From: a virus
Length of the DNA stretch: 58,198 bases
Direction: 5' to 3' (one strand)
Virus record (IMG/VR): IMGVR_UViG_3300010373_000052
Location: 1-58,198 of that record
Part shown: positions 1 through 58,198 of the stretch, one piece after another
Layout of the letters: every line of letters starts with the position of its first letter
How positions within the stretch are numbered: the first letter of the stretch is position 1
Notes under the pieces: model-generated
The model's database searches: none
Told to the model about the DNA's origin: nothing
Seen by the model: only the letters and a program-made list of their open reading frames with translations
Program-made: the position numbers and the translations under genes

Positions 1-139
1 CCACGCCGCATCTCTCACCGCATCTCTCACCGCAGCCCCCGCCGCATCCCCCGCCGCAGCCCCCGCCGCAGCCCCCGCCGCAGCCCTCACCGCATCCCAC
101 GCCGCATCTCTCACCGCATCCCACGCCGCAGCCCCCTGC
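1..139. repeat. GC-rich tandem repeat encoding an Ala-rich tail
   Basis: About 12 imperfect 12-nt units of the type ccgc(a/t)gccccc / ccgcatctctca / ccgcatcccacg on the + strand. Read on the minus strand each unit gives four residues of the form (D/G)AA(V/G/W). The units are multiples of three, so gain or loss of a unit would keep the frame. Such a tract is slippage-prone and likely length-variable. Confidence 0.7.
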
Positions 140-591
140 TTGCGAGCTTCTTCCAGTGTGGGCATCGCAGATTTGGCCGTCTGCCTTGACACGACTGGCG
201 GCAACGACCGCACCGCTTGGGCGACCTCGGTGCAACCGGCCAACTCCAGCCAGGCTGGCGTCTGAACTCGGATGAACCAATCCGCCGCCATCCACGCGCG
301 CTTGCTCTCCTGCGCCTTCGTTCCCTTCGTGCCGATCAACTTGGGCAGGTAGGGCTTAAGCCGTTGCCTGCCTTCATCGTCCAGCGCGTCGTTCCACGAC
401 CGCATGAACGCCGAGATGACCGGACTGGCACATTTGGGACGGTCACTCCACGGCTCACCGGCCAGGTAGCTGACGACTTCCATCGCGCACGCCCCTTCCT
501 CCAGGTTGGCGTGCCCTCCGCTCTTTAGCAGAATGTCGTCCAGGATAGACAGGCGGTCCTCGATCAATGTCATTTCGTTCCCCTTCGTCAT
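1..591 (-). CDS. Alanine-rich repeat protein, N-terminal part (runs off left edge)
   Basis: The ATG at 591 follows directly after the stop of the upstream gene (TAG at 592-594). A second in-frame ATG lies at 573. The first ~150 residues are a non-repetitive acidic/helical domain. After a Lys-Gln-Gly hinge the protein becomes an Ala-rich repeat built from units such as WDAVRDAA and AAGAAAGDAA, still open at position 1. Exactly 197 codons fit, so the frame continues at 58198, where 40 more codons end in TGA. If the window is circular the full protein is 237 aa. It resembles in style the other Ala-repeat protein at 10195..10851. Function unknown; last gene reached in this direction of the early operon within the window. 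Confidence 0.7.
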   Translation of the reverse strand, partial: MTKGNEMTLIEDRLSILDDILLKSGGHANLEEGACAMEVVSYLAGEPWSDRPKCASPVISAFMRSWNDALDDEGRQRLKPYLPKLIGTKGTKAQESKRAWMAADWFIRVQTPAWLELAGCTEVAQAVRSLPPVVSRQTAKSAMPTLEEARKQGAAAWDAVRDAAWDAVRAAAGAAAGAAAGDAAGAAVRDAVRDAAW

Positions 592-852
592 CTAAAGCCC
601 CGTCTCCTCTCTGATGGCCTTCAGCTTCGATCCTGCGGCTCTGATGAGCTCCACTGGCACCTCGGCAGCTTCTTCGACTTCGCGGGGCACAGCGGCGCTC
701 AGACGGGCCAATAGTTCGACGTTCTCCTCGGCCAGCGTCTGGTTGGCGCGCCTGGCGACTTTCAGCTTCCGCTGGAGCTTCAGCAGTTGTTCGAGGCGGA
801 TCCGGTCGAAGGCTGCGTAGGTGAACTGGGTGGCGAGGGACTCGACGGTCAC
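592..852 (-). CDS. Small coiled-coil protein of unknown function (86 aa)
   Basis: The GTG at 852 overlaps the stop of the methylase gene upstream (GTGA). AGAGGTGG lies a few bases before it and serves as the ribosome site. The protein is almost entirely helical, with heptad-like Leu spacing around residues 15-50 (EQLLKLQRKL, EENVELLARL), so a coiled coil is likely. The segment EVPVELIRAAG near the C-terminus recurs in similar form (EVPVELITRSAG) in the protein at 1492..1836, including at DNA level. No known family recognised. Confidence 0.75.
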   Translation of the reverse strand: MTVESLATQFTYAAFDRIRLEQLLKLQRKLKVARRANQTLAEENVELLARLSAAVPREVEEAAEVPVELIRAAGSKLKAIREETGL

Positions 853-1319
853 GCGTCCCACCTCTTGGTTTGACGGTCGTACAAGACGATGCTTCCGGCC
901 GTCGCCACGTTCAGGCAGTACCGGCTGGTGAAAGAGACCAAGTGCTCGCAGTGATCCTGCGCCTGGCGAGACAGCGAGCCGTCCTCGGGACCCAACAGGT
1001 AAAGCGCCCGCTCTGGGTGATAGAAGGACTCCAACGGTTTGGCGTCGTCCGTCAACTCCACTCCGACGAGCGGCACGTCATATGGTCGGTGGGTTGCGAA
1101 GTCAAGCCAGTCGGCGTAGCTGAAGCAGGGAATATTGCGCCACGACTTGCACACATCGGCAGCCTCCCGCTGGAAGCGCTGGCCCACGGTGAACACATAC
1201 GCCGCCCCGAAGCACACCGCTGAGCGCCAGAGGGTTCCAAGGTTGGCGGGTGTCTTGCCCCGCTCGATGCCGATAGCGCACCAGCCACGACTCTCTCGCG
1301 CAACGGACTTGACGGTCAT
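849..1319 (-). CDS. SpoU/TrmH-type RNA 2'-O-methyltransferase (156 aa)
   Basis: Members of this family transfer methyl from S-adenosylmethionine to ribose 2'-OH of rRNA or tRNA, using a trefoil-knot fold. All three family motifs are visible: motif 1 around residue 20 (GKTPANLGTLWRSA), motif 2 near residue 105 (YLLGPEDGSLS), motif 3 near residue 135 (CLNVATAGSIVLYDR). The length (156 aa) fits the catalytic core alone, as in TrmL-like enzymes without an added RNA-binding domain. The ATG at 1319 overlaps the preceding stop (ATGA), which fixes the start. The target cannot be told from sequence; a phage copy could modify host tRNA or rRNA, or protect against tRNA cleavage. Confidence 0.88.
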   Translation of the reverse strand: MTVKSVARESRGWCAIGIERGKTPANLGTLWRSAVCFGAAYVFTVGQRFQREAADVCKSWRNIPCFSYADWLDFATHRPYDVPLVGVELTDDAKPLESFYHPERALYLLGPEDGSLSRQAQDHCEHLVSFTSRYCLNVATAGSIVLYDRQTKRWDA

Positions 1320-1495
1320 AGGAAGTGGCTCCAGCACGCTTGCCCCTCCCCGCCTTCGCAGATCGGGCAACCCTCGTTGTGACGCCAGTGGATGTGGCTC
1401 CCCAGCGCCTGCCACGTCTTGAAGGGCTGGGCGCAGTAAGGGCAGCGTGGCGTCGTCCGCTCATCGCTGTTCGACCGCGGCAGGGTTTCAGTCAT
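1316..1495 (-). CDS. Zinc-finger mini-protein (59 aa)
   Basis: The ATG at 1495 overlaps the stop of the preceding gene (ATGA) and has AGGAG seven bases upstream. The translation contains CPYC, then HIHWRH, then CPIC and a further Cys near the end. This is a C2H2-like finger (CPYC-x13-H-x4-H) followed by a second Cys pair. Its own stop overlaps the methylase start. Probably a nucleic-acid- or protein-binding early protein; no family assigned. Confidence 0.75.
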   Translation of the reverse strand: MTETLPRSNSDERTTPRCPYCAQPFKTWQALGSHIHWRHNEGCPICEGGEGQACWSHFL

Positions 1496-1836
1496 CGCAA
1501 CTCCTTCTCAATCGTCCCGTCCAGCCAATCCTCGGGTGCTTCCTCGTCGTTGACTGCCGGGGAAAGTGACGCTGGGGCATCTGAGTCCCCCACCTCCCGT
1601 GAGAAGTGCAGCAAGACGTCACCTTCCCCGGCGAAGTGTGGTCGCTCGTCACCTTCCCCGGCAGACCTTGTGATGAGTTCGACTGGCACCTCAGGCGTTG
1701 CGACAAACTCGCAAGCGTGCGTGAGGTTCCCGCTGGGGAGCACGTGCCACCAGTAGTCCGGCTCTACGGCGCTTTGGGCTATGGGCTGGTGGCAATGGCG
1801 GCAGAGCTGGTCGGGGACGAGTCGGCCTTGGGTCAC
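1492..1836 (-). CDS. Hypothetical protein with N-terminal Cys pair (114 aa)
   Basis: GTG start at 1836 overlaps the previous stop (GTGA). An N-terminal CRHCHQ motif and a later Cys suggest metal binding. The middle holds EVPVELITRSAG, shared with the protein at 592..852, followed by two copies of AGEGD from a short DNA repeat (CGTCACCTTCCCCGGC). The tail is acidic (NDEEAPEDWLDG). Function unknown. Confidence 0.7.
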   Translation of the reverse strand: MTQGRLVPDQLCRHCHQPIAQSAVEPDYWWHVLPSGNLTHACEFVATPEVPVELITRSAGEGDERPHFAGEGDVLLHFSREVGDSDAPASLSPAVNDEEAPEDWLDGTIEKELR

Positions 1837-2159
1837 GTCGGCTCCCTCATCAGCATGTCCTCGAGCGTTGACAAAGCCGAGCCGTCGCGGACTTCCTTGG
1901 CGGTGAACACCAGGACTGTCCAGCCGTGCGTGGCGGCCAGCGTCATCTTCTCGGCGTCACGCGCCACGCCCCATCCGCGATTGTGTGCCCCATGGGTCCA
2001 CGTGCCCCCGTGGATTTCGACGGCCAGCATCCGGTCGGGGTAGGCGAAGTCGAACCTGTACTTGCGCGGCTTGGCGAAAACCAGCTCGCGCTCAGGGGTT
2101 GGCAGACCGGCCCAGTCGATTTGGCGGGCGAAGTCGGCTTCGAGGTCGGACTTGCTCAC
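1833..2159 (-). CDS. VSR/DUF559-like PD-(D/E)XK endonuclease (108 aa)
   Basis: The protein has the signature of short restriction-fold nucleases: FDFAYPDRMLAVEIHGG near residues 36-52 gives the D...E-x-H core (cf. DUF559 and very-short-patch-repair enzymes, where E-x-(K/H) follows a beta hairpin). It is followed by WGVARDAEKMTLAATHGW and the hydrophobic strand TVLVFT, also typical. GTG start at 2159 overlaps the upstream stop. Expected role: DNA nicking or resolution during replication/recombination. Family assignment is by motif only. Confidence 0.75.
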   Translation of the reverse strand: MSKSDLEADFARQIDWAGLPTPERELVFAKPRKYRFDFAYPDRMLAVEIHGGTWTHGAHNRGWGVARDAEKMTLAATHGWTVLVFTAKEVRDGSALSTLEDMLMREPT

Positions 2160-2512
2160 TGGCGACGCTCCCTATCTCGCTGCAAATCCTCAGCGCGCAT
2201 CTTCGCTGCACGACCAGCCCCCTCTTCGATCAGTCGCCTCGCGGTGTCCTTGAAATCGTCCGGCATCCCAACCTTTCCGGCCACCTGGGGAGACCGAGAG
2301 CCCAGCCGGGTCATGGACTCCTGCGAGTGCATCTTGTGGTTCGGGTTACAAGCAATGCATGGAACCCAGTCGTGGATGCCCTGCTGATCACCTGGCGTCT
2401 GGTCGATGTACCCCGGCAAGTCAGAGCCCGCGCAGCGGGCGCACGTCGACCGCGGACGAACCGAGCGGTTCCGCTCGTCCTCCCAGAAGATGTCACGTTC
2501 AGCGGGAGGCAA
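2156..2512 (-). CDS. Hypothetical protein with CxxC pairs (118 aa)
   Basis: Start is a TTG at 2512 with AGGAGGA five bases upstream, overlapping the preceding gene by 14 nt. Two pairs, CARC and CIAC, with intervening and following His (WVPCIACNPNHKMH) look like a zinc site resembling HNH-type Cys/His scaffolds, but no full HNH is present. The C-terminus is a long charged helix (DLQRDRERRQ). Located beside the replication gene. Confidence 0.65.
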   Translation of the reverse strand: MPPAERDIFWEDERNRSVRPRSTCARCAGSDLPGYIDQTPGDQQGIHDWVPCIACNPNHKMHSQESMTRLGSRSPQVAGKVGMPDDFKDTARRLIEEGAGRAAKMRAEDLQRDRERRQ

Positions 2513-3179
2513 AGCGTCCTCCTGGGAGTCGGTTACGCATCCAGTTCTTCCAGGCGGCGTCGAAGTCCCGGTAGGCCTTGCCGCTGGCAGCGCTGTAATC
2601 CCGGAAGGCCTGCAGTTCGATCATGGGGTTGACGTGGTTGCGGCCGGGCTGCTCTTTCCACCACCTGATGGATTCCTCGCTAGGTCTCCAATCGGCGGGC
2701 ACAACGCTCCCCCGCTTGCGGGGGGCTACGGGGGGTTTATCTGTATCTGTTTCTGCTTCTGTCTCTGGGGGCGTTACATCCTCGACAGTCGCGACCGTTA
2801 CATCACCGTTACTTCCGAGCTTCTTAGCCCTGTGACGTGCGACTCTCTCGGACGCGTCGTCAGATTCGTACTGACGAGCGCACCAGTTGGGAAGAAACCA
2901 CGAGCCCAAATCCGTGTCGCGTTCCATCATCCCGAGGTCACACATGCGGTTGATTCCCTTACTCACGTCGGCCGACTTCATCCCGGCGTAGTCCGCCAAG
3001 TCGGTGTCCGTGAACGGCACCCTCTCCGAGACGAGCAGCCAGCCGGGGCGACAGGACTCCCTGGACGCCGACAGGATGGCCACCCACAGCCACCGTTCGC
3101 TTGGCGTGAGACGCCGCATCTTGGGGTCTCGCATGGCCTCGACGTAGAACCGAAACCAAGGCCGCTTTGGTGGCGCCAC
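2499..3179 (-). CDS. Replisome organiser / DnaD-DnaT-like replication protein (226 aa)
   Basis: N-terminal ~100 residues form a winged-helix layout (RRLTPSERWLWVAILSAS, LADYAGMKSADVSKGINRMCDLGMM) as in phage replisome-organiser N-terminal domains. A low-complexity acidic linker follows (TEAETDTDK). The C-terminal part (WKEQPGRNHVNPM, AFRDYSAASGKAYRDFDAAW) resembles the DnaT/DnaD-type tail that recruits helicase. No polymerase or helicase gene is visible, so this protein probably directs host replication proteins to the phage origin. GTG start directly after the WhiB gene stop. Confidence 0.75.
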   Translation of the reverse strand: MAPPKRPWFRFYVEAMRDPKMRRLTPSERWLWVAILSASRESCRPGWLLVSERVPFTDTDLADYAGMKSADVSKGINRMCDLGMMERDTDLGSWFLPNWCARQYESDDASERVARHRAKKLGSNGDVTVATVEDVTPPETEAETDTDKPPVAPRKRGSVVPADWRPSEESIRWWKEQPGRNHVNPMIELQAFRDYSAASGKAYRDFDAAWKNWMRNRLPGGRFASR

Positions 3180-3428
3180 TCACGCAGCTCCCTTCTTCTG
3201 TCTGTTCCTTGCGGTGAGGAGCTTCCGGCGCGCCCCGTGGCCCAGGCCACCCCAGATGCCATCCAGGTTGAGGTCCGCCATGGCGTACTCCAAGCAGTCG
3301 TTACGCACGGTGCAGCGCGCGCAGACGGTCTTGGCGGCAACCCTCGCATTGGCGTCCCAGCGGGCGGGGACGAAGAGGTTGGGGTCGAGGCCCTTGCATT
3401 CGGCGTAGTGGAACCAGTGGGAGGTCAC
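3180..3428 (-). CDS. whiB: WhiB-family Fe-S transcription regulator (82 aa)
   Basis: The family binds a [4Fe-4S] cluster and contacts the sigma factor in actinobacteria. Visible: a first Cys in the YAECKG motif, then VCARCTVRNDC giving the C-x2-C-x5-C group, the G(I/V)WGG turn (DGIWGGLGHG), and a basic C-terminus (RRKLLTARNRQKK) for DNA contact. GTG start overlaps the upstream stop (GTGA). Phage WhiB proteins can compete with host WhiB2 (known for mycobacteriophage TM4 WhiBTM4). It restricts the host to actinobacteria. Confidence 0.93.
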   Translation of the reverse strand: MTSHWFHYAECKGLDPNLFVPARWDANARVAAKTVCARCTVRNDCLEYAMADLNLDGIWGGLGHGARRKLLTARNRQKKGAA

Positions 3429-3790
3429 GTGGCCACCAAGTCTCGGCCCCTGCGCGCGTACTCGTTCCACGCCTCCCGACACGGCTCGCACAGCTCCTGG
3501 CCGCTCCTTCGATGCCGCATGGCCCCGGCCGGTGTGCCGCATCTGGCGGTCACCTGCGGGACGACGGGCTTCATGAACACGTGAACCTGGTAGTCCACGC
3601 GGCAGACGGGGCAGCGGAAGATGGCCGAGCACTCATCCGCGATGACCTTGCCCTCGGTGAGCGGCTCCATTTGGCCGTGCTCGGGGCACGTGGCGCGGAG
3701 GTAGTAGCCCGTTGGCGGGATAATGCCGGGGTCGCGTATGTACTCAACGTCGCGCTCCCAACCGGGGAGCCGGAACTGTCTGTCGCTCAT
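3425..3790 (-). CDS. Cys-rich zinc-ribbon protein (121 aa)
   Basis: ATG at 3790 preceded by GGGAG. Contains CPEHG, CPVC, and near the C-terminus CGTPAGAMRHRRSGQELC-EPC, a Cys/His motif seen repeatedly in actinophage and actinobacterial mini-proteins (Cys, HRR, then CxxC). Likely two metal sites. Its stop overlaps the whiB start, suggesting coupled translation. Function unknown. Confidence 0.75.
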   Translation of the reverse strand: MSDRQFRLPGWERDVEYIRDPGIIPPTGYYLRATCPEHGQMEPLTEGKVIADECSAIFRCPVCRVDYQVHVFMKPVVPQVTARCGTPAGAMRHRRSGQELCEPCREAWNEYARRGRDLVAT

Positions 3791-3835
3791 GCGTTCTCCC
3801 GTCAGGTCCAGAGGAGGGATGTTCTTAACGACTGG

Positions 3836-3976
3836 CTATCGCGGGTGTTTCCGGAATCGTCGGAGCCACGCCCCAAATCCCCACACGGGCTGGCTGTGGG
3901 CCACGTGGTCCCGATGTCGGTCGATGGCCACGCAGCGCCCACGGAGGCCGTGTACGGGGCACACGTCGTCGTTCAT
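3836..3976 (-). CDS. Small basic protein (46 aa)
   Basis: ATG at 3976 overlaps the stop of the membrane peptide upstream (ATGA). The N-terminus has Cys/His spaced DVCPVHGLRGRC, resembling half a zinc knuckle; the C-terminus is aromatic and basic (WGFGAWLRRFRKHPR). Ends in TAG about 45 nt before the next gene. Unknown function. Confidence 0.55.
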   Translation of the reverse strand: MNDDVCPVHGLRGRCVAIDRHRDHVAHSQPVWGFGAWLRRFRKHPR

Positions 3977-4074
3977 CGCGGGTGCTTCCAGCCGCGGTGG
4001 CCAGCGACGGACAGCAGGAGGCCGTAGAGGGCCACGCCGAAGCAGAAGATGGCGAGGATGGTCGTCAGAGTCAT
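3973..4074 (-). CDS. Single-pass membrane peptide (33 aa)
   Basis: Start ATG at 4074 shares a base with the upstream stop (TGATG) and its own stop overlaps the next start. One hydrophobic helix covers residues 4-25 (ILAIFCFGVALYGLLL) followed by a basic tail, so N-out/C-in topology is expected. Retained because of perfect coupling on both sides, but very short. Confidence 0.55.
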   Translation of the reverse strand: MTLTTILAIFCFGVALYGLLLSVAGHRGWKHPR

Positions 4075-4721
4075 CAGAACGGCACCTCGATCGGCAGGCG
4101 GTTGGGTCGCTTCGCTCTCGCGCCGCATGCACAGCGCACCCGAACGACGTCTGGTTCGACTCCATCGACCCGCCACTCGTGGCCGTGCGGCGGCTTGGGC
4201 AGGATGACGGCGTAGTGGTACTCCCAACCCTCATGCGTCTGCTGCCCCGGCACTTGCCGCAGCACCCCGGCCTCGACGAGGGCGTCGACAAAACCCTGGG
4301 GATCGTCGAGAATGTGGACCGGCCGCATCGAGCCCCGGTTCGTCGACGCCCTGCGCGCCAGCCTGGCCGCACTGGACGAGGAGGCGACGTCGTGAACAAC
4401 AAGGATCGGCTCGACCCGTTTGCCAACTGGCTGAAGGATCCGGCGAAAGCGATGTGGCCCTACTTCGCGGTCTCCCCGTGCGTCGTAGTCCTGCACGAAG
4501 GCGCGGGCGTCGGTGATGGACTCCAGGACGATGTCCACGGCTATTCCAGCGAGGAAGTACCGGGCGTTGGCGTCGAGGCGAGCGTGAGCGTGACCCAGTT
4601 CCCGTAGCTTGAGTGCGTTCTCGCCTCCGAATGCTTTGACGACCCTTCTGACCAGTGCCTCTCGGGCTTCGTCGTCGCAGATGCAGAGCGTGTTCCCGCA
4701 ATCGGGGCAGTAGCCGGTCAC
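4074..4721 (-). CDS. Hypothetical protein with terminal zinc motifs (215 aa)
   Basis: GTG at 4721 overlaps the upstream stop. Begins with a tight zinc motif (YCPDCGNTLCICDDE) and ends with a second Cys pair (VRCACGARAKRP). The middle is helical (FLAGIAVDIVLESITD). A Ser/Ala-rich hinge near residue 120 followed by MRPVHILDDPQGFVDAL raises the alternative of two genes, the second starting near 4331, but no good ribosome site is seen there. Function unknown. Confidence 0.65.
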   Translation of the reverse strand: MTGYCPDCGNTLCICDDEAREALVRRVVKAFGGENALKLRELGHAHARLDANARYFLAGIAVDIVLESITDARAFVQDYDARGDREVGPHRFRRILQPVGKRVEPILVVHDVASSSSAARLARRASTNRGSMRPVHILDDPQGFVDALVEAGVLRQVPGQQTHEGWEYHYAVILPKPPHGHEWRVDGVEPDVVRVRCACGARAKRPNRLPIEVPF

Positions 4722-4996
4722 GGCGTCACCGCCACAAACCACACGACAACACCACCGACCAGGGGGATGACGACGCTGACCAGCACCTGTAAGAACGGGG
4801 CCATCCCACTGGACCACGTGGCCCAGTAGAGGAACGAGGCGAACACCGCCACGACGACGAGCGCGGCGGACACCTGTCCGTCCTCACCCTTCCACCGCGT
4901 GGTGGTCGTGGTCCCCTTCTTGCGCCACGCCAGCCAGACGATGAGGGCCAGCGGGAAGCCGAGGACGGCCTTGACGATGTTGCCGAGGCTGGTCAC
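4718..4996 (-). CDS. Small membrane protein, three TM helices (92 aa)
   Basis: GTG at 4996 overlaps the upstream stop. Hydrophobic segments at about residues 7-25 (LGFPLALIVWLAW), 43-58 (VSAALVVVAVFASFLY) and 68-90 (VLVSVVIPLVGGVVVWF), with a Thr/Lys loop (KKGTTTTTRWK) between the first two. It lies in the early operon, so a lysis role is less likely than an exclusion or host-envelope role. No family recognised. Confidence 0.7.
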   Translation of the reverse strand: MTSLGNIVKAVLGFPLALIVWLAWRKKGTTTTTRWKGEDGQVSAALVVVAVFASFLYWATWSSGMAPFLQVLVSVVIPLVGGVVVWFVAVTP

Positions 4997-5157
4997 GCGA
5001 CACCTCCCTTGGCGTTGGCGAAGTACCAGTGCCCACGTGCCGCGAGCCTGGCGTTCTCCTCCATCCGCAGCTCGAGCTTCCACGTGTGCTGTCGGCACTC
5101 AGCCACCCACAGGTCGAACTCCGCGTCGTAGTGGACGGGGATGCAACTGGTGGTCAT
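4993..5157 (-). CDS. Hypothetical protein (54 aa)
   Basis: ATG at 5157 shares one base with the stop of the recombination gene (TGATG); the stop overlaps the next GTG. Two Cys (SCIP, AECRQH) and many aromatics; mostly acidic N-terminus and basic helical C-terminus (EENARLAARGHWY). Unknown. Confidence 0.6.
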   Translation of the reverse strand: MTTSCIPVHYDAEFDLWVAECRQHTWKLELRMEENARLAARGHWYFANAKGGVA

Positions 5158-5969
5158 CAAAACGGCTCCTCACCGGTAGGTTGCGACGACGCGGACTCGG
5201 TGACTGCGTCCGGCAGCTTCCAGCCGCCCTCGATGGCTTCGGTAAGCCACGTGCCGGATTTCCAGTCGAGTTCCTCAGCGTTGACGCCAAACAGGTGGAG
5301 TGCGGCGAGGTTGGCGTCCACGTCCCTCCCGCGGGAGATGGCCCACAGCCGCCGCACCTTGCCCTCCGAGAGCTTCTCTAGCGACTCGTCGTAGCGGGGC
5401 TGTGGCTTTCCCTTGCTGGGTTCCTTCAGCTCCCCCGTCTCGGGATCGTGCGCCGGTTGGGGGGCACGTCGCACGGTTCCCTGGGCTCGGCGGTTCGTCG
5501 TGGAGCCGTTGCCGTTGGCTGGCAGTACGTTCGTCGCCTTGTCCTCGGAGTGCCCGGATTCCAACCCGTCCTTGGCCCACAGATCCAGCGCCACACCGAA
5601 GCGCATGGCAGCGTTGCGGAGCGCGTCTCCGATCCGCTCCTTCATCGAAGGCCCGTCGCCTACGCCGAGGCGCGTTACCCCGCAGACCGTCAGCCGAATC
5701 CACAGGTTGCCCTCGCGGTCGAGGGCGGGCAGGCCCGATGCGTCAAGGGACAGGGGCTCCCACGTCCACTCCGGGTCGACGCTCAACAGCCGGTCGGTCA
5801 CGGCAGCGTGGCCGACGAAGTCCAAGTGCGCGGCGGGTAGGCCGTGGTAGCCACTGCAGACGTCGCACTTGCCCTTGGGCGAGTCCTTTTTGTACGGCTT
5901 GGGCAAGATCCCGACGGTGCCGGGCGGGAACGGCTCCCGCAGCTTTTCGAGTCGTTGATCCTCGGCCAT
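5157..5969 (-). CDS. Rad52-superfamily single-strand annealing protein (270 aa)
   Basis: Annealing proteins of this class pair complementary single strands made by a phage exonuclease. The N-terminal half (FPPGTVGILPKPYKK, a CDVC pair, VDPEWTWEPL, GVGDGPSMKERIGDALRNAA MRFG split across a helix) matches the conserved core of phage Rad52/22-like and DdrA-like proteins; the C-terminal ~100 residues are a charged, proline-rich linker plus a short helical domain. It sits immediately downstream of the exonuclease gene (TGATG overlap), the standard exo-annealase pair. ATG at 5969. Confidence 0.75.
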   Translation of the reverse strand: MAEDQRLEKLREPFPPGTVGILPKPYKKDSPKGKCDVCSGYHGLPAAHLDFVGHAAVTDRLLSVDPEWTWEPLSLDASGLPALDREGNLWIRLTVCGVTRLGVGDGPSMKERIGDALRNAAMRFGVALDLWAKDGLESGHSEDKATNVLPANGNGSTTNRRAQGTVRRAPQPAHDPETGELKEPSKGKPQPRYDESLEKLSEGKVRRLWAISRGRDVDANLAALHLFGVNAEELDWKSGTWLTEAIEGGWKLPDAVTESASSQPTGEEPF

Positions 5970-7834
5970 CACGCACCTCCCACAGACACCACGTCGGGCA
6001 CCTCGGGCAGACCCTTGCGCCACGTGACCAGATCGACCATCTTCAAGAAGACGTCGTGGTTGGCCTTGTCCAGCGGCAACTCGTAGAACGTGTAGCCCTC
6101 GTCGCCTCGCAGGTGGATGACACCCAGGCGGTCGGGTGGGGACCACGGCCCGGTGCCCACCTCTTGCACCTTCACCTTGCCGTCCTCCTCCCACGCCTCG
6201 TATTCGACGGTCTCGGTGGCGAAGGCGAGGGCGGTGAGCTGGGGCAGCCACGAATCGACGTAGATGCCTTTGCCGTCGTCCTGCTGGTTGGTGCTGTTGT
6301 GGGTCGGCACCATCTGTTCGCCACACAGATAGGTGTGGTCGGGGCTGTCAACGGCGATGCATTGGGTGGGCACCGACACGGTTGGCTCTACCGAGACGAT
6401 GAGGCGGCGACGGCCGTGCGCGGTGCCCTCAACCCGAACGGCGTCCCGCTTGTGCGCCACGTGGCGGAATGGGTTGTCTCGGTGGGGGGTGAATGCCACC
6501 CGATAGACGGTCACCTCCAGTCCGAACCCATGCTTGGTGAACGTGGACTGAGACGCATGCCAACCAAGCGAGACGACCAGTTCGTATACGTCCGCCGCAA
6601 GCTGCTTGTCGACAACGTCAAAGACGGCCTGGCGTCGTTTCTTGTTCCAGGTTCCGTCGGTATCCATGAGCCCCTGCAGCAACGCAAGGCGCTGGGATTG
6701 GCTTCCGCGCAAGTACGACCTCGGGACATGCTTATCAATGCTTGTGTCTCCGGTGGCTCCCATCTGACCGCAAGCTCGTAGATAAGGACGGAAGCCCAAC
6801 ACGTTCCACGACTCACCAGGATTCTCTGAGAGCGTGAAACCAGCATCACGGAACGCCTGCGCAACCGGAGCCTTGAGTCCGGGCAGGCTCACCCGCGTGT
6901 CACAACGGGTTCCATCGCCCAGCCATGCGCCGAGGAGGTACGGGTCTAACGGCAGGTCGGCGTCGGGCAAATCAAGCGGGGCTGGATTGACAACGCCGTA
7001 ACGACGTCGGGCACCGCGGCCCACCCTGGCGTTAATGTCGTCAGCAAGCTCGATTGTGGTCTTGACGCTGCGCGTCCCAGTAGCCATATGCGTGACCAGC
7101 CAGCGGTGGTCGTAATCACAAACCACCGATGACCCATCGTCAAACGTGACTCGGTAACAGTCCTTCTCATGGATGGCCGACTTCCCTACGACGCGAACAG
7201 GAGCGCCATCGTGACCGAAGACGCTGTCGCCGACAGCGATCGCGCCCATCGTGGTCCAACCCGCTGGGGTTGGAATCGGGGTGTCGAGAGATAGACCCTT
7301 CCAGTCGAGCAACCAGTCGTCCCCGACGATGCGGGCTCGCAGGTCGCCCGTGCCGATGTACTTGCCGGGGTAGCGCACCACCGTCTCGGTGGAGATGACC
7401 TCGGGCATGTGGTCGGCCCACCATGCCTCGATGCCGAGCACGTAGCCCAGGGCCGTCTCGGTCAGCTCGTCGGCGTTGCGGTCCTTCCACGTGCGGGCGT
7501 TGTGGTCGTGGGCGATGGTCCACTCGATGAGCGCCTGGATGTCGATGTCCTCACCTGCCGCGAACGCTTCGGGCACCTTGTGGCACAGCGTCCCCATGGC
7601 CGCCCGGCCGTTCCAGATCCCGGCGTGGTGCTTGCGGAGCTTGTCGATGGCGTCCGCAACGTCCATGTGCAGCCACTCGTCGTGGTGGAGCACGGCGTAC
7701 ATGGCCGTCTCGCGTGCCGCGCCCCACGACAGGCCGGGCTTGGACAGGATGTCGATGATCGTCGTGACGCTCGGCTCCGTGCCCCGAATCTTCGAGTACG
7801 GCCGAGCCGGGACCAGCGTCCTCTCTCTCAGCAT
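5969..7834 (-). CDS. PD-(D/E)XK (RecB/Cas4-like) exonuclease interrupted by an intein (621 aa precursor)
   Basis: The mature exonuclease would be 287 aa after removal of a 334-aa intein. Extein features: an early His (GTLCHKVPEAF), the GTGDLRARI strand with catalytic Asp, then WLLDWK giving the Asp-x-Lys core, and after the intein STNQQDDGKGIYVDSWLPQL with the Gln/Tyr motif of RecB-type nucleases. The intein sits directly after the catalytic Lys, so unspliced protein should be inactive. The ATG at 7834 overlaps the upstream stop, which fixes the start. Works with the annealing protein encoded next. Confidence 0.85.
   Translation of the reverse strand: MLRERTLVPARPYSKIRGTEPSVTTIIDILSKPGLSWGAARETAMYAVLHHDEWLHMDVADAIDKLRKHHAGIWNGRAAMGTLCHKVPEAFAAGEDIDIQALIEWTIAHDHNARTWKDRNADELTETALGYVLGIEAWWADHMPEVISTETVVRYPGKYIGTGDLRARIVGDDWLLDWKGLSLDTPIPTPAGWTTMGAIAVGDSVFGHDGAPVRVVGKSAIHEKDCYRVTFDDGSSVVCDYDHRWLVTHMATGTRSVKTTIELADDINARVGRGARRRYGVVNPAPLDLPDADLPLDPYLLGAWLGDGTRCDTRVSLPGLKAPVAQAFRDAGFTLSENPGESWNVLGFRPYLRACGQMGATGDTSIDKHVPRSYLRGSQSQRLALLQGLMDTDGTWNKKRRQAVFDVVDKQLAADVYELVVSLGWHASQSTFTKHGFGLEVTVYRVAFTPHRDNPFRHVAHKRDAVRVEGTAHGRRRLIVSVEPTVSVPTQCIAVDSPDHTYLCGEQMVPTHNSTNQQDDGKGIYVDSWLPQLTALAFATETVEYEAWEEDGKVKVQEVGTGPWSPPDRLGVIHLRGDEGYTFYELPLDKANHDVFLKMVDLVTWRKGLPEVPDVVSVGGA
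6296..7297 (-). mobile_element. Homing intein with LAGLIDADG endonuclease (334 aa), class 3 type
   Basis: The insert begins GLSLDTPIPTPAGW, without the Cys or Ser nucleophile usual at position 1, and ends MVPTHN before Ser. Splicing block B has His and Trp (DYDHRWLVTH), block F carries Cys (TQCIAVDSPDHTYLC) and block G carries Thr before His-Asn: the Trp-Cys-Thr set that defines class 3 inteins. Two dodecapeptide motifs, YLLGAWLGDG and ALLQGLMDTDG (60-85 residues apart), show a homing endonuclease that could still be active. Boundaries are inferred from these blocks; if Gly stays in the extein they shift by one codon. Confidence 0.85.
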
Positions 7835-8040
7835 TCCCCTATCTCCCTCTCTGGTGTTGCTTCGGTCGGCAGGTCGGCCAACGTGGCACACGTGCGCACG
7901 CCGTGCGTGTGGACGTGGCCGAACCAAACCCGCTTAATCTCCTCGCCGCAGTTGGCGCAGAGCGAAACCGCCCCAGTCCCGCCTGCACGTGGCGAGGGGG
8001 AGACAGCCGTTGTGGACGGGACTGGGGCAGAACTAGTCAT
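7828..8040 (-). CDS. Small zinc-binding protein (70 aa)
   Basis: ATG at 8040 overlaps the HNH gene stop by 8 nt. After a Pro/Ser-rich N-terminus comes a Cys/His cluster (LCANCGEEIKRVWFGHVH, later RTCA): CxxC plus two His and a Cys, a probable zinc ribbon. The acidic C-terminus overlaps the exonuclease start. Unknown function. Confidence 0.65.
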   Translation of the reverse strand: MTSSAPVPSTTAVSPSPRAGGTGAVSLCANCGEEIKRVWFGHVHTHGVRTCATLADLPTEATPEREIGEC

Positions 8041-8389
8041 TGTGCAGCGCGCCGTTCTCAATCTCGCTCCACGTGCGGGGCCGCACGATGAGTCGCATGG
8101 CTTCGGCGTCGGCCGGGTTGTCGTGGATGTAGCTGTGGTGCCACCAGCAGAGATGCAAGAGGTTGCTCAGGTCGTTCGTCCCCCCAGCGCTGCGGAGCGT
8201 GATGTGGTGGACGTGATGCGCCCAGTGGTCGCACGTGGGGTACTCGCACCGGCCCTCGCTGCGCTGGTGGATGAGCGGGCGCATGGCGTCGAGCTCGGCG
8301 TTGAACTCCGCGCCCCGGTTGCCCACGGCGTGTAGCGGGGTCTTCCGCTTCAGTGGGGTGTACCGCTTGAGGATGCCGCCGCGCTTCAC
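8033..8389 (-). CDS. HNH endonuclease (118 aa)
   Basis: GTG at 8389 overlaps the upstream stop. HNH core: CEYPTCDHWAHHVHH, then GGTNDLSNLLHLCWWHHSYIH, giving the conserved His-His, Asn and final His, with Cys pairs (CEYPTC and C...HH) that may hold structural zinc. The basic N-terminus (KRYTPLKRKTPL) is typical of phage HNH nucleases. Because it is co-directional and coupled to the operon it is more likely a replication or packaging-type nuclease than a freestanding homing gene. Confidence 0.85.
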   Translation of the reverse strand: MKRGGILKRYTPLKRKTPLHAVGNRGAEFNAELDAMRPLIHQRSEGRCEYPTCDHWAHHVHHITLRSAGGTNDLSNLLHLCWWHHSYIHDNPADAEAMRLIVRPRTWSEIENGALHND

Positions 8390-8538
8390 GACGTGACCCC
8401 CCACGCGTCGGCCAACGTGTCGTGCTGGGCGTAGGCGCTCTCGATCGAATCGGTTTCGGCGAACCAGCCGCACTCGAAGCACGTCGCGCGGTACTTGTCG
8501 TCCGGCGCGGGGTCAATCGTCAGTTCGTGGTCACTCAC
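8386..8538 (-). CDS. Cys mini-protein with CFECGW motif (50 aa)
   Basis: GTG at 8538 with GGGAGG upstream; overlaps the previous gene by 8 nt and the HNH start by 4. The core ATCFECGWFAETDS followed by a His 18 residues later resembles the CSCGW..H core of the next gene upstream and of the gene at 55553..55774, indicating a family of small C-x(1-2)-C-GW proteins in this genome. Function unknown. Confidence 0.65.
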   Translation of the reverse strand: MSDHELTIDPAPDDKYRATCFECGWFAETDSIESAYAQHDTLADAWGVTS

Positions 8539-8701
8539 TGAGCCTCCCCTTGGCTGCCATTTCGCGGAGGTGGTCGTAGATCTGGTAACGGCGCTCGCCG
8601 CGGTGCCAGTGGCGGAACTTCCATCCGCAACTGCACTCCGCCAACCGCTCGTCTTTTTGCGGGTCCCCGTCCTGAATGCGGTGGTACTCGACGGCGCTCA
8701 C
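8531..8701 (-). CDS. Cys mini-protein with CSCGW motif (56 aa)
   Basis: GTG at 8701 overlaps the stop of the upstream gene (GTGA). Contains AECSCGWKFRHWHRG and further aromatic/basic residues (RRYQIYDHLREMA). The Cys-x-Cys-Gly-Trp turn plus His points to a single metal site. Paralog-like to 8386..8538 in layout. Unknown function. Confidence 0.65.
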   Translation of the reverse strand: MSAVEYHRIQDGDPQKDERLAECSCGWKFRHWHRGERRYQIYDHLREMAAKGRLSE

Positions 8702-9066
8702 GGCAGGTCCCCACTCGCGATGGCGGCGAACATGCGGTCAGGCAGTGGGTCGTCCCACCACACGTCGACGAACTCGACGCCGCTACCGGGATCAGAAACC
8801 CCGGTGTCTCGACCGGCGTGGTAACGGTTGACCCGCACCTCCTCGTCGCCGACGATGAAGCGGACGCGGACGGAGCGAATGAGCTGGGCCGCTTGGTCCA
8901 GCCTGTACTCGTGAGCTGCTCGGCGGTCGTCCCACTCGAACCGGTCGTGTAGTGCGTGGTCGGGGTCGGTAGCTTCCTCTACCAAGTCGACCGGGCGCAG
9001 TTCGCCCCGACGCTTGTAGAGCTCCTCCAGCACCGCCTCTACAACGGACGTGGCGTCAGTCGTCAT
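8698..9066 (-). CDS. Conserved actinophage hypothetical protein (122 aa)
   Basis: ATG at 9066 overlaps the upstream stop (ATGA). N-terminal helix (VVEAVLEELYKRRG), then DLVEEATDPDHALHDRFEWDD and QAAQLIRSVRVRF, followed by a beta-rich acidic C-terminus. The HDRFEWDD...RLDQAAQLIRS pattern is familiar from actinobacteriophage early proteins without known function. Confidence 0.7.
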   Translation of the reverse strand: MTTDATSVVEAVLEELYKRRGELRPVDLVEEATDPDHALHDRFEWDDRRAAHEYRLDQAAQLIRSVRVRFIVGDEEVRVNRYHAGRDTGVSDPGSGVEFVDVWWDDPLPDRMFAAIASGDLP

Positions 9067-9539
9067 CCCGCCACCTCGACAATCTCCAACTCGTCGTTCA
9101 CTTGGAAGGTGCCGAACGTTCCACCCTTCTCCGGGCGCCACTCGCCGACGCCATCGCCCGTGCCTCCGGCATCGACCAACGCCAACACTGAGGACTTGTC
9201 GTAGAAACGGGCACCGCCCACTACGGCCGACTTGAACGCCGCCGCAGGGAATCCCACACTGCCGTCGGCCATGCGGTAGATGGACTCTTGAAAGTCGCCT
9301 TCTGGATCGCGGATCGTCTTCTGCTTCTTCCGACCCTGCTGGGCGTCCAGCATGATCTGTTTCGCCTTGGCGCTCCAAGCGTGAACGATTAACGGCGCCG
9401 TGCCAATCACTGGGACCAGCACGGTCCGTCGCTCGATGCGTTGGATCGAGATCGCAGCCGATCCAGTTTCAGCCGGTGTCGCGACCTTGGTCCCCTTCGG
9501 AACCTTCCCGTTCGTCTTGACCTCAGTTGCCGTAGTCAC
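9063..9539 (-). CDS. Phage recombination-cassette protein of unknown function (158 aa)
   Basis: GTG at 9539 with GGAGGA nine bases upstream; this is the first gene after the pentanucleotide array. Core: RRTVLVPVIGTAPLIVHAWSAKAKQ, then a Gln/Lys-rich helix, then FQESIYRMADGSVGFPAAAFKSAVVGGARF. This core is known to me from phage proteins near RecT/RecB-type genes but has no firm function. It may be a nucleoid- or DNA-binding partner of the exonuclease/annealase pair. Confidence 0.7.
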   Translation of the reverse strand: MTTATEVKTNGKVPKGTKVATPAETGSAAISIQRIERRTVLVPVIGTAPLIVHAWSAKAKQIMLDAQQGRKKQKTIRDPEGDFQESIYRMADGSVGFPAAAFKSAVVGGARFYDKSSVLALVDAGGTGDGVGEWRPEKGGTFGTFQVNDELEIVEVAG

Positions 9540-9572
9540 CTCGAAAACTCCTCCCTCTTGGTTGTTGGCTGT

Positions 9573-9840
9573 AGGCCATGCCCGGCCCTGCCCAGCGGAG
9601 CCCTGACAGGCCCAGCCACGCATAGGCCATGCCAGCCGCGCCCTGCCATGCCCTGCCCAGCGAGGCCTAGCCGTGCCATGCCTGCCGTGCCGTGCCACGC
9701 CATGCCCAGAGCCGCCGGGCCATGCCACGCCGGCCTAGCCACGCCTGGCCGAGCCCCGCCTTGCCGAGCCGAGCCGGGCCAAGCCTGGCAAGCCATGCCG
9801 CGCCGAGTCGCGCCCTGCCGGGCCCTGCCACGCCCCGACT
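9573..9840. repeat. Degenerate NNGCC pentanucleotide array (~53 units), non-coding
   Basis: Between two tightly packed genes lie ~310 bp without a credible gene. From 9573 the + strand parses almost entirely into five-base units ending in GCC (aggcc atgcc cggcc ctgcc and so on; minus strand GGCNN), with only occasional 4-, 6-, 7- or 8-base units. The first two bases vary widely while GCC is kept, so this is not a simple microsatellite. Frames remain open by composition, but none has a ribosome site and the period is not a multiple of three. It sits just upstream of the recombination genes. Role unknown. Confidence 0.85.
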
Positions 9841-9851
9841 GGTAGAAAACT

Positions 9852-10007
9852 TCACGACTCAACCGCCTCGAACCGGTCGCACAGACAATCCAGGCACGCC
9901 TCCCAGGCCCACGTCTCCACGTGCGCCTCGCTCGAATGTCCGCAGACACATGAGCCACCAGCCGACGGGGACTGCACGTCCAGCCGACGCACCGTGGGTT
10001 CACTCAC
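9852..10007 (-). CDS. Cys/His mini-protein (51 aa)
   Basis: GTG at 10007 overlaps the upstream stop. CVCGHSSEAH and WEACLDCLCDRF supply C-x-C-x2-H...C-x2-C-x-C, a compact zinc site of a kind frequent in actinobacterial phages. The last gene before the pentanucleotide array. Function unknown. Confidence 0.65.
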   Translation of the reverse strand: MSEPTVRRLDVQSPSAGGSCVCGHSSEAHVETWAWEACLDCLCDRFEAVES

Positions 10008-10194
10008 CACGACTGGCGTCCTTCCATGAGCAGCGCGCTCAGTGCCGCGCGGCGCAGGTTGTCCTTCGTCGTCTCGTCCACGTCGGGGAAGGCTGCGAGG
10101 TGGCGGTCGTAGTGCTGCTCGTGCCACGGCAACGAGTACGGCAGCGGGTAGCCCTCGGTGGGCAGGCACGGCATCCCGCAGGGGCACGTGTAGC

Positions 10195-10198
<4 letters not shown>
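10004..10198 (-). CDS. Cys-rich N-terminus mini-protein (64 aa)
   Basis: GTG at 10198 overlaps the stop of the Ala-repeat gene within the repeated junction sequence TCACAGCCAGCCC. Begins SYTCPCGMPCLP, a three-Cys knuckle, then HEQHYDRHL and an amphipathic helix (NLRRAALSALLMEG). Unknown function. Confidence 0.65.
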
Positions 10199-10847
<649 letters not shown>

Positions 10848-10851
<4 letters not shown>

Positions 10852-11027
10852 AGCCAGCCCCTGACACTCCAGCGCCGAATGGTCTCGGCTGAGATGTCCT
10901 CGCCGTAGGTGGCCGTGAGGTGACGGGCCACGTCGTGCCATGACCGGCCGTGGTCCCGCCACCAGCCGACATCGTTGGCCAGGTCCCCACGGGTGAGCGA
11001 GTGCCACAGGGCGAAGGTGGTTTTCAT
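10848..11027 (-). CDS. Small helix-turn-helix protein (59 aa)
   Basis: ATG at 11027 overlaps the excisionase-like gene stop (ATGA). The C-terminal two thirds read SWHDVARHLTATYG then EDISAETIRRWSVRGW, a helix-turn-helix with the WHDVA...ISAETIRRW pattern also seen in transposase- and recombinase-type HTH domains. Probably DNA binding; its stop lies in the repeated GGGCTGGCTGTGA junction. Confidence 0.65.
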
Positions 11028-11212
11028 GAGGGCTCTCCGTGGATGTGCTTTTCGAGTCGGATGACAGACACGCGCCAGCGGCGACCGAGTCGGAAGGCGC
11101 CCGGCAGTTCGCCACGCGCCGCGAGCTCGTACGCCGTCTTGCTCGCGATTCCCAGCCGACGTGCGGCCTGGGGAATGGTTATGAGGTCGGGGGGGAGCTG
11201 GGCGAGGGTCAC
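11024..11212 (-). CDS. xis: Excisionase-like MerR/HTH_17 protein (62 aa)
   Basis: GTG at 11212 overlaps the stop of the Cro-like gene. The whole protein is one winged-helix domain: ITIPQAARRLGIASKTAYEL, then ARGELPGAFRLGRRWRV with the wing, ending KHIHGEPS. Size and motif fit phage Xis/AlpA-type recombination directionality factors, and a tyrosine integrase is present at 13155, but a small transcription factor is equally possible. Second gene of the leftward operon. Confidence 0.65.
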   Translation of the reverse strand: MTLAQLPPDLITIPQAARRLGIASKTAYELAARGELPGAFRLGRRWRVSVIRLEKHIHGEPS

Positions 11213-11508
11213 GACGACGCTGCTTGCTCGTCCGGCATGTCCGGGGTGATGTCGGGAAACCCCGCTAGGTCGGCCACCGTCATCTGGAATGCCCCCGCGA
11301 GGAGAACGAGGTGTTCGTAACTGGGGGTCTGAAGGCCCTTCTCCCACCGCGAAACGGTGGACTGAGGCTTGCCGATTTGTGCGGCTAAACGTTCCTGCGT
11401 GCCGTATATCTGGCGCCGCCTCTTCTGGATCCGTTTGGCCAGGGCAGTCTTGATGTCTTCGACCACGACATAAGCATATGCGTATGCGTCATAGATTGCA
11501 AGCCCCAT
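11209..11508 (-). CDS. Cro-like XRE-family repressor, first gene of the early operon (85-99 aa)
   Basis: HTH_3 domain: RIQKRRRQIYGTQERLAAQIG, KPQSTVSRWEKGLQTPSYEHL, then a hydrophobic dimer region. Two starts are possible: ATG at 11508 (99 aa) or GTG at 11466 (85 aa). The longer form would begin with IYDAYAYAYVV, encoded by operator-like DNA (GCATATGCGTATGCG), which argues for the GTG start with the operator outside the gene. It is divergent from the repressor at 11592. Expected role: lysogeny/lysis switch. Confidence 0.8.
   Translation of the reverse strand: MGLAIYDAYAYAYVVVEDIKTALAKRIQKRRRQIYGTQERLAAQIGKPQSTVSRWEKGLQTPSYEHLVLLAGAFQMTVADLAGFPDITPDMPDEQAASS
11474..11489. promoter_or_regulatory. 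Operator-like site O1 (GCATATGCGTATGCGT)
   Basis: Contains the 8-bp palindrome GCATATGC followed by a second half-site GTATGC. A close copy occurs at 11562..11578. Placed between or inside the 5' end of the Cro-like gene, where a repressor would block the leftward early promoter. Confidence 0.55.
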
Positions 11509-11520
11509 CCACCAGGGGCT

Positions 11521-11536
11521 TTGGTGAAATCACCAA
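11521..11536. promoter_or_regulatory. Perfect palindrome TTGGTGA-AA-TCACCAA in the divergent intergenic region
   Basis: Seven-base arms around a two-base centre, centrally placed between the Cro-like gene and the repressor. CACCAGGGG (11510-) and CACCAAGGGG (11531-) add a flanking direct repeat. Fits a dimer binding site for one of the two HTH proteins. Confidence 0.6.
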
Positions 11537-11561
11537 GGGGTAGTTACGTCTATACGGCAAA

Positions 11562-11578
11562 CGCATATGCGCATCGCG
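11562..11578. promoter_or_regulatory. Operator-like site O2 (CGCATATGCGCATCGCG)
   Basis: Shares NGCATATGCGYAT with the site at 11474..11489, about 88 bp away. Lies just upstream of the repressor GTG at 11592, where autoregulation would act. Confidence 0.55.
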
Positions 11579-11591
11579 TAGGATCCGGGGT

Positions 11592-11954
11592 GTGGGATTT
11601 GGAGCAGCAATCAGGGGAAGTAGGAAGGCCGCCGGATTAACTCAGACCGAGCTGAAGGATCGCCTTCGAGAGCGGGACCCCAAGACGACCATCGACCAGT
11701 CGGTGATTTCGCGTTGGGAGAACGAATCCCCAGGGCGGGCACCCGATCTAGACGACCTTGCGGCACTCGAGGACGCTCTGGATCTGCCGAGAGGCGGCCT
11801 GCTGGTGCGCTCTGGGTTTGTGGCTGAGGTTGTATCCGTCGAGCTCGCAGTCATGACCGACCAGCGGCTAGACGATCAGGGGCGCCAACTTCTCATTAAC
11901 GCCTATCGGGGCCTTGTTCAGCCGAAGCCGGGTCGCCGACGGGGAGCCCGATGA
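11592..11954 (+). CDS. Putative immunity repressor, XRE-family HTH (120 aa)
   Basis: GTG at 11592 with AGGA about eight bases upstream. HTH domain occupies residues 4-65 (IRGSRKAAGLTQTELKDRL, TIDQSVISRWENES, DLDDLAALEDAL). A short C-terminal helical domain (LDDQGRQLLINAYRGLV) replaces the peptidase domain of lambda CI, so SOS self-cleavage is not expected. Divergent from the Cro-like gene and followed by lipoprotein, attP and integrase: the standard lysogeny arm. Confidence 0.82.
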   Translation: MGFGAAIRGSRKAAGLTQTELKDRLRERDPKTTIDQSVISRWENESPGRAPDLDDLAALEDALDLPRGGLLVRSGFVAEVVSVELAVMTDQRLDDQGRQLLINAYRGLVQPKPGRRRGAR

Positions 11955-12063
11955 CGAGTTGCGAGCCGAGGCATGCGAGCAGGCGCTTCACCCATGTCAG
12001 TTCCCACCGGAGCTGGTCTATCTCTGCCCCAAGGTCCCGATCCGCCCAACACCCGTCGACCAT
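11896..12063 (-). CDS. Small helical protein convergent with the repressor (55 aa)
   Basis: ATG at 12063 with AGGAGGG six bases upstream. The centre (DLGAEIDQLRWELTWVKRLL) is an amphipathic helix with Trp; the ending is Gly/Pro/Asp-rich. Its 3' end overlaps the repressor gene by 59 bp on the opposite strand, so its transcript would be antisense to the repressor mRNA. Kept because of the good ribosome site; otherwise unsupported. Confidence 0.4.
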   Translation of the reverse strand: MVDGCWADRDLGAEIDQLRWELTWVKRLLACLGSQLVIGLPVGDPASAEQGPDRR

Positions 12064-12213
12064 GTCGGCCCTCCTGCCCACGAACACCCGTTCGCCAGAA
12101 GATATTCTAAGGCTGGGGTGTTGATCCGCCACCGCAGGCATACGCTCCGTCGCCGTTAACGTCAAGGTCGGCAATCCGAATAAAACCGCCCCGCCACTTG
12201 GAGGTCAGCCACC

Positions 12214-12900
12214 ATGAAGAAGGAAATGCTGCGACGGGCGATTGTGCCCGCGACCCTGGGCATCGCGGGGCTCGTGGCCGCTGGCTGTGGAGGTGGCGCG
12301 CCAGCCGCGGCGCCGCCCACGACGGCCGTGAGTGCCACGACGGCCGTGAGTGCCACGACGCCAGCCCCGGTGGCAACCAGTAGCCCCCCCACCACGTCCG
12401 CCCCTCCCACCACCGCCCCAGCCGGTCCTAAGACCAAGTTCGGCGACGGCACCTGGGTCGTCAACAAAGATATCGCTCCCGGCACCTATCGAACGGCCGG
12501 AGGACCGAACTGCTATTGGGAACGCGACAGCGACCTGACCGGGTCGAGCAACGCCCTGATCGCCAACGACAACGTCGTGGGACAAGCCGAAGTCACCATT
12601 CTCCCGGCCGATGCCGGCTTCAAGAGCCAGGATTGCGGCACGTGGTCACCGCTACCGTCATCGGGTCCCCAGGTGACGACGTTCGGCGACGGGGTCTATG
12701 CCGTGGGCATCGACATCGCTCGCGGCACGTACAGCGCTCCGGGGGGTGCTAACTGCTACTGGGAGCAGGACTCGGACTTCCTCTTCGACGGCAACGGCAT
12801 CATCTCCAACGACAACCCATCGGGTCCCGTGACGGTGCAGATCGCGAGCGGCACCGTGGCGTTCAAGGCGCAGGGCTGCGGGAAGTGGACGGCGAGCTGA
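12214..12900 (+). CDS. Lipoprotein with duplicated C-terminal domain (228 aa), probable lysogenic-conversion gene
   Basis: ATG at 12214 with GGAGGT upstream. A signal peptide (MKKEMLRRAIVPATLGIAGL) ends in the lipobox VAAGC, so lipid anchoring at Cys25 is expected. A Thr/Pro/Ala-rich linker follows, then two homologous domains of ~65 residues: FGDGTWVVNKDIAPGTYRT...NCYWERDSD and FGDGVYAVGIDIARGTYSA...NCYWEQDSD, each ending in a Cys (SQDCGTW, AQGCGKW). Similar domains occur in secreted actinobacterial proteins. Placement between repressor and attP is typical of genes expressed in the prophage. Confidence 0.8.
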   Translation: MKKEMLRRAIVPATLGIAGLVAAGCGGGAPAAAPPTTAVSATTAVSATTPAPVATSSPPTTSAPPTTAPAGPKTKFGDGTWVVNKDIAPGTYRTAGGPNCYWERDSDLTGSSNALIANDNVVGQAEVTILPADAGFKSQDCGTWSPLPSSGPQVTTFGDGVYAVGIDIARGTYSAPGGANCYWEQDSDFLFDGNGIISNDNPSGPVTVQIASGTVAFKAQGCGKWTAS

Positions 12901-13044
12901 GGCGGTCGCACTAGATTCTGTCCTACCATCGGGCCTAGTAACAGACGGGTTTCCCTTCGTCTGCGCGCCCCTACGTTCTACGTTAGTGCAGCGTGCGACG
13001 CTTAAAGGTACTTGGCTGCCTCTCACTCCACGCCGGGGCAATAT

Positions 13045-13082
13045 TTATGAGTCCCCTGCTCTGACCACTGAGCTACGGCCCC
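13045..13082 (-). other. attP: attP core: 5' half of a tRNA-Met(CAT) gene
   Basis: Read on the minus strand this is an exact 38-nt tRNA start: acceptor GGGGCCG, TA, D-arm GCTC-AGTGGTCA-GAGC, A, anticodon stem GGGGA and loop CTCATAA with anticodon CAT. After the loop the sequence stops matching a tRNA (ATATT instead of a TCCCC-type strand). It lies 73 bp upstream of the integrase, so it is very likely the phage attachment site. Unusually it carries the 5' half, not the 3' half, of the target tRNA. Confidence 0.85.
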
Positions 13083-13142
13083 TGACTGGGATATCTGTCA
13101 TGGGTTGCTCGGCAGGGCCTAGCAATGTCCTACCAAGTAGGT

Positions 13143-13148
13143 TACCAT
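13143..13148 (+). promoter_or_regulatory. Putative -10 box (TACCAT) for a leaderless integrase transcript
   Basis: TACCAT lies six bases before the integrase ATG at 13155, with no Shine-Dalgarno in between. The same geometry occurs at the rightward genes at 50201 and 51580 (TAGAAT). An overlapping palindrome (CCTACCAAGTAGG, 13132-) could bind an arm-type or regulatory protein. Confidence 0.45.
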
Positions 13149-13154
13149 TGTGCC

Positions 13155-14279
13155 ATGACCGGGACCAAGAGGGAGCGAAGTCCGGGCCACTGGCAGCTCC
13201 GGGTCTACGTGGGAAAGGACAGCCGGGGGCGGCCGATCCAGGTGTCCCGCTCCTTCTCTGGTGGCGTGCGGGCGGCGGGCAAGGCATTGGCGAACCTGGT
13301 GGCCGAGGTGGACGCCCAGAAGCTCCACCCCTCGACGGTGACCGTGGGACAGCTCCTCGACCGATGGCTGGAGCACTCGGAGCCACGACGCTCGGTCACC
13401 ACGATGATCGGCTACCGGCGCAAGATCGAACACGCTCTCCGGCCAGCGTTCGGCTCGATACGTCTCGGACGGCTCCGAGCCGACGTTATCGACGCCCGCT
13501 ACCGGGAGTGGCTGGATAGCGGGCTCTCCCCCACCACCGTGCGTCAGTACCACGCCATCCTGTCTGCCGCCCTGAACCAGGCCGTCAAGTGGGGCTGGAT
13601 AGCTGAGAACGTCGCCGTGCGGACGAGCCCGCCCAGCGCTCGCCGGGTCCAGTTGGCCGTACCGACTCCGAAGGAGATCCAAGCCATCATCGCCAGGGCT
13701 GAGAGGCGAGACGAAACCCTCGCCACCGCGGTCGCCCTGGCCGCCCTGACTGGAGCGCGACGTGGAGAAATCTGCGCCCTTCGGTGGACCGACGTAACCC
13801 TTGGCGTCCTCACTATCTCCCGGTCAATATCGGTCGTCGGAAAGAAGGTCCACGAAGGCGGCACCAAGACCCACCAGGCGCGGGTCATCGCCTTGGATGA
13901 GACGGGCCAGGAAGTTCTCAGCCGACGCCGGCTTGAAGCACTCGACTTGGCGGGACACGTGGGCACCGACCTCGCCGCCGACGCGTTCGTCCTATCGCCA
14001 CGTGGCGATGGTCGCGCTCCGATGCTCCCTGACACCCTCAGTCACCGGTTCGCGGCATTGATGAAAGACATGGGACTGCCGTACCATTTCCATGACCTCC
14101 GCCACTTCGCCGCCACGCAGATGGTCGCCGCGGGGACGGACCTGCGTACCGTGGCTGGACGGCTGGGCCACGCCGACCCGTCGATGACGCTCCGGGTCTA
14201 CGCCCACGCCCTGCCCGAACGGGACCGCGAGGCCGCCGAGTTGTTGGGGCGGGTGCTGATGCCTCCACCCCAGGGTTGA
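13155..14279 (+). CDS. int: Tyrosine-type site-specific integrase (374 aa)
   Basis: Catalyses attP x attB recombination. N-terminal arm-binding domain (GHWQLRVYVGKDSRGR), SAM-like core-binding domain (TVGQLLDRWLEHSEP), and catalytic domain with Arg I in LTGARRGEICALRW, HxxR in HDLRHFAATQM, the GRLGHADPSM box, and nucleophile Tyr in RVYAHAL. Length is normal for the family. The ATG at 13155 is preferred over 13125 because the latter lies inside a palindrome. attP lies immediately upstream. Confidence 0.95.
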   Translation: MTGTKRERSPGHWQLRVYVGKDSRGRPIQVSRSFSGGVRAAGKALANLVAEVDAQKLHPSTVTVGQLLDRWLEHSEPRRSVTTMIGYRRKIEHALRPAFGSIRLGRLRADVIDARYREWLDSGLSPTTVRQYHAILSAALNQAVKWGWIAENVAVRTSPPSARRVQLAVPTPKEIQAIIARAERRDETLATAVALAALTGARRGEICALRWTDVTLGVLTISRSISVVGKKVHEGGTKTHQARVIALDETGQEVLSRRRLEALDLAGHVGTDLAADAFVLSPRGDGRAPMLPDTLSHRFAALMKDMGLPYHFHDLRHFAATQMVAAGTDLRTVAGRLGHADPSMTLRVYAHALPERDREAAELLGRVLMPPPQG

Positions 14280-14303
14280 CAGTTTACACCCCAGGGTGTA
14301 CAG
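14266..14303. repeat. Two 17-bp direct repeats, 21 bp apart (CACCCCAGGGTxxACAG)
   Basis: Copies at 14266-14282 and 14287-14303 differ at two positions (TT versus GT). The first overlaps the integrase 3' end, the second contains the palindrome in the promoter spacer. A spacing of 21 bp equals two helical turns, so a protein would bind both on one face. Confidence 0.6.
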
Positions 14304-14304
14304 T
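14276..14304 (+). promoter_or_regulatory. Sigma-70-type promoter TTGACA-17-TACAGT with operator in the spacer
   Basis: Consensus -35 (14276-14281), exactly 17 bp, then -10 TACAGT (14299-14304). The spacer holds a perfect palindrome TACACCC-CA-GGGTGTA (14285-14300) that reaches into the -10 box, so a bound repressor would occlude RNA polymerase. It reads into the four small genes at 14348-15104. Confidence 0.75.
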
Positions 14305-14347
14305 TGTTAGTAGAGGTTGATGGGCAACCTCAGAGGAGGACGAGACG

Positions 14348-14482
14348 ATGCAAAGCATGAGCGACGAGCTGAGTGTCCGGCTGAACCTCTACCGCCACGG
14401 CATGGAGGTTTTGCGTGAGTACCCAGCTCACGTTCGCTACCGCGCAGGCATGGCCTTCTGGCGCTACTTGTCGGCCCGCTGA
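14348..14482 (+). CDS. Small hypothetical protein (44 aa)
   Basis: ATG with GAGGAGG upstream; first gene behind the operator-controlled promoter. Short helical, Arg/Tyr-rich peptide (LNLYRHGMEVLREYPAHVRY, AFWRYLSAR). No family recognised. Confidence 0.55.
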   Translation: MQSMSDELSVRLNLYRHGMEVLREYPAHVRYRAGMAFWRYLSAR

Positions 14483-14519
14483 CCCATAACCAGCGCCTAG
14501 GGCAGCAGAAGGAGGAGAG

Positions 14520-14693
14520 ATGGAGGTTTTCCACATCAACGGCGATCTACACAACAACGAGCTAGCGAATCTCCTGCTCGTGGACGATCCCGAGGATTTC
14601 GACGGTAGCTGTGAGGCTGCCCAGTGCCGCAGGATGGCCGACTCGGTCTACCTCGGTCGAGCGTTCTGCATCGACCATCTCCCGATCCTCTAG
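14520..14693 (+). CDS. Small acidic Cys-containing protein (57 aa)
   Basis: ATG preceded by AAGGAGGAG. Three Cys (GSCEAAQCRRM, AFCIDHL) and a His give a possible zinc site; the ending YLGRAFCIDHLPIL resembles the C-terminal half of small phage zinc proteins. Function unknown. Confidence 0.55.
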   Translation: MEVFHINGDLHNNELANLLLVDDPEDFDGSCEAAQCRRMADSVYLGRAFCIDHLPIL

Positions 14694-14710
14694 CGCCGGT
14701 AGGTTGAGCC

Positions 14711-14944
14711 TTGCCACGTGACAACACAGACCTGCGAATCGCCCGGCTCGTCCGCGACTACCGCCGATACAACCAGCAGATAGAGGAGATGCGGAGCAGG
14801 ATGCGCCAGTACGCCCAGGAGAAGGCCGAGTGCGTGGCCACGCTCCGAGAGATGATGCCCGCCGCTGAGGTGGCGGCACGTCTCGACGTGACCCCGTCAG
14901 CCGTATATCAGATGCTTCAGGAGGCCAGTGATGCCACGTCGTAA
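14711..14944 (+). CDS. Small HTH protein with coiled-coil N-terminus (77 aa)
   Basis: TTG start with AGGTTGAG upstream. Residues 10-45 form a charged coiled coil (YRRYNQQIEEMRSRMRQYAQ); residues 49-72 a sigma-like helix-turn-helix (PAAEVAARLDVTPSAVYQML). Overlaps the next gene by 14 nt. Probably a regulator acting in the lysogeny arm. Confidence 0.6.
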   Translation: MPRDNTDLRIARLVRDYRRYNQQIEEMRSRMRQYAQEKAECVATLREMMPAAEVAARLDVTPSAVYQMLQEASDATS

Positions 14945-15104
14945 ATCCCTACGGAGCCAGCTCTACCGCGCCGCCCGAGACCTGGGCAACGTCCAGGCAG
15001 CCGAGAAGGGACCCACGAGCTACGGCAAGCGGGTCGTGCGGCGCAAGGCGTACCGCTCGACGAACCGAGTGCTAGGCAAGGTGTTGCGGGGGTTCGGGCT
15101 TTAG
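14931..15104 (+). CDS. Small basic actinobacterial MGE protein (57 aa)
   Basis: ATG at 14931 overlapping the preceding gene. Sequence RSQLYRAARDLGNVQAAEKG, SYGKRVVRRKAYRSTNR, VLRGFGL is a pattern I associate with small proteins common on actinobacterial plasmids and prophages. Highly basic; nucleic-acid contact is plausible. Last gene of the rightward unit, 10 nt before a terminator hairpin. Confidence 0.7.
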   Translation: MPRRKSLRSQLYRAARDLGNVQAAEKGPTSYGKRVVRRKAYRSTNRVLGKVLRGFGL

Positions 15105-15113
15105 ACGCGACAA

Positions 15114-15142
15114 TGCCCCCCAGTCGTCGTGACTGAGGGGCA
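15114..15142. terminator. Hairpin terminator between convergent transcription units
   Basis: TGCCCC(C)CAGTC - GTCGT - GACTG(A)GGGGCA: an 11-bp GC-rich stem with a five-base loop and one offset base, placed between the end of the rightward unit (15104) and the end of the late operon (15165). No U-run follows on either strand, as is common in actinobacteria. Confidence 0.75.
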
Positions 15143-15164
15143 ATCGCGAAGTCCGGGTAAATGC

Positions 15165-15473
15165 TTAGAACGGGCAACTGATCTGCAAGGGCATCGACCA
15201 GGTGGTATCGGTTCCGGCCGTGAAGGTCACGACCAAGCGGTAGACGTGGTCCGCGGTGAGCTGGCTGCCCACGACCACCTGCGTGACGATGTTGCCCGAT
15301 ACGGTCGGGGCGTTCGCCAGCGTAATCGTCGTGCTCGTCGTCAGGTCGGTCAGCACCGTGGTCGGTGAGGACACGGTCTGGCCCGAGAGGAGCAGCGCCG
15401 TGGCGTCGAAGCCCAGCGGTAGCTCTTCCGATGACTGCATGACGAACGACGGAGGCGATACCAGGATGGTCAT
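15165..15473 (-). CDS. Virion-associated beta-rich protein (102 aa)
   Basis: Overlaps the end of the large repeat-containing protein upstream (ATGA). Pattern of alternating Thr/Val/Ser strands (TVSSPTTVLTDLTTSTTITL, HVYRLVVTFTAGTDT) suggests a small immunoglobulin-like or tail-tip decoration domain. Last gene of the late operon. Assignment as structural rests on neighbours and composition. Confidence 0.6.
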   Translation of the reverse strand: MTILVSPPSFVMQSSEELPLGFDATALLLSGQTVSSPTTVLTDLTTSTTITLANAPTVSGNIVTQVVVGSQLTADHVYRLVVTFTAGTDTTWSMPLQISCPF

Positions 15474-17461
15474 TGGCTGACGGCCTCCATGATGAGCGAG
15501 CGGGTCGGGGCCGCGAAGGTGGTCGCACGAGCCTCGGCCACGAAGACGAGCGAACGGGTCGGTGCCGCGAAGATGACGGTGGGCGTCGTGGTCCCAGCGA
15601 CGACACCCGCAGCGGAGCCGGTGAGGGTCGCCGTGAACGAAGCGGTCGCGGGGACGCTGACCACGCCAACGGCACTCGCCGTGAGCGAGAAGGTCTCCGC
15701 GGCCGTGCCGACGCCCCCGGTCGTCCCGCTGGCCGTTGCCGTAAGGGTGACGACCTGTGACGCTTCGGCCGCGAGAGTTCCCGTGGCTGTCGAGGCGAGG
15801 GTGATGGAGTCCGATGCCGCGCCCGCGACCTTGACCGCTCCGACAGCGGCAGAGGTGAGGCTGATGGAATCCGACGCTGCCCCGGCAAGAGTCCCTGCGG
15901 CTGTCGCGGTGAGCGAGATGGATTGCGCCGCGGTTGCGGGAACGGTGACGACACCCACCGCCGTGGCAGTGAGCGAGAAGCCTTCGGACGCCGTCGACGG
16001 AACACCGACCGCACCCGTGGCCGCGCTGGTCAGCGAGGCCGAGAACGAACCCGACCCCCCGGTGCCACCAGTCCCCACGGCGGTCGCCGTGAGCGAGAAG
16101 GTCTCCGCGGCCGTGCCGTGGACCGTGACCGCCCCAGCGGCGGTAGAGGTCAGGCTGATGGACTGTGAGGCGCTAGCCGGAACGTGAACGGTTCCCGCGG
16201 CCGTCGCGGTCAGGCTGATGGACTGCGAGCCTGTCCCGGCCAGGGTTCCCGCGGCTGTCGCGGTGAGCGTGATGGCCTGCGAGGCAGTGGCTGGAACGTG
16301 AACGGTTCCCGCGGCTGTCCCGGTGAGGCTGTCTGAGCTCGACGCGGTTCCGGCCAGAGTCCCCGCGGCCGTTGCCGTGAGGCTGATGGTCTGACTGGCT
16401 GTAGCGGGGACGCCGACCTTACCCGTCGCGGACGCCGTGAGGGTATCCGTGCTGGCCGCGGTGGCCGGAACCGAGACCGTACCGACGGCTATCCCAGTGA
16501 GGGAGAACGACTCCGAACCGGTGGCTGCAAGGGTTCCCGCCGCCGACGAGGAAAGGGTGATGGTCTGGCTGGCTGTGCCAGCGACCCCCACCGCTCCAAC
16601 GGCTGCCGAGGTGAGGGTGATCGAGTCCGACGCGGTGCCCGCGACCGTGACCGTACCGGTGGCCGTGGCAGTGAGCGAGAAGGAATCGCTAGCGGTCCCG
16701 GCGAGAGTTCCGGCGGCTGTCGACGTGAGGGTGATCGACTGCGAGGCCGTGCCGGGCGTACCCGTAGACGCGGCCAGCACCTCGTAGGCGATCCACGCCC
16801 ACTGGGCCGACGAACTGCCGCCCTTGAGGTTGAGCGTCGCGGCCGTGCCGCCGGTGGTTGGCGTGAACGCGGACGTCGACGTGCCCAGCCACACCTCGCC
16901 GGCGAGGCTGTTGGTCGAATCGGCGTCCAAGATGTAGCAGGAGGTCCCGGCCGTCGGGGTGCCGGTGTTGGCGCCGTCGCTGCCGCTCATGACCAGCGCC
17001 GAACCGCTGGCGTTGGGGGTGAGGGCGTGCGAGACGGTCTGGCCGCCGTAGTTCCCCGAGGCGGTCGCGCCGATCGGGTTGGAGGTGTCCGCGTTCGACC
17101 AGACGTCGACCGAGACGTCGACCACCTGCACGTAGCCCGCGCCCGCGTGGTAGGTCACGGTGGCCGTCATGTTGGTCTGGGACGAAGCGGTGTAGGCCCA
17201 CCACGCCGTCACCGCCGACTCGTAGGTGGTGTTGGCCACCTGCAGAAACTTCGTCCACGTCAGGTGCGTGCCGAGCGAGTCGGTGATAGTGGCCGGGGTC
17301 GCGTTCCACCCGTTCGGGCCGTAGTCGTCCTGGGCGTAGCCAGTGACGATGATGACCGAGCCAGCCCCTGGCGAGAACGTCTTGGAAGTCTCCGAGACTG
17401 TATTGGTCCCGGTCCAACTCCCATTGTTTATCGCCGGCGCGGTCGCCCGCGAGAGGCTCAC
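15470..17461 (-). CDS. Tail-fibre-like protein with ~22 tandem 16-18 residue repeats (663 aa)
   Basis: GTG start at 17461. Residues 1-230 form a beta-sandwich (NATPATITDSLGTHLTWTKF, WWAYTASSQTNMTATVTY, WAWIAYEVLAAS) homologous in layout to domains in the proteins at 19018, 29539 and 31680. From residue ~235 the protein is a chain of repeats of the type TASQSISLTATAAGTLAG / TVHVP, each probably one strand pair of a fibrous shaft. It ends with two copies of FAAPTRSL. Likely a fibre or surface-adhesion protein. Confidence 0.65.
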   Translation of the reverse strand: MSLSRATAPAINNGSWTGTNTVSETSKTFSPGAGSVIIVTGYAQDDYGPNGWNATPATITDSLGTHLTWTKFLQVANTTYESAVTAWWAYTASSQTNMTATVTYHAGAGYVQVVDVSVDVWSNADTSNPIGATASGNYGGQTVSHALTPNASGSALVMSGSDGANTGTPTAGTSCYILDADSTNSLAGEVWLGTSTSAFTPTTGGTAATLNLKGGSSSAQWAWIAYEVLAASTGTPGTASQSITLTSTAAGTLAGTASDSFSLTATATGTVTVAGTASDSITLTSAAVGAVGVAGTASQTITLSSSAAGTLAATGSESFSLTGIAVGTVSVPATAASTDTLTASATGKVGVPATASQTISLTATAAGTLAGTASSSDSLTGTAAGTVHVPATASQAITLTATAAGTLAGTGSQSISLTATAAGTVHVPASASQSISLTSTAAGAVTVHGTAAETFSLTATAVGTGGTGGSGSFSASLTSAATGAVGVPSTASEGFSLTATAVGVVTVPATAAQSISLTATAAGTLAGAASDSISLTSAAVGAVKVAGAASDSITLASTATGTLAAEASQVVTLTATASGTTGGVGTAAETFSLTASAVGVVSVPATASFTATLTGSAAGVVAGTTTPTVIFAAPTRSLVFVAEARATTFAAPTRSLIMEAVSQ
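15640..16770. repeat. Tandem ~48-54 bp repeats encoding the fibre shaft
   Basis: Roughly 22 imperfect units on the minus strand, each encoding about 16-18 residues with a conserved SxTLTxxAxGT core. Units differ in sequence enough to suggest old duplication with divergence, yet several pairs (for example around 16200 and 16290) are near-identical. Confidence 0.7.
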
Positions 17462-17473
17462 GTGCCGACCCGC

Positions 17474-17608
17474 TTAGTCTGTTGACAGCTCCTGGTGCAG
17501 CTCGATGATCTGCTCGATGAGACTGTCATCATCGTCCCGGTCATCGCTCTCAGGCATCTGCCAGCTTCCAACGGCAACGGCGGTCATGCCTATCTGAACG
17601 CCGCCCAT
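17474..17608 (-). CDS. Small acidic protein (44 aa)
   Basis: ATG at 17608 shares a base with the preceding stop (TAATG). A hydrophobic start (MGGVQIGMTAVAVGSW) is followed by an Asp run (ESDDRDDDDS) and an amphipathic helix (LIEQIIELHQELS). Ends 13 nt before the fibre gene. Unknown. Confidence 0.5.
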   Translation of the reverse strand: MGGVQIGMTAVAVGSWQMPESDDRDDDDSLIEQIIELHQELSTD

Positions 17609-18111
17609 TAGCCGGCCTGGGTGAGCGTGATAGCGGACGTGAACGTGACGTTGGCGCCGTTGGGAATCGACCCGGACAGACCAGAGGTCGCGCCGCCCGT
17701 CAGGTACGTGCCAGCGTGCGACGTGGCCCCGGTGTCAGTCCACAGACTGAAGTACGGGATGCCACTGGCCTGGGTGGCCAGCAGTGGGAACGTCTGCGTG
17801 TCGTTCGACGACACAACGCCGCTGCTCACTGAACCCCACGTCACCGCCATACGGGTGCCGGTGTACCCGCCAGAGGAATAACCGATCATGCCGGAACCCA
17901 CGATCTCGTTCGCTCCGGTGGTGCCCGGTGACGCTGTGTGGATGCCCATGTACAAGCCGGTCGTGGTGATCTGCCCGAGCATGTTCGACGCGTAGGTGGC
18001 GGACAGGTAGGTCAGCGCCATCGACGCACCAAGGAGCCGAGCGATTTCGGCCAACTCCTCGAGTTCTGGATCGCGGAAGTGGTATGGCTCGGGAATGATG
18101 AGGTTGGACAT
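17608..18111 (-). CDS. Phage tail fibre-type protein (167 aa)
   Basis: ATG at 18111. After an acidic helical N-terminus (PELEELAEIARLLG) comes YMGIHTASPGTTGANEI, then GYTGTRMAVTWGSVSSG, the hallmark of a widespread small phage tail/baseplate protein (HTA..G..G...E...GY.R..). The rest is beta-strand. Probably virion-associated, located between fibre and secreted glycosidase genes. Confidence 0.7.
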   Translation of the reverse strand: MSNLIIPEPYHFRDPELEELAEIARLLGASMALTYLSATYASNMLGQITTTGLYMGIHTASPGTTGANEIVGSGMIGYSSGGYTGTRMAVTWGSVSSGVVSSNDTQTFPLLATQASGIPYFSLWTDTGATSHAGTYLTGGATSGLSGSIPNGANVTFTSAITLTQAG

Positions 18112-18125
18112 TGGAAGGGTTCTCC

Positions 18126-18935
18126 TTAAAGCGGGGTCGGGCAGACGACCCGTCGACCGTTCTGCGTAAGGTTGAGGTTGCGGAGCATCACGTTGACGCC
18201 GGGCACAAGTTGCTTGGTCGGACAAGGGGTCCGGTACTCGACGTCGAAGACGGCCTTGTGGGCGTTGACATAGGGCTGCAGGTTGACGCACTCGTGGTAC
18301 TGGTAGCACTGCTCGTTGATGACGAAGTCGAAGTGGCTGACGAGCGCCGACGACTGGTCGTTGAAGTTCTTTTGCGCCACGCTCATGCCGAGCGAATGCA
18401 CTTCGGCAGCCACCCACTCGTCGTAGGCGATTTGATGCGCATTCGTGATGCGGAACCCGGTGGTGTTTTCCGAACCGTCCATGTTGTCCGGTTCCACGGC
18501 GTCAAATCCCTTGGCCGCGCACATCTTGAACCGGGCGGTCATGAGCCGCTGCAGGGTGGCGTAGTACGGACCCGCCGGACTCGTGTTCAACCACTTCTCA
18601 CCCGGCCAGCCGTTGTTCCTTCCTTTGAGCTGACGAGGGAACAGAGAAGCGTCGGGGCGCCAGTTCTCCCACGTGCCGACGTCGATGTAGCAGACGGCGT
18701 GGAGGCCCTGCGCGTGCCAGGCGGCGATCTGGGCGGCGGTGTTGTCGAACCCGTCGACGTCAACCCATGAGATCCCCGCCGGGAGCGTTGTCGGAGGAGA
18801 TGCGAGGACCCATTGCCAGGTTGAGTTCGTCGCTGGTGCCCATGTGTTGGCACCAGCGGCCCGTGCCGTGATCGGCGCCACCCAGACAGCGATAGCAGCG
18901 ATCACGGTGGCCAGCGTCAGGATTGACCGTCTCAT
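18126..18935 (-). CDS. Secreted GH114-family glycosidase (269 aa)
   Basis: GH114 includes endo-alpha-1,4-polygalactosaminidases with a TIM-barrel fold. The ATG at 18935 overlaps the preceding stop and starts a signal peptide (RRSILTLATVIAAIAVW...ARAAG). Family signatures: WQWVLASPP, WVDVDGFDNTAAQIAAWHAQG, CYIDVGTWENWRPDASLFP, GWPGEKWLN, KGFDAVEPDNMDGSENTTGF with the likely acid/base Asp/Glu, and VINEQCYQYHEC. Likely degrades a GalNAc-type or related host exopolysaccharide. Secretion signal is unusual for a tail enzyme. Confidence 0.88.
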   Translation of the reverse strand: MRRSILTLATVIAAIAVWVAPITARAAGANTWAPATNSTWQWVLASPPTTLPAGISWVDVDGFDNTAAQIAAWHAQGLHAVCYIDVGTWENWRPDASLFPRQLKGRNNGWPGEKWLNTSPAGPYYATLQRLMTARFKMCAAKGFDAVEPDNMDGSENTTGFRITNAHQIAYDEWVAAEVHSLGMSVAQKNFNDQSSALVSHFDFVINEQCYQYHECVNLQPYVNAHKAVFDVEYRTPCPTKQLVPGVNVMLRNLNLTQNGRRVVCPTPL

Positions 18936-19021
18936 CGGTGCCGCCGGTCCCATGCCTTGATGACCACACCGACGGCGGCCATAGGCAGCAGGATTGCGAG
19001 GGCAATGCATCGGCGGATCAC
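18932..19021 (-). CDS. Possible membrane micro-protein (29 aa)
   Basis: GTG at 19021 overlaps the upstream stop and its TGA overlaps the GH114 ATG, so it fills the gap exactly. One hydrophobic stretch (CIALAILLPMAAVGVVI) with basic ends. Support is positional only. Confidence 0.35.
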   Translation of the reverse strand: MIRRCIALAILLPMAAVGVVIKAWDRRHR

Positions 19022-20691
19022 GACAACGCGAACGTCAGGCCGGTCACCGGGAACGTCTCGTTGACGCCGCCCGTGTAGCAGACCTCAACGCCGTACTCGA
19101 GCTGCGTGGGCACGTCGCTCGCCTTGGCGAAACCGTGCGCGACCTCCCACTGGAAGGCGGCCAGCAGGTCCACCGAGCCCGACGACACCTGCGTGTCACG
19201 GAAGAACATCAGCTCGGAACCGTTGGCGTAGAAGTGGTACGGCACGCCGCCCAACGTGAGGGCATATCCGCCGGGTCCGTTGGCTTGGGTCACCCAGTAG
19301 GACTGGCCACCAGCCCACTGGTTCCAGATCATCGTCTCGTTGGCCCAGTTGTTCGTCCACAGGTCGTAGCCGGCGTCCCAGCCGTCCTTGCCGTTCGACT
19401 TGAAAGCCTCGGAGAAGGTCGAGGTGATGGAGTTGAATCCCGAGATGGGCTTGGTCGAGGCGGTGTTCCGCCCGCCGACGTCGTACTCGGTGTCCGGGTA
19501 GGTCTCGACCTGTCCACCGTCGTTGGGCTGGTTGCTGACCGCGTACCAACTCGACGCGCTGCACACATGGATGGACTGCGGCCCCGCTCCCCCGTTCCAC
19601 GCGTCCTGGTTGACCCACCAGGTCCCCGTCGAGTCGTTGTTCCACGTGTCGTGGGCGGCAGAACTGGACCAGACCGGATTGGTGCAGTTGCCCCCACTGG
19701 CTGGCTGAGTGGTCGTGGTAGTGGGCGCGACCGTGGTTGTGGTGGTCGAAGGAGCCGTTGTCGTGGTGGTGGTCCCCCCGTATTGCAGCACCACGCCCTG
19801 AATGTTGCTCTCTCCGCCGTCCGTCTCCCACGTGGCGGTCACGGGCGCCGAGGACTGGGCCACCTGCCAGGCTGCGGAGGTCCCGTTGAAGAATGACCAG
19901 TACCCGTGGTTGTAGTAGGTCCACGGGGCTGCAGGGCCGGTCTCGTAGGCATCCGCGGTGTCGGCCGCGACGAGCGCGACGTTCCCAGCCGCTCCGGGCG
20001 AAACGGTCCAACTCTGGTTGGCCAGGTAGCCCGGATTGGTGACCGTGCCACCACCGTTAACGAAGCCGGTCGCGGGCTGGTTGAACTCCACGGCGAAGGC
20101 GTCCCAGGCGTTGGTCGGGGTGTTGACCGTGAGCGTGTCAGCCGCACCCGTCGTGGAGGTGCAGACCCAAATCTCGTAGTCGGCGCCGTCGTTGTACGAG
20201 TTGACGAAGTGGAACGTGCCCATCCCCGAGGCGACGCTGGTGACGGTGTCGGTCTGCGTGCCGGGAGCGGTCAGCGTTTGGATGACGAGCACGACGGTGT
20301 GCCCGATTCCGGTGTTCTTCGCGAGCACCTGGTGGTACGTCCCGCTGCCGAGACTGGTGGTGTTCCCGGTGAAGGTGCCGGTGTCGTCAGCCTGCACGAA
20401 GGCCACCGTTGACCCTGACGGTTGCGTAGTCGTCGTGGTCGGAGGTGCCGTCGTGGTGGTTGTCGGCGCAGTTGTCGTCGTGGTCGTAGCGTTCGCCGCG
20501 CAGTTGACCGTCTCCGAGTTGGCAGCGACGTTTGTGTTCGTGAGCGCGTTCGGACAGGTGATGTTCACCCCGTTGCCGGGCTGCAGCGCCACCGTGGCCG
20601 ACGGGTTGGACGCCGCGAACACAGAGGTGATTGAGCCGACTACGACCAGTGACGCGACGAAGGCAACGACAGTCAATAGCCGTCTTTTCAC
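19018..20691 (-). CDS. Secreted multidomain protein: beta-sandwich, Thr-rich linkers, GH12-like domain (557 aa)
   Basis: GTG at 20691 with GAGGAG six bases upstream; signal peptide KRRLLTVVAFVASLVVVGS...VFA. Domains: short N-terminal region, Thr/Pro linker (TTTTTTAPTTTTTAPP), a tail-type beta-sandwich (SGMGTFHFVNSYNDGADYEI), a second Thr linker, then a ~220-residue C-terminal domain with WWVNQDAWNGG, SSWYAVSNQPN, YDLWTNNWANETMIWNQWAG and GYALTLGG, which matches the GH12 (endoglucanase/xyloglucanase) jelly-roll layout; the Glu in NETMIW is the likely nucleophile. The frame is also open upstream to GTG at 20796, adding a membrane helix. Confidence 0.72.
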   Translation of the reverse strand: MKRRLLTVVAFVASLVVVGSITSVFAASNPSATVALQPGNGVNITCPNALTNTNVAANSETVNCAANATTTTTTAPTTTTTAPPTTTTTQPSGSTVAFVQADDTGTFTGNTTSLGSGTYHQVLAKNTGIGHTVVLVIQTLTAPGTQTDTVTSVASGMGTFHFVNSYNDGADYEIWVCTSTTGAADTLTVNTPTNAWDAFAVEFNQPATGFVNGGGTVTNPGYLANQSWTVSPGAAGNVALVAADTADAYETGPAAPWTYYNHGYWSFFNGTSAAWQVAQSSAPVTATWETDGGESNIQGVVLQYGGTTTTTTAPSTTTTTVAPTTTTTQPASGGNCTNPVWSSSAAHDTWNNDSTGTWWVNQDAWNGGAGPQSIHVCSASSWYAVSNQPNDGGQVETYPDTEYDVGGRNTASTKPISGFNSITSTFSEAFKSNGKDGWDAGYDLWTNNWANETMIWNQWAGGQSYWVTQANGPGGYALTLGGVPYHFYANGSELMFFRDTQVSSGSVDLLAAFQWEVAHGFAKASDVPTQLEYGVEVCYTGGVNETFPVTGLTFALS

Positions 20692-20792
20692 GAAATCTCC
20701 TCTGTGTCGGTATCGCTTGATGCACGTCCCGATGACCCACATCGCGAAAAAAACGGGTGCTAGTGGGAAGACCCACCACGACGGGCGAACCC

Positions 20793-21224
20793 TCACGTGA
20801 TGAGCCCTCTCACGAAATGCTCGGCCTCGTAGTCCGATACCGATGCGTTGTGGACTCCACCTGGCCCACGGTGATGGAACCGGCAACGAAACTCGAGGTT
20901 CTGTCCCGTCTCCGCCCACTTACCAAGGGTTGACTTCGAGATGCCGGGGTAGCGGGGCTCGAGGAGAGCCATGTCGACCTCGTTGAGCATCGCCCATTCG
21001 ACGTGACTATGGTGCAGCTCCAGCGGGTGTTCTTTGTCGCATTCGGAGTCGTCACCACCACGCTCGACGGCGAATGCACAGCGCGCGGTGGCGATGTGCG
21101 CCTTCCGGTAATGCTCGAAGTCCACGTACGCGGGGTCGCCATCTCGCGGACCATGCTCTGGGTACACCACCGTATAGCGATGGGTGACCGCCTGCTCGTG
21201 CGCTGGCACGTCGTTACTCGGCAT
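20793..21224 (-). CDS. HNH-like Cys/His phage protein (143 aa)
   Basis: Contains CDKEHPLELHHSHVEWAML and later FRCRFHHRGPGGVHNASVSDYEA. This ELHHSH...HHRG..GVH..S.SDYEA arrangement recurs in actinophage proteins next to lysis genes; it keeps the paired His and Cys of an HNH fold but the Asn is displaced, so nuclease activity is uncertain. ATG at 21224 overlaps the gene upstream by 11 nt. Confidence 0.65.
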   Translation of the reverse strand: MPSNDVPAHEQAVTHRYTVVYPEHGPRDGDPAYVDFEHYRKAHIATARCAFAVERGGDDSECDKEHPLELHHSHVEWAMLNEVDMALLEPRYPGISKSTLGKWAETGQNLEFRCRFHHRGPGGVHNASVSDYEAEHFVRGLIT

Positions 21225-21402
21225 GGTCCTCCATCGGCCACCGAAGATGGACGGCCAGGGCGGTGACGAGGCTCGGTCCGAGCCATCGGTGACGGGCCGA
21301 GAGCTGCGAGAGCGTCGGTGAGCGGCGGGTCACGATGGCTACGGACTCATACGCGCACAGGATGGCCGTCCCCATGCGCAGCGCCGGGTAGATCCGGCGC
21401 AC
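21214..21402 (-). CDS. Small membrane-associated protein (62 aa)
   Basis: GTG at 21402. A hydrophobic N-terminal half (YPALRMGTAILCAYESVAIV) and a second weakly hydrophobic segment (RWLGPSLVTALAVHLRW) separated by a basic Ser/Thr turn. The gene order next to a holin candidate suggests a lysis accessory. Composition is typical of a protein seen in actinophage lysis cassettes, without known function. Confidence 0.6.
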   Translation of the reverse strand: MRRIYPALRMGTAILCAYESVAIVTRRSPTLSQLSARHRWLGPSLVTALAVHLRWPMEDHAE

Positions 21403-21405
21403 GGG

Positions 21406-21678
21406 TCAGCTCTTGGCGACGGGGACCTTCCCGCCGGCCACGGGGAGCACGCCGAAGTGCTCGAGGAGGTTCTGGGCGCTGGTCACTGTCAGGACGAACC
21501 CAGCGACAATGGCAGCCACCTTGGACGCCTGCGTGCCGGTCAGTCCCAGTCCACCGATCAGCGTCGGCTCGGCCGCGCCGAAGGCGATAACCGTCTGGAT
21601 GATCGTCCGCAACACCCGTGCGATGGGGCTGACGGTGACGACGGTCGTAGTCGTCGTGATGTGAACGCGTTGGCTCAT
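21406..21678 (-). CDS. Putative holin (90 aa)
   Basis: ATG at 21678 overlapping the upstream stop (ATGA). Two hydrophobic segments: residues ~18-47 (VLRTIIQTVIAFGAAEPTLI) and ~52-72 (ASKVAAIVAGFVLTVTSAQ), with a Thr-rich N-terminus and a Lys-containing C-terminus. Size and neighbours (peptidase at 21997) fit a class II holin. Confidence 0.65.
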   Translation of the reverse strand: MSQRVHITTTTTVVTVSPIARVLRTIIQTVIAFGAAEPTLIGGLGLTGTQASKVAAIVAGFVLTVTSAQNLLEHFGVLPVAGGKVPVAKS

Positions 21679-21839
21679 GGTTCTCCTAGTTCTCGGAACT
21701 CTTCGAGGTGGTCGTCACACAGACCGATGTCGTTGACGGGGGGTCGCTTGCACTGGTAGTAGCCGACCTTCGCCCAGCATTTGTTGACGTTAAGGTACAG
21801 GCCAGGACTGATGGCGGGGATGGCGGCGGGAAGGTTCAC
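21675..21839 (-). CDS. Cys mini-protein in the lysis cluster (54 aa)
   Basis: GTG at 21839 overlaps the DUF2283 stop; its TGA overlaps the holin start. KCWAKVGYYQCKRPP and IGLCDDHLEEF supply Cys, Cys, Cys-His, a likely single zinc site. Unknown function. Confidence 0.6.
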   Translation of the reverse strand: MNLPAAIPAISPGLYLNVNKCWAKVGYYQCKRPPVNDIGLCDDHLEEFRELGEP

Positions 21840-21997
21840 GCGAACTCGACCCCCACGGGGTTGCCATCCTCATCCATGTCGACCATCACACAGCTGTCCT
21901 CATCGAATGAGATGGTTCGAGCGACGGGGTGATCCGACAAATAGACGTAACGTGAACCAAACTCGCGATCGATCGTCAGCCTCGGGAACTCGGCCAC
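21836..21997 (-). CDS. DUF2283-family protein (53 aa)
   Basis: GTG at 21997 shares a base with the previous stop (TAGTG). The family core is visible: DREFGSRYVYLSDHPVART, then SCVMVDMDEDGNPVGVEF, ending in the typical V-D-x-D-x-x-G-x-P-V-G-V-E strand. DUF2283 proteins are ~50-70 aa and of unknown role, found in bacteria and phages. Confidence 0.78.
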   Translation of the reverse strand: MAEFPRLTIDREFGSRYVYLSDHPVARTISFDEDSCVMVDMDEDGNPVGVEFA

Positions 21998-22710
21998 TAC
22001 GCGGCCAGCTTGTTGAGGTCGGCTTCCAACGCCGCGAGGGAAACCCCGCGGGCGTCCCCGTTGCGGGCCACCAGTTCTCCGGTGATAACGCTCCACGCCT
22101 CGCTCGACATCATGTGCCACGCCGAGTAGGAGATGGGCTGCACGCCGCCCCAAGTCACGGCGTAGAGGAACGAGTCGTCGTAGCCGCATAGGGGGATACA
22201 GTGCCCGCCGAGCACCTGGCTTTGCAGGTCCGAGGCAATCCACGGCTTGTGCTGGGCGAAAGCCGCCTGCATCGCCTCGGTGACCATGATGCCCGTGTAG
22301 ACGAACCCGTAGAGCATGATGGCCGTCTGCAACGTCGGCACGTCGTGGACGGCCACCGGGGCGTAGGCCTTGACCGAGTGGCCGAAATAGCCGTGCGTCC
22401 GCACGTAGGCCAGGTACTGGCTGAGCACGACGCCCGTGTCCTGGTTGTTCGTGTACCGGAAGTAGTAGGCGATGGCTTGCTGGTCGGTCGCCTCGGGCTC
22501 CTGCTCATGCGTCATGGCCGCGTCGCACATGAACCCGTGCTCGAGCCCGGCCACGCCGCAGTCCCCGAACTGGTCGTTGCCGAGCATGCCCCAACTCGTC
22601 ACCGCTGGAACGGCAACCCTCGGTGCGGGCTTCGGCAGGTCTCCGGCGACGTAATAGTTGAGGTCGCGGAGACCCCCCGGAAAGACTGCGGGCAGACGGC
22701 CTAGCTTCAC
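21997..22710 (-). CDS. C39/papain-like cysteine peptidase, candidate lysin (237 aa)
   Basis: GTG at 22710. The GMLGNDQFGDCGVAGLEH motif near residue 41 places the catalytic Cys at the start of a helix; VLGGHCIPLCGYDDSF carries the His, and AVTWG with following residues the third position. This arrangement occurs in C39-like peptidases that act as actinophage lysin A domains or as packaged proteases. No cell-wall binding domain is visible. A second lysin candidate (25851) is present, so its substrate remains open. Confidence 0.7.
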   Translation of the reverse strand: MKLGRLPAVFPGGLRDLNYYVAGDLPKPAPRVAVPAVTSWGMLGNDQFGDCGVAGLEHGFMCDAAMTHEQEPEATDQQAIAYYFRYTNNQDTGVVLSQYLAYVRTHGYFGHSVKAYAPVAVHDVPTLQTAIMLYGFVYTGIMVTEAMQAAFAQHKPWIASDLQSQVLGGHCIPLCGYDDSFLYAVTWGGVQPISYSAWHMMSSEAWSVITGELVARNGDARGVSLAALEADLNKLAA

Positions 22711-23009
22711 GCCGACACCGCCGTGCAGGTGGTCTCAATGGCTGGGGTCTGGACCGTGTATCTCGACGTGGTCGACAGGTAGCGCGTGCCGCCAGTGGTC
22801 CATGTGGTCTGCAGCTGTGGCCACCATTGGTACGGGTAGATGTAGTACCGATACGGATGGATGTCGTAGCACCCGCATGATGGACGCTGGGTCGCCGCTG
22901 ATTTTAGAAGACGGATGCAGTCCGACGTGGTCGGGTTCTCGCCGTGGTCCTCCCATGGAAGGTCGCACTCTGAGCAGATGGTCTTGACCACGACAGGCTT
23001 AGGCTTCAT
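22707..23009 (-). CDS. Hypothetical protein with Tyr/Thr-rich C-terminus (100 aa)
   Basis: ATG at 23009 with GGAGG upstream, after a structured leader. N-terminal Cys/His (CSECDLPWEDHGENP, SDC) forms a probable zinc site (CxxC...H...C); the remainder is Tyr, Trp and Thr-rich (YRYYIYPYQWWPQLQTTW). Unknown function. Confidence 0.65.
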   Translation of the reverse strand: MKPKPVVVKTICSECDLPWEDHGENPTTSDCIRLLKSAATQRPSCGCYDIHPYRYYIYPYQWWPQLQTTWTTGGTRYLSTTSRYTVQTPAIETTCTAVSA

Positions 23010-23045
23010 CCGACCTCCAGTTAGAAATAGTTAGACAAAGGACTG

Positions 23046-23139
23046 AGAGGAAGGGCCACCCGTCACCTGGTTCGGTCGGAGTGGCAGAACGTCGACAGAA
23101 ACCAGGCCGAAAATCCCGACGCCCTACGGACCTTCCTCT
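23046..23139 (-). promoter_or_regulatory. Nested inverted repeats in a 135-bp gap: possible structured leader or processing site
   Basis: Outer arms AGAGGAAGG (23046-23054) and CCTTCCTCT (23131-23139) are perfectly complementary; inside them CCTGGTT (23066-23072) pairs with AACCAGG (23100-23106), and GTCG/CGAC can close the apical part. Gene-free stretch 23010-23144, just upstream of the gene starting at 23009. May be a cis-regulatory RNA, a processing site or an intrinsic attenuator. Confidence 0.5.
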
Positions 23140-23144
23140 GAGAA

Positions 23145-23393
23145 CTAGCGAAGCTCGCGGATGGAGACGATGTTCACCCGCGGGACGAACAGGTACGATG
23201 CGATGTCGTTCGTGATGCCGTTGCGCGACATGACCAGCGTGACGCCTTGTCGATTCTGCGCGGCCAGGAGTCCCACGCTTGTGATGGGGACCGGCGTGGC
23301 GATGTGCGAAGGGTCGAACGGCTGCCAGCCGTCGTCACCGCCGTGGGCATCGCTCCATTCGACGCAGACCGGAGCCCAGAGCTTCAGCTTCAC
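23145..23393 (-). CDS. Hypothetical protein (82 aa)
   Basis: GTG at 23393 overlaps the upstream stop. Beta-rich: KLKLWAPVCVEWSDAH, then TPVPITSVGLLAAQ, QGVTLVMSRNG, YLFVPRVNIVSIREL. A short Sm- or OB-like barrel is imaginable. The last gene before the structured gap. No family recognised. Confidence 0.6.
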   Translation of the reverse strand: MKLKLWAPVCVEWSDAHGGDDGWQPFDPSHIATPVPITSVGLLAAQNRQGVTLVMSRNGITNDIASYLFVPRVNIVSIRELR

Positions 23394-23554
23394 GAACGTC
23401 CTTGACTGCAAATCTTCGCAACGTCGCGGAACACCTGCAGACACACGCTGTGGGCTTGCGAGTAGGTGTACTGCTTCCAGTTTCTATTCAGAGCTTCAGA
23501 AACAATGGTCTCGATGATGGCCACCCTGCTCTGGTCCGGCAGATCGTCGGTCAT
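23390..23554 (-). CDS. Small helical protein (54 aa)
   Basis: ATG at 23554. Entirely helical (RVAIIETIVSEALNRNWKQY, AHSVCLQVFRDVAKICSQ), two Cys. Its stop overlaps the next start (GTGA). Unknown. Confidence 0.55.
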   Translation of the reverse strand: MTDDLPDQSRVAIIETIVSEALNRNWKQYTYSQAHSVCLQVFRDVAKICSQGRS

Positions 23555-23562
23555 TTTGCTCC

Positions 23563-23934
23563 TCACGCGCGCCGCCACCGCTGCACGCGGTCGAGGCACT
23601 GGGCATAGCCGGAGATGTCCACGGCACTGTCGTGGTCGCTCGGCGTTTCGACCAGACGGGATTGCTTGACGCCGATAAGGCAGAGGGCGACCAGCTCGGG
23701 CGGCACGTCGGGTTCGCCCGAATCCCGCCACTTGTCGAGGATGGCTCCCCAGATGCGCCCGGCGCGGGAGAAGTCCTCCTCCGGTGGGCCGTAGACCGGA
23801 CCCCGCTCGTCGTCAACGAGGGCGAGGGCCTCGGCTTTCAGGGGAGTAAGGCTTGGGCATGTTGCTTGTCGAGTAGAACCGAGCCGTTGACGGTCAGTCG
23901 CCAGCGTGGTCGCCGCACTCCCATTGCCGAGCAA
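23563..23934 (-). CDS. DUF6378-like phage protein (up to 123 aa)
   Basis: Core: ERGPVYGPPEEDFSRAGRIW, LVALCLIGVKQSRLVETPSD, SAVDISGYAQCLD. This matches the DUF6378-type family of small phage proteins (YG.P..DF.R....W...L.......VAL.M...K..R......D...DI.GYA). Start is uncertain: TTG at 23934 has GGAGGA at good distance but overlaps the upstream gene by ~97 nt; a CTG near 23843 would also fit. Confidence 0.7.
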   Translation of the reverse strand: MLGNGSAATTLATDRQRLGSTRQATCPSLTPLKAEALALVDDERGPVYGPPEEDFSRAGRIWGAILDKWRDSGEPDVPPELVALCLIGVKQSRLVETPSDHDSAVDISGYAQCLDRVQRWRRA

Positions 23935-24014
23935 TCCACTTCCTCCAGGGTCCAGTGGTCATGACGGGACAGCAGAGCTTCGAGAATGTGGGCGAGGGTG
24001 TCGGCGTCGGTCAC
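23838..24014 (-). CDS. Hypothetical protein (58 aa)
   Basis: GTG at 24014 overlaps the phosphoesterase stop. Helical N-terminus (DADTLAHILEALLSRHDHW), then a beta segment (RWRLTVNGSVLLDKQHAQ). No match recognised. Confidence 0.55.
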   Translation of the reverse strand: MTDADTLAHILEALLSRHDHWTLEEVDCSAMGVRRPRWRLTVNGSVLLDKQHAQALLP

Positions 24015-24859
24015 GCGGCCCACCCGGCGTTGTAGCGCTTGGCCATGAACTTGGCGACCGGAACGCCCTCATAACGACGGCACAGATAGTCGAGGCTCAC
24101 TTCGAGAAGGCAGTAATCACCGCCAGCCACCTCATGGAGCACCAGAATCCCTCTCCATTCGCCTCGGCCCTGCGGGCCGCGATAATCCTCGTCGTGTAGG
24201 TAGCAACTGCCCGCCACGATTCCGCGTCGCCTTCCCGCGACGCTCTCCACCATGCCGACCTTGAGGCCCTGTTGGTGTCCCTGCACGAATGAGCACCCGA
24301 TCGTCTTGATCCGGGTCTCGATTTGACCGCTTACCGGCCTGCCGTTAGAGCTGTTCTGGAAATAGTGCGAATAGGCGACGCCGTCGATGACCTCGACCTC
24401 AAGGAAGTCATGGACCGTCCACCCGTGGTCCCCGTAGTTCAGGTCATCAACAGAGATGGTCCCGTCGAGCTTGGCGTCGAGGCTGACCGCCACGTTGATC
24501 CGGTTCTCATGGTTTCCGAGCAGGATTCGCTTGCCGCGTGGTTGCCACTGGCGCTCTTTGTTCTTGCGACGCTGCTTGTTCAGCCGGGTCAGGGGCAGAT
24601 TGAGTAGATCGAAACCAACGTTGGCGGCCTCGACATCTCGGCTGTACCTGCGTCCCTCCATCTCCCGCTTGCCACGGTCGTAGCTGGACAGGGACTCCAT
24701 GTGAGCGTGGTCGCCTAGGTGTATCCACTCGACGGAGTCTCGGTCCTTGAACTGGTCAACGAAGTACTGACCAATCCAGCCAAGGTGGTCGGTCGGAGTC
24801 CCAGGGGCAACCTGAGTGTCCGGCACAATCACATGGACAGGCAGCGACGGTTCCGACAC
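24011..24859 (-). CDS. Calcineurin-like metallophosphoesterase (282 aa)
   Basis: Motifs of the binuclear metal phosphoesterase fold: VIVPDTQ near the start (in place of D-x-H), WIHLGDHAHMES (GD), RILLGNHENRIN (GNHE), YSHYFQ and FVQGHQQGLKVG (two His). DTQ...GDHAH...GNHE is the variant seen in many phage phosphoesterases. The GTG at 24859 has GGAGG upstream and is preferred over 24865. Substrate unknown; roles in DNA/RNA end processing or nucleotide hydrolysis are possible. Confidence 0.82.
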   Translation of the reverse strand: MSEPSLPVHVIVPDTQVAPGTPTDHLGWIGQYFVDQFKDRDSVEWIHLGDHAHMESLSSYDRGKREMEGRRYSRDVEAANVGFDLLNLPLTRLNKQRRKNKERQWQPRGKRILLGNHENRINVAVSLDAKLDGTISVDDLNYGDHGWTVHDFLEVEVIDGVAYSHYFQNSSNGRPVSGQIETRIKTIGCSFVQGHQQGLKVGMVESVAGRRRGIVAGSCYLHDEDYRGPQGRGEWRGILVLHEVAGGDYCLLEVSLDYLCRRYEGVPVAKFMAKRYNAGWAA

Positions 24860-24888
24860 CCGCACCTCCAGCTAGGCCAATAGGACGC

Positions 24889-25200
24889 TCAGTGGTGGGT
24901 TATGGCGGAGCCAATCCACACACCGAGAAATGTGCCGAAGAAGTTGGCCGCTGAGACCGCGCCGATGATGGTCAGCGACTTCTTCGTCCTCCACCCGTTG
25001 GTGATGATTTCCTCAAGGGCGAGGGCGGCACAGATGATGCCGGCGATCCAGCCGAGCACGTCGAACAGACCGGCAATGGGGGCGTTGAATCGGGCCTCGA
25101 AGATGACCATGCAGGTGCCCAGGATGTCCTGCACACACATGGCGGCGAAGGCGAGAAGGGCGATCTCGCGCAGGCTCCGCGACGTTGCAGGGTGTGTCAC
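24889..25200 (-). CDS. Membrane protein, three TM helices (103 aa)
   Basis: GTG at 25200 overlaps the upstream stop. Hydrophobic segments ~10-32 (IALLAFAAMCVQDILGTCMV), 37-60 (AGLFDVLGWIAGIICAALAL) and 73-97 (SLTIIGAVSAANFFGTFLGV). Located two genes from an endolysin; could be a holin-type or superinfection-exclusion protein. Confidence 0.65.
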   Translation of the reverse strand: MTHPATSRSLREIALLAFAAMCVQDILGTCMVIFEARFNAPIAGLFDVLGWIAGIICAALALEEIITNGWRTKKSLTIIGAVSAANFFGTFLGVWIGSAITHH

Positions 25201-25499
25201 TTGGTCAACTCGTCCGACCCGCCCAGTCGCTGCTGCGCCCCTTGGGCGTGAAGTGCTGCCTGCGATGCGCTGACCGCGTCGTAATCGGTGTCCCAGTTGG
25301 CGTAAATCGACAACACGAAGACGTAGAACACGCCAATCTTCAGCCATTCGGTTGGCCACAAGAACAGCATCACCGTTCCGGCTATGGCGTTGGCCATCCA
25401 GAACAGCATCATGGCGAGATGAAACTTGAACTGGAACAGGTGGTTGTACTCGAAGTCGTGAACGAACCGCTTGATCCAGTGGTGACGAGGACCCGCCAT
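25197..25499 (-). CDS. Membrane protein, two TM helices (100 aa)
   Basis: ATG at 25499. Amphipathic aromatic N-terminus (HWIKRFVHDFEYNHLFQF), helix 1 (FHLAMMLFWMANAIAGTVML), helix 2 (LKIGVFYVFVLSIYANW), hydrophilic C-terminus. Holin-like length and topology; adjacent to an XhlA-like gene and the DUF1906 endolysin. Confidence 0.65.
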   Translation of the reverse strand: MAGPRHHWIKRFVHDFEYNHLFQFKFHLAMMLFWMANAIAGTVMLFLWPTEWLKIGVFYVFVLSIYANWDTDYDAVSASQAALHAQGAQQRLGGSDELTK

Positions 25500-25500
25500 G

Positions 25501-25854
25501 TCAGTGCAGAAAGTTGATTACGAGGCCGGCGACGATGGCGGCACTCGCAAGGATGCCGGCGGCCCAGGCCAGGGTGGCTCTTTTGCGAGAGCGGTTGCTC
25601 TCGATGGCCACCTCCCTTGCCACCCCGGACTCGAGCGGGACGATGCGTGCCTCAACCCCGTCGATGCGTTGGTGGAGTTGGGTGACGTCGTCCTTCGTCG
25701 CCATCGAATCCAGGCGGCGGTCGATGGACTCGAGCCGGTCGTCCTGCTTGTCGAACCTACCCATGATGTCGGATTTCAGCTCCCCGTAGACTTCCTTCAC
25801 CGACCACGTATCGCCCGACGCGACGACGACGGCCGGGACCTGCTGCTCTGTCAC
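25501..25854 (-). CDS. XhlA-like membrane-anchored coiled-coil protein (117 aa)
   Basis: GTG at 25854 overlaps the endolysin stop. A coiled coil spans ~25-90 (MGRFDKQDDRLESIDRRL, DDVTQLHQRIDGVEARIV) and a single C-terminal TM helix ~95-115 (LAWAAGILASAAIVAGLVI). This layout matches haemolysin XhlA-type lysis accessory proteins that cooperate with holin and endolysin. Confidence 0.7.
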   Translation of the reverse strand: MTEQQVPAVVVASGDTWSVKEVYGELKSDIMGRFDKQDDRLESIDRRLDSMATKDDVTQLHQRIDGVEARIVPLESGVAREVAIESNRSRKRATLAWAAGILASAAIVAGLVINFLH

Positions 25855-26720
25855 GGGGTAACACTCCAGACAATCAGTCCCCACGTGCCGTCAGCCGGTC
25901 CGGTGACCGTGATAGCCCCGTTCGGGGAGTTGGGGCCGGGCGACGTGGCCATGGCCCAGGACACCGGCACGTGGTCGTAGCGTCCGACCACATCGGGGTT
26001 CTCCGTGAGGGCCGCCACGCTGACGATGTTCGCCGCGTTCACGGGAGAGGCGAACCAGCCGTGGCCCCCGGAGATGACAACTTCCACGGTCTGAGATTGC
26101 ACGTGGTCTCCTGGGTAGACGTTCGGGGGGGTCGGCGGGTCAGACGGCCACAGACCGTTCAGGTTCCACGCGCCGACGGGTGGGTTGATGACGTCGTCGA
26201 TGTCGCAGGTGGTTCCAGCAACCGTGGTCTGCTGCAGCCTCTGGCGCATGGCCACCCACGGAAGCTGCACGCCGTTGGTCCACGCGTTGGACTGCCAGCC
26301 GACGTCCACGATGCCCTGCACCGCGTTGAGGGTCTCGGTGCCGCCGTAGGCGCCGCCGAGGTAGCCGTCCTGGCGCACGGCGGTCGACGTCGCCCGGAAG
26401 TAACCCACGACGTTCGCCATCTCGTCGCTGGCGGGCTGGAAGTCGGCGGTGAAGTAGATGACCGAACCCTTGGGCTGGCCTAGCGCGCGAGCCCTGGTAA
26501 GGGCGGCCTGGGCGTCGATAACGCCCTGTCCCGCCCCGTTGGCGGCGGCGCGTGCCCCAACCTCCCAGATGGAGAACAGCCCGGCGTTGGCCTCGGTGAC
26601 CTGTTGGACGTAGGCGGGCGAGGTGGCGTTCGCTCCGCCCAGGTACTGGCCGACGAGGGAGTACCCGGCCTGGACGCAGGAGGAAGGGTCCGGGTGACCG
26701 GCGGCGTCGACTCCTAGCAC
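25851..26720 (-). CDS. DUF1906-type endolysin with C-terminal beta domain (289 aa)
   Basis: GTG at 26720. N-terminal glycoside-hydrolase-like (Rv2525c/DUF1906) TIM-barrel: GVDAAGHPDPSSCVQAGYSL, GQYLGG, GLFSIWEVG, GSVIYFTADFQ, GYLGGAYGG, WQSNAW and TTCDIDDV. After a Pro linker a ~70-residue beta-rich domain (VEVVISGGHGWFASP, GAITVTGPADGTWGL) probably binds the wall. The domain is frequent in actinobacteriophage lysins. It forms a lysis block with the genes at 24889-25854. Confidence 0.82.
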   Translation of the reverse strand: MLGVDAAGHPDPSSCVQAGYSLVGQYLGGANATSPAYVQQVTEANAGLFSIWEVGARAAANGAGQGVIDAQAALTRARALGQPKGSVIYFTADFQPASDEMANVVGYFRATSTAVRQDGYLGGAYGGTETLNAVQGIVDVGWQSNAWTNGVQLPWVAMRQRLQQTTVAGTTCDIDDVINPPVGAWNLNGLWPSDPPTPPNVYPGDHVQSQTVEVVISGGHGWFASPVNAANIVSVAALTENPDVVGRYDHVPVSWAMATSPGPNSPNGAITVTGPADGTWGLIVWSVTP

Positions 26721-26772
26721 GGTGGACTCCCGACTCCTAGTAAACTATCCGAATACGGGAAGGACCCCAGCC

Positions 26773-27075
26773 ATGAAACGAGCAGTCGTCCTGGTGGTAA
26801 TCGGCCTAGCGCTGGTCGCGTTGGTGACCGTCGGCCTGGTGGTGACCACGGCGCGGAGCAGCGCCCCGAAGGCGCCGTACCCCGGCAAGTCCGCGGTCCA
26901 CTTCACCCCGCCCAGTCCCTCGACTCCGACGCAGTCCGAGTCGTGTGTCGTGACGGTCACGTCGGGTGGTCGGACGGCGACGTTCTCACCCGGCCCCGCA
27001 ACGAACGGATCGTGCGCGGCCTACGCCAGCCAGTACCCGAGCGTCACGGTTGGGACGTTCACCGCACCCGGCTAG
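26773..27075 (+). CDS. Small secreted/anchored protein on the opposite strand (100 aa)
   Basis: ATG at 26773 with AAGGA upstream. N-terminal hydrophobic helix (AVVLVVIGLALVALVTVGLV) serves as signal or anchor; the rest is Pro/Ser/Thr-rich with two Cys (SESCVVTVTSGG, NGSCAAYASQ). It is the only rightward gene in the lysis region and its stop forms a shared CTAG with the leftward gene at 27072. Likely an independently transcribed moron. Confidence 0.65.
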   Translation: MKRAVVLVVIGLALVALVTVGLVVTTARSSAPKAPYPGKSAVHFTPPSPSTPTQSESCVVTVTSGGRTATFSPGPATNGSCAAYASQYPSVTVGTFTAPG

Positions 27076-27497
27076 AACCCCACTGCGATCCAGTTAATGT
27101 TCACGGTTCCACTGACGTATCCCGAGTAGGTGCTCGACGAGCCCTGGTGGAAGACCTGTACCTCGAACGAGGTGGTCGCCAGACTCGACAGCAAGACGCA
27201 CACCTCGATGCCGGGCTGCGTTCCCGAGTTGTTGTCGCCACCGCAGGCAACGACGGTGAGGACGCCGTTGGGGAAGACGGATGGAAACGAGATCGTCGCG
27301 ATACCACTGACGTTGGTGGTCGTGACGTTGAACCCGGCTTGTATCAAGAAGCTGGGCGCCGACACAGCGGGCGTTGTCCCGATCAATGCGGCGGTGGCCC
27401 CGTAGATCCCGGACTGGGTGTTCAGCGGGACGAGGGTGTTCCAGTCCGCTGCGGGGAGGACGTCCCCGGATGAGTGCGTGGGAATGGTCGAGGCCAA
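27072..27497 (-). CDS. Tail-fibre C-terminal-type receptor-binding protein (141 aa)
   Basis: TTG at 27497 with GGGAG upstream. N-terminal peptide STIPTHSSGDVLPAADWNTL, then beta strands ending in gp53-like pattern: ISFPSVFPNGVLTVVACGGD, EVCVLLSSLATTSFEVQVF, VNINWIAVGF (F...FP..V..V...., final WIA.G). Such domains form trimeric fibre tips. Follows the minor tail protein gene. Confidence 0.7.
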   Translation of the reverse strand: MASTIPTHSSGDVLPAADWNTLVPLNTQSGIYGATAALIGTTPAVSAPSFLIQAGFNVTTTNVSGIATISFPSVFPNGVLTVVACGGDNNSGTQPGIEVCVLLSSLATTSFEVQVFHQGSSSTYSGYVSGTVNINWIAVGF

Positions 27498-27505
27498 GGG
27501 TCTCC

Positions 27506-29536
27506 CTATCCAAACAGAACGGCGGGGCCGTTCAGGGTGTCCGAACCGCTCTTGCCGAAAATGAAGGCGTTCTTCGCGATCTCTTGTGGAGACAACTTCC
27601 AGGTCGTCCGCCACACGCCGGTCGCGCTGTCGAACGAGTGGGCGATGTGCTCGATGACCGAATCTTGGGCGAACTGGGTCTCGCCCGGCCCTTGGCGCTG
27701 AATGGTCACGCGGTCGAGTAGGTTCCGGCCGAGCATCTGCGGGAGGTTCGCCCCACTGTTGGCCGTACTCGCCAACGTGATGGAATCAACGCGTAGCAAG
27801 GGCGACCCGTACAGGCACAGGAGCAGCTCGGCCGTGTTGAGCGCCTGCGCGTCGGTTTGGCACATCAGACTGGTGCGCTGGAGCGTCGACCACCCGTACG
27901 CCGTGGTTGACGTGGAGCTCGTCGCCTCTTGCAGGATGCCGTTCGTGCGCTGGGCGGTGACGTCGGACCAGAGGTCGAGGTCGTCTTGTGGGATGTTCAG
28001 CGCCTGTATTTGGAAGTGCAGCGACGTGCCGGTGTTGTCGCCGAACGTGCCCTGACTGGTCGTGGACGTGGCGTTGGTGTAGCAGTAGAACCGGTTGGAG
28101 AACGAGAACGTGCCGTCCGACTTCTGGTAGAACAGACCGACCTCGGTGTCGTTGGCGTACATGATGAAGTCGAGCGCCGTGGTGAGGGTCGTGGACTGGG
28201 CCTCGGGTTGGCACGGTTGGCTGCCCGCCTGGAGGCCGGTGTAGGTCCACGACGGCCACCCGGCAACGTCGAGCGCCTCGGTGATCTTGTCGGACGTGAG
28301 ATTGCTGTTCCGTAGCAACCGACCGACCGTGAAGTTGTTGGTTATCGCCGTGCTCGAAAGCACCGATTGGTAGATGGCGATCTCATCGATGACGCCATCG
28401 AATGTCGCCGCGGAGCCCGCAGGAAAACTCGGCCCGTTGTAAACGATTCCCCCGATCGTGAGAGGTGCGTTGTGGGTCTCACCCCAATACTCGCCAGCCC
28501 ACGCGCCCTGTGCGACCGAATCGAGGTAGAGGGTCCAGGTGGATGTGGAGCCCGCAGGAGGACCAGCGGTTACAACCACATGGTGCCATTGACCGTCGTT
28601 GACGTATCCGCCGGTGACCTGGGCAAGGAATGGGGTGGCTGACGTCCAGGGCGGTGGTTGTGCGATGCCGTCAGCCAAGGCGAGCCGTCCATTGACGTCC
28701 ACGATGAGACAGACGGCCGAGGGATCGAAGGAACCGCCGCCAGTGGCATACCAGGTGAAAATCTGCTGGGTGTGCGCGGTCGTCATGATCCACGCCTCGA
28801 ACGTCCACGCCGAGGTGTCCGGGTTGGGCGGCGAGATGGACGTCAGCCACCCGGTCCCCGTCGTCCCGTTGCCAAAGTTCCACGCCGAGCTGGGGTCGTA
28901 GACCATGGCCCCCGCGACGTCGTACTGCACGGTTCCCGAAAGCGCAGCTGGCCCCGTGGCTTCGGTTGCGCTAGCGGCGTGGTTGCCGCTGGTCTCGTTG
29001 AGTCGGTAATACGCGACGGGGTTGAGGGCGAGGACGGTGTTGGGGTACAGCGTGGAGTTGACCAGGTACTTGAGGCCGAGCAGTTTGAGCGCATCGGTGG
29101 CCTGAAGCGTGCAGTCCTGGTTGAGCACGTCGGTCGGCGTGACGGTCCAGTTGTCGACGAACCCGTAGAACACGTTGTACGTCGTGCCGCTCCACGTGGC
29201 CTGGATGCGAACGGGTTTGCGGGGAACGAGACCCTGCCCAGGCGTCGAGGAGTAGTAGGGGCTCGAGGTGTTCCACGGGCTGAACTGTCCGCCCCGGTTG
29301 TCGAGGGTGATCTGCGCCGTGGAGGCTTCCACCCGGTCGAGCTGGTGCTGGCGTCCCATGGTGGTCCGAAACGCACGCACGAACGCGGTGATGTCCGTCC
29401 AGACGATCGTCTCGTCCGCCCAGTTGTTGGTGAACCCCACCTGGACGGAAAGGGTCGGCAGGCTCGGAAGGACGGACGCCCCGCCGTCGTACAGTGCCGC
29501 GCTGTCATAGGGGACCGACGAGTCATAGATGACCAT
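27506..29536 (-). CDS. Minor tail protein with inserted LamG/concanavalin domain (676 aa)
   Basis: ATG at 29536. Residues 1-165: VQVGFTNNWADETIVWTDIT, TMGRQHQLDRVEASTAQITL DNRGG split across a strand, the typical start of siphophage minor tail (distal tail/hub) proteins. Residues ~175-400: a LamG-3 jelly roll (YYRLNETSGNHAAS, WTFEAWIMTTAH, WHHVVVTAG, GVIDEIAIYQSVLS), probably carbohydrate binding. C-terminal 270 residues return to tail type (RTSLMCQTDAQALNTAELLL). Likely tail tip with glycan-binding ability. Confidence 0.82.
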   Translation of the reverse strand: MVIYDSSVPYDSAALYDGGASVLPSLPTLSVQVGFTNNWADETIVWTDITAFVRAFRTTMGRQHQLDRVEASTAQITLDNRGGQFSPWNTSSPYYSSTPGQGLVPRKPVRIQATWSGTTYNVFYGFVDNWTVTPTDVLNQDCTLQATDALKLLGLKYLVNSTLYPNTVLALNPVAYYRLNETSGNHAASATEATGPAALSGTVQYDVAGAMVYDPSSAWNFGNGTTGTGWLTSISPPNPDTSAWTFEAWIMTTAHTQQIFTWYATGGGSFDPSAVCLIVDVNGRLALADGIAQPPPWTSATPFLAQVTGGYVNDGQWHHVVVTAGPPAGSTSTWTLYLDSVAQGAWAGEYWGETHNAPLTIGGIVYNGPSFPAGSAATFDGVIDEIAIYQSVLSSTAITNNFTVGRLLRNSNLTSDKITEALDVAGWPSWTYTGLQAGSQPCQPEAQSTTLTTALDFIMYANDTEVGLFYQKSDGTFSFSNRFYCYTNATSTTSQGTFGDNTGTSLHFQIQALNIPQDDLDLWSDVTAQRTNGILQEATSSTSTTAYGWSTLQRTSLMCQTDAQALNTAELLLCLYGSPLLRVDSITLASTANSGANLPQMLGRNLLDRVTIQRQGPGETQFAQDSVIEHIAHSFDSATGVWRTTWKLSPQEIAKNAFIFGKSGSDTLNGPAVLFG

Positions 29537-29538
29537 GC

Positions 29539-31158
29539 TCAACGCTGATAAACCTGCACTTCCGCGACGTTCATGACCATGTCGACGTTGGTACTCGGCG
29601 ACGCGCTAAAGGTGCCCGACGCGATCGACCCGTTCATGATGAGGAAGTACGGCCCGTTCCCGCTACCGAGGCTGGCCGTGCCACGCAACACGTTGTCGAG
29701 GTAGATGTTGACCGTGTTCGTCGAGCCGATGATCTCCATCCCGTAGATGTGGTAACCGGCAGAGAGGTCCGAGCTGGCCAGGTAGTTCTCGATGTCGACC
29801 TGCGGCGACTGAAGGTGGCTGCAGAGGTAGTTCGGGCTCTGGCCCGCTATCCCGGTCTCTTGCAGGTCGATCTCTCGGGAGCCGTTGCCCTGCCCGAGAA
29901 ACCAGAGCGCATTCCAGGTCCCGTTGTTCGAGCCGTTGTAGCCCATCATCTGTGCATTGATCTGCACGTAGCAGTCGGTGTGCGGGCTGACGGGGAAGCT
30001 CACATGGTTGTAGGTGTTGATCGCGCCCGAGGACCACGAGAAGGACTGCGTGCCGTACACGTCGTTGACCGTGTAGTGGCCCTGGTAGTGGCCCTGAATG
30101 GACAGGCCCGAACCGGAGGAGTCGAACGTCTGCGGCGTGTAGGTGCCGAACAGCGACGAATCCGCGCCGTGGGTCGTTTGGAACACGTTGCCGGGGAAGT
30201 CGTAATCCAGGTTGCCGGTGTTGCTGGATCCGGTTTCGGAACTGCCCCAGTTCGGAGACGAGCCCGACGCGGCCCACGGCGTGTAACCCCCACCGGAGCC
30301 CGACGCGTTGTTGTCGGTGATCCCGAAGTTCCACGACGAGCCCGCCGCGCCCGGCACGATGGTGAACTGGTCCTCGAACGTCTTGTTGCCACTGGTCCAC
30401 GTCGAACCCGAGTAGGACGGCGCGCTCATGGTCCCGCTACCGCCGCCCCCGCCTCCTCCACCGCTCCCGCCACCCGATGCCGACTTGAACGCGACCGCTT
30501 GGGAGTACCAGGCACCCGACGGGGCGGTGTACGTCTCAGCGGTGTAGGAGTTCGCCGAGCCGAGGGCGATCCACGATTGGAAGTTCCCCGGTCCCTGGCC
30601 GATGGGGTTGTAGCTGTCGGTGAAGCCGTGGTCGTTGACCGCGCTGACCGCGCCGCCCTGGATCCACGTCTGGGTCGTCACCGCTTCACCTGCGGAGGCC
30701 AGGGTCATCGACGGGATCGTGGGAGTCGTGCTGGTGGCCGTGGACGTGTTCTGCGTGTCGACGCCCGAGCTGCCCTCGACGTCGAACACGTAGACCTGAG
30801 CGAAGGCATAGCCGGCCGAGGGCGTGCAGGTCAGGGTGCCGTTCGACGGCGTGGTCGTGACCTCTCCGGTCCACGTCTGCATGAGGGCGCCCGACGGCGC
30901 CGAGTCGACGGTCTTGGTCCACGCGCCAGTGCCCGTGGCCGGAACGCCCAACCCTGACAGGGACACCGTGCCGGTAAACGAGGTGATGAACACCGGGACA
31001 GAGATCCAGTCGCCGATGGACGGGACCGTCGTGAGGGTGACGATGATGGCACCGGATGTCGAGTTCTGTGCCTGCGCTGGCGTCTGGCGAAACGACGCGG
31101 GTACGAGGACGCCGCCGCCACTCTGATAGAGCAGCATTTCCGCCGCGCGTGGGGTCAT
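29539..31158 (-). CDS. Tail-associated GH16-type glycosidase (539 aa)
   Basis: Residues 1-230 are the shared tail beta-sandwich (GTGAWTKTVDSAPSGALMQT, YAFAQVYVFDVEG). A Gly-rich hinge (GGGSGGGGGGGGSG) leads to a GH16 domain: FEDQFTIVP, GHYTVNDVYGTQ, YVQINAQMMGYNG, then WNALWFLGQG and SREIDLQETG, which carries the E-x-D-x-x-E catalytic signature, and YHIYGMEIIGSTNTVNIYLD. GH16 enzymes cut beta-glucans and galactans, so this is a likely virion depolymerase for host surface polysaccharide. ATG overlaps the upstream stop. Confidence 0.85.
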   Translation of the reverse strand: MTPRAAEMLLYQSGGGVLVPASFRQTPAQAQNSTSGAIIVTLTTVPSIGDWISVPVFITSFTGTVSLSGLGVPATGTGAWTKTVDSAPSGALMQTWTGEVTTTPSNGTLTCTPSAGYAFAQVYVFDVEGSSGVDTQNTSTATSTTPTIPSMTLASAGEAVTTQTWIQGGAVSAVNDHGFTDSYNPIGQGPGNFQSWIALGSANSYTAETYTAPSGAWYSQAVAFKSASGGGSGGGGGGGGSGTMSAPSYSGSTWTSGNKTFEDQFTIVPGAAGSSWNFGITDNNASGSGGGYTPWAASGSSPNWGSSETGSSNTGNLDYDFPGNVFQTTHGADSSLFGTYTPQTFDSSGSGLSIQGHYQGHYTVNDVYGTQSFSWSSGAINTYNHVSFPVSPHTDCYVQINAQMMGYNGSNNGTWNALWFLGQGNGSREIDLQETGIAGQSPNYLCSHLQSPQVDIENYLASSDLSAGYHIYGMEIIGSTNTVNIYLDNVLRGTASLGSGNGPYFLIMNGSIASGTFSASPSTNVDMVMNVAEVQVYQR

Positions 31159-31670
31159 CGGTAGCCGAGCCCTGCCAGGTTCCCGAACCAGGTGGCGCCG
31201 TCAGCGCAGAGAAACGTCGTCAGGTCCCGGTAACCAGCCGTGGCCGACAGAGTCGGAGCGGCGCCGCTGGCCCACTTCACCGTGCTCGGCCACGCCACGG
31301 TGCGAGAGCCCGTGCCGTCTTGGATCAGTTCGAGAACGAATGACGTGCCAGCCAGCGGGGCGGGAAAGGTGAGGGTGCAGTTGCCGGTGAGCGTGACGCG
31401 GTTGATGGTGGCCGTCGTGACGGCTGGAATGGTCACCGCAGTACCCGACGACGACACGGTGTTCACGTTCTCCTGAAGGAGCGCGGCCCGTGAGATCTTG
31501 TAGTCGAGCGACGTGGAGACCGACGAACTGTTCACCCCCACCTTGGCTTCCAAGGCGGCGATGGCGTCGTTGGCGTTAGTGTGCTGGCCAGCGTGGCTGA
31601 CCGAGTTGGTCGCTTCGGTCCCCGTCGGATCGGTGAACGTGTCGAGCGAAGTCGGAAAGTTCGTAGACAC
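31155..31670 (-). CDS. Short tail-fibre protein (171 aa), paralog of the next fibre's N-terminus
   Basis: GTG at 31670 with AAGGGA upstream. Starts STNFPTSLDTFTDPTGTEAT, then a coiled coil around DAIAALEAKVGVNSS and a beta domain (RVTLTGNCTLTFPAPLAGTS, TVAWPSTVKWASG). It aligns over its full length with residues 1-170 of the protein at 31680..34004, so a tandem duplication created the pair. Probably a tail appendage adaptor. Confidence 0.75.
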   Translation of the reverse strand: MSTNFPTSLDTFTDPTGTEATNSVSHAGQHTNANDAIAALEAKVGVNSSSVSTSLDYKISRAALLQENVNTVSSSGTAVTIPAVTTATINRVTLTGNCTLTFPAPLAGTSFVLELIQDGTGSRTVAWPSTVKWASGAAPTLSATAGYRDLTTFLCADGATWFGNLAGLGYR

Positions 31671-31679
31671 TGAGTCCCT

Positions 31680-34004
31680 TTATGACGCCGAGAAGATGGC
31701 GCCGACGGCGTTGTAGGCGGCGCCGGTTACCTGGCTGATCGACGGTGTGTACCCGGTCGAGAGCGCCAGGGCGAGGTTGTAGCAGTACTCGCCGAAATCC
31801 CCACCACCCGATGCGAAGTTGGCGAACGTGAACCCGGCCGTCCCCCCCGTGGGCGTGCTACCCCCGAAGCCCGCGACACCGAAGTAGCAGTAACCGGTCG
31901 AACTGCTCGACCCCGAGCTGAGGTTCGGCCAGGTGATCGTGGCCGAACTGGCACTGTTCGTGGTGCTGTCGGTGGACAACGCCCACGTCACCGATTTGCT
32001 CGGCGTGACCTCGAACACCGCGACGTTGCCGTCGTGCGACGAGCCGCCCGTCGCCCAGGTGAGGGTTGCCGAGACCGAGCCCGTGCTGGTGGAGACGCCG
32101 TACCACAGGGAGGCGACGAATCCCTGGCCGTTGTTCTCGAAGGTGACCTGGTGCCACGTCGTCACACCCCCGCCGCTGACGGCGCTGATGTGCTGGTCGA
32201 GGTTCTCTTCGCCCGCGATGACGATGAGGTCACCGATCTGTTGAACGGTGTAGGACACCGAGGTCGGGGCGGGGTTCGTACCACTGACCACCGGAAACCC
32301 TGTGGCCATCGTGAACGTCGGCGCACTCCCGCCGCCGCCGCCGCTCCCGCCATCGACCGGCGTGTAGTTGACGCCGTTGTAGGACGAGTAGTTGATGGCG
32401 GTCGGGGCTGCCTGCTGGTACACCAAGAAGGTGTTGTCTTGCGACTTGGCCTGAATCGTCGGCGCTGCGGCGTCCCATTCGGCCTGGGTCCACTGTCCCT
32501 GACCGGCGTCGCTGTTGTCGGTGAGCCAGACGAATGGGGACAGGTAGACGTTCGTGTAACCGAACAGCGTCTGGAATGCCGCTTGCCCGGCCACCTCATC
32601 GCTCAGGGCGTCCGCCCACGGCGTCAGCGAGCCGTTGCCGTGGCTCCCGTATGGGCCGTAGGACGTCACGTTGATCGCGTCGTAGAACAGGGCATTGCCG
32701 CACACGACGGCGGCCGTGGTGTTCGACGCCAGCCCGGCGACGAAATACTGGAACACGAACCCGGACGCCGCGCCGTAGGTGCCGCTTTCGTTCGCGTCGT
32801 ACCAAGTCGCCCAGGTGTCGTAATACCCGCCCGCGATTTGGGCACCCGTCAACAGTGAGCAGTAGATCAGGCACTCACAGTCCGAACCGAAGCCGGAGAC
32901 GATGTTGGTCATCATCGACGCGCCGTCGGACTTGGCCTGCGTGTTCGTCTGGGCTTGGGTGTGGGTGTTGCCGCTGTAGTTCCACGACCAGTCGATGGCC
33001 CCGTCGCCCTCGGTGTCGAAGGCCAACCCGTCGAAGCCCATCCACGCGGCGCCGGCCGCGATGTCGTGGCAGGTCGTTTCCCAGTCGGTCCAGCTCGAGG
33101 CGAACCAGTCCCCGGTACAGGGCGCGACCCGGTCGTTGTTGTTCTCGAGGTAGAACCCGAGGTAGACCTTCATCGGGTTGGGCGTGGCGTGGTGGGCGAA
33201 ATACGACTGGGCGGAGGTACTGCCGGATTGCCCCAACGCCTTCTGCTGGTTCCATTGCGTACCGGCTCCGGGCGAAGCTCCGTAGGCGTAGCCACCGCCC
33301 CATTCGCTCGTGCCGCTCGCGGCCGGACCCCACGGCAGACCGGCCGGTTGGCCACTTCCGCCCATGACCGCGATAACCCCGTCGAAACCCCACGACGAGA
33401 GGGTGTTCCAGTTCGCTTGCGTCATCGACGCGACCGCGTCGGCGCCTGACCACAAAATCGCCTTGGTGCTCGTGCCCCCGCTGCTTCCGCCGGACGTGCT
33501 CGGAGGCACGTGGTTCCCGAGCCAGGTGGACCCGTCTGTGCAAAGAAACGAGACCACGTCGGCGTGCCCCGGCGTGGTGGAAAGGGTCGGCGCGGTGCCG
33601 TTCGACCACTTCACGGTCGCGGGCCACGTCGCGGTGCGCGAGCCGGTGGAGTCCTGGGTCAACTGGATGGCGAAGCCCTTGCCCGCGGCGGCCGTGGGAA
33701 AGGTGAACGTGCAGTTACCGGTCAGGGTGACGCTGTTGAGCGTGGCGGTCGTCACGTCGGGAAGCGTGCAGGCCGTCCCCGACGACGCCACCGTGTTCAC
33801 GTTCTCGCGCAGCAGCGCCGCTTTGGTCGTCTTGTAGTCGAGGGTGGTGGTGACCGTCGACCCGTTGATACCGACCTTCGTCTCCAACGCCAATATCGCG
33901 TCGTTGATGTTGTCGTGTCCACCGGCATGGGACGGCGTGGAGGTGCCCGTGGTCCCACTCGGGTCGGTGAACGTGTCGAGCGATGTCGGGAAGTTGGTCG
34001 ACAA
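31680..34004 (-). CDS. Large tail fibre with TIM-barrel-like enzyme domain (774 aa)
   Basis: TTG at 34004, directly after the stop upstream. Residues 1-170 duplicate the fibre N-terminus at 31155. Residues ~185-555 look like a glycosidase-type (beta/alpha)8 barrel: ILWSGADAVASMTQANWNTL, WGFDGVIAVMGG, MGFDGLAFDTEGDGAIDW (two adjacent acidic clusters at a strand end), LSPFVWLTDNSDAG. A Gly linker leads to a C-terminal copy of the shared tail beta-sandwich. Family not assigned; a surface polysaccharide depolymerase is plausible. Confidence 0.72.
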   Translation of the reverse strand: MSTNFPTSLDTFTDPSGTTGTSTPSHAGGHDNINDAILALETKVGINGSTVTTTLDYKTTKAALLRENVNTVASSGTACTLPDVTTATLNSVTLTGNCTFTFPTAAAGKGFAIQLTQDSTGSRTATWPATVKWSNGTAPTLSTTPGHADVVSFLCTDGSTWLGNHVPPSTSGGSSGGTSTKAILWSGADAVASMTQANWNTLSSWGFDGVIAVMGGSGQPAGLPWGPAASGTSEWGGGYAYGASPGAGTQWNQQKALGQSGSTSAQSYFAHHATPNPMKVYLGFYLENNNDRVAPCTGDWFASSWTDWETTCHDIAAGAAWMGFDGLAFDTEGDGAIDWSWNYSGNTHTQAQTNTQAKSDGASMMTNIVSGFGSDCECLIYCSLLTGAQIAGGYYDTWATWYDANESGTYGAASGFVFQYFVAGLASNTTAAVVCGNALFYDAINVTSYGPYGSHGNGSLTPWADALSDEVAGQAAFQTLFGYTNVYLSPFVWLTDNSDAGQGQWTQAEWDAAAPTIQAKSQDNTFLVYQQAAPTAINYSSYNGVNYTPVDGGSGGGGGSAPTFTMATGFPVVSGTNPAPTSVSYTVQQIGDLIVIAGEENLDQHISAVSGGGVTTWHQVTFENNGQGFVASLWYGVSTSTGSVSATLTWATGGSSHDGNVAVFEVTPSKSVTWALSTDSTTNSASSATITWPNLSSGSSSSTGYCYFGVAGFGGSTPTGGTAGFTFANFASGGGDFGEYCYNLALALSTGYTPSISQVTGAAYNAVGAIFSAS

Positions 34005-34223
34005 CTACGGCCCAGTCCTTGGAGTAATGGTTCCGGTACTCGCCGTGGAGCGGGCCAGGGCAAGCATCTGGTCACGCAAGCCCGGCATGATGGCGTTGAC
34101 GAGCGCGTTTTGCAGCGTCGTGTTGTCGGCCAGCGCGGTGACCAGGTGCGGGATGAGTTTCTTTGCCAGCGCCGCGCCGTCGATGTCGAAGGTGACGCCG
34201 GACAGGTTCAGTTCGTCGCCCAC
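34005..34223 (-). CDS. Small tail protein (72 aa)
   Basis: GTG at 34223, two bases after the tape-measure stop. Short beta start (LNLSGVTFDID) then amphipathic helices (AALAKKLIPHLVTALADN, ALVNAIMPGLRDQMLALA). Position between tape measure and fibres suggests a tail-tip or assembly role. Confidence 0.6.
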   Translation of the reverse strand: MGDELNLSGVTFDIDGAALAKKLIPHLVTALADNTTLQNALVNAIMPGLRDQMLALARSTASTGTITPRTGP

Positions 34224-34224
34224 G

Positions 34225-36627
34225 TCAGCCCACGTTCAGCTTGACGGCGCCCGTGGCGCTGAACTTCACCTGCGGGAGCTTGGTGATCTTCACGCCGTTG
34301 TGCAGGTCGTTGGAGACGGTTTTCTGGGCGTTCACCACGCTCTCGAGCTTGGCTTTGAGCTGGCTGGTCTGGTCCTGAACGGTCTGCACTTTGGTTATCT
34401 GGGTGGAGACTTGCTTCAGCTGGTCGATGTGCTGCTGGGCGTCCTTGATGGCCTGCTTGGTCTGGTCCACGGCCGTCTTGGACGCGCCCACGGTCTTCTC
34501 CGAAGCCAGGGTCGATTTCAGTTCCTTCAACTGGGCTTCGGTGGACTTGATGCTGCCGTCCTGAGCCAACTTGCTCTGCTCAACTTTGAGCTGGGACAGC
34601 GTGGCGTTCTGCGATTGCTGCGCGGCACCCAGGGTGTCGAACTTCGACGTGAGGGTGCTGTCCTTGGCCACCTTGGCGGTGAGTGCCTGGATGTAGGTCT
34701 CCTGCTGCTTCCCGCCGCCGCCCCCGGTGAACATGTTGATGAAGTTCTTGAAGAACCCCTGAGACTGCTGGTATTCCTTGCCGGGGCCAATCATCGCTGG
34801 GGGGATCACCGACGCCGAACCGCCGCCGAGGGCGTGGACGACCTTGTCATCGAGGCTTTGGAGCTGGGGCTTGAAGTGGTCCGCGATGGCCACCGCCAGC
34901 AGGGGTGCGGCGATGGTCGCAAACGACGATCCCAGGATCCCAGCCGAACCGGCAACCGCCGTCGCTTCTTCCGCCCCCGCCGTGACGCCACCCGTTGCTT
35001 CGGCTCCGGCGATGTCGGCTCCGGCGGTAACGCCCCCGGCCTTTTCCGCCCCACCGATGGCGGTAGCGGCTTCGCTACCTCCGGCGATCTCCGCTGCCTT
35101 GATCTCCGCAGCCGCGGTCGTACCGTCTACGGTGAGTGCGCCCGCTTCTGCCGTCGTGGCGCCGCCCACCGCGCCAGCGGAACCGGTGGCCACCGTCTTC
35201 ATCTGGGCACTGGTCTCGTCGGCCTGAGTGGCGACGCCCTGGAGGTCTCCCTCCATGGCGGCCGCTTGTCCGGCTACTTCGCCTGCCGCGGTTTGCGACG
35301 CGGTGCCGATGTTCAGGATCTTGGAGGCGAAGGAGTCGAGCGTGTTGAACGCCGACTTGAGCGAGTTGACGAAGTCGCCGATCTTGTTGATGGTGAAGGC
35401 GCCGAGGGCCGCCGCAACAAGGGGGATGGTGACGGCACCCAGGGCGTAGAGGACGTCCTTGTGCTTGCTCAGCCAGACGGTGGCGTGTTCCACGTCGAGC
35501 GAGAGTTTCTCGACGATGGGGATGAGCACGTTGCCGATCTTGATGGCCTCGGCCTCGGCCGTGGCCTTCACTTGGTCGAGCTGAAAACTCAAATCCTTCT
35601 GGACGTCGCTGAATCCCTTGACCGACTTGCCCGAGCCGTGGAGCGAGGCGCCGATCTTCTTCACGTTCTGCTCGTAGGTGGCCATGTTCTGGCCGCCGAG
35701 CATGAGGGCCACGTTGTAGCCGGTTGCCCCACCCATGAGGTTCTTCATGGCGGTAACGGCCTGAACGCTGTTGGCCGGGAAGGTGTTGCCGATGTGCTGC
35801 TCGATGAGTTGCAGGGCGCCCGTCAAGCCCTGGCTCGACATGGTGTCTTTCAACTGCTGGGCGGTGAGGCCGACGTCCTTCATGGACTTCTGCGCGGTCG
35901 TAGAGGGCGCGGCCAAGGAGCGGATGGCGTTGGACAGCTCCATCGAGGCCCGTCGGGCGTTCATACCCGAGACGGTCATCGTCGCCATGGCGCCTTCGAC
36001 CTGGGGCAGCGAGACGCCGACCGCGGAGGCGACGGGGAGCACCATGCCCATGGACGACGCCAGGTCTTGCAGGTGGGTCTTACCTTGCGCCACCGTCGTG
36101 ATGAGGGCCGAGGTGACTTGGTTCGCGTCCTGAGCCGGCATGTGGTAGTCGTGCAAGGCCGACGTCAGCGCGTTGGCCACGTCGGACATCTGTGCGCCAC
36201 CGACGGCAGCACCCTGGGCCGCCGCATTGAGGACTTTGAGACCGGCGGCGCCGTGGTAGCCCGCCGACTCGATCAGGTACATGCCCTGAGCCAGTTGCGC
36301 GGGCGTCTGGCCCACCTTGCCGGCCATGTCGAGGATGCCGGCGGAGACTTGGCCGAGCGCGGCCTTGGATTCCCCGGCGCCGGTGACCAACTGGGTCATG
36401 GACGACTGGAAATCCGCGGCCATCTTGATCGACGTTCCGCCGAGGGCGACCGCGGCACCACCGAGCCCGAGCGCTAGGCCCTTGCCGAAACTGGCGAGCT
36501 TGGACGAGACGGACGAGCCGTGGCTGGCGAGACCGTCCATCTCGGCCTTGGCCGTCATCATCTTGCCTTGAAAGTCTGATATGCTGGCTCTGAGTTCCGC
36601 CACCACGGGGGAGATCATTCCTGCCAT
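34225..36627 (-). CDS. Tail tape measure protein (800 aa)
   Basis: Sets tail length and enters the cell with DNA. ATG at 36627 with GGAG six bases upstream. N-terminal helical region, then the TIGR01760-type core (FQSSMTQLVTGAGESKAALG, AQGMYLIESAGYHGAAGLKV, VSGMNARRASMELSNAIRSL, MKNLMGGATGYNVALML), hydrophobic helices ~410-440 (VTIPLVAAALGAFTI) and ~600, an Ala/Gly/Glu repeat region, and a long C-terminal coiled coil. 800 aa predicts a tail of roughly 120 nm (1.5 A per residue). Confidence 0.93.
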   Translation of the reverse strand: MAGMISPVVAELRASISDFQGKMMTAKAEMDGLASHGSSVSSKLASFGKGLALGLGGAAVALGGTSIKMAADFQSSMTQLVTGAGESKAALGQVSAGILDMAGKVGQTPAQLAQGMYLIESAGYHGAAGLKVLNAAAQGAAVGGAQMSDVANALTSALHDYHMPAQDANQVTSALITTVAQGKTHLQDLASSMGMVLPVASAVGVSLPQVEGAMATMTVSGMNARRASMELSNAIRSLAAPSTTAQKSMKDVGLTAQQLKDTMSSQGLTGALQLIEQHIGNTFPANSVQAVTAMKNLMGGATGYNVALMLGGQNMATYEQNVKKIGASLHGSGKSVKGFSDVQKDLSFQLDQVKATAEAEAIKIGNVLIPIVEKLSLDVEHATVWLSKHKDVLYALGAVTIPLVAAALGAFTINKIGDFVNSLKSAFNTLDSFASKILNIGTASQTAAGEVAGQAAAMEGDLQGVATQADETSAQMKTVATGSAGAVGGATTAEAGALTVDGTTAAAEIKAAEIAGGSEAATAIGGAEKAGGVTAGADIAGAEATGGVTAGAEEATAVAGSAGILGSSFATIAAPLLAVAIADHFKPQLQSLDDKVVHALGGGSASVIPPAMIGPGKEYQQSQGFFKNFINMFTGGGGGKQQETYIQALTAKVAKDSTLTSKFDTLGAAQQSQNATLSQLKVEQSKLAQDGSIKSTEAQLKELKSTLASEKTVGASKTAVDQTKQAIKDAQQHIDQLKQVSTQITKVQTVQDQTSQLKAKLESVVNAQKTVSNDLHNGVKITKLPQVKFSATGAVKLNVG

Positions 36628-37237
36628 GTCAGACTCCAAGCATGAATGTTCGATGGATGGATGCGGCCAGCCGGCGGTTGCTCGGGGTTGGTGTCGCCGG
36701 CATTACATGAGGTGGTGGAAGCACGGCGACCCCCGATTCGTGACCGCTCGCACTGACTACAGCCGCCGCACTATTGAGCAGCGATTTTGGGCAAAGGTTG
36801 ATAGGTGCCATCTCGCCCCATGCTGGACGTGGATGGGATTCCGCACACCCGACGGCTACGGGCGCTTTCGCGTGGATGGAGCGTCTATCAGCGCCCATCG
36901 TTGGTCGTATGAGCACTTCATCGGTCCCATTCCAAGCGGTTTCACCATTGACCACCTCTGCCGAAACCGTGCCTGTGTCAACCCCGATCACTTGGAATCC
37001 GTGACGCAGGGTGAGAACACTCGACGTGGAGACAGGGTCGGCATGTCCGCGGGTAATCGGAACAAGACCCACTGCAAGCGCGGTCACCCTTATGACGAGG
37101 CGAATACCTACTTCTCTGCTGATGGGAGCAGGAAGTGTAGGGCTTGTGGAAGAGAAGCAGCCGCGCGGCGCTGGCGAGCGGTCAACCCTGACGCGCCGGT
37201 TCGTGGTTCCTACGGCAGGCGACCACGTCGGACCTAG
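36626..37237 (+). CDS. Freestanding HNH homing endonuclease (203 aa)
   Basis: Opposite in direction to the late operon. N-terminal Cys/His finger (CSMDGCGQPAVARGWCRRHY), HNH_3-type core (HRWSYEHFIGPIPSGFTIDH, CRNRACVNPDHLESVT), and a C-terminal finger (HCKRGHPY...CRACGREAAARR). Its ATG overlaps the tape-measure ATG in a shared CATG and its TAG overlaps the leftward neighbour's TAG in CTAG, so it fills the gap exactly. This looks like a mobile endonuclease inserted between tail genes. Confidence 0.85.
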   Translation: MSDSKHECSMDGCGQPAVARGWCRRHYMRWWKHGDPRFVTARTDYSRRTIEQRFWAKVDRCHLAPCWTWMGFRTPDGYGRFRVDGASISAHRWSYEHFIGPIPSGFTIDHLCRNRACVNPDHLESVTQGENTRRGDRVGMSAGNRNKTHCKRGHPYDEANTYFSADGSRKCRACGREAAARRWRAVNPDAPVRGSYGRRPRRT

Positions 37238-37638
37238 CTTCTCAGCGCCTCTCGCCAGCGAGCCTCGGCCAGTGCGCCGAGCTTGCCCTTGACCTCGTCG
37301 AATCCCGGCGCCAGATAGGGCCGACCCGCTTGGTGGTAGACACGCCCGAGCGAGTCGGCACCCTTGAACCCCAACTCGATGCGACGCCCGTAGATGACTG
37401 TCGGGCCGGTACGCGAAAGCCACGCGCCGGCGCCGATGGGCGTGACCTCGGCCACGCGGATGGACCGGCGCAGCGTGCCCCGCTGGACTGGTGCCCGCGC
37501 CTTGGCCGCCGCTTCGATGAGATGGCCACCGTCGGTGACGATCCGGCGCGCCGTGACCCCGGCGTCGACGATCATCTTGTCGATAGCGTCGCGGAAGGCG
37601 CTCAGACCCTCGAAGACCACGGAGATGCCGTCGGCCAC
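37234..37638 (-). CDS. HK97 gp10-like head-tail / tail-completion protein (134 aa)
   Basis: GTG at 37638. VFEGLSAFRDAIDKMIVDAG, then AAAKARAPVQRGTLRRSIRV and YGRRIELGFKGADS...GRPYLAPGFDEVKG match the HK97 gp10 family (A..A...P..TG.L..SI....), which joins head and tail. Its usual place is before the major tail protein; here it is behind the tail chaperones, next to the HNH insertion. Confidence 0.78.
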   Translation of the reverse strand: MADGISVVFEGLSAFRDAIDKMIVDAGVTARRIVTDGGHLIEAAAKARAPVQRGTLRRSIRVAEVTPIGAGAWLSRTGPTVIYGRRIELGFKGADSLGRVYHQAGRPYLAPGFDEVKGKLGALAEARWREALRS

Positions 37639-37639
37639 G

Positions 37640-38145
37640 TCAATCCCCGCCTATCGAAGCGAACTGGCCGAACCACTCGACCATCGGGGCGGGCTCACGC
37701 AAGTAGTCCTCGTGGGAGATGCCCATCTGCTTGCGGTAGTGGTACTCGTTCCACATGTCCGCCACGACGGGGTCGACGCCGTCGTCGTCCATGAGGGTCT
37801 GTCCCGACGCTACGACGCGGAGCTTTCGGAGCTGTCGGTAACCGCTTTTGGGTCGGCCATCGCATCGGGGCTGAAGTCCGGCGACAGTTCCTTCACGAAC
37901 TCGACGGCCGCGGTGGTGAGCACGTTGGCCACCGGCACGGGAAGCGCGTCGATGGTTGCCGCGGTGACGGGCTCGGACCGTGACCACGACGTGATCATGA
38001 GTTGTATGACTTGCACGTCGCTGTCGCCGTCCTCGCCTTCGGCACGGATGGCCCGGAACAGGTCACGTCGTTGCCCGCGCGAGACCTCCCACGCCGTCTT
38101 GACCTCGGCCCACTCGCCGTTGGGCAGCTCTATCCGTCGTGGCAT
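37640..38145 (-). CDS. Tail assembly chaperone GT made by -1 frameshift (168 aa)
   Basis: Coding is 38145..37846 in frame 0, then from 37846 (base re-read) to 37640 in frame -1. The slippery heptamer CCCAAAA occurs at 37852-37846 as C-CCA-AAA. The extension adds SGYRQLRKLRVV, MDDDGVDPVVADMWNEYHYR and ends EWFGQFASIGGD, a T-domain-like segment. The G-GT arrangement just upstream of the tape measure is conserved in long-tailed phages. Confidence 0.85.
37810..38145 (-). CDS. Tail assembly chaperone G (111 aa)
   Basis: ATG at 38145. PRRIELPNGEWAEVKTAWEV, RAIRAEGEDGDSDVQVIQL, EPVTAATIDALPVPVANVLT resemble the N-terminal chaperone of many actinophages. Unshifted ribosomes end 11 codons after the slippery site. 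Lies between the major tail protein and the tape measure, as expected. Confidence 0.82.
   Translation of the reverse strand: MPRRIELPNGEWAEVKTAWEVSRGQRRDLFRAIRAEGEDGDSDVQVIQLMITSWSRSEPVTAATIDALPVPVANVLTTAAVEFVKELSPDFSPDAMADPKAVTDSSESSAS
37846..37852 (-). other. -1 programmed frameshift site CCCAAAA
   Basis: Canonical X-XXY-YYZ heptamer in frame 0 (C CCA AAA) at codons 99-100 of the G chaperone. Shifted reading stays open for 68 further residues. A GC-rich stretch with GCTCCGAAAGCTCC lies 15-30 nt downstream and could stimulate slippage. Confidence 0.85.
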
Positions 38146-38158
38146 TCAGCCTCCTGCC

Positions 38159-39124
38159 TCAGTACGCAGCGGAGATGGCATTGGTGGTTACTGTGGTGAT
38201 GGGCGAGAATCCCCCGTTCACCGCGTCCGTCGTGTTGGCGACGGCGGTGAAGTTGGCGTCGAGCTGTATGTAGGCCTTCCCGCTCTGCTTGATCTGGGGT
38301 GCCTCGAACTGACAGGCCGACATCTGGAACTTGACCGAATGCGAGCTCACCGGGTCGGTGAACAGGAGCACGACGGCTTGCTGGGCGCGGGTCAGGGAGT
38401 TGGCGAAGAAGGTCTGGCTCGCCTCCACGACGAACGTCATCTTGCCGGTGACCTCGATGGGTCCGGCCCAGTTGCGATAGGGCGACTGGTTCCCGGCGGT
38501 GAAGATGGACGTGGCGTTGCGCTTGATGTCGAGGGTGCCCGATTCGAGCACGGTGACCGCCGTCCCCGCGATCGACGCCGCCAGGTCCCACGCCGGGATC
38601 ATGTGCTCGGTCGTCTCGGCGATGGCCGGCGCGGTGACGGTCGTCTCGGGGTTGCCGATGAAGTTGACGGTCGTCTCGACCGCGGCATCGACGCCGAAGC
38701 TGACGGAGATGTCCGAGCACTGCCCGGCGGCCATCTGGTAGGTGTTGTCGACCGAGTTGTTGACGAGCGTGTACGACGGCGGCTGCGAGCCGGTCGACGC
38801 CGAGTTGAGCAAGCCGATGGTGTGCGTGGACGCCCCACCACCCACCGAGGCCACGGTGTCGGTCGAGCCGAGCACGGAGCGGAGCAGGTTCGGGTAGATG
38901 TCGTCGTAGAGGTAGACCTTGCCGGTCCACTTGTCGAAGCGAACACCTGGCACCTGGTCGTAGACCATGACCGGTGAGCCACGGTCGGCGTCGTCCGACA
39001 GCCACTTCAGGTCCGGGGCGAGCTGGGGTCCGATGACCGGCGTGAACGTGGACACCGACGCGGCGGTGCCGCGGGTCACCTCGACGGCCATGCCGAAATA
39101 GGAGTTCGCTACGAGAAACGGCAT
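38159..39124 (-). CDS. Major tail protein (321 aa)
   Basis: ATG at 39124. FLVANSYFGMAVEVTRGTAA, TPVIGPQLAPDLKWLSDDAD RGSP split, VRFDKWTGKVYLYDD, then Val/Thr-rich strands and a C-terminal Ig-like section (NWAGPIEVTGKMTFVVEAS, LFTDPVSSHSVKFQMSACQF). The E-x-T-R-G-T start and position before the chaperones identify the tail tube protein. Confidence 0.85.
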   Translation of the reverse strand: MPFLVANSYFGMAVEVTRGTAASVSTFTPVIGPQLAPDLKWLSDDADRGSPVMVYDQVPGVRFDKWTGKVYLYDDIYPNLLRSVLGSTDTVASVGGGASTHTIGLLNSASTGSQPPSYTLVNNSVDNTYQMAAGQCSDISVSFGVDAAVETTVNFIGNPETTVTAPAIAETTEHMIPAWDLAASIAGTAVTVLESGTLDIKRNATSIFTAGNQSPYRNWAGPIEVTGKMTFVVEASQTFFANSLTRAQQAVVLLFTDPVSSHSVKFQMSACQFEAPQIKQSGKAYIQLDANFTAVANTTDAVNGGFSPITTVTTNAISAAY

Positions 39125-39126
39125 GT

Positions 39127-39333
39127 CTACTCTTCCTCTGGGGCGTCAGCGGCCTTCTCGGCGGCGACGGGCTTCGACTTGGGGGCCTCGGGCACGAGCG
39201 CGAGGTGGGGATGGGCGACTTCGTGGTCCACGTCGAGCTCGTCGCCGGGTTGGGGTTCCCACGTCGAGCCGTCAGGGGTCTGGAGGTCGCAGAAGACGAC
39301 GGAAACGTCGCCCGTGAACCGATATCGGGGCAT
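39127..39333 (-). CDS. Small acidic-tailed structural protein (68 aa)
   Basis: ATG at 39333. RYRFTGDVSVVFCDLQTPDG, STWEPQPGDELDVDHEVAHP HLALVP split: a short beta protein with an Ala/Glu/Lys tail (AAEKAADAPEEE). Small proteins of this pattern sit beside tail and connector genes in actinophages. Confidence 0.65.
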   Translation of the reverse strand: MPRYRFTGDVSVVFCDLQTPDGSTWEPQPGDELDVDHEVAHPHLALVPEAPKSKPVAAEKAADAPEEE

Positions 39334-39340
39334 GACGCTC

Positions 39341-39853
39341 CTAGGTGTTGAGGATTTCCAGAACCGTCACCCGCCCGACCGCCTGGAACAGCGTCACGCC
39401 GCCCTTGGAGGTCTTCGGAACCGGGTACTGGAAGTGCAGATCGGGTGCGCCGATGGCCTCGCCCTCACCCCACGAGAAGATGACGGCGGGGTCTCCGGCG
39501 TTGCGGTCGGCCTCGATGTAGGCCGTGAGCGAGTCGATGAACGTGTCGAAGGCCACCTGGCCGCCGAGCGAGGACGCCAGGTCGCTTTTCAAGATGCAGA
39601 GCAGGGCCAGCTCGTAGGGGCGGAGCTTGCGGCCGTTGTGCGGGCCGTCCATGGCGATGCGGCGCTCCAACTGCGACTCGATGAACACGTAGATGACGGC
39701 CCCGATGCCCTGCCCAGCCGGTTGGAGGTAGAACAGGTCCGACTCGTTGGCCACCTGCGGCAGGGCCTGGTAGACGCTGCCCAGGTACGTGATGCTCGAG
39801 TTGACGGGGTCGAGGTAGTTGGCGATGGCCGCCCGGACTTCGGACTTCGGCAT
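39341..39853 (-). CDS. Tail terminator / neck protein (170 aa)
   Basis: ATG at 39853. SEVRAAIANYLDPVNSSIT, LFYLQPAGQGIGAVIYVFIE, HNGRKLRPYELALLCILKSD, then FDTFIDSLTAYIEADR. The order (after the connector, before the tail tube) and an alpha/beta layout fit tail-terminator or minor capsid proteins. Not certain at family level. Confidence 0.65.
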   Translation of the reverse strand: MPKSEVRAAIANYLDPVNSSITYLGSVYQALPQVANESDLFYLQPAGQGIGAVIYVFIESQLERRIAMDGPHNGRKLRPYELALLCILKSDLASSLGGQVAFDTFIDSLTAYIEADRNAGDPAVIFSWGEGEAIGAPDLHFQYPVPKTSKGGVTLFQAVGRVTVLEILNT

Positions 39854-39856
39854 GGC

Positions 39857-40759
39857 TCAGTACGCGACGAACATCTGGCGCAGCGCGTCGAGCATGGAGA
39901 ACGCCAGCGCCATGTCCTCGTCGCCGCCCTGGGGGATGTGCGCGGCGTGGGACACCTCGCCGATGTCGCTGACGATGAGCGCCCCCGAGCCCCGCTCTTT
40001 GATGAGCGCCGTGGTGAGCAGGATGGCCGCTTGTTTCACGACCTTGGGCAGGTTGGAGACGACGGCGGTCGTCGTGTGGTTGTTGGCCAGCGGTGACACC
40101 AGCGGCACCGACGCGTCGCCGGGGACGTAGGTCGACGCCACCGTGATCGTTTCGTCGTTCGGCACGTCGTAGAGGGTCAGGCTCGAGCCCGGATAGATGC
40201 CCAGCACGCTCGTCGGGCTGATCGCGCTCGCCCCGGAGGCCACGCTGGCACTGAGGGCCGAGTTGACCCACCCGTTGACGTAGGTCCACTGGCACAGGTA
40301 CTGCTGGCGGGGCGCGATACCCGCCAAGGAGTTGAGCCCGAGCCCCACCACGCCACCGGGCGAGACGATGAACTGCGTCGGCTCGATCCAGATGTTGCCC
40401 GCGGGGACGACCGAGGCCGACGTGCCCACCGTCGCCCCGTAGGTGAACGTGCGGACCTCCATGATGGGCCAGAACAGCGGGTGGACGATCAGTTGCCCCG
40501 AGTTGTTGCCCCAGATGCGGGCGTTCTCGGTGTTGAGCGTGGCTGTGAGCGTTCCGTAGGCCCCGAGGCAGTACGTGTCGACCATGGACGAGGCCCGCCC
40601 GATGGTCTCTTGCAGCGCGATGGTCTGTGCCGGGCCGGTGCCGCCGGGCAACAGGTTCGACGTGTCCATCGCCGTGGGGGCGTTGTCGTACTCCACCGTC
40701 GTCAGATAGGCCGACGTCTGGCCGTAGGAGGCGTTGAACGGCGCATAGGCGATCGTCAT
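39857..40759 (-). CDS. Head-tail connector/adaptor protein (300 aa)
   Basis: ATG at 40759. Helical N-terminus with IALQETIGRASSMVDTYCLG, then beta region (IVHPLFWPIMEVRTFTYGAT), a Tyr/Trp-rich centre and C-terminal helices (NLPKVVKQAAILLTTALIKE, AFSMLDALRQMFVAY). The two helical ends around a beta insert are typical of gp6-like adaptors, although longer here. Family by position. Confidence 0.65.
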   Translation of the reverse strand: MTIAYAPFNASYGQTSAYLTTVEYDNAPTAMDTSNLLPGGTGPAQTIALQETIGRASSMVDTYCLGAYGTLTATLNTENARIWGNNSGQLIVHPLFWPIMEVRTFTYGATVGTSASVVPAGNIWIEPTQFIVSPGGVVGLGLNSLAGIAPRQQYLCQWTYVNGWVNSALSASVASGASAISPTSVLGIYPGSSLTLYDVPNDETITVASTYVPGDASVPLVSPLANNHTTTAVVSNLPKVVKQAAILLTTALIKERGSGALIVSDIGEVSHAAHIPQGGDEDMALAFSMLDALRQMFVAY

Positions 40760-41253
40760 GCCACCCTCGCTTTACGAGCCACAGAGAGGACGCCTGGCGC
40801 CTCTGGGTCGGTTCTCACGTCGACGGGTTCCAGCCCGCTCTCCACCAACAGCGCCGTGAAGCCGCCCGTGCTGTACCGCCAGTAGTCGCCGGGGTAGTCG
40901 TGCAGCGGAAAGACGCCGCGCTCGTCGTAGCCGCGGGCCGTCAGGATGAGGTAGCCGTCGGGTTGGAGCCCTCGGGCCATCTCGGCCACCGAGAGCCACG
41001 GCGTGGGGTCGTGCTCGAGCATCTCGGTCGACACGACGACGGCGAAGGACTCGTCACCGAAGGGGAGCGCTCGGGCGAGCGCCACCTGGTCGACGCCCGG
41101 CCCGGCTTGCATGTCCACGCCGAGGTAGGCGCCGCTGAAGTAGTCCCGCACGGTCCCGTTGACGTTGTACGAGCCGACTTCGAGCACGGAGCGCCCGGCC
41201 AAGCCGAGCGAACGCACGTAGCCCTCGACGTACCGGCCGACGCTCTGGTGCAT
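40756..41253 (-). CDS. Class I SAM-dependent methyltransferase (165 aa)
   Basis: ATG at 41253. Rossmann motifs: SVLEVGSYNVNG (motif I), YLGVDMQAGPGVD with Asp (motif II), LPFGDESFAVVVSTEMLEHD (motifs III-IV), and LQPDGYLILTAR (motif V): Methyltransf_11 type. It neighbours a glycosyltransferase in the capsid region. A methyl cap on a sugar attached to capsid or tail protein is a reasonable inference. Confidence 0.85.
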   Translation of the reverse strand: MHQSVGRYVEGYVRSLGLAGRSVLEVGSYNVNGTVRDYFSGAYLGVDMQAGPGVDQVALARALPFGDESFAVVVSTEMLEHDPTPWLSVAEMARGLQPDGYLILTARGYDERGVFPLHDYPGDYWRYSTGGFTALLVESGLEPVDVRTDPEAPGVLSVARKARVA

Positions 41254-41417
41254 CAGTTGGTGTAGGCCATGAGGTGGCGCACGACGCGGCAGCCCTCGAC
41301 GTGGGAGATCACCACGAGGTTCGACGCCAGGTCGACCTCGATCTCGGGCGACGTGCAGGTGCAGCCCGCCGCGTCCAGTTGTGCTCGGATGGACAGGTCG
41401 AGGTCGTCATGGTTCAC
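41253..41417 (-). CDS. Cys/His mini-protein between the two transferases (54 aa)
   Basis: GTG at 41417 overlaps the glycosyltransferase stop. LSIRAQLDAAGCTCTSPEIE and ISHVEGCRVVRH: C-x-C, H, C, H, a single zinc-type site. Unknown function. Confidence 0.6.
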   Translation of the reverse strand: MNHDDLDLSIRAQLDAAGCTCTSPEIEVDLASNLVVISHVEGCRVVRHLMAYTN

Positions 41418-42523
41418 GCCGCTACCGCTTCCCTGTTGGGGGCAATCTCCGACAGCACCGACAGCCACTGGTGGACCTGGTTGGCGATGCTCAGTTCTTC
41501 CGCTCTGGCCCGGTTGGCTTTTCCCTCGGCCCGGCGCACTTCGGAGTCGAGCAGGTCGTCCAGGTGCCGTCGCCACTCACGGGGTGTGCGGGCGAGCCGT
41601 CCGACGCCGAGCAGCTCGTACTCGGGGGTGCGCGAGGCGATGAACGGGATACCGCACGCCGAGGCTTCGAGCCCCTTCAGCCACGACTTGGAGTAGTTGA
41701 AGTCGGACTTTTCCAGCGGGACCAGGGCCAGGTTGATGGGGTCCCACAACTCGGGATAATCGGCGATGTGGACCAGCGGGTTCGCCGCCACCGACGTCTT
41801 GTTGAGGTTGAGACCGAGCTGGTCCCACGCCTTGGGGACACCCTTCTCCTCCGAGTCGCCTCCGTGGTAGAAGGGCAAGCCGTTCTGTTCGAGGAACGGG
41901 CCGAGGATGCCGCAGAGTTGGCCCAGGTCGTTCGCCCGCCACTGGATGCCGCCGACCCAGCCGACCATGCCGTTGCGGCCGGGGTCGTGGACCTGCCAGC
42001 GCTCGATGTCGATGGCGTTGCGGCAGATGAACGTCGGCGGTCCGAGCCGTTCGCAGAAGCGGGCCAGCGGAGCCGTCGAGCAGATGATGGCCGAGGATGC
42101 TTCGAGCATCTTGCGGTAGTGCGCCCGGTTGAACGTCGGGTTGGTCGCCGGGTTGGTCGTGTGGTACGCCAGGTTGGTCTTGGGCAGCGCCCAGAAGTGG
42201 TCGTCGATGTCGTTGACGACGATCTGGCCGCAGGCGATGGCCCGCTTCGCCCTGCTCTCGCCGTCCTCGTGCATCCAGCGCTGGAAGATGACCACGTCGC
42301 AGTCGTCGTGCCACACCCGGTCGGTGCCCATGACTTGGAGGTGGCCGTCGCTGGCCGTCCGCACGGCGAAGGACAGCATCGTGTCGTAGCCGTGCTTGGC
42401 CAACTCCATGGCGGGCATGGCCAAGCGATAGAAGTACGTCCCGCCGTAGGTCGCCGCCTTGGTCCGAGTGCCGGGGATCGTCTCGAAGCGCCAGTCCGTG
42501 GAGAACGCGGCGATCTTGGTCAA
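41414..42523 (-). CDS. GT-B glycosyltransferase (369 aa)
   Basis: TTG at 42523 overlapping the upstream stop (TTGA). Layout of GT4/GT1-like enzymes: N-terminal Rossmann half (CDVVIFQRWMHEDGESRAKR, IVVNDIDDHFWAL), then NAIDIERWQVHD, VGWVGGIQWRANDLG, and the C-terminal donor-site motif LVPLEKSDFNYSKSWLKGLE ASACGIPFIAS split, with the E-A-x-A-x-G-x-P box. Very similar enzymes act on phage structural proteins in actinophages. Works presumably with the methyltransferase at 40756. Confidence 0.85.
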   Translation of the reverse strand: MTKIAAFSTDWRFETIPGTRTKAATYGGTYFYRLAMPAMELAKHGYDTMLSFAVRTASDGHLQVMGTDRVWHDDCDVVIFQRWMHEDGESRAKRAIACGQIVVNDIDDHFWALPKTNLAYHTTNPATNPTFNRAHYRKMLEASSAIICSTAPLARFCERLGPPTFICRNAIDIERWQVHDPGRNGMVGWVGGIQWRANDLGQLCGILGPFLEQNGLPFYHGGDSEEKGVPKAWDQLGLNLNKTSVAANPLVHIADYPELWDPINLALVPLEKSDFNYSKSWLKGLEASACGIPFIASRTPEYELLGVGRLARTPREWRRHLDDLLDSEVRRAEGKANRARAEELSIANQVHQWLSVLSEIAPNREAVAA

Positions 42524-42789
42524 CCCTCGACCCTCGTCAGGTCGTCGCGGTCACACCGTGGGCAGTGCTTGATCCACGCCGTCCAGCCGCACTCGCAGAC
42601 GTAGTGCTTGCCGGTGGCCGGGGTGTTGCCCGCCTGCACGTAGCCCGCAGCCCGCAACAGACGAGCGTCACGGACGTCGTCCACATGGATGAAGTCCCGG
42701 CGGTCGTTGTCGTAGCGGGTGACCTTGCCGTTGCGGCGTTCGACGGTGATCCCCTTGGCGCTGGCGTCGGAAGGGAACATGCGCGGCAA
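42520..42789 (-). CDS. Zinc-ribbon protein next to the capsid gene (89 aa)
   Basis: TTG at 42789 with GGAGGT seven bases upstream (the ATG at 42780 is too far). N-terminal half: GITVERRNGKVTRYDNDRRD then FIHVDDVRDARLLRAAGYVQ; C-terminal ribbon HYVCECGWTAWIKHCPRCDR. The family occurs beside actinophage capsid genes. It is preceded by a 245-bp gene-free stretch with RNA hairpins. Confidence 0.7.
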   Translation of the reverse strand: MPRMFPSDASAKGITVERRNGKVTRYDNDRRDFIHVDDVRDARLLRAAGYVQAGNTPATGKHYVCECGWTAWIKHCPRCDRDDLTRVEG

Positions 42790-42807
42790 GACACACCTCC
42801 GGGGATC

Positions 42808-42958
42808 GAGCGAAGATGCCGTCCGCGGGTCATCACCCCCGACGGCTCTCGGCGTGACCGAGCTGGTTAGTGGTCGCGGCTACGACGGCCCACCACATCT
42901 GCTTTCGCAGGCGCTCCCGCCGTCGGAATCGAACCGACGCGCCGTGCCAACACGGGAG
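42808..42958 (-). ncRNA. Structured RNA region with tRNA acceptor/T-arm minihelix, behind the capsid gene
   Basis: The gap 42790-43034 holds no gene. On the minus strand: CTCCCGT (42958-42952) pairs with GCGGGAG (42920-42914); between them lies a perfect T-arm GTCGG-TTCGATT-CCGAC (42938-42922). D and anticodon arms are missing: only 13 nt separate acceptor and T stems. Next come CTGC-GAAA-GCAG (42910-42899), GTCG...CGAC, CTCGG-TCACG-CCGAG and GCCGTC...GACGGC. Could be a tRNA-like processing signal, a decayed tRNA or a cis-regulator of the next gene. Confidence 0.55.
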
Positions 42959-43034
42959 GATGCTGCGACGTAACTCGGCGATCTACCCTTGCGTCGTGGG
43001 CAGTGATCTCTCCGAGCTGTTGTGCTAGGTGCGT

Positions 43035-44738
43035 CTAGCCGGACTGCTGGACGCCCTGGATGAGCCCGGACCATGCCGGCGCGTAGTGCGCCATGGTGCC
43101 GATCTCAAGGGTGGAGGCGTCGTAGGTGAACTGCTGGACCGGCCACTGAATGGCCACGTAGTCCTGCACCATCGCCATGACCGAGGTCTCGGTCACGTTG
43201 GAGTCAGGAATCGGCAGGGTCACCGACCGCACCATCACGTTGCCCTGAGGCATCCACGGGTGGACGTAGAAGTCCAGCACCTTCCCAGTCACCTGGTTGT
43301 AGATGGATTGGACGACTGCGCCAGCGGTCACGCCGCCTGCGGGCTCTTGGACGTACAACTTGTAGTTGTTCACGTTCGAGCCGGCCAGCAATGCGTTGGA
43401 GAGCTGGTTGCGGTCGTGACCGTTGAACCACGCCTCGTCCGGGTCGGCCTTGACCGAGTCGTACACGGTGGAGAACAGGGTCTGGAACTCGATGCCGGGC
43501 GTCGAGGTGGAGAACGTCGAGTTGAGCCGGTTCACGTACCCACCGCTTGCCGCGATGTTGGTCAGCAACCCGTCGAAGTTCGTGGCCACCGCAGACTGGT
43601 CCGCAGCCGAAGCCGCGGTGCTGGGTCCGCTGGTCGGAGCCGACGTGATGAAGCCAACGTTGTACCCGGTGCGTCCGGCGTAGAAGTATGTCCCGCCCGA
43701 TGCCGAAGCGATGAACAGGTTGTACCCGAGCGCGCCGGCCACGTCGGCCTTGATGTCGATCTGGATGGCGTTCCCGGCGCCCACGGCGACCGAGGCACCG
43801 GCTGAAACCGGACCCTGGTGCATCGTGGTTCCGTTGGTGCCGAGCAGGTCACCCGCGTCAGCCGCGACGGCCACCCACCACGTTGCCGCGGTGAGGGTCG
43901 AAGAGCCCGCCGGGGCGACAGACGCTGCCACCGAGGCCGCGCTGGTGATGCTGGCCGCAGCCAGTGCGCCGGCGTAGCCGTTGCCCGTGGTGCCACGACC
44001 GTAGAGGTCGAAGCGCTCGTCCATCAGCATGGTCGAGTAGAGCAGGGCGGTGTTCGACAAGGACCGGATGTCCTCGAAGCCCTGACCCTGGTACTCGGCC
44101 TGCCACGACACGGAGTCCGACAGACCCCACGAGACGTAGCTGATGACCACGTCGTAACCGTCGTAGCTGATGTACGGCGGCCGGACGTAGGCCAGTCCAC
44201 CGGGACCGGTGTTGGTAGTGGATTCGGTGATACCGGGCTGCAGGGTGGTTGCCCCGCCAGTTCCGGTGCCGGTGAATCCGCTGATGACCTTGAACCGACG
44301 CGACGCACCCTGGGCGCGCACACGCGGGATGCTGTTACGCAGCGGCGTGGGACGCGGGGTGAGCAGCTTCGCCGGGGCTTCGAGGTCGAAGGGGACCAGA
44401 CCGGTCGAAACCGGGTTCGAAAGCGTCCACTCCTTGCTCAGCAGCTCGGCCTTGGAGCCGGTCAACTGGGCGTTGAGCGCCGCCATGACGGACGGGTCGA
44501 GGGACTTGGCCATCTCCAGCTCTTCGAGGGCCTTGCGGACCTCGGCGCGCTTGTCGGCACGCTTGGCGATGCGAGCACCCGAGGATTCGTGCTGGCCGTC
44601 GAAGTACGTCTCGCCGGTCAGACCCGAGACAGTCGAGTCGGTGGCGGCCTTGACCAGAGCGTCTTTGCGCTCGGCCATTTCCGCCGGGGAAGCCGCATCA
44701 GCGAACAGATCGCTGGCGCGGGGAAGTGCAGCAGCCAT
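43035..44738 (-). CDS. Major capsid protein, HK97 fold (567 aa)
   Basis: ATG at 44738. Residues 1-105 form an acidic/basic helical delta-like domain. Then LEAPAKLLTPRPTPLRNSIP, a long E-loop region, SDSVSWQAEYQGQGFEDIRS, TALLYSTMLMDERFDLYGRG, an inserted beta domain (~245-360, STLTAATWWVAVAADAGD), and a C-terminal P-domain segment (FQTLFSTVYDSVKADPDEAW, GKVLDFYVHPWMPQG). The insertion may decorate the capsid surface and is a candidate for glycosylation. Confidence 0.9.
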   Translation of the reverse strand: MAAALPRASDLFADAASPAEMAERKDALVKAATDSTVSGLTGETYFDGQHESSGARIAKRADKRAEVRKALEELEMAKSLDPSVMAALNAQLTGSKAELLSKEWTLSNPVSTGLVPFDLEAPAKLLTPRPTPLRNSIPRVRAQGASRRFKVISGFTGTGTGGATTLQPGITESTTNTGPGGLAYVRPPYISYDGYDVVISYVSWGLSDSVSWQAEYQGQGFEDIRSLSNTALLYSTMLMDERFDLYGRGTTGNGYAGALAAASITSAASVAASVAPAGSSTLTAATWWVAVAADAGDLLGTNGTTMHQGPVSAGASVAVGAGNAIQIDIKADVAGALGYNLFIASASGGTYFYAGRTGYNVGFITSAPTSGPSTAASAADQSAVATNFDGLLTNIAASGGYVNRLNSTFSTSTPGIEFQTLFSTVYDSVKADPDEAWFNGHDRNQLSNALLAGSNVNNYKLYVQEPAGGVTAGAVVQSIYNQVTGKVLDFYVHPWMPQGNVMVRSVTLPIPDSNVTETSVMAMVQDYVAIQWPVQQFTYDASTLEIGTMAHYAPAWSGLIQGVQQSG

Positions 44739-44759
44739 GTGGCTCTACCTTTCGGGGAG

Positions 44760-46385
44760 TTAAGCGGTCTCGGCGAGACGCGCCCGGACGGCCTTGGCCT
44801 TGTCCAGGTAGCCTCTGCGGAGGTCGCTGTCAGTTGTTTCCTTCGCACGCTGCTCGAACTCCGCAATCTGGAGGTCCAGCACGTCGCGCTCGGTGGCCTT
44901 GTTCAGGTCCGCCGTGGTGCGGGTCTTGACCGGCCCGCCCGGTGCCGCCATCTTCTCGACGGTCGCCAGCCGGTCCTTCAGGCTGTCCAGGTTCGCCATG
45001 AACCCGTCAACGGCCTCTTTGACCACGGCAACCGCCGCCAACGTGGCAGCTTCTTTCTCTTCGGCCTTCGCCGCCTTCGTGGCGGCTTTCGCCTCCGCCT
45101 CGGCGGCCTCTTCGGCCTCGATCTCTTCGGGCGTCATCTCCGCCCGCTTGGCCGCGCGCTCGGCGTCCTCGGCCTCGCGCTGGGCAGCCGCTTCGGCTTC
45201 CTTGGCGACCTTGGCCTCGGCCTTCTCGGCTCGCTTGGCTTCCTTCGCGGCTCGACGAGCTTCATCGCGCTCGTCGAGGAGCTGAATGAGCTCGTCTTTG
45301 GTCATGTCGAGAATGTCTCCTGACTTGGAAGCGTCGTCGTCCGACGCCGCTTGTTCTCCGGCCAGCAACGTCTTGAGCGCTGCGATGGTCGCTTCGATCT
45401 GGCTGACGGACTTGGCCGACAGTCGCTTGCCGGCTTTCTCAGCCGACTCCTTGTGGGCCTCGGCGTTCTCGAAGAAGGCGAGGCGGGCCATGATGCCGAG
45501 GGCGTGGGTCACGGCGTCGAGGGCGCAGTTGGCGTCCCAGGCGTCGAACACGTCGTTGCCCTCGCCCGCCGCCACTTCGATGCTCTCGCGCTCACCGAAG
45601 TTGGAGATGAGCTGTGCGGCCTGCATGAGGTACTGGGCGGCGTCGGTGGCGCACTGGGCGTCCTCGGCCTCCCACGCCGGCGAGCCGGGCACCGGCGTCG
45701 TGGTGGGCGACGAGAACAGCGGGTTGACGCCCGAGACGATGCTGCCGTCCTTGGTCACCTCGATCTCGATGGACTTCTTCGAGTCGTCGGACACTTCGAT
45801 GTCGAACTTCTTGGCCGCGGCGAGGATCTTGGGCATGGCCTTCTTGCCGAACGGCGATTGGCTGGCTCGGGCCAGGGCGTTGCGGACGTGGGCCGCATCG
45901 TTGATGAGGAAATGGCGCTTGGAGCGAGGCGTGGTCTTGCCGCCCGCATCCTTCTTGCCACCCGGCTCGATGTAGGCGAAGTCGCTGTCGGGAAGGTCGT
46001 TCTGGTCGGCCGCGGAGACCGTCGCCTTGCCGAGTTCGCTGGTGTACGTCTTGACGTCGCTGAACACGATGCACGACGCGCACTCGCACGATTTCTCGGC
46101 GTTGTCGGAGTCGGCGGCGACCTTGCCGGTGCCCTTGCAGTCCGGGCACTTGCGGTTCCCCGCCATGATGGTGCCCTTGCCCTTACAGGTCTTGCAGTCG
46201 GCCTTCTCGGCGTCGGCCTTCTCGGTCAGCTCGAGCACGTCGTCCTCTGTCAATGCCGGGCCGGTCGGTTCGCCGGATTCGTCGAGGGCTTTCAGCATGA
46301 GCACCGGAAAGCCGTTGGCCCCGGATTTCACGCCGTCGACTCGGTCTGGATCGAACTCCTCCAGCTCGGTGATGGCTACTTCCAC
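44760..46385 (-). CDS. Scaffold-type protein with DnaJ-like zinc finger and long coiled coil (541 aa)
   Basis: ATG at 46385. N-terminus ELEEFDPDRVDGVKSGANGF PVLMLK split is the motif of proteins that follow XkdF proteases. Residues ~63-90: CKTCKGKGTIMAGNRKCPDC KGTGK split, a two-module CxxCxG(x)G finger as in DnaJ. Residues ~135-200: DFAYIEPGG...HFLINDAAHVRNALARASQ (DUF6582-type). From ~330 on an Ala/Glu/Lys/Arg coiled coil to ~480 (RRAAKEAKRAEKAEAKVA). Probably the capsid scaffold. Confidence 0.75.
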   Translation of the reverse strand: MEVAITELEEFDPDRVDGVKSGANGFPVLMLKALDESGEPTGPALTEDDVLELTEKADAEKADCKTCKGKGTIMAGNRKCPDCKGTGKVAADSDNAEKSCECASCIVFSDVKTYTSELGKATVSAADQNDLPDSDFAYIEPGGKKDAGGKTTPRSKRHFLINDAAHVRNALARASQSPFGKKAMPKILAAAKKFDIEVSDDSKKSIEIEVTKDGSIVSGVNPLFSSPTTTPVPGSPAWEAEDAQCATDAAQYLMQAAQLISNFGERESIEVAAGEGNDVFDAWDANCALDAVTHALGIMARLAFFENAEAHKESAEKAGKRLSAKSVSQIEATIAALKTLLAGEQAASDDDASKSGDILDMTKDELIQLLDERDEARRAAKEAKRAEKAEAKVAKEAEAAAQREAEDAERAAKRAEMTPEEIEAEEAAEAEAKAATKAAKAEEKEAATLAAVAVVKEAVDGFMANLDSLKDRLATVEKMAAPGGPVKTRTTADLNKATERDVLDLQIAEFEQRAKETTDSDLRRGYLDKAKAVRARLAETA

Positions 46386-46386
46386 G

Positions 46387-46887
46387 TCAACTCCTCAGAT
46401 TGGCGACGGCCTCAGCGGTGGGCACGCGTCGCTTTGCACGTCCTTGCGGCGAGACGCCGCCGATCCGACCGGATTTCACCAGCGGCCACGTCTCCTCGTT
46501 CCATTGGATACCGAGGAGCCAATCGCCCGCTTTCACGACTTGCTCTGAACCGTCAGCCGCTTCGATGTGCCAGTCCGGGCCGCGCCAGATGTAGCTCTCC
46601 ACCACGTCGCCCGCGCCATCCGTACCCCCGCGATGCCAGAGCCCAATCTTGGGCGACTTGCGCAGGTAGTTCCACGCCGCGGTTTCAACGGCGGCGGCGG
46701 ATGCGAAGTCCCGGTGCCCGTCGGCGGCGACAGACACGTCGGGCTTGTTGGCTGGATAAGCGACCGTCAGCGTGTATCTCTGCTCGTCGGCCGATTTCAC
46801 GACGATGCCGGACAGTCCTTCGGCCGTCGATGGCTCAACGACGTCGGGCTCGACGCTGACGCGCACGGTAAAGCTAGCTTCGGGCAT
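46387..46887 (-). CDS. XkdF-like prohead maturation protease (166 aa)
   Basis: GLSGIVVKSADEQRYTLTVA YPANKPD split, then AAWNYLRKSPKIGLWHRGGT with the likely catalytic His, GDVVESYIWRGPDWHIE, WLLGIQWNEETWPLVKSGRI GGVSPQG with the likely Ser. This follows the XkdF/S78-type pattern (H near the middle, G-x-S-x-x-G at the end). Next to scaffold and capsid, so it likely trims them. ATG at 46887. Confidence 0.72.
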   Translation of the reverse strand: MPEASFTVRVSVEPDVVEPSTAEGLSGIVVKSADEQRYTLTVAYPANKPDVSVAADGHRDFASAAAVETAAWNYLRKSPKIGLWHRGGTDGAGDVVESYIWRGPDWHIEAADGSEQVVKAGDWLLGIQWNEETWPLVKSGRIGGVSPQGRAKRRVPTAEAVANLRS

Positions 46888-46890
46888 TCG

Positions 46891-47268
46891 TCAGTCCTCT
46901 CGGCTGGCCCACGGCACCAGCACCAGCGGTACGCCCGCGGCGACCGCCGACTTGGCGTTCTGCCGACTGTTGTCGACGAACACATGGACGTGGTTGTCGG
47001 TCAGCCACTGGGCCTTGCGGTCGTGCAGGTCGTCCACCTCGCCTGCGGGGTGCGCGGCGAGCACGACCAGGTCGTCGTAGCACTGGCCGCAGCCGAGCTG
47101 GTTCAGGTAGTTGGCCTTGTTCACGAAGTCCTGCGGGGTGACCTCGGTGTCCGACACCCCGGTCACGACGGTGACGGTGTGGCCTGCCGCCTGCAGCGAG
47201 GACATGAGCGATTGGAACTGACGAGGGGCGGCGTCGATGGAGCCGTCCAGGTCGAGCGCGACTCTCAT
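46891..47268 (-). CDS. HAD-superfamily phosphatase (125 aa)
   Basis: ATG at 47268. RVALDLDGSIDAAP (DxDGT-type motif I, with Ser for Thr), GHTVTVVTGVSD (motif II), NKANYLNQLG, YDDLVVLA, and HVHVFVDNSRQNAKSAVAAG (motif IV, acidic plus Asn). Short HAD enzymes without cap act on polynucleotide ends or small phosphates. Why it lies between portal and protease genes is unclear. Confidence 0.78.
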   Translation of the reverse strand: MRVALDLDGSIDAAPRQFQSLMSSLQAAGHTVTVVTGVSDTEVTPQDFVNKANYLNQLGCGQCYDDLVVLAAHPAGEVDDLHDRKAQWLTDNHVHVFVDNSRQNAKSAVAAGVPLVLVPWASRED

Positions 47269-50171
47269 TACGAACTCACATTCACGACCGGCAACGCGGC
47301 ACAGCGGCAGTTGGGATGCAGCGGCGGCTTCTCGTCGTCGCCGCCGACGTCGTAGTCCTGGCCGTCATGGGGCAGGCACAGCGGGCAGGCGTCGGGCTCG
47401 GCGATCCATTGCCACTGGGCCACGCCGTTCTCGGCGTAGGTGTTCATGGTGGACTCGGTCATGGCCCGCGCCGTCTCGGTGTTGGCGATCATGAGCGAGC
47501 GAGCCGGATCGGCGACCACGTCGGACATGTCACGGGCGATGGTTTCCACCGAATCGCCGCTCGACAGTCCCGACACGAGGGCCGTCGTCAGCCGGCCCAT
47601 GGCTGCGTCGGTGATCCCCTTGATGGTCACGTCGGCTGTGTCCAGCAACCCATCGAGCCCGAGACGCTCCACCAGCGATGCGGCGTTGGCGTCTCCGGGT
47701 TGCCAGTTCGCCCAGTCGATACCCGCCACCACGTCGACGACACCGGCCACGACCGTGGCCCCCGCACCGATGCTTTGTGCCGCGGCGTGGGTGCCCGCCA
47801 GTCCCGCTTCGCCGTAGAGGCGGGCGAGGACTCGGCGAAGTTCCGCGGGGTCCATGGTCACGGCCTGGTTCACCGCGTCGGCGGCGGCCTTTTGGTCCTC
47901 CGGGCTCATCGCCTTGTTGAGCCGGGCCTTGGCCGTGGTGATGGCCGCGTGGATGCCGTTGGCCGTGAGCGCGTCGGCGATCAGCGGGGCGTAGTGCTCG
48001 ACCAGCTTGTCGTGGAGCTTGTGGCCTGGGTGGTCCTCGTAGGCGGCCTTGGCGGCCTCAGGCTCGAACAGGTCGCACACGTGCCGGCGGTCCACCGTGC
48101 CGTCCACCTTGGCGCACAGACTCGGGGCGTCGCCTTGGTCGAGCCGGAAACGGCAGACGTGGCACGTCTCGTCGGCCCGGTCAAACGGTCGATAGTTCGC
48201 CTGCTGCTTGGTCAGCTTGGCCCCGCCCGACGGCAGGGCGTCGGCTTTTAAAAGGGCGACCTCGTAGGGGTCGTGGTGGTGGAAGACGAACTCCCGGTCG
48301 TGGTCCTTGGCCAGGAATCGGGCGTACGCGGCCTTCTCCGCCGCCTTGGCGTCGGCCTTTACTTTCCCTGACGACGGCGCTTTCCCGTTGGCGGGTTTGG
48401 CCGGCGGTTGAGAATCGCCAGCGTCATCGCCACCGCTCCCAGCGTCAGGATTGCTATCACCTGAGCCGTCATCGTTCTCCTCGGCCGGTTGTCCCGGCAC
48501 CTGGCCGTTCTCGGCCATCTGCACGGCCATCTGGTGACCCGCGGCCTGGGCCTCCAACTCGCCCTGCTGGGCTTCGAGTTGTCCCGCGAGGAACTGGACG
48601 CCCTGGGCGGTGGTGATGGCGAGCTGGTCCGCTTCGGGCTCGTCGGCCAGAGGCAATCCGGCCTTGGCTCGCCACTCGTTGCGCTTCAGCAGTCCGGCGC
48701 CGACCTTGGCCACGTCGGCTTGGGTCTGCTGCAGGTGGTCCTCGTCGTCGCCTGCGCCATTCACGGTGGCCGTGATCTCGGGTCCGATGCCCAGGAATCG
48801 ACGGGCCAGGTCGTTGAGCACGTCGATGACCCAGTTGAGCATGGCCTTGGTGCTGTACTCCTGCACCTGGTCGGTCTGGCCTTCGGTCTGGCCCTTGCCC
48901 GAGGCCAGCGCGTGCTTGGGCTGGACGCCGAGCGCTTGGGCGGCCACGCCGAACCGGGAGGCGATCTGGCCGATCAGCCAGTCGTCGTAGTCACTCTTGT
49001 AGTGCTCGTCGATCTGGGGGACGATCGTCGGCTTGAAGCCGGGCCGCAGCATGAACATGGACTGGCGGCGCTCGATCTGGCCCGTCAGCCGGTCGTTCAT
49101 GACCCGCTCGTAGTAGGCGAGCTGCTCAGGCGTCCACGACTCGGTCTCGGCCGTCTCCATGAACACCCTCGGCACCACGCCGTTGGTGTACTCGGCCCGC
49201 ATCCACGACTGGCGGCCGAGGTAGGTGGTGGCCAGCGCCATGACTTCTTCGACCTGGGGGTAGCCGTAGATCGACGTGTTGCGCGGGCGGCGGATGTAGT
49301 ACCCGAGCTGGTCCAGGCTGAACTCGTCGTCGGCCTCGCCCGGCGTCTGTTGGAACTCGCCGCGGGGAAAGCCGTAGAGGATCTGTGCGTACGCCGGGGA
49401 TGGCGGCTGGGGCACGCGGCCCCGGTTGTCGAGGTAGATCTTGACCGTCGAGGCGTCGACCAGTTCGAGGTTGCGGATGCTGCCGTCGAGGTTGTAGCTC
49501 GGGTAGATGGCCACGCCGTCGTAAACGAGGTGGTCCCACATGAACGCCTGCAGCCAGTCGGAAAACGTCTGGCCCATGTCGCGGTCGGGGCTCTCGAAGA
49601 ACTGCTGCACCCGGTTGAGCTCGTCGCCGTGCTGCTCGCGGGCGATGGCCGTGGCGCGGGCCGAGTTGGTCTCGCCCGTGTCCGCCATGATCTGTTGCAG
49701 TAGGGTCGGACTGAAGCCCCACGACCAGTCGTAGCCGCACAACTCGTCTTGCTTCAACTGGATGCAGCGGTTGACCACGTCGCACTCTTCGGCCAGCCAC
49801 CGCAGCATGGTCCACGGCACCTGGCGGTCGACCAGCTGCAGGTTCCACGCCACGAGGTACTCGGACCGGCGCGGGGCGGTGCGACCGTTTCGACCCGTGG
49901 GGTCGAGCGAGTCGGGCACCATCGGATAACCCGGACCGAACAGGCTGTTGAACGTCGAGTCGACGCGGGGCAGCGGGGTCTGCATCGTCCCGCCGCCGGT
50001 CTGGCTGAAGGGCGACGACGGGGTCGGCACCGGGTAGGTGGCGCCGCCGGGGGTGTAGTTCACGCCGCCCCGCCCGTTGGCCGCGGCCTGGGCAATCGCT
50101 GGGGTCAGGGCCTTCGCCAGCTCGTCGTAGTCGATGGCGGGCGCGCGTCGGCGCAGAAATCGTGGCGCCAT
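47268..50171 (-). CDS. Portal protein fused to MuF-type head morphogenesis domain (967 aa)
   Basis: ATG at 50171. Portal part ~80-560: WNLQLVDRQVPWTMLRWLAE, DVVNRCIQLKQDELCGYDWS, WLQAFMWDHLVYDGVAIYPS, YIRRPRNTSIYGYPQVEEVM, SRFGVAAQALGVQPKHALAS. A Gly/Asp/Pro linker follows (~565-625), then a Cys cluster (CHVCRFRLDQGDAPSLCAKV, RRHVC) and a C-terminal MuF/minor head domain ending WIAEPDACPLCLPHDGQ and HPNCRCAALP. Separate genes in most phages are here one polypeptide. Confidence 0.9.
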   Translation of the reverse strand: MAPRFLRRRAPAIDYDELAKALTPAIAQAAANGRGGVNYTPGGATYPVPTPSSPFSQTGGGTMQTPLPRVDSTFNSLFGPGYPMVPDSLDPTGRNGRTAPRRSEYLVAWNLQLVDRQVPWTMLRWLAEECDVVNRCIQLKQDELCGYDWSWGFSPTLLQQIMADTGETNSARATAIAREQHGDELNRVQQFFESPDRDMGQTFSDWLQAFMWDHLVYDGVAIYPSYNLDGSIRNLELVDASTVKIYLDNRGRVPQPPSPAYAQILYGFPRGEFQQTPGEADDEFSLDQLGYYIRRPRNTSIYGYPQVEEVMALATTYLGRQSWMRAEYTNGVVPRVFMETAETESWTPEQLAYYERVMNDRLTGQIERRQSMFMLRPGFKPTIVPQIDEHYKSDYDDWLIGQIASRFGVAAQALGVQPKHALASGKGQTEGQTDQVQEYSTKAMLNWVIDVLNDLARRFLGIGPEITATVNGAGDDEDHLQQTQADVAKVGAGLLKRNEWRAKAGLPLADEPEADQLAITTAQGVQFLAGQLEAQQGELEAQAAGHQMAVQMAENGQVPGQPAEENDDGSGDSNPDAGSGGDDAGDSQPPAKPANGKAPSSGKVKADAKAAEKAAYARFLAKDHDREFVFHHHDPYEVALLKADALPSGGAKLTKQQANYRPFDRADETCHVCRFRLDQGDAPSLCAKVDGTVDRRHVCDLFEPEAAKAAYEDHPGHKLHDKLVEHYAPLIADALTANGIHAAITTAKARLNKAMSPEDQKAAADAVNQAVTMDPAELRRVLARLYGEAGLAGTHAAAQSIGAGATVVAGVVDVVAGIDWANWQPGDANAASLVERLGLDGLLDTADVTIKGITDAAMGRLTTALVSGLSSGDSVETIARDMSDVVADPARSLMIANTETARAMTESTMNTYAENGVAQWQWIAEPDACPLCLPHDGQDYDVGGDDEKPPLHPNCRCAALPVVNVSS

Positions 50172-50188
50172 GCTGGCCTTTCGGGGGG

Positions 50189-50194
50189 TAGAAT
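50189..50194 (+). promoter_or_regulatory. Putative -10 box TAGAAT, leaderless
   Basis: TAGAAT lies six bases before the TTG at 50201. The same hexamer precedes the rightward gene at 51580 at seven bases. Confidence 0.45.
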
Positions 50195-50200
50195 GCGGTG

Positions 50201-50344
50201 TTGACCTGCGGGCCGAGGTACGCCGATCACGACTGGGCGACCACGTATGAGATGACCCGCGTCTGTCGCCGCTGCGGTCTGGTCGACCTCGGCGGGACGC
50301 GCTGGGTGCGGCTCATCGCCAGGTGGCTACGGAGCTTGCGCTAG
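50201..50344 (+). CDS. Small rightward Cys protein (47 aa)
   Basis: TTG at 50201, probably leaderless. TCGPRYADHDWATTYEMTRV followed by CRRCG is a motif (C..P..HDW......R.C..CG) found in small phage and bacterial zinc proteins. The C-terminus is Arg/Leu-rich. Its TAG overlaps the leftward gene's TAG in CTAG (50341-50344). Lies divergent from the portal gene. Confidence 0.6.
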   Translation: MTCGPRYADHDWATTYEMTRVCRRCGLVDLGGTRWVRLIARWLRSLR

Positions 50345-50517
50345 CCCTCGATCACGATGTTGCGACGCCGGGCCTTGGCCACGTGCATCTTCTTCGCGTG
50401 AACCTTCTTCACCTTGGCCGCGGCGTGGGCCTTGACCACCGGGTGGTGGACGGCGATCTTCTTCACCTTGTGCGCCTTGGCCCGCACGGTGTGGTGGGTG
50501 GTGTGGGTCTTTCGCAT
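50341..50517 (-). CDS. Lys/His/Ala-rich basic protein (58 aa)
   Basis: ATG at 50517. Composition is extreme: about 9 His and 16 Lys/Arg among 58 residues with no acidic residue before the last codons (RKTHTTHHTVRAKAHKVKK, VHHPVVKAHAAAKVKKVH). It resembles histone-H1-like tails and could bind DNA or RNA, or chelate metal. It sits between ClpP-like protease and portal genes, so it might be packaged with DNA. Confidence 0.6.
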   Translation of the reverse strand: MRKTHTTHHTVRAKAHKVKKIAVHHPVVKAHAAAKVKKVHAKKMHVAKARRRNIVIEG

Positions 50518-50519
50518 GG

Positions 50520-50720
50520 TCAGTCCGGCCGGTAGAAGACGAGCTGGCGACGAAGCTCGGCGCGCTCGTCTTGGGTGAGGTCTTCCGACGACGGTCCCGT
50601 GCCGAGGTAGCTAGCCACGATCGGGCAGAACGGGCACAGGCTGGTGTCGTGGCGCACGTCGCAGTGGAAGCACTCAGCCATGCCGTTGGGCAAGAGGGTC
50701 AACTCGGCCACCTTGCACAT
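50520..50720 (-). CDS. Zinc-ribbon protein (66 aa, possibly 75)
   Basis: ATG at 50720 would start within a Cys pair (TICPMCKVAE) and lose its first Cys. A CTG at 50747 in the same frame, overlapping the protease stop and following GAGG, would restore CPMC, giving three pairs: CPMC, CFHC, CPFC. The C-terminal part is helical (SEDLTQDERAELRRQLVFY). The start is therefore uncertain. Confidence 0.62.
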   Translation of the reverse strand: MCKVAELTLLPNGMAECFHCDVRHDTSLCPFCPIVASYLGTGPSSEDLTQDERAELRRQLVFYRPD

Positions 50721-50743
50721 CGGACAGATGGTGCCGGCGGTGT

Positions 50744-51517
50744 TCAGCGGACCTCATCGATGAAACCGAACTTGAGGCACTGGTCGCTGTCGAGCCACCA
50801 GTCGGTGCGCTTGACCTTGCGCTCGATGGCCACGGCCGACATCTTGGAGCGCTCGGCGAAGATCTTGTACACGCGCTTCTGCACCATCTTGAGCAGCCCG
50901 GCTTCGTCTTCGATCTCGGACAGCTTGCCCACGGCCTGCGACGAGACTTCGTGGATGAGCACGACCGACTCTTTGGCCATGACCCGCTTGTCGCCCGCTT
51001 GCAGCAGGATCCCGCCCATCGAGGCGGCCATGCCGACGCACACGGTGGTGAAGTGGTAGCCCTCGGCTCGCATGACCTGGATGTGATCCCACAAGGCGAG
51101 GCCGTGGAACACCGAGCCACCGGGCGAGAAGATCGACAGCTCGATCGGCGGTGGCGTACCGTCTTCGTCACGCGGGTCGGTCCGGCGCCAGTAGTTGAGC
51201 TGGTCGATGCACTTCTGCACCGCACCGCTGTCCACGCCGCCGTGGAAGTTGTACGTGTGGAAGTGATGCGGGTCGGCCAGTTCGCGCTTGCGCTTCTCGT
51301 CCTCCCGGTCGGCGTCGTTGCGAACCTTGACCAGGTTCGCCTCCTGCGTCTGCGCCTCGACCTCGGCCAGCCTCGCCTCAGCCTTGAGCTTCTCCGCTTC
51401 CGCTGCGGCGTGGATCCGAGCGGCTTCCCCTTCAGCCCTCGCCTTCTCGGCTTCGGCTTCCCATTTGGCAATCTCCGCGGCGTGGGGCTCGCGTTCGGGT
51501 GCGGCGGTTTCGGTCAC
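50744..51517 (-). CDS. ClpP-like serine protease with N-terminal coiled coil (257 aa)
   Basis: GTG at 51517 with AGGAG upstream. Residues 1-85 are a charged coiled coil (AKWEAEAEKARAEGEAARIH). The S14 domain follows: IELSIFSPGGSVFHGLALWD, YHFTTVCVGMAASMGGILLQ with Ser, ESVVLIHEVSSQAVGKLSEI with His, and a later Asp. Phage ClpP-like enzymes usually mature the prohead; here an XkdF-like protease is also encoded. It is separated from TerL by the rightward endonuclease gene. Confidence 0.85.
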   Translation of the reverse strand: MTETAAPEREPHAAEIAKWEAEAEKARAEGEAARIHAAAEAEKLKAEARLAEVEAQTQEANLVKVRNDADREDEKRKRELADPHHFHTYNFHGGVDSGAVQKCIDQLNYWRRTDPRDEDGTPPPIELSIFSPGGSVFHGLALWDHIQVMRAEGYHFTTVCVGMAASMGGILLQAGDKRVMAKESVVLIHEVSSQAVGKLSEIEDEAGLLKMVQKRVYKIFAERSKMSAVAIERKVKRTDWWLDSDQCLKFGFIDEVR

Positions 51518-51566
51518 GCGTTGGCTCCTTTGCTTCGTTGCGAGGTGAGGCAAACACCTGTTCGTG

Positions 51567-51572
51567 TAGAAT
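51567..51572 (+). promoter_or_regulatory. Putative -10 box TAGAAT, leaderless
   Basis: TAGAAT seven bases before the ATG at 51580, without Shine-Dalgarno. Same element as at 50189. The ATG at 51571 would overlap the box, so 51580 is the likelier start. Confidence 0.45.
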
Positions 51573-51579
51573 GGTCCAC

Positions 51580-52263
51580 ATGGACAGGAAGACGTGTTCC
51601 CGATGCGGCCAGACCAAGCCGTTATCCGCTTTCAAGAGAGCGAACCGACGCCGGTGCGCCGAATGCGACCGCCAGTACATGGCGGAGTACCACATCAAGA
51701 ACTACCCCCGCACCCTTACTCATTGTGCCGAGTGCGGGGGTGAGCGGCGTAATGGTGATGGCAAAGGCAAACGCTGTCCCGCCTGTCGCCAGAAAGACGA
51801 GGAGACTCAAACTCGCTGGTGTGGCCGATGCTCTCAGCGCAAGCCTTGGTCGGACTTCCACTCCCCCACCGAGACGAAGGGGGTTCGCACGATCTGCAGG
51901 AGGTGTGGCGATGACCAGCAACGGAGACGTCGACTTGCGTTGAGCGGCATTCCCAGCTCTGCCGAGTTGGTGTGCGCTAGATGTGGCCGAGCCGAAAGTC
52001 AGGTAGATCCTCAGCGGGGTCATGTGAAACGCTTGGCGATCGACCACGATCACGGATGTTGCCAGCGTGGCTGCGTCCGATGTACTCGCGGCCTTCTCTG
52101 TATGGAGTGCAACATTCGCATCGGCTACATCGAAAAGATCGAACCCACAGCGAGGCTGGCCATGCTCCTTGGCGACCTGCGATACATCAGCGCAGGCGTG
52201 TCGGCGGCAAACTCCTCAACAGATCCAGGGCCGCCCGAGTCTGGTCTGGCATCAGCGTCGTAG
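51580..52263 (+). CDS. Endonuclease VII-type HNH homing endonuclease (227 aa)
   Basis: Opposite in direction to the terminase genes. Several Cys pairs form two zinc fingers (CSRCGQTKPLSAFKRANRRR C..C; WCGRCSQRKPWSDFHSP). The C-terminal part has the recombination endonuclease VII core: CARCGRAESQ, LAIDHDHGCCQ, RGLLCMECNIRIGYIEKIEP (DHDH, RGLLC..CN..IG). Lying between ClpP-like protease and TerL, it is probably a mobile freestanding nuclease. Its last ~75 bp are antisense to a terminase zinc-ribbon frame. Confidence 0.85.
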   Translation: MDRKTCSRCGQTKPLSAFKRANRRRCAECDRQYMAEYHIKNYPRTLTHCAECGGERRNGDGKGKRCPACRQKDEETQTRWCGRCSQRKPWSDFHSPTETKGVRTICRRCGDDQQRRRRLALSGIPSSAELVCARCGRAESQVDPQRGHVKRLAIDHDHGCCQRGCVRCTRGLLCMECNIRIGYIEKIEPTARLAMLLGDLRYISAGVSAANSSTDPGPPESGLASAS

Positions 52264-52386
52264 GTGGCGATGCCCAGGGGGACCATTCGGACGCCTTGCC
52301 GTCATCAGTGCCACCCAAACCACGTCCGCACTTCGAGCACCGTTGGGCATCGGCGGCGTTGGGCATTCCGCATTGAGGACACGGGG
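52187..52386 (-). pseudogene. Out-of-frame terminase C-terminus with zinc ribbon
   Basis: In the -1 frame relative to TerL, the end reads CPQCGMPNAADAQRCSKCGR then continues to a TGA at 52187. C-x2-C-G...C-x2-C-G is a standard zinc ribbon. One extra C in the CCCC run at 52386-52383 would join it in frame as WLESLHPPCPQCG. In the actual TerL frame the last ~40 residues are low-quality (VLNAECPTPPMPNGARSADV). Either a recent one-base deletion, a sequencing or assembly slip, or frameshifting. Confidence 0.6.
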
Positions 52387-53667
52387 ATGGAGGCTTTCGA
52401 GCCAGTCTCGGGCCGCCGCTGCGCCGGGTGAGACCAGGCCTAGTTCAGTGATGCCGTGGACCAAGGCGTCGACGCGGTCCGGGGAGTCCGGATCTTCGGG
52501 GGTCCACGTGGTCATCTGCTCTTCGAGCTTGGCGAAGACCCCAGCTGGTCCGACGTGGTGGACCCGCTGTTGCTCGTAGAGAGCGGCGACGGGCTCGGCT
52601 CGGAGCTTCTTGCCCTGCTTGGCTTTCACGGCCTTGTACGACAATCCCGGCGCTACTGAGCGCATCACGCTCTCGACGAGGTCGAAGCCCTGGTTGACCT
52701 CGGCTACGACCCGGTCGGCGCCGAACTCCTCGTAAGCCTGGACGGCTCGACGAGCCCAACCGTCAGGGGAGAGCTTGCAGGTTCGGTCAGCGAGGACGTA
52801 GCCGTGTCCGTCTCGGCCTCGGGCCACGACCACGATTCCGGTCTCGTCAGAATCCTCATGAGCCGTGACCGCGGGGTCAACAGCGACCACGACTCGGCTG
52901 AATCCAACGTCGGGCTCCTCGACTCGGAATCCTTCGGCCTCGAACATCGAGTACCACCACAGGGCGCCCTCGACGTCCTCCAAGACCTCGGCTTCGAGTT
53001 CCTGGCGGCCGAGCCTCGTGCCCTCGTAGCGGGCGAGGATCTGGTCGCGCATCGTCGGGGCGAGGTTGGCCAGGTTGTCGTAGGTCGAGCCGCGGGTCAG
53101 GTGCGTCGTCTCGGCGCTGATCAACTGGCGGATGAGCTTCGTCGGGCGCGGGGTGGTGGTGACCACGACCTGGGGGCGTTCCCCGAGTCGCATGGTCAGC
53201 ATGAGCTGGTCCCACGTCTCGGGGTATTCCCACGACGCCACCTCGTCGCACCAGGCTCGGTGGTGCTGGGGACCACGCAGGCGGTCGGGATGCTGTGCGC
53301 TGAACCCTTTGATGTGGCAGCCGTTCACCAGGTCGAGCTCGAGGGCGGCCAGCGAGCGGTTCCACGTCTTGACCACGTCGTGGGGCAGGACGGCGAGCAG
53401 ACCCGATTCGCCTTCGACCATCGTGTCGCGCACGTCGATGTTGGTCCGGCCGACGAGGGCCACGCGGGAGTTCGGATGGGTCCGGCAGTACTCCGAGATG
53501 TCCTCGGCGCCGGTTCTCGACTTGCCGAAGCCTCGGCCGGCGAGCAGGAGCCAGACGAGCCAGTCGCCGTCAGGGGTGAGCTGGTTCGGCCTCGCTTGCA
53601 GCTTCCACCGGAGCCTGGCCTTGCTCCACGGGTCCCATTCCTGCCAGGAGTCGCTCGATTTCGGCAT
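52252..53667 (-). CDS. terL: Terminase large subunit (471 aa)
   Basis: ATPase/nuclease that packages DNA. ATG at 53667, overlapping TerS by 98 nt. Walker A variant LLLAGRGFGKSRTGAE (~40-55), Walker B/catalytic Glu HRAWCDEVASWEYPETW, coupling motif VVTTTPRPTKLIRQL; nuclease domain begins VVVAVDPAVTAHEDSDETGI with Asp and includes VVAEVNQGFDLVESVM and DRVDALVHGITELGL. The AGRGFGK loop is the type seen in many actinophages. The C-terminus appears frameshifted (see 52187..52386). Confidence 0.94.
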   Translation of the reverse strand: MPKSSDSWQEWDPWSKARLRWKLQARPNQLTPDGDWLVWLLLAGRGFGKSRTGAEDISEYCRTHPNSRVALVGRTNIDVRDTMVEGESGLLAVLPHDVVKTWNRSLAALELDLVNGCHIKGFSAQHPDRLRGPQHHRAWCDEVASWEYPETWDQLMLTMRLGERPQVVVTTTPRPTKLIRQLISAETTHLTRGSTYDNLANLAPTMRDQILARYEGTRLGRQELEAEVLEDVEGALWWYSMFEAEGFRVEEPDVGFSRVVVAVDPAVTAHEDSDETGIVVVARGRDGHGYVLADRTCKLSPDGWARRAVQAYEEFGADRVVAEVNQGFDLVESVMRSVAPGLSYKAVKAKQGKKLRAEPVAALYEQQRVHHVGPAGVFAKLEEQMTTWTPEDPDSPDRVDALVHGITELGLVSPGAAAARDWLESLHPRVLNAECPTPPMPNGARSADVVWVALMTARRPNGPPGHRHLRR

Positions 53668-54118
53668 CTAGCTCGCTCTTGTGCTCCACGGTGTGGCGCT
53701 GCTCCACCCGGACGGGCGTGTCGATGCCGGTCAGACGGGCACGGCGTTCCTTGATGCGCAGAATGGATTGGATGGCGTGCAGGACCGGGGCGTCGTCGAT
53801 CAGCGGTTCGCCGTCGATGACGATGAGCCGGCCGTGGTCGACCTTGACGTGGCGGGTGCGGAGCACGGCCATTGCGGCTCGCTCGAGTTCGTCCAGGGAT
53901 TCGAGCTCGACCCGGCGCAACTCTTCGACGGCTTCGTAGGGCGTGGACTCAATCGCTCGCTTGACCCGCTCGTAGGCGGTCGAGACCGAGCACCCCTGGT
54001 GGTCGGCTATCTGCTGGTAGCCCCAGCGCTTGGCTCGCAGCTCTGCTGCTTCGGTATCGAGCCTGGCCTGGTCGATGTCTCGCTCGATGCGGCCAGTGTG
54101 GTTGTTTCGGGCTGTCAT
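53570..54118 (-). CDS. terS: Terminase small subunit (182 aa)
   Basis: ATG at 54118. N-terminal HTH (LRAKRWGYQQIADHQGCSVS TAYERVKRAIE split), central helical region (LDELERAAMAVLRTRHVKVD), then RIKERRARLTGIDTPVRVEQ, the ending common to TerS proteins that bind TerL and DNA. Lies just before terL. Confidence 0.82.
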   Translation of the reverse strand: MTARNNHTGRIERDIDQARLDTEAAELRAKRWGYQQIADHQGCSVSTAYERVKRAIESTPYEAVEELRRVELESLDELERAAMAVLRTRHVKVDHGRLIVIDGEPLIDDAPVLHAIQSILRIKERRARLTGIDTPVRVEQRHTVEHKSELDAEIERLLAGMGPVEQGQAPVEAASEAEPAHP

Positions 54119-54175
54119 GGTGTTTCGGGCCTGTGGACGGTTACCGGTCGGTGGGGAAAGTTGCCTTTTCCCTGG

Positions 54176-54331
54176 TCACGTCGTCGAGCTGTCATCAGCG
54201 CTGCGCCACCATGGACGCATTTCACCCGTAGCGCCGCACTCATCGCACTGGATCTCGTCGGGAACGCCGAGGATGTCGCCGTGGGACGTGACAACCCAGT
54301 CGGTGTGAGGGCATTCCACTCTGCCAATCAC
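54176..54331 (-). CDS. Cys mini-protein (51 aa)
   Basis: GTG at 54331 overlaps the upstream stop. VECPHTDWVVTSHGDILGVP then DEIQCDECGATGEM: Cys, His, CxxC. The tail ends SADDSSTT. Similar zinc motif to 55771..56058 (YQCDECGALT). Unknown function. Confidence 0.62.
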   Translation of the reverse strand: MIGRVECPHTDWVVTSHGDILGVPDEIQCDECGATGEMRPWWRSADDSSTT

Positions 54332-54573
54332 CCCGCCCGCGTCGCCGCGGCCAATCTCCGCTGGTGCTTGAAGTCGCAGAACGTGCAGCGGAGTCCGGCG
54401 TCGTTGGGTGGGATCTGGTTGCAGTCGCAGCACATCAGGTGGATGCGGCGGCCGTGGGCGTCGGTGCGGGGGGCTTGCGGGTGGTGGTTCATGAAGCCGT
54501 CGATGGATGACGGGTTGTCCCACAAGCAGTTGTCGGGGAGCCAGCCGTCGTTCGGGTGTTCGAGAAGGACCAC
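54328..54573 (-). CDS. Cys-rich protein, first gene of the late operon (81 aa)
   Basis: GTG at 54573 after AAGGGTGG. HPNDGWLPDNCLWDNPSSID, then RRIHLMCCDCNQIPPNDAGL RCTFCDF split: four Cys in CxxC pairs. A small actinophage zinc protein located before TerS; could regulate late genes. ~90 nt behind the putative promoter. Confidence 0.65.
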   Translation of the reverse strand: MVLLEHPNDGWLPDNCLWDNPSSIDGFMNHHPQAPRTDAHGRRIHLMCCDCNQIPPNDAGLRCTFCDFKHQRRLAAATRAG

Positions 54574-54701
54574 GTGGACACCACCCTTGACGAATCCGCC
54601 CCTTTAATGTCAGTTTGGCATATGAAAGTTACAACGGTGTAGTTCAACGCCGTGACCAGGGAGTTCGGTGATGGTGTCTGTGGTGTTAAGCCGTCGATTG
54701 G
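54574..54701 (-). other. Gene-free gap between early and late operons
   Basis: 128 bp, AT-richer than its surroundings, separating the last early gene (ends 54702) from the first late gene (starts 54573). Holds a probable promoter; no terminator hairpin of note is seen. Confidence 0.6.
54619..54647 (-). promoter_or_regulatory. Putative late-operon promoter (TTGAAC-17-CATATG)
   Basis: On the minus strand a -35-like TTGAAC (54647-54642), 17 bp, then CATATG (54624-54619). It would start transcription near 54612, 40 bp before the late operon's first gene. The -35 is good, the -10 weak, so an activator may be needed. Confidence 0.5.
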
Positions 54702-55004
54702 CTAGGTGTCCAACTGGTCCAGACATCCTTCGTATTCGCGTCGGAGCCAGCGCACAGCCTCAATGGCGTATTGCTCTACCGACGGGCTCGTAAGCACGTG
54801 GTAGCTGTCGCCCTCTTGATCCTCGCCAGCCTCAAACGCACAGACCCAGAGGGCACGCTTGGCGGCATCGAGTTCTGCCCGCAATCGGTCCATCTCGTGA
54901 TTGAGCGAGTTAAAGCACGCGGTTGGCACGTGCTCATGCTCTGGGTCTTCCGGCGAATACCGGTGATACGGCATCCCACAGGCAGAGCAGGGCTGACGTT
55001 TCAC
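54702..55004 (-). CDS. Cys/His protein with coiled coil (100 aa)
   Basis: GTG at 55004 overlaps the upstream stop; GGAGG upstream. PCSACGMPYHRYSPEDPEHE HVPTACF split: CxxC, H, H, C as in zinc ribbons; then a coiled coil (NHEMDRLRAELDAAKRALWV) and acidic C-terminus with EQYAIEAVRWLRREYEG. Last gene of the early operon before the promoter gap. Confidence 0.68.
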   Translation of the reverse strand: MKRQPCSACGMPYHRYSPEDPEHEHVPTACFNSLNHEMDRLRAELDAAKRALWVCAFEAGEDQEGDSYHVLTSPSVEQYAIEAVRWLRREYEGCLDQLDT

Positions 55005-55522
55005 TCCGCAACCTCCAGTTGTTCGGCCTTCTGTGCCCTCCGATGCACCTCGAACGCAGCCCGGTCGTGCTTGGTGACCCGGAACTTGCGCCATGCCTCG
55101 TAGCACGCGCCGCAATAACCCGACTTCGGCCTCGGCAGCGCCAGTTCTCCACAGGCTGTGCAATCCGGCACCGCCTGGACCCGCTCGAACGTCGGTGCCA
55201 CTTTGAGCACGTGGTTGGCGATGTTCAGGCTGTTCTCGACTCCCTTGGCGATGGCCAGGAGGTTGGCGAAGAGGCGCTCTACCTCATTGTGGACTGGGTC
55301 ACGTGTGGTGCCGAAGTCGACCTTGACCACGACCTTGTTGCCCGTGGGATCTCCGGTGCCACGTGAGCCACCTTCGCCGCGTGAGCTGGTGCGGTGACCG
55401 TCGATGGTTGCCGGTTCGTCGTCGCGGGCACAGACGTCGGGGAACAGGTGGGATAGCTTTTCGAGGTCGCTGATGCTCCGTTGGAGCCGCGTGAACACTT
55501 CGCGTTCGTGCCTTGCCTTCAA
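55001..55522 (-). CDS. Hypothetical protein with C-terminal zinc ribbon (173 aa)
   Basis: TTG at 55522 with AAGGAGG upstream. N-terminal helices (REVFTRLQRSISDLEKLSHL), a Gly/Ser linker, a helical centre (VERLFANLLAIAKGVENSLN), then CTACGELALPRPKSGYCGAC YEAWRKFR split: a CxxC...CxxC ribbon with the YCGACYEAWRKF ending common in actinophage proteins. Function unknown. Confidence 0.68.
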   Translation of the reverse strand: MKARHEREVFTRLQRSISDLEKLSHLFPDVCARDDEPATIDGHRTSSRGEGGSRGTGDPTGNKVVVKVDFGTTRDPVHNEVERLFANLLAIAKGVENSLNIANHVLKVAPTFERVQAVPDCTACGELALPRPKSGYCGACYEAWRKFRVTKHDRAAFEVHRRAQKAEQLEVAE

Positions 55523-55552
55523 CGGGCCTCCTTGGTCACGTCGTCCAGCCAA

Positions 55553-55774
55553 TCAAATGACATACGTCGCCACCGGCTCATGCGGCACATGGTCGTTCCA
55601 CTTCACCCACAGGTCGCCCCGCGCAAAGGTGTGCCACAGATCCTTGTAGCCGATCGCTGCTACCGCCGGGAAGTGAACCCATTCCGAGTGCCAGCCGCAT
55701 GAGCACCTTGCGCGGCGATGGCGTGCCAGCGGCCCTTTCGACTCCATCTCGAACTGATGCGGCACTGTCGTCAC
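55553..55774 (-). CDS. CSCGW-type small protein (73 aa)
   Basis: GTG at 55774 overlaps the upstream stop. PLARHRRARCSCGWHSEWVH, then YKDLWHTFARGDLWVKWNDH VPHEP split. The CSCGW turn and following His match the mini-proteins at 8386 and 8531, showing the family on both sides of the window ends. Unknown function. Confidence 0.65.
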   Translation of the reverse strand: MTTVPHQFEMESKGPLARHRRARCSCGWHSEWVHFPAVAAIGYKDLWHTFARGDLWVKWNDHVPHEPVATYVI

Positions 55775-56058
55775 GTCTCGTCTCCTGGCGAGCCCGGCAG
55801 GGCCAATGACCGATGCCACGCTTCGTGCATCGCCGTTTGCGCCGTCAGGGCACCGCACTCGTCGCACTGGTAGACGACCGCTGCCTGGCTGGCTACGCCT
55901 ATCAGTTTCCCGTTGCCGTCATGATGCTCCACGCGCTCGGGCGTGAGCATCCCCAGGCGGTCGAAGGCGATGCGATGCCTCCCATTGCCGCTCTTGACCT
56001 GAGCCTGCTCACCGGGCCAATCGAACGCTGCTCCTGGCCTGTCTGGCGCAAACTCCAT
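55771..56058 (-). CDS. Small C2H2-like protein (95 aa)
   Basis: ATG at 56058 shares a base with the previous stop (TAATG). N-terminal beta region (RHRIAFDRLGMLTPERVEHH DGNGK split), then YQCDECGALTAQTAMHEAWH RSL split: C-x2-C...H-x3-H, an almost classical zinc finger. Ends SPGDET on one of the repeated junction sequences. May bind nucleic acid. Confidence 0.66.
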   Translation of the reverse strand: MEFAPDRPGAAFDWPGEQAQVKSGNGRHRIAFDRLGMLTPERVEHHDGNGKLIGVASQAAVVYQCDECGALTAQTAMHEAWHRSLALPGSPGDET

Positions 56059-56267
56059 TACTGCCCGTCTCCTGGCGAGCTTTGCTCCGCCCGTGCCTCC
56101 TGAGCAGCCATAGCTTCCAGTTGCAGCGGCAAGAAGGCTCGTACTGTCTCGGAGACTTCGGCGTCTTGTTCTCGATAGCCCTGAGCCATGAGCGCCCGCC
56201 GTCCCTCGTCCATGCAGGCTGGACAGCCGGTGAGGCTGATGTCCGACCGGTGTCGATGCGCGTTCAC
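56058..56267 (-). CDS. Small helical protein with CPAC (69 aa)
   Basis: GTG at 56267 overlaps the upstream stop. MNAHRHRSDISLTGCPACMD, then amphipathic helix (VRAFLPLQLEAMAAQEARAE). Ends with AEQSSPGDGQ, encoded by the 20-bp repeat CTGGCGAGCTTTGCTCCGCC (56072-56091) that also ends the next gene upstream. Function unknown. Confidence 0.62.
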   Translation of the reverse strand: MNAHRHRSDISLTGCPACMDEGRRALMAQGYREQDAEVSETVRAFLPLQLEAMAAQEARAEQSSPGDGQ

Positions 56268-56497
56268 GATTCATCCTTGGCTGGCGAGCTTTGCTCCGCC
56301 GCAGGACGCCCGCACAGATGCCAGCATGCAGCGGTGAAAGGCACGAAGACGCTGGTGTCGCCATCAGGATCGTGCGGGTCCCAGCCGTAGCCAGTACCGC
56401 GTCCCCAATCCTCCGTGGCTTCTGAGCAGGCCAGAACGGTGCCACATTGCCCGCAAACAGTGTGCGTGTAGCTGGCAGTTCCTGTTGCGATTTTCAC
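56264..56497 (-). CDS. Cys-containing protein (77 aa)
   Basis: GTG at 56497 overlaps the upstream stop. THTVCGQCGTVLACSEATED and FVPFTAACWHLCGRPAAEQS: CxxC, C, C...C pairs, likely zinc or Fe-S. Its C-terminus AAEQSSPAKDES is encoded by the second exact copy of the 20-bp repeat (56281-56300). Confidence 0.63.
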   Translation of the reverse strand: MKIATGTASYTHTVCGQCGTVLACSEATEDWGRGTGYGWDPHDPDGDTSVFVPFTAACWHLCGRPAAEQSSPAKDES

Positions 56498-56859
56498 GGC
56501 GTCTCCTCAGGGCCGTCGTCGGATGCCGCCAGGATGCGCCACGTCAAAATGGTGCGTGGGACAGCAGGGTCGTGCCATTCCGAGAGGACACCCTTGGGGC
56601 TGATCACCCAAGCATCCGGGATCACGACTTTGCCCCCAGACGCTCGCACACAATGGCCCACCATCTCGATTGCGTGCTGACCTTCCAGTTCTGCGGCGGC
56701 GAGCTGCTCCCGTAGGCGCTCGTTCTCTTCGATCCACGCCAGTTCGGCTTCAGTGTTGCGTGCGCCGAGCGCTAGCCGTAGGCGCTCGTTGTCGAGGGTG
56801 AGGGCGGCGATGCGGTCGTGAGCCAGCTTGTTCGCAGCCAGAATGTCGTCCCTACCCAT
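56494..56859 (-). CDS. Coiled-coil protein (121 aa)
   Basis: ATG at 56859 within the 19-bp repeat TACCCATGGCGCTTCTCCC. Residues 5-65 are coiled coil (HDRIAALTLDNERLRLALGA, IEENERLREQLAAAELEG); residues 70-115 beta-rich (GKVVIPDAWVISPKGVLSEW HDP split). The C-terminal part reads like a small effector or DNA-contact domain. Unknown. Confidence 0.65.
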   Translation of the reverse strand: MGRDDILAANKLAHDRIAALTLDNERLRLALGARNTEAELAWIEENERLREQLAAAELEGQHAIEMVGHCVRASGGKVVIPDAWVISPKGVLSEWHDPAVPRTILTWRILAASDDGPEETP

Positions 56860-56998
56860 GGCGCTTCTCCCCCGCTGACGCAATCGCTTTCCTAGCTAGT
56901 CGGGCGAAGATGCCGTGTCGCTTGCAGTCGGTATTCCGAACCAGCGCCGCCACGCAGGTGCACGGTTGGCTTTCATCGTCCTCCCACCAGTTACCCAT
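56852..56998 (-). CDS. Small Cys protein (48 aa)
   Basis: ATG at 56998 inside the first gene-junction repeat copy (56992-57010). NWWEDDESQPCTCVAALVRN TDCKRHG split: C-x-C, C, H, then basic helix. C-terminal GEKRHG is like the upstream protein's REKRHG because both ends are encoded by the repeat. Confidence 0.58.
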   Translation of the reverse strand: MGNWWEDDESQPCTCVAALVRNTDCKRHGIFARLARKAIASAGEKRHG

Positions 56999-57143
56999 GG
57001 CGCTTCTCCCGATGGGCGGCCAGGTCAGACCGCCAACCACACTCGGTGCAGTGGTATTCCTGGCGGCACCGACGAGGGCCGTCGTAATGAACCATGTGCA
57101 TCACAAGGCTTCCGATGGCCCCGCACGCGTCGCAAACAGTCAT
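56991..57143 (-). CDS. C2H2 zinc-finger mini-protein (50 aa)
   Basis: ATG at 57143 overlaps the HicB-like gene stop (ATGA). VCDACGAIGSLVMHMVHYDG, then YHCTECGWRSDLAAHREKRH, a classical finger shape (C-x2-C-x8-H-x4-H) with CGW as in other mini-proteins here. Likely DNA/RNA-binding. Ends in the exact 19-bp junction repeat. Confidence 0.68.
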   Translation of the reverse strand: MTVCDACGAIGSLVMHMVHYDGPRRCRQEYHCTECGWRSDLAAHREKRHG

Positions 57144-57508
57144 CGACCCTCCTTCTCCCGATGGGCTCGCAGAGCATCCCCCGCCAGCTTCATCACTGCT
57201 TCCAGCAGCTTCGCTCGGCAGTCATTCCACCCGCGCTTGTACTCCGCTGATTCGGCTACCTCGTCGGGAGCCTCGCTCGGCCGCTCCCCCAACTCCCAGG
57301 TTGCGTAGAACCGGGCTTTACCCATCTCAATGAGAGACTCTCGGCAGCGGTCCATCAGTTCACTAAACGTGTCGGCAGCGGCCGTCCAGCCGGGAAGGTC
57401 CGGCGAATCGGCCCACCACGTCTCCGCCTCCTGATGGAAGTGAAGCGCCACGTCGAACGAACCGGCGTTGATTGCCGTGGGGGCCGCTCGGGCTACGTCC
57501 TCAGTCAC
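57140..57508 (-). CDS. HicB-like domain protein (122 aa)
   Basis: GTG at 57508 overlaps the upstream stop. Residues 17-65 follow the HicB/DUF1902 fold: VALHFHQEAETWWADSPDLP GWTAAADTFSELMDRC split (strand, WxADSPDLPG, TxxEL helix). No HicA-like toxin (small dsRBD-type with G-S-H motif) is next to it. The C-terminal half is helical (EYKRGWNDCRAKLLEAVMKL). It could neutralise a host toxin or regulate transcription. Confidence 0.68.
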   Translation of the reverse strand: MTEDVARAAPTAINAGSFDVALHFHQEAETWWADSPDLPGWTAAADTFSELMDRCRESLIEMGKARFYATWELGERPSEAPDEVAESAEYKRGWNDCRAKLLEAVMKLAGDALRAHREKEGR

Positions 57509-57690
57509 GATGGGTCCTCCGCATGGGCGACGAGTCGGTGGTAATAGAGGCCGATGCCGAGACGATTGGGCTGGTAGTCCTGTCCTTCGGCGTCACAGTC
57601 GGCGCACGTCCAGCGACCCGTCGTCCGGTCGAGATGACCCCCGATTTCACCACCCAGCGCTTCGGCAAACTCGTTGAAAGTCTCACTCAC
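57505..57690 (-). CDS. Zinc-site protein (61 aa)
   Basis: GTG at 57690 overlaps the upstream stop (GTGAGTGA). TTGRWTCADCDAEGQDYQPN, then LGIGLYYHRLVAH: CxxC followed by two His. N-terminal helix NEFAEALGGEIGGH. Unknown function. Confidence 0.62.
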   Translation of the reverse strand: MSETFNEFAEALGGEIGGHLDRTTGRWTCADCDAEGQDYQPNRLGIGLYYHRLVAHAEDPS

Positions 57691-57883
57691 TCGGCGGCAC
57701 CTCCTCGGGAGCCAGGACGACGGTTTTGGCGTCAGGTGAAAGCCACGCGAAGTCATCGGGCACGAAGGGTCGCGCCTCGCCTTCCTTTGCCATCAACTGG
57801 AACCGCTCGCGCAGTTCTGGGTCTGCAAAGACGGCCGCTGCCATTTCCGCAGAAGCCCGCTGGGTTGGCGTTTGCTCACGCAT
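57683..57883 (-). CDS. Acidic hypothetical protein (66 aa)
   Basis: ATG at 57883 overlapping the upstream stop. Helical N-terminal half (ASAEMAAAVFADPELRERFQ), then PFVPDDFAWLSPDAKTVVLA and an acidic end. No family recognised. Confidence 0.6.
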   Translation of the reverse strand: MREQTPTQRASAEMAAAVFADPELRERFQLMAKEGEARPFVPDDFAWLSPDAKTVVLAPEEVPPSE

Positions 57884-58079
57884 CAGGAGCCACCTTTACA
57901 GCTTCCGCGGGCCAAGGGGTCGGTTCGAAGCCGCCTGTCCGCATGGGGCGATTGACCCAGACGATCGGGAATGAGTGACCCTTCTGTTCAATCCCACTAA
58001 GGGCTTCGGTCAGGTGCTCAACGCCGTCCGCATCGGTGATGACCACCTTGCTTCCCGCCTGAATCGTGGTGTTACTCAC
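57876..58079 (-). CDS. Small beta-rich protein (67 aa)
   Basis: GTG at 58079 with GGGAG upstream and GTGA overlap with the gene at the right edge. GSKVVITDADGVEHLTEAL, GHSFPIVWVNRPM, then a Pro/Ala-rich end. Possibly a small OB/SH3-like barrel. Unknown. Confidence 0.58.
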   Translation of the reverse strand: MSNTTIQAGSKVVITDADGVEHLTEALSGIEQKGHSFPIVWVNRPMRTGGFEPTPWPAEAVKVAPDA

Positions 58080-58198
58080 TCGGGCACTCCCATCGCAGCG
58101 AGCCACGAAGCGTGGCGTGGACAGAGTCGGACGGTGTCGCCGAGCCACTCGAACTCCTTGTAATCAGTCCGGCGGCACTGCTTGATGGCGTTTCCGGC
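58076..58198 (-). CDS. C-terminal 40 codons of a gene entering from the right edge
   Basis: Open from 58198 (GCC) to TGA at 58078-58076. Reads AGNAIKQCRRTDYKEFEWLG, then RLCPRHASWLAAMGVPE, with two Cys. Frame and phase match those of the gene at 1..591 (which ends on a codon boundary at position 1), so the two are probably one gene cut by the linearisation point. Confidence 0.6.
   Translation of the reverse strand, partial: AGNAIKQCRRTDYKEFEWLGDTVRLCPRHASWLAAMGVPE

Follow-up and report, generated by a model that had tools for sequence, protein, structure and literature searches.

We describe a gene that very probably encodes a phage exonuclease of the RecB/Cas4/lambda-exo-like PD-(D/E)XK type, probably paired with an annealing protein, and that contains a mobile class 3 intein predicted to splice and home. 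It lies in a viral record (IMGVR_UViG_3300010373_000052), of which we analysed the whole stretch of 58,198 nucleotides (hereafter the window). The open reading frame at positions 5969–7834 (minus strand) is open across its full length and encodes a precursor of 621 aa, which can be parsed into an N-extein of 179 aa, an intein of 334 aa and a C-extein of 108 aa, the joined extein amounting to 287 aa. The splice junctions (marked here by a slash) are DWK/GLSLDTPIPTPAGWTTM upstream (DWK/GLSLDTP) and QCIAVDSPDHTYLCGEQMVPTHN/STNQQ downstream (PTHN/STNQQ). Translation and junction parse thus agree with the product sizes given in the original prediction (a 287-aa exonuclease and a 334-aa intein), as well as with an insertion right behind the catalytic lysine, whereas its title was wrong in having the intein split the D-x-K motif: as the text of that prediction itself says, the intein directly follows the lysine. 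The features of the locus are as follows:

7298..7834, minus strand: N-extein of the exonuclease, 179 aa, ending in D177-W178-K179 (translation; the family profile alignment stops at K179)
within 7298..7834, minus strand: RecB-family residues H85, D164, D177 and K179 (invariant columns of the family alignment)
6296..7297, minus strand: class 3 intein of 334 aa (Gly1–Asn334) that includes a LAGLIDADG homing endonuclease (sequence; structural matches 6bs8, 6rix and PI-SceI)
7157..7159, minus strand: Cys47, counterpart of Cys48 in M. smegmatis (Msm) DnaBi1 (alignment with 6bs8; Cys in 19 of the 29 inteins compared)
7100..7102, minus strand: block B Trp66 of the WCT triplet, DxxHxW (intein sequence, alignment)
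6911..6937, minus strand: LAGLIDADG motif 1, LLGAWLGDG, intein residues 121-129 (intein sequence, alignment)
6653..6682, minus strand: LAGLIDADG motif 2, LLQGLMDTDG, intein residues 206-215 (sequence, alignment; Pfam LAGLIDADG_3 on the intein)
6359..6361, minus strand: block F Cys313, predicted initiating nucleophile, QCIAVDS (aligns with catalytic Cys118 of Msm DnaBi1)
6302..6304, minus strand: block G Thr332, then His333-Asn334 (intein sequence, alignment)
5972..6295, minus strand: C-extein of the exonuclease, 108 aa, Ser +1 first (translation; profile alignment)
5157..5969, minus strand: single-strand annealing protein gene, phrog_3290 (its ATG overlaps the exonuclease stop, TGATG)

The first residue of the intein is a glycine, block A being devoid of any Cys, Ser or Thr nucleophile, and the class 3 triplet W-C-T is formed by Trp66, Cys313 and Thr332 in blocks B, F and G, while the C-terminal His333-Asn334 is followed by a serine at position +1 (HN/S). 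All these class-defining residues (W, C, T, H and N) are invariant in an alignment of 29 inteins gathered from phages and viral contigs (29/29). The two LAGLIDADG motifs are present with both acidic residues intact (D128 and D214), and the Pfam profile LAGLIDADG_3 matches the intein with E = 3.1e-5 (24.6 bits for a cut-off of 22.5 bits). Both the class 3 assignment without N-terminal nucleophile and the pair of LAGLIDADG motifs had been predicted beforehand, and both are borne out. The best phmmer matches of the intein are the class 3 structures 6bs8 (E = 1.3e-27) and 6rix/6riy, and same-site phage inteins match it with E down to about 1e-101, well past anything that chance would give. Concerning the fold, the predicted intein domain has a pLDDT of about 90 over much of its length and is matched by 6bs8 (Z 21.1, 1.4 A over 124 residues, 47% identity), by PI-SceI (Z 28) and also by the solved class 3 intein 6rix. 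Residues 180..513 of the precursor align end to end with many solved inteins, from their residue 1 to their last; the boundaries of the intein are fixed by the PI-SceI and class 3 structural matches, position 1 having been placed by structure alignment and intein-free homologues. A class 1 intein beginning at Ser3 was also considered but rejected, as the structure and homologue alignments both put position 1 at Gly180. No further intein domain was detected in ten large open reading frames using Pfam, which barely detects the window intein either.

Pfam and PDB sequence searches did not recognise the extein, and its family was therefore assigned using PHROGs and the fold of relatives. The match to the phrog_298 exonucleases is stronger for the joined extein than for the precursor (E = 1.9e-17 vs. 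1.1e-12), and so is that to a profile of intein-free relatives (98.5 vs. 84.3 bits), the second match of the latter profile in the precursor stopping exactly at K179. Members of the extein family, the alignment of which takes in Microbacterium phage Percival gp27 and its relatives, were found at 73 viral loci, none of which (0/73) carries the intein. The original prediction had also proposed looking for intein-free alleles in related phages: 71 of these relatives are full-length, and they mostly read D-W-K-T-S at the site (DWKTS in 37 of the 50 relatives where a simple pattern located it). The phrog_298 exonucleases such as Percival gp27 share the extein family of the window and are co-linear with it through the splice site (LDNK-TT), but lack the intein. 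The window's extein has distant relatives (27% identity to Percival gp27), and no close intein-free allele of the window's own exonuclease was found in viral and genome contigs, which yielded distant relatives only.

In the extein, H85, D164 and D177-x-K179 match invariant family columns, so that the H ... D ... D-x-K core is present. Within the Q-x-x-x-Y motif, the Gln is kept, whereas the Tyr, invariant in 37 aligned relatives, is replaced by a Leu in the window (QLTAL), and full nuclease activity is therefore not assured. Since the exteins were mostly below a pLDDT of 50 in the precursor model, and thus uninformative, a relative was modelled instead. The model of this intein-free relative (not the window's own extein) has a pLDDT of 90.9 and matches MGME1 (Z 16.9), Dna2 (11.0), RecE (10.1), Cas4 (9.9) and lambda exo (8.1), AdnA also being among its structural matches, and its D163-x-K165 ends a beta-strand. 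Altogether, the phrog_298 match, the D-x-K core and the fold of the modelled relative uphold the predicted RecB/Cas4-like host.

In lambda Red and other phage recombination systems, an exonuclease is paired with an annealase. The overlapping phrog_3290 gene fits this arrangement: the two genes probably form an exonuclease plus single-strand annealing recombination pair, in which the exonuclease is the nuclease half and the annealing protein its likely partner. On the other side, an HNH endonuclease gene (8033-8482, minus strand) is found upstream of that for the exonuclease, at a distance of a few hundred bases.

From these features, we infer that the intein splices, that its endonuclease cuts and that the unspliced precursor is inactive. 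After translation, Cys313 of block F would attack the Lys179-Gly180 bond; the branch would be handed to Ser +1, after which Asn334 would cyclise, and the exteins would join as DWK-STN, which would restore the arrangement of the intein-free family. Exonuclease activity would thus likely depend on splicing, as is plausible from the anatomy of the gene. As for mobility, cleavage of alleles devoid of the intein by its LAGLIDADG domain would occur at the catalytic D-x-K-T/S codons, and the intein would then be copied in there. Such a site would suit an intein because it is conserved and supplies a Thr or Ser as +1 nucleophile, and because imprecise loss destroys the nuclease.

An exonuclease active site had been regarded as an unusual host for this intein class, but this did not hold: Kelley et al. 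(2016, PMC5050341) reported 40 class 3 inteins at the PD-(D/E)XK motif of Cas4/RecB-like exonucleases from C1 mycobacteriophages, and 19 loci besides the window, including MoMoMixon (C1), carry a class 3 intein directly behind (D/E)-x-K. The window intein is thus an addition to a known group, of which same-spot members in related phages were described in 2016. Carriers include Streptomyces phage Frankenweenie, Mycobacterium phage Dexes, Pseudomonas phage Rollin, a faecal phage and viral contigs, and the same-site intein is also seen in Mycolicibacter and Nonomuraea genome contigs. In the intein tree, 19 of the 20 D-x-K inteins cluster together with a support of 91/94, just under the strong threshold of the program, while the C1 intein is placed elsewhere. 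The C1 RecB-like/Cas4-like exonuclease inteins (e.g., MoMoMixon gp212) resemble that of the window in their class, LAGLIDADG domain, PD-(D/E)XK exonuclease host and recombination-gene neighbourhood, and the junctions of gp212 (ELK/S...THN/T) have the identical position, directly behind the Lys of (D/E)-x-K; yet the C1 and window inteins are about 37% identical, the former falling outside the main D-x-K lineage, and their exteins have no BLAST-detectable kinship. Nearer to the window are the inteins of Frankenweenie gp79 and of the Cas4 exonucleases of the Fromanvirus phages Dexes, DiMaria, Zeeculate and Traft412, which belong to its intein group and sit at DWK/G or DYK/G. Those of Frankenweenie and Dexes are 46-51% identical to the window intein, whereas sequence kinship between the Frankenweenie or Fromanvirus exteins and the window extein is not detectable. 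M. smegmatis DnaBi1 (PDB 6bs8) has a class 3 splicing domain like that of the window, in which its Cys48 and Cys118 have equivalents, but it is a mini-intein without homing endonuclease, located at the P-loop of DnaB (PMC6195587).

The residue before the intein is Lys in 26 of the 29 aligned inteins and all of them have Ser, Thr or Cys at +1, the cousins in terminases and DnaB being mostly found behind the P-loop Lys. This suggests that active sites are hit because they offer a conserved Lys with a usable nucleophile right behind it. One terminase-like protein with a class 3 intein (L016) shows an apparent second LAGLIDADG-like insert further along (BLAST match at residues 972-1036 of its reading frame).

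The traces of mobility come from relatives of the window. When its intein is removed, the Dexes gene is 98.8% identical to that of the intein-free phage Pelly over 600 nt, without gaps, and Frankenweenie minus its intein is 87.2% identical to JustBecause, again gap-free over 600 nt. The four filled Fromanvirus alleles (L003, L035, L036 and L037), which stand among many intein-free neighbours, all read GACTATAAA/ACG where the empty allele has GACTGGAAG/ACC, i.e., they have in common four private substitutions, all lying 4 nt or less from the junction, in backgrounds that are otherwise different; among phage records, this filled junction was never found without intein at 100% identity. Such substitutions, observed in related phages rather than in the window itself, are the mark that a short co-conversion leaves behind and amount to a clear footprint of homing. 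On a broader scale, kinship is detectable by BLAST for all intein pairs (190/190) but for only 22 of the 190 extein pairs, none of which involves the window. It is conceivable, though we hold it only tentatively, that a single class 3 lineage has repeatedly invaded phage exonucleases sharing almost nothing beyond D-x-K-T/S, and would thus be an active-site-tracking element that crosses gene families; in that case, the endonuclease would need little beyond the GAY-NNN-AAR/ACN codons, which resemble the AAR/ACN of the P-loop sites in its terminase and DnaB cousins. Instead of repeated jumps, there may have been a long common descent during which the exteins evolved fast. Class 3 inteins behind the catalytic Lys of RecB/Cas4-like nucleases are not confined to one mycobacteriophage cluster: the same-site allele is widespread in phages of Streptomyces, Mycobacterium and Pseudomonas and in uncultured viruses, mostly as one intein lineage in very divergent hosts. 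It thus becomes possible to test what length of DNA around the D-x-K codons such a homing endonuclease requires, and protein-splicing work gains natural class 3 inteins whose endonuclease domains are full.

Instead of being simply a mobile element, the intein might act as a regulatory switch, with conditional splicing gating exonuclease activity, for example through a redox-gated disulfide between Cys47 and Cys313. At first sight, this reading draws on the alignment of Cys47 with Cys48 of DnaBi1, which under oxidation forms a disulfide with the catalytic Cys and thereby blocks splicing (PMC6195587), and on the model of the family, where the catalytic strand ends at the insertion point. However, a Cys47 equivalent occurs in most class 3 inteins compared and is a Thr in seven same-site inteins, including those of the Dexes type, so that it does not look like a site-specific adaptation. 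Moreover, every tested substitution of Cys48 in DnaBi1 abolished splicing (PMC6195587), meaning that conservation of this Cys can reflect splicing alone, and close relatives without intein are far commoner, which indicates that no switch is needed. Redox control is possible, although none of these observations points to it in particular, and we consider a switch unlikely.

That the intein has degenerated, i.e., has lost splicing or endonuclease activity and left a dead nuclease as precursor, is less probable still. The Leu in place of the QxxxY Tyr counts towards such a decay, but the class 3 catalytic residues are all intact, as are the two acidic residues of the LAGLIDADG motifs, the frame has stayed open and the extein keeps its H, D, D-x-K and Q motifs. 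Least credible of all, to the point of being nearly dismissed, is a folded domain staying in the mature nuclease: it is at odds with the full set of splicing motifs and the fold of a class 3 intein, with precise empty sites in phages that are 87-99% identical, and with the presence of the same element at the P-loops of terminases and a DnaB. We therefore retain a mobile, splicing class 3 intein.

Outside the exonuclease locus, three repetitive stretches were observed in the window. Its very end of record (1-136) is a tandem array of the 12-bp unit CGCCGCATCCCC (24-bp in a second register); positions 9625-9850 hold about 220 bp of degenerate GCC(A/G)(T/C) pentamer-like low complexity, in the 5' part of an open reading frame (9063-9728, minus strand); and a 21-bp tandem array, GGCGTAGCCGGCGTTGGCGGC, at 10252-10438 would give an Ala-rich repeat if read on the minus strand. 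Finally, in the structural-gene region, a large protein (27506-29542, minus strand) contains a ConA-like lectin domain (Laminin_G_3) and is possibly a receptor-binding or tail-decoration protein.

Follow-up and report, generated by a model that had tools for sequence, protein, structure and literature searches.

A degenerate pentanucleotide repeat in a temperate-looking actinophage is very probably a VIPR guide-RNA array

The window, as we call the whole stretch of DNA analysed here, is a virus fragment of 58,198 bases from IMG/VR. On its minus strand, which is the strand of the surrounding genes, about 53 GGCNN units run from position 9834 to 9573, beginning GGCGT GGCAG GGCCC. The array is intergenic: the upstream gene stops at about 9852, and the repeat fades out roughly 34 nt before the start, at 9539, of a gene on the same strand that we call vipr (Table 1). 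The names vipr, vap and vrRNA follow VIPR (Viral Interference Programmable Repeat), a system posted on bioRxiv in April 2026 (PMC13142463). Also on the minus strand, 10195-10862 encodes an Imm5-like protein (PF21805, E=5e-14), whose C-terminal region holds NARYAA/YAYAYA/poly-Ala repeats from GGC-rich triplets (10252-10445) that are coding and distinct from the GGCNN array. An exonuclease-like gene at 5969-7810 (minus) reads ...WLLDWKG / SLDTPIPTPAGW ... VPTHN / STNQ... and is seemingly interrupted by an intein next to its DWK motif (LAGLIDADG_3 domain, E=1e-4; boundaries placed by eye). Positions 1-136, at the contig edge, form an imperfect 12/24-bp G+C-rich tandem repeat.

Table 1. Coordinates of the array, its modules and the adjoining genes in the window.
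Feature	Position	Strand	Basis
vap-like neighbour (phrog_15946), ATGA overlap with vipr stop	8698..9066	-	profile match
vipr (phrog_4652), 158 aa, GTG start, RBS GGAGGAG, 71-residue in-frame internal deletion versus relatives	9063..9539	-	profile match and alignment
vipr deletion junction AAGTC/CTCAG, near 9192	9190..9196	-	alignment
Predicted vrRNA array, ~53 GGCNN units in five modules	9573..9834	-	parse and Tandem Repeats Finder
Module 1: NN = GT AG CC AG GC TC GC AT TT, tetramer GCCA (9789-9786)	9786..9834	-	array parse
Module 2: NN = TT CC TC TC AA GG TC CA GT TA, tetramer GGCC (9735-9732)	9732..9785	-	array parse
Module 3: NN = GT AT CC GG TG AT GT AC AC, tetramer GGCA (9686-9683)	9683..9731	-	array parse
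Module 4: NN = AT AC TA CT TG AG AT AG GC, tetramer GGCT (9637-9634)	9634..9682	-	array parse
Module 5: ~11 units, most degenerate (ATGCGT, GTCAG, CGCTG)	9573..9633	-	array parse

The periodicity of the array is real. It contains 47 GGC triplets, with successive triplets spaced by exactly 5 in 35 of 46 cases. The autocorrelation check proposed with the original prediction gave a lag-5 identity of 0.60, against 0.336 ± 0.034 (maximum 0.47) in 2,000 first-order shuffles, with further peaks at lags 10-30. Across the whole 58 kb, the best 16 lag-5 intervals of 200 bp all overlap the array, and the next best place outside it is at background level. The predicted count of about 53 degenerate pentamers also holds, since a tolerant parse yields 53 units. 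Seven of these are non-canonical, a fraction of 0.13 that is no outlier beside the median of 0.08 among 80 arrays, and the array looks mostly intact. Its units are tandem GGY/NN pentamers with hypervariable NN: between modules within one locus, NN pairs are identical at a rate of 0.07-0.10, compared with 0.0625 for equal use of the 16 dinucleotides, while GGY is kept. The original prediction was right that three bases are held by some mechanism while two are left free, and that the repeat is not a microsatellite.

The phase of the array is not constant. Four-nucleotide units (GCCA, GGCC, GGCA and GGCT) shift the register every 49-54 nt, and because the register is broken in this way the array resolves into five modules of 9, 10, 9, 9 and about 11 pentamers, each 49-61 nt long; a repeat of period 49 at 9625-9745 was also picked up independently by Tandem Repeats Finder. 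Among the array loci compared, GGCA accounts for 218 of 242 GGCN tetramers, against 1 of 4 tetramers in the window, and the commonest inner module has 10 units with the tetramer counted. In a Bacteroidetes contig (L152), the pentamers are mostly GGT and the tetramer is still GGCA; in the array of L007, TCCA is the preferred tetramer. NN identity rises to 0.15-0.16 only in units adjoining the tetramer. Because NN is near-random inside modules and more alike beside the tetramer, the tetramer and its flanks appear to behave like a handle and the middle of the module like a guide. We lean, with some reserve, towards GGCA being a dedicated four-nucleotide punctuation at which continuous VIPR arrays divide into interchangeable cassettes, each a guide of about 10 units; the cassettes would be gained and lost whole by recombination in the conserved sequence around GGCA. 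At the array ends of the phages Quico, Gorge and Zizzle lies a strong terminal hairpin, GGCTGG-GCAA-CCAGCC, with a GCAA loop; no 3' tail is common to the subclade and none is clear in the window, and tails differ between VIPR types. One array in Streptomyces sp. WAC 01529 (L151, 3361-5099) has two guides with six consecutive NN alike (CT AA CC CC AA CT) and different edge units, which may be either duplicated guides or two guides against variants of one site.

Arrays of this kind are linked to one gene family. We scanned IMG/VR for (GGCNN)7GGC, that is, eight GGC with two free bases between them, without regard to genes, and recovered at least 120 loci. Many of the listed loci have several long degenerate intergenic arrays, on contigs of 39-76% G+C. 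A phrog_4652 protein is encoded nearby on the same strand in 85 of the 120 array loci listed, as compared with 1 of 96 control loci that had been retrieved with unrelated patterns. With an iterated profile the family is present in 87 of 122 loci, the window and Quico included, and among listed loci with arrays of at least 20 units it is present in 47 of 57. Matches to phrog_4652 include the gene downstream of the array in the window (E=3e-20), Quico gp57 (E=3e-58) and an array-side gene in a 45% G+C contig (E=2e-8). Array and vipr share a strand in 182 of the comparisons among these loci and are opposed in 3; the array lies only downstream of vipr in 45 loci, on both sides in 23 and only upstream in 16. 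For several of the ten strong arrays that lack the gene on the stretch examined, the array lies within 133 bp of the contig end. Those away from a contig end are L060 10559-10901, L073 3096-4308, L007 2561-3284, L011 8664-8858 and L038 10420-10586. Arrays of this last group may belong to divergent types of Vipr, supply guides that act in trans, or have their genes outside the stretch examined. The sole control locus that encodes a Vipr-family protein, L179, was one matching guide 3 of Gordonia phage UmaThurman.

The linked family can be identified with some precision. A profile of 75 phrog_4652 members matches PDB entry 36pp, 'SUSP1 Vipr protein', over residues 1-190 with E=3.3e-45, the next CRISPR match being Csm5 at 0.25. 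An AlphaFold model of an intact relative (L059) has pLDDT 92 and pTM 0.85, and in Foldseek its best solved matches are Csm3, Cas7-11 and Cmr subunits (E~1e-5); 36pp was not among these matches in a structure library extending to April 2026. As modelled, the phrog_4652 family is a Cas7/Csm3 RAMP fold. The gene next to vipr has phrog_15946-like relatives in 59 loci from several phyla, which suggests it as the natural candidate for a vap gene in the window.

According to the preprint, VIPR pairs a small phage-encoded RAMP protein, Vipr, with vrRNAs of 9-16 YNNGG units, in which GGY alternates with an NN that reads double-stranded DNA, one base being skipped per step, and it represses rival phages and satellites (PMC13142463). 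Seven types are described there, some with staggered arrays of overlapping vrRNAs and some with hammerhead ribozymes, together with accessory genes vap1-6; Escherichia phage SUSP1 and a Pseudomonas fulva prophage exemplify type II (PMC13142463). A literature search returned no further paper that names VIPR. The window resembles these examples in having a phage-encoded vipr-family gene with a RAMP fold and a GGY/NN array, in having modules of 9-11 units, inside the published 9-16 per guide, and in placing the array on the vipr strand in an intergenic flank with an accessory-like gene. It differs in that the known examples are separate RNAs of about 100 nt, each with a structured tail, whereas in the window guides lie head to tail in one continuous array with four-nucleotide punctuation, and in that its vipr is internally deleted. 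Fig. S18 of the preprint (PMC13142463) may show this layout under the name 'staggered arrays with overlapping vrRNAs', and GGCA punctuation may already appear there; punctuation and cassette turnover may go beyond its main text. A search of window positions 8900-10300 against Rfam found no family above threshold, hammerhead included.

The RAMP fold of the phrog_4652 model and the coating of guide RNA by a RAMP protein are common to class 1 CRISPR-Cas systems (Csm3/Cmr4/Cas7, Cas7-11). The VIPR family, in contrast, has a pentamer scaffold, a non-contiguous code and a single-domain protein of about 20 kDa, and no CRISPR repeats, spacers or other cas genes were identified beside the array. Membership of the locus in CRISPR-Cas was considered and rejected: the five-base period continues throughout, and the scanned neighbours belong to phrog_4652, phrog_15946, Imm5-like and HTH families.

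Taken as a whole, the GGCNN repeat is, very probably, a VIPR guide-RNA array carried by an actinophage that looks temperate, with this copy probably defunct or supplied with Vipr in trans. The array belongs to a known, very recent kind, and the statement accompanying the original prediction that no element of this type had been described is overtaken by the preprint. From the array, its modular structure, its linkage to vipr and a vap-like gene and the RAMP fold of the family, all observed here, a course of events can be proposed by homology with the published system (PMC13142463). The array would be transcribed in the direction of the genes to give vrRNAs of about 10 GGC-NN units, their ends marked by the four-nucleotide unit (consensus GGCA, varied in the window) that breaks the five-nucleotide register. 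In an intact system Vipr would coat the RNA, each pentamer probably bound by one protomer, so that GGC is gripped and NN left exposed. These dinucleotides would then pair with double-stranded DNA, one target base being skipped per step, and the bound guide would keep a rival phage or satellite from being transcribed.

The original prediction placed its emphasis on elements acting at the level of DNA, namely a binding array, a replication origin or a Chi-like region controlling an exonuclease, and listed an RNA that binds protein along its length as a further option. The early-operon location and the exonuclease-like gene nearby would suit a DNA element, but we found no support for one, and such a function is very improbable because the array is linked to one RAMP-family gene, across many viruses, and locked to its coding strand; the hypervariable NN and guide-like modules argue the same way. 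The RNA option was rightly listed. Still harder to credit is a coding repeat or a plain degenerate microsatellite. Frames do remain open through the array, and proteins are annotated over arrays in relatives, such as FLORINDA_59, but in GGC-NNG-GCN-NGG-CNN only an NN of TA can close a frame, so long open reading frames are uninformative as to coding. The same property undoes the earlier argument that a period of five excludes coding, although its conclusion is favoured on other grounds, since single-unit and four-nucleotide length changes disregard codon phase; a microsatellite, for its part, would conserve NN. The hypothetical proteins that annotators have called across vrRNA arrays in Florinda (L249, 547-789) and BobaPhett (L253, 548-712) are probably spurious, because such arrays are open in all frames by construction.

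The condition of the copy in the window is a separate matter. Its vipr lacks 213 bp, in frame, relative to UmaThurman and the contigs L128 and L129. The missing 71 residues include the R and W that scarcely vary in the family, as well as the RAMP sheet formed by the model's central beta strands, and the modelled window protein has a pTM of 0.59 and almost no sheet, against 0.85 for the intact relative. The deletion bears on function, not on descent. The vap-like protein differs from its relatives in its C-terminal third, after residue ~75. Because vipr is without its RAMP core and, of the four tetramers, three differ from GGCA, the VIPR copy in the window is probably defunct or dependent on Vipr in trans, and decay after the loss of vipr is the simplest reading. 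It is possible, if rather doubtful, that the cassette is intact in nature and that the deletion arose in assembly or represents a minor variant of the metagenomic population, as the exactly in-frame deletion, the well-conserved RBS and flanking segments on both sides and the unexceptional fraction of non-canonical units might suggest; the scarcity of GGCA and the diverged vap-like C-terminus are, however, independent signs of decay. A largely intact array beside a truncated vipr, like the ten strong arrays lacking the gene, could also reflect orphan guides served by the Vipr of a second phage sharing the cell, or a decoy RNA that titrates the Vipr of a rival. We regard this as unlikely, and simple decay after vipr loss predicts the same picture.

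How guides are gained and lost may be read from fifteen Mycobacterium phages whose Vipr is 98.5-100% identical to that of Quico. ByChance has one complete module fewer than BobaPhett and SwagPigglett, and Donkeykong exceeds Brocalys, LastJedi and Pippy by two complete modules; each such whole-module difference starts and stops at GGCA. Smaller differences involve a single pentamer, GGCCC or GGCGA being present once or twice, and leave the register unchanged; the few substitutions visible by eye are in NN. Because enough sequence is shared around the tetramer (GGCAT GGCA GGCGC) to permit homologous exchange, we infer that recombination at the module boundary is a likely route of guide gain and loss.

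Searches for targets yielded one suggestive lead. IMG/VR was scanned with decodes that skip one base: 8 exact units for guides 2 and 3 of the window, for guides 1 and 3 of UmaThurman and for one Quico guide, and 9 units for a second Quico guide. At 8 exact units the two window guides found no target, and neither their matches nor those of the two Quico guides extended into neighbouring units, as befits chance. UmaThurman guide 1 gave five matches. A merged guide pair from a Streptomyces prophage array matched 4 of 393 Streptomyces genomes at 1 mismatch, which we attribute to chance because a backwards control gave 3 hits, and an all-against-all guide scan over the array loci, allowing 0-3 skips, showed no skip to be clearly in excess after low-complexity guides were removed. 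With one skip at the wobble position, UmaThurman guide 3 agrees at 17 of 18 bases with a gene of the capsid operon, gp5, in Schnabeltier and Opie, which have the host Gordonia terrae 3612 in common with UmaThurman. Other skips give at best 4 or more mismatches within Schnabeltier. Relatives, Rem711 being one, agree at 18 of 18 bases; neither Rem711 nor the M. abscessus prophages belong to the Gordonia phages. Its eight-unit matches span 69 contigs, about 45 of them from one over-sampled capsid-gene family. Since about 14 unrelated families also match eight units, gp5 as a target of this guide is suggestive, not proven. A reading of the guide 3 pattern as 'GVAVGYAL' was set aside as tautological and not evidence.

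As a kind, then, the array is an ordinary VIPR array, and its informative parts are the punctuation and the turnover of cassettes. The linkage between GGCNN arrays and a RAMP family that defines VIPR was here recovered independently, from a repeat seen by eye, and is extended to actinophages with sequenced relatives on Mycobacterium smegmatis mc2 155 and Gordonia terrae 3612, both of them standard hosts in the laboratory. vrRNA arrays also explain a class of spurious 'hypothetical proteins'. The mycobacteriophage series offers a natural experiment on the acquisition and loss of guides, and if guides do move by recombination bounded by GGCA, this would be a simple route of adaptation without a Cas1-like integrase.

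Follow-up and report, generated by a model that had tools for sequence, protein, structure and literature searches.

An anticodonless, tRNA-like RNA family between phage genes and its candidate role in mRNA punctuation

Results

The gap behind the putative capsid gene

The window analysed here is the whole of a 58,198-base virus record (IMG/VR IMGVR_UViG_3300010373_000052), and the element under study lies on its minus strand, in a 245-nt gap that leads from a putative capsid gene to an 89-aa gene (Table 1). The product of the upstream gene matched PHROG 13692, a family of unknown function (E 2.4e-92), and was called a capsid protein on the basis of its place after portal and protease genes and a weak similarity to an annotated major head protein. 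A first-pass annotation had described a T-arm with a TTCGATT loop inside an acceptor-type stem, without a D or an anticodon arm, and this structure was indeed present. It had given the acceptor as 7 bp; an extra C:G pair (42958:42914) does exist, but the constant part across the family is a stack of 6+6 or 5+6 bp. The GAAA-tetraloop hairpin said to lie behind the element was located as well, while the proposed chain of further hairpins up to the ribosome site of the next gene was rejected as a conserved feature: 42840-42912 was no more stable than expected (z -0.2), and the relative L002 has a short spacer there.

Table 1. Coordinates of the features in the window and of the group I introns in capsid relatives
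Feature	Record	Position	Strand	Remark
Putative capsid gene	window	43035..44738	minus	ORF, 567 aa; the element follows its 3' end
Spacer, capsid stop to element	window	42958..43034	minus	in relatives a 7-8 bp hairpin abuts the acceptor here; indistinct in the window
Mini-tRNA element	window	42915..42957	minus	anticodonless tRNA half, 12-bp stack
Acceptor 5' strand	window	42957-42952	minus	TCCCGT; read from the sequence
Connector	window	42951-42940	minus	GTTGGCACGGCG; 12 nt; GG at 42948-42947
T-stem 5' strand	window	42939-42934	minus	CGTCGG; 6 bp with CCGACG
T-loop	window	42933-42927	minus	TTCGATT; read from the sequence
T-stem 3' strand	window	42926-42921	minus	CCGACG; read from the sequence
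Acceptor 3' strand	window	42920-42915	minus	GCGGGA; 6-bp acceptor with TCCCGT
Purine-C 3' end	window	42913..42914	minus	N73 = G, N74 = C; GCGC after the acceptor
GAAA-tetraloop hairpin	window	42899..42910	minus	CTGC-GAAA-GCAG; starts 4 nt past the element
Next gene	window	42520..42789	minus	89 aa; no family match
Group I introns	L044	2285-2936, 3069-3251, 3311-4175, 5202-5448		Rfam RF00028
Group I introns	L016	5294-5559, 6441-6684, 6894-7137		Rfam RF00028
Group I introns	L039	1906-2914, 3135-3415		Rfam RF00028
Group I introns	L015	5741-6590, 7531-7774		Rfam RF00028
Group I intron	L043	2649-2917		Rfam RF00028

ARAGORN returned no tRNA or tmRNA genes in the window or in the capsid-relative contigs L002-L021, and Rfam gave no match in the window, either at the gathering threshold or at E up to 5, so that neither program found a canonical tRNA with a different fold; in the arrays of phages Fowlmouth and Endor1 described below, only sub-threshold Rfam matches to unrelated families appeared. 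An intact tRNA was ruled out by these results and by the 12-nt connector, which leaves no cloverleaf D and anticodon arms, and a tmRNA, with its tag reading frame and tRNA-like ends, by the absence of any ARAGORN or Rfam match. The window element does not end in CCA, as GCGC stands there instead. Features of an intrinsic terminator were not found in the window either, where GCGCCTGCG follows the hairpin with no direct T run. A blastn search of the window region against phages gave no match.

Folding energies were not informative, neither for the whole gap (ordinary, z -1.0) nor for single elements, whose folds were just a little more stable than those of shuffles (z -0.3 to -2.1). No such element occurred in any of 20,000 random gaps with matching first-order composition, and the detector used below returned none in 40 Markov sequences of ~42 kb each. 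A chance origin was ruled out by these controls, since the element is absent from them and is conserved with compensatory changes. An integration site copied from a tRNA gene is unlikely, because the element keeps its place behind the capsid gene and its 5' acceptor strand covaries.

Conservation behind related capsid genes

Homologous gaps were located via the capsid protein, in 20 loci at first and then in the best 80 of 167. A capsid 3' end at ≥57% identity was present in 17 contigs (L002-L013, L015, L016, L039, L043, and L044; L014 and L019 stop inside the capsid gene), and every one of the 17 carried a tRNA-like element behind the capsid stop, 15 in compact and two in expanded form; near-identical contigs reduce these to 12 distinct ones, or 13 including the window. 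Model R1 gave a strong match in 15 of the 17, a partial one in L007 (E 0.03), and none in L003, the last two scoring poorly on account of their larger insert and lengthened acceptor. The downstream gene varies within the group, and the element is therefore tied to the end of the capsid gene and not to the next gene. A small hairpin directly precedes the acceptor in 9 of 10 folded relatives of the capsid group (the exception being L030), while the window has no tight hairpin there and carries the GAAA hairpin after the element instead.

In 58 other sources, distant capsid relatives (~29-46% identity) of which a few lack the 3' end of the capsid gene, no match exceeded 20.2 bits, and the element was consequently rejected as a general property of the capsid family. 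Many distant relatives have a plain long hairpin behind the stop. Among L041-L101 (capsid ~40-46% identity), many show a single long G+C-rich hairpin directly behind the stop, at the place of the mini-tRNA. Five relatives also contain twelve group I introns in or beside the capsid gene, all above the gathering score of Rfam RF00028 and at most four per locus (Table 1); in intron-bearing relatives the element is placed after the last intron.

Covariation was assessed in alignment A7, which holds 11 distinct compact rows of the capsid clade found via capsid homology and excludes two expanded rows. The contigs left out of A3 and A7 were L003/L029 and L007/L033 (expanded), and L006, L008, L010, L012, and L013 (near-identical). 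Standard pairs filled 99.2% of 132 cells in A7 as against 84.6% after shuffling, 9 of 12 pairs had changes on both sides, none of 500 shuffles matched the observed pairing or both-side-change value, and pairing was destroyed when the partner was slid by 1-3 columns. The homologous gaps thus showed strong compensatory change at the structure that the first-pass annotation had singled out. All six pairs of the T-stem covary in the capsid-clade rows, and in the acceptor TCCCGC/GCGGGA is replaced by TCCCAT/ATGGGA in L015; the connector TGG and the acceptor CCC/GGG are invariant, and the T-loop is altered in two rows (L044, ATCGTCT; L015, TCCGATT).

A wider set of 54 rows (A6; left out were L039, 4 of 48 listed references, and 6 detector hits) had both-side changes in 12 of 12 pairs and paired 93.9% of 644 cells as against 54.2% shuffled, values that are biased upward because its phage rows came from a scan that requires pairing. 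The covariation in A7 and the R3 test described below are independent of that scan.

Spread among phages

A DNA pattern scan gave 112 stretches, mostly chance, of which a structural filter left L194 and L123 as convincing outside the capsid group. The pattern scan led outside that group to one copy each in G002, a record of 166 kb, and G001, of 72 kb. In G001, R1 found six strong copies and one weak copy and the detector eight in the fetched region, in gaps between genes. The copy in G002 (L245 6299-6347) lies between two adjacent genes that resemble paralogues of each other. A G001 protein led by tblastn to the mycobacteriophages Fowlmouth, Cuke, Indlulamithi, Send513, and others.

Model R3, trained on the 11 capsid-downstream copies only, was then applied to 21 whole records. 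It found 9 copies in Fowlmouth, 9 in Cuke, 8 in Indlulamithi, and 5 in Send513, and none in 11 further isolates (Bongo, REQ1, RobinSparkles, Marvin, Fryberger, Hermeonysus, Konstantine, Patience, Trina, Aziz, and Shagrat). The pattern-picked records held 6 (G001), 1 (G002), 5 (G021), 5 (G022), 4 (G026), and 2 (G030) copies. The wider model R2 returned 9, 10, 11, and 14 copies in the four positive mycobacteriophages and 7 in Konstantine; the remaining 10 isolates and 8 additional records chosen by a pattern yielded no copy.

A second pattern, ACTGGCAGACA, five bases, and GTTCGAGTC, gave 47 stretches, and the detector found 139 elements in 41 of the 46 loci newly fetched after it, among them Streptomyces phages such as Endor1 and Lorelei. 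All 14 such records contained one or more copies according to R2 (9 in that of Endor1), a count that is not independent because the pattern had served to choose them. By megablast, two array regions matched 130 and 117 phage records, nearly all of Streptomyces, which counts shared regions and not elements. When a 2-kb query was compared with 19 Streptomyces and Mycobacterium phage records, the only DNA shared among the matches listed was ~40 bp at the element. R2 was also applied to 26 bacterial genomes that belong to a single order and were accessed via a Beijerinckiaceae genome; it found no copy among at most 150 scored candidates per genome, a result that, with no positive control, is a weak test of specificity.

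The membership of the window element in a family with arrays in isolated actinophages had been overlooked in the first-pass annotation, and the record annotations carry no RNA feature at the elements in the regions retrieved from Fowlmouth, Cuke, Indlulamithi, Send513, Konstantine, and Endor1. Two further tRNA-related observations were made in tRNA clusters of phages: in L139 (5663-5706, minus strand) a tRNA-like gene combines an ordinary acceptor with a T-arm and a part resembling a D-arm, apparently without an anticodon arm, and L111 (11066-11107) has a weak mini-tRNA-like match (27.5 bits) within a cluster of 26 predicted tRNAs in a 94.6-kb phage record.

Sequence features and placement of the copies

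Since the detector requires pairing, GG, and TTCRA, the conservation of these in its output reflects selection by the detector; position 73, C74, and the relation to position 59 lie outside its criteria. Among 83 distinct copies the stack was split 6+6 in 37 and 5+6 in 37, so that about half have 11 bp. N73 was a purine in 78 of 83 and N74 was C in equally many, while N75 was G in 53 and C in only 6, which means that there is no CCA end. The first pair was G-C in 52 of 83, and A predominated at N-1, with T in 2 of 83. The bases at the two positions behind GG covaried with T-loop position 59 (GGTT-U, GGCA-G, GGTC-C) at a mutual information of 1.07 bits, a value reached in none of 2000 within-record permutations (mean 0.42, maximum 0.73). 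A D-loop/T-loop elbow contact would produce such covariation.

In the four mycobacteriophages, 36 of 44 copies lay in gaps between annotated genes and 8 overlapped short annotated ORFs by more than 12 nt. The overlapping copies are L246 4977-5026 and 5842-5891, L247 7432-7481 and 7715-7764, and four more in L248 and L249, and the short hypothetical ORFs over them, or their start codons, may be wrongly annotated. For the 43 mycobacteriophage copies with both neighbours, the distance from the stop to the element was 5-17 nt in 37 (7-9 nt in 28), and that from the element to the next start was 35-57 nt in 35. A small hairpin usually followed 3-4 nt past the element, at the same place as the GAAA hairpin of the window, and then came a purine-rich ribosome site; flank stability against mononucleotide shuffles had a median z of -1.8 and was below -2 in 16 of 43. 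In Endor1 all nine copies were in gaps, seven of them 5-14 nt past a stop. Some copies carry inserts at the place of the anticodon arm, and expanded forms occur in L003, L007, and some Fowlmouth gaps.

Discussion

The existence of a conserved mini-tRNA-like RNA family, with an 11-12 bp stack, a T-loop, a D-loop-like GG, and a purine-C end and without an anticodon arm, is well supported. Its members sit on the coding strand between a stop and the next start, singly behind the capsid gene in the window's group and in arrays in other actinophages. With canonical tRNAs the window element shares the 12-bp acceptor/T-arm stack, the T-loop, and the elbow GG; in the wider family roughly half of the stacks are 11 bp. 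It may act like a tRNA-like RNase P substrate, yet it lacks features that define a tRNA.

I consider it somewhat better than an even bet, judging from comparative sequence evidence, that the mini-tRNA serves as mRNA punctuation, with host RNase P and a 3' tRNA-end nuclease as the cutting enzymes. Cutting by RNase P is suggested because the element keeps the parts that the bacterial enzyme reads: it cleaves hairpins made of an acceptor and a T-arm, stacks on the T-loop, gauges a length of 12 bp, and base-pairs with RCC, and interference is strong at G19, G53, A58, and G71 (PMC11143913). The T-stem-loop and the stack of ~12 bp of such substrates are both present in the element. Of the 3' RCC motif, which pairs with P15 of the enzyme, most copies have the purine and the first C, but N75 is mostly G. 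RNase Z accepts substrates reduced to acceptor and T-arm, and it is inhibited by a CCA end, which the copies do not have. Under the punctuation reading, host RNase P would cut the transcript before the element and a 3' tRNA-end nuclease, probably one such as RNase Z, after it, leaving an upstream mRNA that ends shortly past its stop and a downstream mRNA that opens with a hairpin. A polycistronic mRNA would in this way be split into units with small hairpins at their new ends, which most of the capsid group have ahead of the element and the window and the mycobacteriophages behind it, and the capsid and other messages would gain their own ends and decay rates.

Counted in favour of cutting were the both-side changes in A7, the out-of-sample copies found by R3, the placement in gaps, the position-59 link, R73 and C74, and the inserts at the anticodon place. 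Counted against it were the absence of CCA, the rarity of U at N-1, the 11-bp stack in half of the copies, the plain hairpin in distant capsid relatives, the unremarkable energies of single elements, and the 8 of 44 overlaps with ORFs. The broader claim, that a large group of actinophages punctuates polycistronic mRNA with purpose-built minimal tRNAs, host RNase P, a 3' nuclease, and end-protecting hairpins, I regard on the same comparative grounds as evenly poised.

An element that is never cut, and whose fold by itself keeps genes apart, shields mRNA ends, or insulates ribosome binding sites, would suit a position between stop and ribosome site beside a second small hairpin, and distant capsid relatives have a plain hairpin at the same place. 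A plain hairpin, however, needs no T-loop, no GG with its position-59 covariation, and no purine-C end, which makes this reading rather unlikely. A transcription element read by RNA polymerase, of the antitermination or pausing type to which the put RNAs of phage HK022 belong, is improbable: repetition on the coding strand along gene arrays, as in an early operon, would agree with it, but the window's group has a single copy only, behind the capsid gene, and tRNA elbow features are not known to be required by such RNAs.

Of the three options in the first-pass annotation, an mRNA processing site is the one that the comparative evidence favours most. A decoy or sponge for enzymes that bind tRNA or for defence proteins that target it, to which mimicry of the acceptor/T-arm half would lend itself, is quite improbable, as a decoy needs no fixed place between stop and start and would be invisible to anticodon nucleases, and CCA is absent. 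Still less credit can be given to a functionless relic of a tRNA gene. The resemblance to a tRNA without its anticodon arm and the expanded forms would agree with such an origin, but it is contradicted by the near-complete pairing and compensatory changes in the capsid clade and by the multi-copy arrays. A DNA repeat that promotes recombination between phages is very improbable too; the elements do lie at boundaries of small genes and one can be the sole DNA common to two phages, but stems vary between copies and pairing is kept, which argues that RNA structure and not DNA sequence is selected.

Several known systems resemble the proposed punctuation by mini-tRNAs. AT1-type RNase P model substrates (PMC11143913) are synthetic and join the two strands directly, whereas the mini-tRNA is natural, has a connector GG that covaries with the T-loop, lacks CCA, and is located in mRNA gaps. 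The tymovirus-type tRNA-like structures, pseudoknotted and RNase P-cut genome ends of plant RNA viruses, are likewise viral RNA that mimics the acceptor/T half, while the phage element is a plain hairpin domain inside the mRNA of a DNA phage; phage RNAs described as cut by host RNase P include M3 RNA, C4 antisense RNA, and T4 gene 32 mRNA (PMC11143913). In mitochondrial tRNA punctuation, as it is generally described, tRNA units between genes are also the presumed cutting sites of polycistronic RNA, but those are full functional tRNAs, in contrast to the anticodonless phage units, for which I infer the cutting. The known phage substrates of RNase P are single cases and are not known to form a repeated mini-tRNA family. 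At the 3' end of MALAT1, RNase P cuts off the tRNA-like mascRNA and leaves the long RNA with a new 3' end under structural protection; this system is eukaryotic, confined to a single locus, and keeps more of the cloverleaf than the phage mini-tRNA does.

Cluster M mycobacteriophages have conserved repeats with stem-loops between many genes (CR1-CR4; PMC7953290), but in Bongo and Aziz, two phages of that cluster, R2 gives no mini-tRNA copy. A literature search found no description of elements such as those reported here, although they may have been noticed earlier in Pope 2014 (cluster M) or Smith 2013 (R4-like phages).

The family is a conserved RNA without an Rfam match that isolated M. smegmatis and S. 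coelicolor phages carry with no RNA annotation, and it suggests a general phage route by which mRNA ends are set by host tRNA enzymes. The idea is testable with existing phages, RNA sequencing, and purified RNase P. If true, each gene would get its own mRNA ends from one promoter, and the arrays would be the equivalent, in viruses of bacteria, of the tRNA punctuation of mitochondria. The minimal RNase P substrate would then have a natural use, and the elements would reveal how small a part of a tRNA suffices in nature for its processing enzymes.
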